From contig OMUX01000097.1 of assembly GCA_900314345.1 (NCBI GenBank), positions 1-10,729 on the forward strand: DNA of 10,729 bases, given 5' to 3'. The position numbers and the translations under genes are program-made. The DNA comes from an uncultured Erysipelotrichaceae bacterium (GTDB lineage: Bacteria > Bacillota_I > Bacilli_A > Erysipelotrichales > Erysipelotrichaceae). This document shows positions 1-10,729 of the stretch, piece by piece. The notes beneath the pieces are model-generated. The model was not told the origin of the DNA. It did not search any database and was given only the letters and a program-made list of their open reading frames with translations. Positions within the stretch are counted from its first letter, which is position 1; every line of letters begins with the position of its first letter.

Positions 1-297
1 GGAAATGCTGAGAAGGATGAAAACGGCAACTACAAGGAAGATACCTATACACTTGACGGTGTCAAGCTGAAGGTCAGACTGCTGGCTCCTTCCACACACC
101 ACACCATGGGCGGCCTCAAGGTTGATGCACAGCGTCATGTCCTTGATGCCAATGACAATGTGATTCCTGGCCTGTATGCAGCAGGTGAGGTTACCGGCGG
201 CATCCACGGCGGCAACCGTCTGGGCGGAAACGCTATCGTTGAGATCTTCGTCTCCGGCCGTACAGCAGCCAACGCAATTGCAGAAGACAACAAATAA
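1..297 (+). CDS. FAD-dependent fumarate/urocanate reductase-like flavoprotein, C-terminal fragment
   Basis: The frame is open from the first base to a TAA at 295-297, giving the last 98 residues of a protein that starts outside the window. Seen: a [11 protein letters not shown] segment followed by [13 protein letters not shown] and [10 protein letters not shown]. These are the conserved C-terminal blocks of the fumarate reductase/flavocytochrome c flavoprotein family; the His of HTMGG and the Arg of GGNRLGG correspond to substrate-carboxylate binding residues of the family, and the AAGEVTGG stretch belongs to the FAD-binding fold. Family knowledge: members reduce fumarate, urocanate or related enoates at the cell surface, or act on other substrates as soluble oxidoreductases. 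The substrate and any FMN-binding or signal region cannot be judged because the N-terminal part is missing. A terminator follows directly at 313-349. Confidence 0.88.
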
Positions 298-312
298 GAT
301 TCATTGATTCAC

Positions 313-349
313 ACCCGGTGTTCAGGCATGTCCTGGATGCCGGGTTTTT
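313..349 (+). terminator. Intrinsic terminator of the flavoprotein gene
   Basis: A 14-bp stem (arms 313-326 and 332-345, a few G-T pairs) with a 5-nt loop is followed by a T-tract at 345-349. It lies 16 nt after the TAA of the flavoprotein gene and converges on the terminator of the opposing gene. Confidence 0.85.
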
Positions 350-357
350 GTATACAG

Positions 358-378
358 AAAAAGCAGGCAGCGCCTGCT
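358..378 (-). terminator. Intrinsic terminator of the histidine phosphatase gene
   Basis: Read on the minus strand, AGCAGGC (378-372) pairs perfectly with GCCTGCT (368-362) across a 3-nt loop, followed by a T-tract formed by the plus-strand A-run at 358-362. The first stem base is part of the stop codon of the minus-strand gene. Confidence 0.8.
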
Positions 379-962
379 CAGTGCTCTGGATCATAATCCG
401 TGATGAAGCGGTGTTTTCCGTTGATGGATTCATACACGCGGATCTCACAGTTGCGGGGATGCGGACGCCATTTGATGCCGTTCTTCCGGTCGGAAAGGCA
501 GCCGCACAGGGCACGCATGATGCCGCCATGGCATGTGACAAGCACATTCTCATACGGCATGGCTTCGATTTCCTTTAAAAAAGAAGCGGAACGTTCCACC
601 ATGGAAGAGACAGGTTCGACGGTAGGGGGTGCCGGGAAAATTTCCGGTACAAGCCAGTACGCTGTCATCCATGGTCCCTGCTTATAGTATTTGCAAAGTT
701 CATACTTTCCGAAATTCACTTCGATGATTCTTGAATCCTTTATGACCTTGTCTTCCGGTACATCACCGATGATGGAGGCTGTCTTCACGGCTCTTTGCAA
801 AGGTGAGCTGTAGACAGCATCGAAGTGAACATCCTGGATCATCGCCCTGGCTTTCTGTGCCTGGGCAATGCCGGTTTCGTTCAAAGGGGCATCCGTCAGC
901 CCCTGCATGAGCTTCTGGGCATTGAGGTTTGTCTGTCCGTGTCTTGTTATGTAAATGTTCAT
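378..962 (-). CDS. Histidine phosphatase family protein (phosphoglycerate mutase-like)
   Basis: A 194-residue protein of the histidine phosphatase superfamily, a normal length for small single-domain members. Seen: N-terminal IYITRHGQT with the RHG motif at residues 7-9 (His8 being the phosphoacceptor), SSPLQRAVKTA with Arg57, an acidic IIEVNFGKYE block (Glu81) and VTCHGGIMRAL with the second catalytic His145. All catalytic positions of the family are present. Family knowledge: these enzymes remove phosphate from small molecules such as sugar phosphates, phosphoglycerate or alpha-ribazole phosphate; the substrate cannot be read from the sequence. The ATG at 962 is chosen because the family nearly always starts a few residues before RHG; an in-frame ATG at 992 is possible, and neither has a clear ribosome binding site. 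It is transcribed alone, away from the gene starting at 1157. Confidence 0.9.
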   Translation of the reverse strand: MNIYITRHGQTNLNAQKLMQGLTDAPLNETGIAQAQKARAMIQDVHFDAVYSSPLQRAVKTASIIGDVPEDKVIKDSRIIEVNFGKYELCKYYKQGPWMTAYWLVPEIFPAPPTVEPVSSMVERSASFLKEIEAMPYENVLVTCHGGIMRALCGCLSDRKNGIKWRPHPRNCEIRVYESINGKHRFITDYDPEH

Positions 963-1058
963 GACAAGCCAATCATAGCGGTGCTGAGCCATGTTTGCAA
1001 TGATGAGAATGTGATGGATGAAACGGTATTTCAGACAGGAAATGCAATTTTCCAAATT

Positions 1059-1076
1059 ATGTGAATTGTTTCACTA
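1059..1076. promoter_or_regulatory. Candidate Rex- or Crp/Fnr-type operator
   Basis: The 18 bases ATGTGAATTGTTTCACTA form an inverted repeat with GTGAA and TTCAC arms around TTGT. It matches the Bacillus-type Rex consensus TTGTGAA-N4-TTCACAA at 12 of 14 arm positions, and also fits a TGTGA-N6-TCACA Crp/Fnr site with one mismatch. On the minus strand a CATAAT -10-like hexamer (1061-1056) overlaps its edge, but the matching -35 is poor. Which regulator binds, if any, is inference. Confidence 0.3.
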
Positions 1077-1109
1077 GACTAACCGGTTTCCATATGGCAT
1101 TCTATGAGC

Positions 1110-1128
1110 GCGATCCTTGAATGATCGC
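1110..1128. repeat. Short inverted repeat in the divergent intergenic region
   Basis: GCGATC (1110-1115) and GATCGC (1123-1128) are exact inverted copies separated by 7 nt, about 30 nt upstream of the next plus-strand coding start. No T-tract follows, so it is not an obvious terminator. It could be an operator or a leader hairpin. Confidence 0.35.
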
Positions 1129-1146
1129 ATGCTTATATACAGCAAC

Positions 1147-1152
1147 AGGAGG
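1147..1152 (+). promoter_or_regulatory. Perfect ribosome binding site facing a CTG codon
   Basis: AGGAGG at 1147-1152 is followed 4 nt later by CTG (1157-1159), which opens the frame encoding the signal peptide LKKKTGIILAAAA. No ATG, GTG or TTG of that frame sits at a proper distance, so translation would have to begin at CTG, or an ancestral ATG has been lost. Confidence 0.6.
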
Positions 1153-1156
1153 AAAA

Positions 1157-1859
1157 CTGAAAAAGAAGACAGGAATCATCCTTGCCGCAGCCGCATCCAT
1201 GTTCCTTGGTGCATGCGGAAGAAGTACAGACTGTAGGCCAGTACACGTTCTACAACGGTACCGGCGAGTCCGTTACGGAGTTCTATCTGTATCCGACAGG
1301 ATCTTCCGACAAGGGAGAGAACCTGGCTGGCGACCATGGATTCAATGCTGATCATGCCATCTATGCAACATATGATGCAGGAGACAAGGCAGCTGACACA
1401 GCTTTGACCGTAGAGTTCACCACAGCATCCGGATACACAGGTACATTCGACACCCTGCACATTGAGACAGCTCCGATCACCCTGATCGCTGAGGATGCCA
1501 AGACCGGTGCTACGGAGATTGCCTTCGGTGATCTTGGCGTTACCGTACGCATTGTCAACGCAACCGGCGAGGAAGTCACAGATCTCTATCTGTATCCGAC
1601 AGGATCCTCTGACAAGGGCGAAAACCTGATTGACGGTGCCAAGGAAGACGGCGGCAAGCAGGACATCACATTCGACAAGGTTCCGGAAGGCCTGATCTCT
1701 GATGCAGGTGTCGGACGCTTCACCGTCGAATTCACCACAGCATCCGGCTATACCGGAACATGGGACAACCTGTCCTATGAGAATGTTGAGCTTGATCTCA
1801 TCCCTGAGGATGAGAAGACCGGTGCTACCGGTGTCAAGCCGATGCCTCTGACAGACTGA
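1157..1859 (+). pseudogene. Secreted two-repeat protein of unknown function, frameshifted after the signal peptide
   Basis: Not a family I can name. From CTG 1157 one frame encodes a clear export signal: KKK, then the hydrophobic stretch GIILAAAASMFLGA. That frame then turns into non-protein-like sequence and stops at 1351. The mature protein lies in another frame, from about 1212 to TGA at 1857-1859. The switch falls between about 1208 and 1240 and equals one extra base or two missing bases. Restoring a CA at about 1212 would give LGAHAEEVQ, an ideal AXA signal peptidase I site. The unrepaired signal frame reads LGAC, which resembles a lipobox. The mature part is two tandem copies of a domain of about 100 residues, each with LYPTGSSDKGENL, VEFTTASGYTGT and EDxKTGAT. 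In-frame TTG 1182 or GTG 1209 starts would lack both signal and ribosome binding site. The conserved repeats suggest a recent lesion or a sequencing error. Confidence 0.65.
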
Positions 1860-1870
1860 GTGTTCATCCG

Positions 1871-1898
1871 GAAGCTGCCTTCGGGCAGTTTTCTTTTT
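1871..1898 (+). terminator. Intrinsic terminator of the two-repeat protein gene
   Basis: A 9-bp stem (1871-1879 with 1884-1892, core CTGCC/GGCAG) closes a stable TTCG tetraloop and runs into TTTTCTTTTT at 1889-1898, 12 nt after the TGA. Confidence 0.88.
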
Positions 1899-1947
1899 GG
1901 CTTCTGCGCTTTAGAATTTCTCTATGACAAAAACCAAGGAAACACTC

Positions 1948-2697
1948 ATGCTGGAAGATGCCCTGGATGCACAGAGTGAAAAAGAAGGCAGATACGGCTG
2001 CCGGGAAGTGACGATCGGCTTTGAAAGCAATGGCCATGGGGATGAGATCGTGGACTACATGTCCATGGATTCCAAAGGCGCCTTCCGATGCTATGAGATC
2101 AAGGTGACCATGTCTGATCTGAAATCACACAACCGGAAGAGCTGGTACGGTGATTACAACTATCTGGTGGTCAGTGAGAATCTGTACCACAGGATGACGG
2201 ATATCGATGAGCTGGTTCCGGAAGGCATCGGAATTCTTGCGGGCACAGGCCTGAAGGTGTGCCGGAAGGCTTCACGCATGAAAGCGGAGAATGATACACA
2301 GAAGATGCTGGAAGACAGCCTGCTCAGATCCATCTACTGGCGTATGCGGCAGAACATGCATGCGGACAATGTGGGTGAAATGAAGCAGATGCAGAAGCAG
2401 TATGAACTGCTGAAGAATGAATATGAAGCGTATCGTCAGAAGGTGGACAGGGATGCCTGGACGCTTGCGGACTATGAACGCTACTATGCACTGAATCATC
2501 AGCTTTCCTCTTTTTCCATTGCCGAGAATGGAAAAGTGCAGCGCAGTCAGTACATGGCAAGGAAGCAGGATGAAATGACCTGGAAGAAGGAAGCCGGAAT
2601 GCTTGTGTGTCCTTCCTGCGGCCAGATGATACAGGACGCGAAGGAATATGCATACTGTCCTTTCTGCGGCACGGATCTGAGAAGGCTTGAAAAGTAA
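1948..2697 (+). CDS. MmcB-like PD-(D/E)XK protein with C-terminal zinc ribbon
   Basis: A 249-residue protein. Residues about 1-115 resemble the MmcB DNA-repair family, a PD-(D/E)XK nuclease-like fold: VTIGFE, then acidic E33-I-V-D36, then CYEIKVTMSDLKS with Glu50 and Lys52 as the E-x-K pair, KSWYGDYNYLVVS, and PEGIGILAGTGLKV as the end of the core. Residues about 140-210 are helical and charged. Residues 221-240 hold CPSCG and CPFCG, a four-cysteine zinc ribbon. Family knowledge: MmcB-like proteins occur in bacterial and phage genomes and are linked to DNA damage or processing; activity here is not proven. Start choice: ATG 1948 has AAGGAA at 1936-1941 with 6-nt spacing. An in-frame ATG at 1924 adds 8 residues but lacks a ribosome binding site; a TAGAAT hexamer at 1912-1917 would allow a leaderless message from it. 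The gene stands alone between a terminator and a promoter. Confidence 0.72.
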   Translation: MLEDALDAQSEKEGRYGCREVTIGFESNGHGDEIVDYMSMDSKGAFRCYEIKVTMSDLKSHNRKSWYGDYNYLVVSENLYHRMTDIDELVPEGIGILAGTGLKVCRKASRMKAENDTQKMLEDSLLRSIYWRMRQNMHADNVGEMKQMQKQYELLKNEYEAYRQKVDRDAWTLADYERYYALNHQLSSFSIAENGKVQRSQYMARKQDEMTWKKEAGMLVCPSCGQMIQDAKEYAYCPFCGTDLRRLEK

Positions 2698-2704
2698 GGG
2701 CTTA

Positions 2705-2758
2705 CAGACGTTAAAAAGTGTGTAAAACAGTGAATGTTCTTCTGTTTCAATCCGTCTG
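2705..2758. repeat. Nested inverted repeats upstream of the DUF349 gene promoter
   Basis: Outer arms CAGACG (2705-2710) and CGTCTG (2753-2758) enclose inner arms AAACAG (2725-2730) and CTGTTT (2742-2747). The inner right arm falls where a -35 element would lie. No T-tract follows, so an operator or a weak structure is likelier than a terminator. Confidence 0.35.
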
Positions 2759-2770
2759 GAATGGTATAAT
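2742..2770 (+). promoter_or_regulatory. Extended -10 promoter of the DUF349 gene
   Basis: TATAAT at 2765-2770 is a perfect -10 hexamer with the TG of an extended -10 at 2762-2763. The -35 region 17 bp upstream (CTGTTT, 2742-2747) is poor, as is common with extended -10 promoters. Transcription would start near 2777, leaving a short leader before the ribosome binding site. Confidence 0.6.
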
Positions 2771-2799
2771 CGAAACAGCGCAATAAGGGGGATTAACCT

Positions 2800-4164
2800 G
2801 TGAAGAAGCCAGAATTCAACGATACGTTTGCAAAGACAAGAATCAGAGAGCACAAGAAGTTCGGCGGCAAGGTCGTCGAGATTCTCTACGGAGCTCATGA
2901 TGCCGAAGGGAAGCCTGTGGCACCAAACGAGACTGCAGAGGACGGACACGGCCGCTGGTACGGCATGGAGTGCAATGGAGAATACACGATGTTCTCCTGG
3001 AAGCATTCTGCTGAAGAAGGCGGTGCTCTGGAATATGGAACAGACTATGGCGACAAGGCAGTGGAGACCATGGAGGCCGACCTGCAGAAGAAGTATGAGC
3101 TTGTCCGTGAGACAGAGGATTTCTGCCGCGGAAGCCTGAGCAGCGATGGTGCTGAGAAGCTTGAGGATCTCAGGAGGCAGTTTGAGGCTATGCCGGACTG
3201 GAAGACACCGAAGGACGCTGAGTATCAGAAGCGTTTTGAGAAGGCTGCTGCCGAGTATGGCCCGCGTGCTGAGGCTGCTGCTGAGGCAAAGGCTGCCAAG
3301 CAGGCAGTCCTGGACAAGGCTGAAGCTCTCAGGAACAGCGAGCGCTTCAACGATGCCCGCAAGGCACTGAAGGATCTCCGTGATGAGATGTACGATCTGG
3401 CTTCCGCCGGTGAAGAAGCAGATAATGAGTTCCGGAAGAAGCTGAACGACATTGACCGTGAACTGCGTCAGAAGCAGGATGAATACTATCAGAACCGTGA
3501 CAGCAGCCGCGAAGCTGCCAAGGCGAAGAAAGAGGAACTCATTGCCAGGACAAAGGAACTGGTCGCTGATATCAAGAATTACAAGCAGACCGGCGACAAG
3601 CTGAACAATCTGTTCAATGAATGGAAGGCTGCAGGTTCTGCCGGCCATGAGCTGGATGAAACACTCTGGGCTGATTTCAATGCTGCAAGACAGAAGTTCT
3701 ATGATGCACGCAAGGAATACTTTGCACAGCGTGAAGCACAGTGGAACCAGAGCATTGAAGCAAAGAAGAAGCTGATTGAAGAAGCTAAGGAAATCTCCGC
3801 GAAGAATGACTTCGGCAAGGAGAACACCGACCGCATGAAGCAGCTGGATGTTGAGTGGAAGGCTGCCGGCTTCTCCGGCAAGGAACAGAACGATGCCCTC
3901 TGGGATGAATTCCAGAAGAGCAAGGAAGTGTTCTGGGACGGCAAGAAGGCTGTGGCTGATGCCAAGGTTCAGGCGGTGCTGGATGCCAAGGTGAAGAAGC
4001 TGGAAGACCTCAAGAAGGAAATCGAGGATCTGCAGTATCGTCAGAGTCTGGATGACAAGCCCAGCATGAAGGAATACAACGAAAGACAGATCTATTCCAA
4101 GAGCATGCAGGTTCCGACACTCGAAAAGGAAATTTCAGAGCTGAAGGAAAGACTCGGAAAGTAA
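2800..4164 (+). CDS. DUF349 domain-containing coiled-coil protein
   Basis: A 454-residue, highly charged, mostly helical cytoplasmic protein with no signal peptide or membrane segment. The GTG start has an AAGGGGGA ribosome binding site at 2785-2792, 7 nt away. Two clear DUF349 units carry the pattern W-x-A-A-G followed by L-W-x-x-F: Trp275 with Leu-Trp 289-290, and Trp353 with Leu-Trp 367-368, a spacing of 78 residues. Earlier stretches around 127-165 and 190-233 look like degenerate units with the same spacing but without the Trp. Residues about 1-95 form a separate globular-looking region (GRWYGMECNGEYTMFSW) that I do not recognise. The end (385-454) is a long coiled coil. The function of DUF349 proteins is not established. 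Lys and Glu are almost always AAG and GAA/GAG, as expected of a well-expressed gene; the strong promoter agrees. Confidence 0.85.
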   Translation: MKKPEFNDTFAKTRIREHKKFGGKVVEILYGAHDAEGKPVAPNETAEDGHGRWYGMECNGEYTMFSWKHSAEEGGALEYGTDYGDKAVETMEADLQKKYELVRETEDFCRGSLSSDGAEKLEDLRRQFEAMPDWKTPKDAEYQKRFEKAAAEYGPRAEAAAEAKAAKQAVLDKAEALRNSERFNDARKALKDLRDEMYDLASAGEEADNEFRKKLNDIDRELRQKQDEYYQNRDSSREAAKAKKEELIARTKELVADIKNYKQTGDKLNNLFNEWKAAGSAGHELDETLWADFNAARQKFYDARKEYFAQREAQWNQSIEAKKKLIEEAKEISAKNDFGKENTDRMKQLDVEWKAAGFSGKEQNDALWDEFQKSKEVFWDGKKAVADAKVQAVLDAKVKKLEDLKKEIEDLQYRQSLDDKPSMKEYNERQIYSKSMQVPTLEKEISELKERLGK

Positions 4165-4175
4165 AGGAAGTACTG

Positions 4176-4207
4176 AAAAGCGGCAGGAATCCGTATGCCG
4201 CTTTTTT
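4176..4207 (+). terminator. Strong intrinsic terminator (possible attenuator) between the DUF349 and GTPase genes
   Basis: A perfect 10-bp stem AAAAGCGGCA/TGCCGCTTTT (4176-4185 with 4196-4205), a 10-nt loop and a T-tract to 4207. It begins 11 nt after the DUF349 stop and ends 23 nt before the GTPase start at 4231. Confidence 0.88.
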
Positions 4208-4230
4208 CGTGGAAATGGGGAGAAAAGGCT

Positions 4231-6741
4231 ATGAGCAGGAACATCGCAGCGGGAATCCTGGCACATGTGGATGCCGGCAAGACGACATGCATTGAAAACA
4301 TGCTGGCAGTGTCCGGTGTCATCCGTTCTGCCGGCAGGGTGGATCATGGGGATACCGTGCTGGACTATGACAGTGAAGAACGCCTTCATGGCATTACGAT
4401 CTATGCCAAGGAGACGCACTTTCATCATGGCGATGCGGAGTTCTGGGTCATCGATACCCCGGGGCATGTGGATTTCTCCAGTGAAATGGAACGCTCACTT
4501 TCCGTGCTGGATCTTGCCGTGCTTCTGATCAACGGACAGGACGGAGTGCAGAGCCATACGGAGACGATCTGGAAATGTCTGGAACATTATCATGTGCCGG
4601 TGATTGTCTTCATCAACAAGATGGACATCAGCCATATCTCAAGGCAGGATCTGCTTCATGATCTGCAGCAGCACTGCAGTGCCTCATGCATTGATTTCAG
4701 TGAAGGCATCAATGAAGAAGCACTGGCGGAATGCGATGAGAAGCTGCTGGATGCCTATGCGGAAGGAGAACATCTGCGTGATGACATGATCGCCGAAGCC
4801 TTTGTGCACCGTTCCTTCTTTCCTGTGCTTTATGGTTCTGCATTGAAGGGCGAAGGCATTAAGGAACTGCTGGACTGGATGAACCGTCTCATGCCGCAAA
4901 GAGAATGGCCTGAGGAGTTCGGTGCCAGAGTATTCCGTGTGTCTGTGGATGACCGTGGTGAACGGCTGTGCCATGCAAGGATCACCGGCGGCGTTCTCAG
5001 GGCAAGAATGAAGATCTCGGAAGAAGAGAAGGTGGATCAGATCCGTTTCTATACCGGTGTGAAGTATGAAGCAGCAGATGAGGCCGAGGCAGGTACGATT
5101 GCTGTTCTCAAGGGACTGAAGAATGTCAATGCCGGAGACGGCCTTGGTTTTGAGGAAGGACAGAACGAACCGCTTCTTTCTCCATACATGAACTATGAAG
5201 TAGCTGCGGCTCCCGGCTGTGATCTTCTGCAGCTTTCCAGGGCATTCACAGAGCTTGCCCAGGAAGATCCCCAGCTCCATGTGGAAATTGATCCGGACAC
5301 GCATCATATCTCCCTGCAGATCATGGGGAAGATGCAGATGGAGGTATTGCAGAAGAAGATCCAGGAAAAGTGCGGCATCTCCATTGCCTTTGCCCATGGA
5401 AGAATCCTGTACCATGAAACGATCCTGAAGGGGGTGGACGGGGCAGGACACTTTGAACCGTTACGGCATTATGCAGAAGTGCATGTGCATCTTGAGCCGC
5501 TTGCAAGGGACAAGGGCATCGTGGTGGACAGCAGCTGCGGGACGGATGATCTTTCCGCCGGCTGGCAGCGTTCCATCCTTTCTGCCTTAAGATCAAAGCG
5601 CCACCGTGGCGTACTCACCGGTTCTTTTCTGAGTGATGTGAAGATTACCCTGACAGCCGGCAAGGGTTCCGTGAAGCATACGGAAGGCGGCGACTTCCGC
5701 CAGGCAGCGCTGCGCGCTGTGCGCCAGGCGCTCTGCAAGGCAGACAATGTGCTGCTGGAACCCTATGAGACATTCACGCTGAAGATCCCCTCCGCGTCCA
5801 TGTCCAGGGCACTGTATGATCTGGAACAAAGACACTGTTCCGTACAGGTGGTCAGCGACACACAGGTGGAAGGAAGAGGACCGGTGCGGCTGCTTCTGGA
5901 TTACCAGGATGATGTGACAGGCTATACCAGAGGGCAGGGCATCTTCCGGGCAGAGGCGGATGGCTATGACATCTGCCAGGATGCAGAAGAGATCATTGCC
6001 CGCTCCGGCTATGATCCGGATCTTGATCTCAGAAATCCATCATCCTCGGTCTTCTGTGAACATGGAAAAGGTGTCAGTGTGCCATGGAATGAAGCTGATG
6101 CCCGGATGGACATCCAGCTGGATGCACCTCGTTCATCAGGCAGCGGCGTGAGTGCAGGAAGAGTCGATGAGGATGAGGTGAAGCGGGTGTTTGCGTCTTT
6201 GAACGGACGCAACCGCAATGCAGAAAAAGAAGCCGAGAAGGAATACCGGAAGAAACAGGAAAAGGAAAAGGCGGACAAACAGAATGCCAAGGTCAAGGCT
6301 TCACCGCACCTTCCGGTGTGCCTGATTGTTGATGGATACAACATGATCTTTTCCTGGAAGGATCTCAAGGAGGCCGCATCCCAGGACATCTCGCTTGCAA
6401 GGGACATGCTGGTGGACCGGCTGTGCGCTTATCAGGCATATACGGGTGATGAGATGATCATTGTCTTTGACGGCTACAAGCGCAAGGACAACAACGGCAC
6501 AACGGAAAAACACGGCAAGGTGTCTGTTGTCTATACAAGAACGGACCAGACCGCGGATGCCTGGATTGAGAAGGCATCCTATGATATGAACGGTAAATAT
6601 GCACTGTCTGTTGCAAGTTCTGATGCCTTGATCCAGAACACCGTGTTTTCCCAGGGGGCATTGCGGATCTCGGCAAGGGAACTGGAGGACAGGGTGGTAT
6701 TCAGTGAGAATCTGTACAGAGAGAAGGGAGGAGGAAGATGA
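4231..6741 (+). CDS. TetM-like ribosome-binding GTPase fused to a YacP/Rae1-type NYN ribonuclease domain
   Basis: An 836-residue protein; classical TetM/TetO proteins have about 640. Residues 1-590 have the EF-G/TetM layout: G1 AHVDAGKT (11-18), switch I HGITI (53-57), G3 DTPGH (75-79), G4 NKMD (129-132), G5 GSALKGEG (202-209), domain II about 228-315, domain III about 320-395, domain IV about 400-515 with KHTEGGDFR at 482-490, and domain V to about 590. After a variable stretch and a charged helical linker (663-692) comes a complete NYN domain (695-836): LIVDGYNMI (Asp701), IIVFDGYK (Asp747), TRTDQTADAWIE, ASSD (Asp798) and QGALRISARELEDRV. These match Bacillus Rae1/YacP blocks, a ribosome-associated endonuclease cutting mRNA in the A site. 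Inference: the GTPase part places the nuclease on the ribosome. ATG 4231 has GGGGAG at 4217-4222; an upstream in-frame ATG at 4195 lies in the terminator. The stop overlaps the next start by ATGA. Confidence 0.88.
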   Translation: MSRNIAAGILAHVDAGKTTCIENMLAVSGVIRSAGRVDHGDTVLDYDSEERLHGITIYAKETHFHHGDAEFWVIDTPGHVDFSSEMERSLSVLDLAVLLINGQDGVQSHTETIWKCLEHYHVPVIVFINKMDISHISRQDLLHDLQQHCSASCIDFSEGINEEALAECDEKLLDAYAEGEHLRDDMIAEAFVHRSFFPVLYGSALKGEGIKELLDWMNRLMPQREWPEEFGARVFRVSVDDRGERLCHARITGGVLRARMKISEEEKVDQIRFYTGVKYEAADEAEAGTIAVLKGLKNVNAGDGLGFEEGQNEPLLSPYMNYEVAAAPGCDLLQLSRAFTELAQEDPQLHVEIDPDTHHISLQIMGKMQMEVLQKKIQEKCGISIAFAHGRILYHETILKGVDGAGHFEPLRHYAEVHVHLEPLARDKGIVVDSSCGTDDLSAGWQRSILSALRSKRHRGVLTGSFLSDVKITLTAGKGSVKHTEGGDFRQAALRAVRQALCKADNVLLEPYETFTLKIPSASMSRALYDLEQRHCSVQVVSDTQVEGRGPVRLLLDYQDDVTGYTRGQGIFRAEADGYDICQDAEEIIARSGYDPDLDLRNPSSSVFCEHGKGVSVPWNEADARMDIQLDAPRSSGSGVSAGRVDEDEVKRVFASLNGRNRNAEKEAEKEYRKKQEKEKADKQNAKVKASPHLPVCLIVDGYNMIFSWKDLKEAASQDISLARDMLVDRLCAYQAYTGDEMIIVFDGYKRKDNNGTTEKHGKVSVVYTRTDQTADAWIEKASYDMNGKYALSVASSDALIQNTVFSQGALRISARELEDRVVFSENLYREKGGGR

Positions 6742-8558
6742 AGGAAGAGAAGAAACAGAGATTTCCGAACCAGGTGAGTCTGCTTGCGTATTTCCTTCGA
6801 GGATCGACGCACTGGTTTGTGCTGGGCATTCTCTGTGCCTGCATATCCTCGCTTCTTGATCTTGTGAACCCGAGGATCATTGCCTATACGGTTGATGCGG
6901 TCATCGGAAACAAGGAAACGGTGATCGCCCCTGTGTTTCAGCATCTGGTGGATGCGGCCGGCGGTGTATCGTACCTGCATGCACATCTGTATCTCATTGC
7001 CCTTCTGGTCATTGTCATTGCCCTGGTGCGGGCTCTGTTCCGCTATTGCTTTACATTGTTCAATACAAAAGGTGCAGAAAAGCTTGTGCAGACCATGCGC
7101 AATGATCTGTTCTCCCACATCATGCGTCTGCCGTTTTCCTGGTATGGAGAGAATCAGACTGGTGATATCATCCAGCGCTGTACCTCTGATGTGGAGACGA
7201 TCAAGGTGTTCCTTTCCGAACAGCTGACGGGATTCTTCCGCACGATCATCATGCTGGTGCTGTCGCTGTACTTCATGTTCTCCATTCATGCAAAGCTTGC
7301 CTGGGCAGCCTTTGCCTTCATTCCTGTCATCATCGGCTACAGCTTCTTCTTCCACTCCCGCATCGGGGATTCCTTTGAAAAGGCGGACGTTGAAGAAGGA
7401 AAGCTTTCCTCCATTGCCCAGGAGAATCTCACCGGGGTGCGTGTGGTGCGTGCCTTTGGCAGGGAGAGCTATGAAAGGCAGCGGTTTGAGAAGCAGAATG
7501 AAAGCTACACGAAGTACTGGGTGAAGCTCATGAAGACCCTGGCCATGTTCTGGTGCAGCGGTGATCTTGTCTCCTATCTGCAGGTGCTGGTGATCCTGGT
7601 ATCAGGAACCGGCTATGCGGTCAAAGGAGAGCTTTCCGCCGGCAGCCTGATTGCCTTCATCACCTACAACAACATGCTTACATGGCCTGTCAGGGCACTG
7701 GGAAGGGTCATTTCGGAAATGTCCAAAGCCGGCATTTCAATAGATCGTCTCAGGGAAGTGATGAATGCCGAAGAGGAAAAAGACGTGGAACATCCTGTGA
7801 CGCCGGACATGCATCAGGACATCACGTTTGATCATGTCAGCTATCAGTATGAAAACGGCAGCGCGGAAGTGCTGCATGACATCAGCTTTACCATCAAGGC
7901 CGGTACAACCGTTGGCATTCTTGGCGGCACGGGCAGCGGCAAGTCAACGCTCATGTATCTTCTGTCAAGGCTGTATGACCTTCCGGAAAAAGGCGGCAGG
8001 ATCCTGATCGGAGATACAGATATCCGCAGCATTGAAGGAGATTATCTGCGGAAGAACATCGGCATGGTGCTGCAGGAGCCTTTTCTGTTTTCCAGGACCC
8101 TGGAGGAGAATATCTCCATCGCTCTGGATCATCCGGATCACAGACAGGTCAGGGATGCCGCAAGGACTGCTTCCCTGGATGAAACCATCGGGAAGTTTGA
8201 CAAAGGCTATGAGACGTATGTCGGCGAGCGCGGGGTGACATTGTCCGGCGGACAGAAGCAGAGGACAGCCATTGCCCAGATGCTGATCAGAAAGCCGCCA
8301 ATCATGGTGTTTGATGATTCCCTTTCGGCTGTGGATGCCGAGACGGACAGCAGGATCCGTGCAGCATTGAAGGAAAAGACGGCAGACAGCACGGTGATCC
8401 TGATTGCCCATCGGATTACAACACTCATGAATGCAGACCAGATCATCGTCATGAACCATGGCAAGGTTGCCGAGACCGGCACACATGAAGAACTGATGGA
8501 AGCAAATGGCATCTACCGCAGGATCTATGACCTGCAGGCACAGGGAATGGAGGGATGA
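6738..8558 (+). CDS. Heterodimeric ABC exporter half-transporter, degenerate Walker B subunit
   Basis: A 606-residue half-transporter: an exporter-type membrane domain (hydrophobic segments near 24-42, 84-105, 165-182, 187-205, 278-295 and 300-315) followed by an ATPase domain (about 360-600). Seen: Walker A GGTGSGKST (396-404), Q-loop Gln446, signature LSGGQ (502-506), Walker B IMVFD ending in Asp526, and switch His558. The residue after Walker B is Asp527, not the catalytic Glu, so its own site should hydrolyse ATP poorly. Its intact LSGGQ completes the consensus site of the partner encoded next. Family knowledge: BmrCD, LmrCD and TM287/288 share this asymmetry and export drugs or lipophilic compounds. 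The ATG overlaps the GTPase stop by 4 nt and follows GGGAGGAGG at 6726-6734, so the two are translationally coupled. The substrate is unknown. Confidence 0.92.
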   Translation: MKEEKKQRFPNQVSLLAYFLRGSTHWFVLGILCACISSLLDLVNPRIIAYTVDAVIGNKETVIAPVFQHLVDAAGGVSYLHAHLYLIALLVIVIALVRALFRYCFTLFNTKGAEKLVQTMRNDLFSHIMRLPFSWYGENQTGDIIQRCTSDVETIKVFLSEQLTGFFRTIIMLVLSLYFMFSIHAKLAWAAFAFIPVIIGYSFFFHSRIGDSFEKADVEEGKLSSIAQENLTGVRVVRAFGRESYERQRFEKQNESYTKYWVKLMKTLAMFWCSGDLVSYLQVLVILVSGTGYAVKGELSAGSLIAFITYNNMLTWPVRALGRVISEMSKAGISIDRLREVMNAEEEKDVEHPVTPDMHQDITFDHVSYQYENGSAEVLHDISFTIKAGTTVGILGGTGSGKSTLMYLLSRLYDLPEKGGRILIGDTDIRSIEGDYLRKNIGMVLQEPFLFSRTLEENISIALDHPDHRQVRDAARTASLDETIGKFDKGYETYVGERGVTLSGGQKQRTAIAQMLIRKPPIMVFDDSLSAVDAETDSRIRAALKEKTADSTVILIAHRITTLMNADQIIVMNHGKVAETGTHEELMEANGIYRRIYDLQAQGMEG

Positions 8559-8562
8559 GCAG

Positions 8563-10380
8563 ATGGAAGAAGAAAAGAAGACATCGCTGAAGTTCTTCGG
8601 CATTCCGCTGATCGCTCCGTATCTGAAGCCTTACCTGAAGCGCATGCTCCTGATGATCCTGACGGGCATCCTGGTTTCACTGATTGATGCTGTCTATCCG
8701 CTGTTCAACCAGTATGCACTGGATCATTATGTAGCAGAAGGAACAACGGATACGATACCGGTGTTCATTGCCTTGTATGCAGGCATCCTTGTGCTGCAGG
8801 TGCTGACGAACTTCTACTCCACATACAGCTGCGGCAAGGTGGAGATGAGCGTGGACCGCGATCTCAGGAATGCGGCATTCAACCACCTGCAGGAACTGTC
8901 ATTCTCCTACTTCTCGCAGAACAATGTCGGCTATATCCATGCAAGGGTCATGTCGGATACGGGAAAGATCGGGGAACTTGCCGCATGGCGGTTAATGGAT
9001 GTGGTATGGAACGGTTCCTATCTTGTATGCATGATCATCATGATGTTCACGATCAACGTGAAGCTTGCATCACTGATCATGATCCTGGTTCCGGCATCGG
9101 CTTTCCTGATTGCTGTCTTCCAGAAACGCCTGGTGCATCTCAACCGGCAGATCCGTGAGATCAACTCGCGGATTACTTCCAACTTCAATGAAGGCATCAC
9201 CGGAGCAAGAAGCGTGAAGACGCTGGTCATTGAAGGCAAGATGGACCATGACTTTGAAGCTGAGACGGAGAACATACGCAGAACATCCGTCCATGCCGGC
9301 CATTACAATGCACTGCTGATCTCGCTGACGACGATGATGGGATCCTTTGCCTTGGCCATTGTGCTTTCCATGGGCGGAAAGCTGACCAGGGAAGGCGTCA
9401 TGCAGATCGGAACATTGTCCGTGTTCATGAGCTATGCCCTGTCCATGATGGATCCGATCTCCTTCATTGTGGAGACCGTGTCGGCGCTGATTGCCATCCA
9501 GGTGAACATTGAGCGCTTTACAAAGCTCATGAATACAAAGAGTGATGTAGCGGATACCCCGGAGGTGATAGAGAAATACGGGGATACCTTCCACCCGAAG
9601 AAGGAGAACTGGGAGCCGTTGTTCGGAGATGTGGAGTTCAGGAATGTGGACTTCAGGTATCCGGACGGGACGGAGTATGTGCTGGAAAACTTCAGTTTAG
9701 TGGTTCCCCAGGGCACCAACGTTGCCATTGTGGGAGAAACCGGAGCCGGGAAGTCGACATTGATCAACCTGGTCTGCCGTTTCTATGAACCCACAAAGGG
9801 ACAGGTGCTGATCGACGGACGTGATGCAAGACAGCGTTCCCAGCTCTGGCTGCACAGCAATATCGGCTATGTCCTGCAGACACCGCATCTTTTCTCAGGA
9901 ACGGTCAGGGACAACCTGCGCTATGGAAAGCCGGATGCCAGCGATGCGGAAATCTGGAAGGCACTGAAGATGGTATCTGCGGAAGATGTTGTCAGGCGCA
10001 TGGACAAAGGCCTTGACTCGGAAGTGGGTGAGGGCGGAAGCCTTCTTTCCACGGGAGAAAAGCAGCTGCTTTCCTTTGCCAGGGCATTGCTTGCAGATCC
10101 AAGGATCCTGGTGCTGGATGAGGCAACAAGCTCCATTGACACCATGACTGAGAAAGCAATCCAGGAGGCGATTCAGACCGTGATCAAGGGACGCACAAGC
10201 TTTGTGGTTGCTCACCGCCTTTCCACCATCACCGGTGCGGATGTCATCCTTGCCGTGAAGGATGGGAAGATCGTAGAGCGTGGAACACACCATGAGCTCA
10301 TGCAGAAACATGGCTATTACCATGAGCTGTTCACCAGACAGTTCTCGGAACTGGCAAGTGATCTTGCCCAGGAAGGATAA
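8563..10380 (+). CDS. Heterodimeric ABC exporter half-transporter, catalytic Walker B subunit
   Basis: A 605-residue half-transporter and the evident partner of the protein before it. Membrane domain with hydrophobic segments near 28-48, 65-85, 150-165, 168-186, 248-270 and 282-300; ATPase domain from about 355. Seen: Walker A GETGAGKST (391-399), Q-loop Gln439, signature LSTGE (495-499, deviating from LSGGQ), Walker B ILVLD with catalytic Glu520, and switch His551. Pairing this Walker A/B with LSGGQ of the partner makes the consensus ATP site; pairing LSTGE with the partner's Asp-Asp Walker B makes the degenerate one. The ATG at 8563 is chosen because GGAGGG at 8549-8554 stands 8 nt upstream; a start at 8506 inside the previous gene would add 19 residues unlike the family. 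The gap to the previous stop is 4 nt, so this is one operon. Confidence 0.92.
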   Translation: MEEEKKTSLKFFGIPLIAPYLKPYLKRMLLMILTGILVSLIDAVYPLFNQYALDHYVAEGTTDTIPVFIALYAGILVLQVLTNFYSTYSCGKVEMSVDRDLRNAAFNHLQELSFSYFSQNNVGYIHARVMSDTGKIGELAAWRLMDVVWNGSYLVCMIIMMFTINVKLASLIMILVPASAFLIAVFQKRLVHLNRQIREINSRITSNFNEGITGARSVKTLVIEGKMDHDFEAETENIRRTSVHAGHYNALLISLTTMMGSFALAIVLSMGGKLTREGVMQIGTLSVFMSYALSMMDPISFIVETVSALIAIQVNIERFTKLMNTKSDVADTPEVIEKYGDTFHPKKENWEPLFGDVEFRNVDFRYPDGTEYVLENFSLVVPQGTNVAIVGETGAGKSTLINLVCRFYEPTKGQVLIDGRDARQRSQLWLHSNIGYVLQTPHLFSGTVRDNLRYGKPDASDAEIWKALKMVSAEDVVRRMDKGLDSEVGEGGSLLSTGEKQLLSFARALLADPRILVLDEATSSIDTMTEKAIQEAIQTVIKGRTSFVVAHRLSTITGADVILAVKDGKIVERGTHHELMQKHGYYHELFTRQFSELASDLAQEG

Positions 10381-10383
10381 GAA

Positions 10384-10421
10384 AAGAAGCAGCCAATGCC
10401 GCAGGACAATGGCTGCTTCTT
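10384..10421. terminator. Hairpin terminator between convergent exporter and regulator genes
   Basis: A perfect 12-bp inverted repeat AAGAAGCAGCCA/TGGCTGCTTCTT (10384-10395 with 10410-10421) sits between the two convergent stops. On the minus strand it runs into TTTTC (plus 10381-10385), a fair U-tract for the regulator gene. On the plus strand the arm ends in TTCTT and ATTTT follows, a weaker U-tract for the exporter operon. It likely serves both. Confidence 0.75.
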
Positions 10422-10431
10422 CCATTTTGAT

Positions 10432-10729
10432 TCAGTCTTCCTTTGGAGCTTCCGGCAGGGAGTGTTCCAGTTCCCTGAGCTTGTCGAAGGTCACCGGGCT
10501 CAGGTCATGCTCAACCTTGCAGGCATCCTTCTGGGCGGTTTCCGGATCCACGCCGAGCTTGACAAACAGATCACTCAGCGACTTGTGGCGTTCATAGATG
10601 GATACGGCAATCTTCTTTCCGGGCTTGAGCAGCTTGATGGAACCATCCTTGTCCATGGAGATATAGCCATTTTCACGCAGTTTCTTCATGGCAATTGATA
10701 CGTAAGCCTTGTAAAAATTCTTCTCTTCT
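10432..10729 (-). CDS. DtxR/MntR-family metal-dependent transcriptional repressor, C-terminal part
   Basis: The frame stays open to the window edge, so the start and most of the winged helix are missing; 98 residues plus the TGA are visible. Seen: KAYVSIAMKKLRENGYI, the end of the recognition helix and wing of a DtxR-type DNA-binding domain, then LLKPGKKIAVSIYERHKSL and DACKVEHDLSPVTF. The His of YERH and the C-x-x-E-H cluster are metal-ligand positions of the dimerisation domain. The protein ends soon after, without the SH3-like third domain of DtxR/IdeR, so it is the short MntR-like form. Cys at the first position of C-x-x-E-H is as in DtxR/IdeR, whereas Bacillus MntR has Glu, so iron rather than manganese is possible. 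It would repress metal uptake genes; targets are not visible here. It converges on the exporter operon, and nothing links it functionally to that operon. Confidence 0.82.
   Translation of the reverse strand, partial: EEKNFYKAYVSIAMKKLRENGYISMDKDGSIKLLKPGKKIAVSIYERHKSLSDLFVKLGVDPETAQKDACKVEHDLSPVTFDKLRELEHSLPEAPKED

Follow-up and report, generated by a model that had tools for sequence, protein, structure and literature searches.

A translational GTPase fused to a Rae1-family NYN nuclease in Erysipelotrichaceae and Clostridia

The 10,729-nucleotide window, the whole stretch of Erysipelotrichaceae DNA analysed here, encodes a protein in which a translational GTPase, intact by sequence comparison and distinct from Tet(M), is joined to a likewise intact Rae1-type nuclease; by genome comparison this fusion occupies the place that a stand-alone Rae1-family gene holds in other genomes. 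We consider it probable, at roughly 60%, that the fusion represents Rae1 in this lineage and acts as an endoribonuclease, which would cut mRNA on stalled ribosomes while permanently tethered to the GTPase that delivers it. The GTPase-NYN architecture itself is not new, since ten clostridial species were already reported to have Tet proteins that carry a YacP-like NYN domain (Atkinson 2015, PMC4342817), and in the article text available to our literature search this was the one description of the fusion. The family is far more widespread than the 2015 report: it also occurs in Erysipelotrichaceae, and 51 of the 137 Clostridia sampled here have it.

Domain architecture and integrity of the reading frame

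The fusion gene is one open frame of 836 aa on the forward strand (4231-6741), free of internal stops, in which a complete EF-G/Tet-like GTPase and a full NYN_YacP domain, both recognised by Pfam, are separated by a charged linker (Table 1), as the first-pass annotation had proposed. The five-domain EF-G-like body with its intact G motifs is a feature shared with the Tet-type ribosomal protection proteins. In Foldseek/VIA searches with the full model, EF-G, EF-2, TetM and others matched residues 1 to ~620; the NYN part was barely covered by these structure searches, and its assignment rests on sequence.

Table 1. Features of the fusion gene, with positions in the window and residues of the predicted protein.
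Feature	Position	Strand	Basis or remark
Shine-Dalgarno-like GGGGAG	4217..4222	+	8 nt upstream of ATG 4231; sequence reading
Whole fusion gene	4231..6741	+	836 aa; the positions include the stop codon
GTP_EFTU (G domain), residues 5-222	4243..4896	+	Pfam 2.7e-49; AHVDAGKTT, GITI, DTPGH, NKMD, GSA
EF-G domain II (EF-G_D2), residues 230-305	4918..5145	+	Pfam
EF-G domain III (EFG_III), residues 318-386	5182..5388	+	Pfam
EF-G domain IV (EFG_IV), residues 391-504	5401..5742	+	Pfam
Domain IV tip KHTEGGDFR, residues 482-490	5674..5700	+	Every position identical in 81/81 aligned members
EF-G domain V (EFG_C), residues 507-584	5749..5982	+	Pfam
Ordered C-terminal extension of GTPase, residues 585-627	5983..6111	+	NP..SVFC.HG.G..V.W..; common to NYN-less relatives
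Charged linker, residues 628-697	6112..6321	+	Mostly predicted disordered; 634-689 mostly pLDDT <50
Linker element, residues 646-659	6166..6207	+	Commonest family form EL..IF.RTYG; kept in GTPase-less derivatives
NYN_YacP (Rae1-family) nuclease domain, residues 698-826	6322..6708	+	Pfam 5.9e-41, 140.7 bits
Asp701 (VDGYN)	6331..6333	+	81/81
Asp747 (VFDGY)	6469..6471	+	81/81
Asp776 (TADAWIE)	6556..6558	+	81/81
Asp798 (VASSD)	6622..6624	+	81/81

The fusion is not a reading error, because the 80 relatives kept from at least 596 confirmed matches in a scan of genome contigs have it as well, each in an uninterrupted frame of 828-956 aa; these unbroken frames, together with long frames across the window's order, rule out an accidental join of two genes. 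Seventeen of the 105 NYN_YacP profile matches in the order run through a stop codon; eight of these were examined, and each has the whole fusion in a single frame that ends beyond the NYN motifs. Broken copies do occur: one relative (G530) is divided into frames of 351 and 588 aa, and in another (L110, genome G263) GTPase and NYN occupy separate, overlapping frames that meet at A-rich runs, where either a sequencing slip or a frameshift signal could account for the split. Rfam returned no match.

The nuclease half and its distribution

The NYN_YacP domain (PF05991) passes the gathering cut-off of 24.6 bits with 140.7 bits, and all the motifs named in the first-pass annotation were found, with Asp701 and Asp747 correctly numbered. 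Loss of the acidic residues in homologs, which the first-pass annotation had named as a refutation of its reading, was not seen: the four aspartates are present in all 81 family members and in 20 of 20 same-genus rows, and Glu780 in 79/81 and 17/20, respectively. We take these five positions to be the catalytic residues of the NYN/PIN fold. The NYN half aligns over 125 residues (2e-24) to the solved YacP structures 5mq8/5mq9, presumably those of Bacillus subtilis Rae1. The B. subtilis enzyme likewise consists of an NYN domain with four aspartates, but is a free chain of 181 residues, whereas the domain studied here is carried on a GTPase; instead of a free-standing protein of ~170-200 aa, as expected of NYN_YacP/Rae1 and as seen in the stand-alone frames of our sample (168-216 aa), it is part of a chain of 836 aa.

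Rae1 attacks mRNA in the ribosomal A site, as outlined in PMC12320835 and PMC10100781. An alternative reading as a ribosome-maturation checkpoint, in which the GTPase would test-dock on new subunits and the NYN domain would process rRNA or tRNA, draws on a maturation role proposed for NYN_YacP (cited in PMC4342817) and on the links of the EF-G relatives LepA and BipA to ribosome biogenesis; it appears rather improbable, as the B. subtilis form of the replaced gene has been characterised as an mRNA endonuclease that depends on translation (PMC10100781).

Fused and stand-alone forms hardly ever meet. Of 137 Clostridia genomes, drawn evenly and filtered at 95% completeness, 51 had the fusion and 42 a stand-alone NYN_YacP, and no genome held both; in a larger sample of 392, a single genome (G743) had both forms, and another (G811) combined the fusion with two short NYN_YacP fragments. 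Within the window's order, NYN_YacP is present in 105 of 148 genomes, one copy each, and 96 of the 105 matches lie in frames 760 aa or longer, fused status being read here from frame length and not from the GTPase half genome by genome. In the window's own genome (83% complete), the fusion is the only NYN_YacP copy found. The Fisher p-value for exclusivity (2e-11) is inflated, since the pattern rests on few evolutionary events (five changes over three labels on the tree). On the sequence evidence, the fusion seems to substitute for the usual stand-alone Rae1 enzyme.

Could the two halves be independent enzymes that are merely co-expressed, the GTPase with a job of its own and the NYN domain acting as an ordinary free Rae1? 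The linker is long and disordered (62 to 122 residues, median 80, in 81 sequences), and each half occurs alone elsewhere. In the even draw, 38 of the 42 Clostridia with stand-alone YacP have no clade GTPase and four have both, unfused, while four of 44 NYN-less Clostridia retain the GTPase, which therefore has its own use; among 60 genomes chosen for high-scoring stand-alone YacP, the unfused pair coexists in 20. In genus g4 the GTPase has eroded: two forms consist of G-II-III, linker and NYN after loss of domains IV-V, and six of a linker remnant and NYN after loss of the whole GTPase. These eight forms are nested among fused ones, and all keep the four aspartates; one genome of the genus (G891, 6% contamination) has two fusion-length copies. 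The NYN-only forms and the 38 genomes without clade GTPase imply that the nuclease can manage alone. Mere co-expression is nevertheless unlikely: the fusions form one clade (SH-aLRT 100) across Clostridia and Erysipelotrichaceae that was rarely undone in the sampled rows, and the linker contains a conserved element that is kept along with the nuclease in the eroded g4 forms. Moreover, GTPase and NYN are jointly absent from all 18 informative genomes among the 20 searched of the order's 43 NYN-less genomes; the other two (G259 and G346) are uninformative because they gave no candidates even for EF-G.

The GTPase half and its relation to Tet proteins

The first-pass annotation called the GTPase a TetM-type factor, a name that its placement in the tree, outside Tet(M), does not bear out. 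The fusion scores 392 bits against the tet_protect model (NCBIfam cut-off 775) and 288 bits against the Tet M/W/O/S model (cut-off 1100); a true Tet(M), L106, reaches 874 and 1334 bits. Against the EF-G model TIGR00484 it scores 245 bits, below the cut-off of 659. The window's genome has a separate gene, in a frame of 702 aa (L084), that we labelled EF-G-like in this analysis.

Fusion and Tet(M)/Tet(O) share the five-domain EF-G-like body, the G motifs and His79 in DTPGH; they differ in their C-terminal extensions and at the tip of domain IV, where the Tet(M)-type rows L106-L108 read YSPVSTPADFR and the family reads KHTEGGDFR. The region of Pro509 (YSPVST), the role of which in Tet(M) is treated in PMC8161019, is thus not present in any of the 81 members. 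Relatives from this GTPase clade that lack NYN (L087, L090-L101, L104 and L105; 35-42% identity) have the C-terminal extension of the fusion without a nuclease domain, and most read HT[ES]GGDFR at the tip, with Val at the variable place in L087 and Cys in L104. The tip motif is not a private mark of the clade; the Tet-like L102, outside it, reads HTHGGDFR, though it is without the C-terminal extension.

The fusion accords with the Tet-NYN proteins of Atkinson 2015 (PMC4342817) in joining a Tet/EF-G-like GTPase and a YacP-like NYN domain in one chain, but those were filed under Tet, a label that fails here; compared by its published description, the present family is placed outside Tet(M). In the antibiotic-protection scheme proposed in the same paper, the GTPase would free drug-bound ribosomes and the NYN domain would add an RNase step to resistance. 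The nearest named families are indeed the Tet proteins (tet_protect, 392 bits), and one member, from Agathobacter (NZ_CP143948), is annotated as tetracycline resistance protein Tet(M/W/O/S), as the first-pass annotation had anticipated for similar fusions. Against this stand the sub-threshold Tet scores, the unlike tip, the single copy per genome in the order and class samples, and the near-absence from plasmids: only two of 72,556 plasmid records hold a relative over at least 80% of the query, and one of these bears secA and cotJ genes. Furthermore, five genomes with the fusion (G483, G511, G517, G528 and G613) also contain putative Tet(M)-type genes, called by their match in score and frame length to verified Tet(M)-type genes. 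This scheme is therefore quite improbable, and tetracycline resistance is unlikely to be the main role of the fusion; the earlier wording of "removing a drug" finds no support in the tree position, scores and tip. If our reading is true, chromosomal genes now annotated as tetracycline-resistance proteins or as unspecific GTPases, labels that were both found on a handful of annotated records, would need relabelling, with consequences for resistance surveys.

Proposed mode of action and gene neighborhood

For the favored reading, a Rae1 tethered to its delivering GTPase, we infer mRNA cleavage gated by GTP. Like EF-G and Tet proteins, the GTPase body would dock at the factor site of ribosomes whose A site is empty, and the invariant tip of domain IV would probe the decoding site. 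Hydrolysis of GTP, or release, could then free the NYN domain on its flexible tether to move into the A site and cleave the codon held in it, and the truncated mRNA would pass to rescue or decay. Binding at the A site has been described for TetM (PMC8161019). The decoding site should not have room for domain IV and NYN at once, and a sequential step must therefore be assumed; with its minimum of 62 residues, the linker would not by itself keep the nuclease off the A site. In the forms without domains IV-V, NYN might take the place of domain IV on the G-II-III carrier.

A more specific version, which we hold only tentatively and at somewhat less than even odds, is a GTP-gated ribosome-rescue nuclease: a dedicated, non-resistance GTPase that would sense the empty A site by its tip, hand the nuclease to the codon and stand in for the free enzyme across a large part of the gut Clostridia and Erysipelotrichaceae, with the forms lacking domain IV as a minimal G-II-III-nuclease delivery factor. 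We know of no other translational GTPase with its own mRNA-cutting domain, and to our knowledge it is not settled how Rae1 gets into the ribosome; a GTPase partner fixed to Rae1 by evolution therefore suggests what may deliver it. Should this be true, stalled messages in a large group of gut bacteria would be sent into decay or rescue by a nuclease that a GTPase drives.

In the window, the fusion gene overlaps by 4 bases with an ABC half-transporter pair like YheI/YheH, presumably BmrCD. A parallel with B. subtilis Rae1, which has known sites in S1025 and bmrX, and the bmrCD pump mRNA was considered and rejected, as the pair did not recur beside the fusion: none was found at 35% identity or more at 80 loci, some of them with short flanks, and no full-length pair at 19 same-genus loci. 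Upstream, a leader hairpin with a T run ends ~23 nt ahead of the ATG; translation might also start at 4195, where a second in-frame ATG falls inside a hairpin. An attenuator was likewise rejected, as the leader hairpin folds only moderately better than shuffled sequences (z -1.5; 13 of 200 as good) and was not called by a terminator scan. Similar hairpins precede 41 of 97 relatives by a loose count without control, and 11 of 79 by a strict count, vs. 2 of 79 inside genes and 0-1 in shuffles; these leader hairpins are probably the ends of preceding genes.

Domain composition and identity of the GTPase

The gene at 4231-6741 on the forward strand is a single unbroken frame of 836 residues, in which Pfam recognises a G domain and EF-G domains II to V, followed by a Rae1-family nuclease domain (NYN_YacP, PF05991). 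In a family alignment of 81 sequences (the window and the best 80 of at least 596 relatives confirmed in a scan of GTDB contigs), all G motifs were present and nearly invariant; Asp14, Lys17, Thr18, His79, Asn129, Lys130 and Asp132 were kept in 81/81. Structure searches matched EF-G, EF-2, TetM and other superfamily members across the first ~600 residues; the NYN half matched the solved YacP structures 5mq8/5mq9, which we take to be B. subtilis Rae1 (E 2e-24, 125 residues aligned). The AlphaFold2 model of the fusion protein (mean pLDDT 86.5, 60 input sequences) was confident for the GTPase body, for an extra ordered stretch (585-626) that follows domain V, and for the larger part of the NYN domain; pLDDT in the linker (~634-689) was mostly below 50.

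Judged by sequence, the fusion GTPase is not Tet(M). Against the general Tet model it reached 392 bits (cut-off 775), and three scanned relatives without NYN scored 376-413 bits; the Tet(M) row L106, at 874, was above the cut-off. Fused and NYN-less GTPases formed one clade (SH-aLRT 99), separate from the Tet-like rows, in a tree obtained by a quick method with a program warning of uneven residue make-up in 24/56 rows. The domain IV tip (residues 482-490), which in Tet(M) bears Pro509 in the drug site according to PMC8161019, reads KHTEGGDFR in 81/81 family members; in contrast, the Tet(M)-type rows L106-L108 show YSPVSTPADFR, and they lack the conserved extension after domain V that is also found in NYN-less clade members. 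The tip is not entirely private to the clade, as L102, outside it, has HTHGGDFR; it is somewhat looser in the window's genus (Glu485 in 12/20). Drug protection as the function of the fusion seems the weaker explanation. Five of 137 Clostridia genomes (G483, G511, G517, G528, G613) carry the fusion plus a gene that resembles the verified Tet(M) types in score and frame length, an assignment based on those two features only; such co-occurrence in one genome would be predicted if the fusion were not the resistance gene. Relatives covering at least 80% of the query occurred in 2/72,556 plasmid records, one of which also carries secA and cotJ genes. The C-terminal extension further contains a possible metal site (Cys582 79/81, Cys609 81/81, His611 80/81, His627 79/81); the window has Asp at 627, the residue set is looser in the window's genus, and position 611 is looser in NYN-less forms.

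Features of the window discussed in the text
Feature	Position	Strand	Remarks
NYN_YacP domain	residues 698-826		Pfam
Possible metal-site residues 582, 609, 611, 627	5974-6111		family conservation
Two overlapping ABC exporter half-genes	6738-8558 and 8506-10380	+	directly downstream of the fusion
11-pair hairpin and T run	4175-4206	+	ends ~23 nt before the start codon, just past the DUF349 gene

Fused and stand-alone Rae1-family genes

Frame lengths across genomes indicate that GTPase-NYN is a real and common fusion. Each of the best 80 of at least 596 relatives is one frame of 828-956 aa. In the window's order, Erysipelotrichales, PF05991 matched in 105/148 genomes, in single copy each, and 96 of these 105 matches sit in frames that are 760 aa or longer, frame length being the fusion criterion. 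Among the nine shorter matches, four are contig-end cuts (inferred from coordinates for G431; observed for G462, G463 and G395 in L114-L116), four are reduced forms, and one, G263 (L110), is spread over two frames. The window's genus has 20 genomes with a match, and GTPase and NYN share one frame in 19/19 fetched, i.e., all except G263. In the latter, the two frames overlap at L110:4990-5100 with A runs at the join; the split may be a sequencing slip or a frameshift signal.

In genomes that carry it, the fusion appears to replace free Rae1. Among 137 Clostridia genomes, drawn evenly and filtered for 95% completeness, NYN_YacP was above the cut-off in 93, with one such copy per genome: 51 have the fusion, which is broken in two of them and occupies a frame of 852-937 aa in the other 49, and 42 have a stand-alone protein of 168-216 aa. 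Both together occurred in 0/137 vs. ~16 expected under independence (Fisher p = 2e-11, kinship ignored), and the clade GTPase was present in 51/51 fusion-bearing genomes. Five changes suffice for the three labels (fused, stand-alone, reduced) on the NYN tree; thus, the pattern rests on few evolutionary events. In a larger sample, 254/392 genomes had a match and 248 a single one; one genome of the 392, G743, has both fused and stand-alone forms, and in four other double-match genomes the second match was below the cut-off. G811 has a fusion and two short fragments matching NYN_YacP profile positions 1-31 and 94-140 of 166. These fragments adjoin each other on contig C56 (81209-81444; L169, L174), with the intact fusion elsewhere in the genome, and are perhaps the remains of a displaced Rae1 gene. 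The control genome, B. subtilis, matched in the NYN_YacP searches; in the window genome (83% complete) the fused copy is the only NYN_YacP found. G891, of a genus with reduced forms (g4), has two fusion-length copies at 6% contamination. Twelve plasmid records of Clostridioides difficile also hold stand-alone NYN_YacP-like proteins, as do 11 entries classed as phages, most of them from Listeria; some mobile or prophage-like elements carry the domain along.

Probable loss of either half

The fused GTPases group in a single clade (SH-aLRT 100), and a NYN-less form from a Ligilactobacillus salivarius megaplasmid (L087:5983-7917) is nested within it; this suggests one fusion event, after which NYN was lost at least once. 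L087 carries a Tet(M/W/O/S) resistance annotation, perhaps a mislabel (score 376 vs. cut-off 775). NYN-less clade GTPases were found in 4/42 Clostridia with free NYN_YacP, in 4/44 without any NYN_YacP, and in 20/60 genomes of a set chosen for high-scoring free NYN_YacP. Among NYN-less clade members, L104 (G684, 700 aa) and L105 (G622, 729 aa) exceed the remaining frames (644-671 aa) by about 30-80 residues. In the NYN tree, 23/24 stand-alone domains fall into one clade; the exception, L119, is placed among fused domains with modest support, and its source genome, G842, also has a NYN-less clade GTPase (L090).

The nuclease is, by gene content, the part most often retained in this family. In genus g4, 32/36 genomes match, most with fusions of 810-872 aa; those of G906 and G907 are cut at contig ends. 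Domains IV and V are missing from the forms in G095 (615 aa) and G430 (603 aa), and six genomes (G474, G465, G903, G904, G908, G886) have linker and NYN only (frame length 201-226 aa). All four nuclease Asp are retained in 8/8 reduced forms. All are nested among full g4 fusions in the NYN tree, and since G903 stands apart from the other five NYN-only forms, the GTPase was probably lost twice. A clade GTPase was not found elsewhere in the six NYN-only genomes, four of which are only 72-78% complete. Conversely, the clade GTPase was found in 0/20 genomes searched among the order's 43 without NYN; the hits there comprised two Tet-like genes besides EF-G-like and further translational GTPases. Of the 20 genomes, 18 are informative, because G259 and G346, although listed as 98-99% complete, gave neither NYN_YacP nor any translational GTPase candidate, EF-G included, and the candidate search seems blind to them. 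A linker element, commonest as EL..IF.RTYG (Glu649 and Gly659 each 74/81), follows its strict pattern in 53/81 sequences, the window not among them; since it is recognisable in NYN-only g4 genes, weakly in G903, it may belong to the nuclease function.

Probable action at the A site, and gene neighbourhood

Rae1 was reportedly described as a ribosome-dependent endonuclease in a 2017 paper. The report of Tet-NYN fusions in ten clostridial species (PMC4342817, 2015) predates that paper. The architecture is already known and the window gene is one more example of it; within the literature covered, the present analysis adds the pattern of replacement, the distinctness of the GTPase clade and the existence of reduced forms. 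No experiment on the fusion was found in the literature searched; Condon 2018, on Rae1 distribution, may mention the fusion.

According to published work, mRNA in the A site is the target of Rae1 (PMC12320835, PMC10100781), and Tet proteins bind the ribosomal A site (PMC8161019). Joining a Tet-like GTPase to Rae1 would suit a protein that seeks out ribosomes whose A site is empty and cleaves at that site, the most likely mode of action. Since domain IV would be expected to compete with NYN for the same place, sequential action is assumed: the GTPase would dock first, the tip would then probe, GTP hydrolysis and withdrawal of domain IV would follow, and NYN would enter last on a leash of 62-122 residues, the observed range of linker lengths. 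The forms without domain IV would agree with NYN occupying its place. Compared to A-site cleavage, a role in rRNA maturation seems weaker, as does mere co-expression of GTPase and nuclease.

No conserved neighbour of the fusion was found among 80 loci or 19 loci of the window's genus. The first ABC half-gene overlaps the fusion stop by 4 bases, and the YheH/YheI structures (7m33), presumably BmrCD, were near the top among half-size transporters matching the pair; B. subtilis Rae1 is said to shut down bmrCD mRNA. A bmrCD-like parallel was rejected, as the arrangement is not conserved: with a threshold of 35% identity, 0/80 loci have the pair next to the fusion, and 0/19 window-genus loci have a full-length pair there. 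The DUF349 gene adjoins the fusion in 2/19 window-genus loci, as does the 1924-2697 gene (2/19). The hairpin in front of the fusion may be the terminator of the DUF349 gene or an attenuator.
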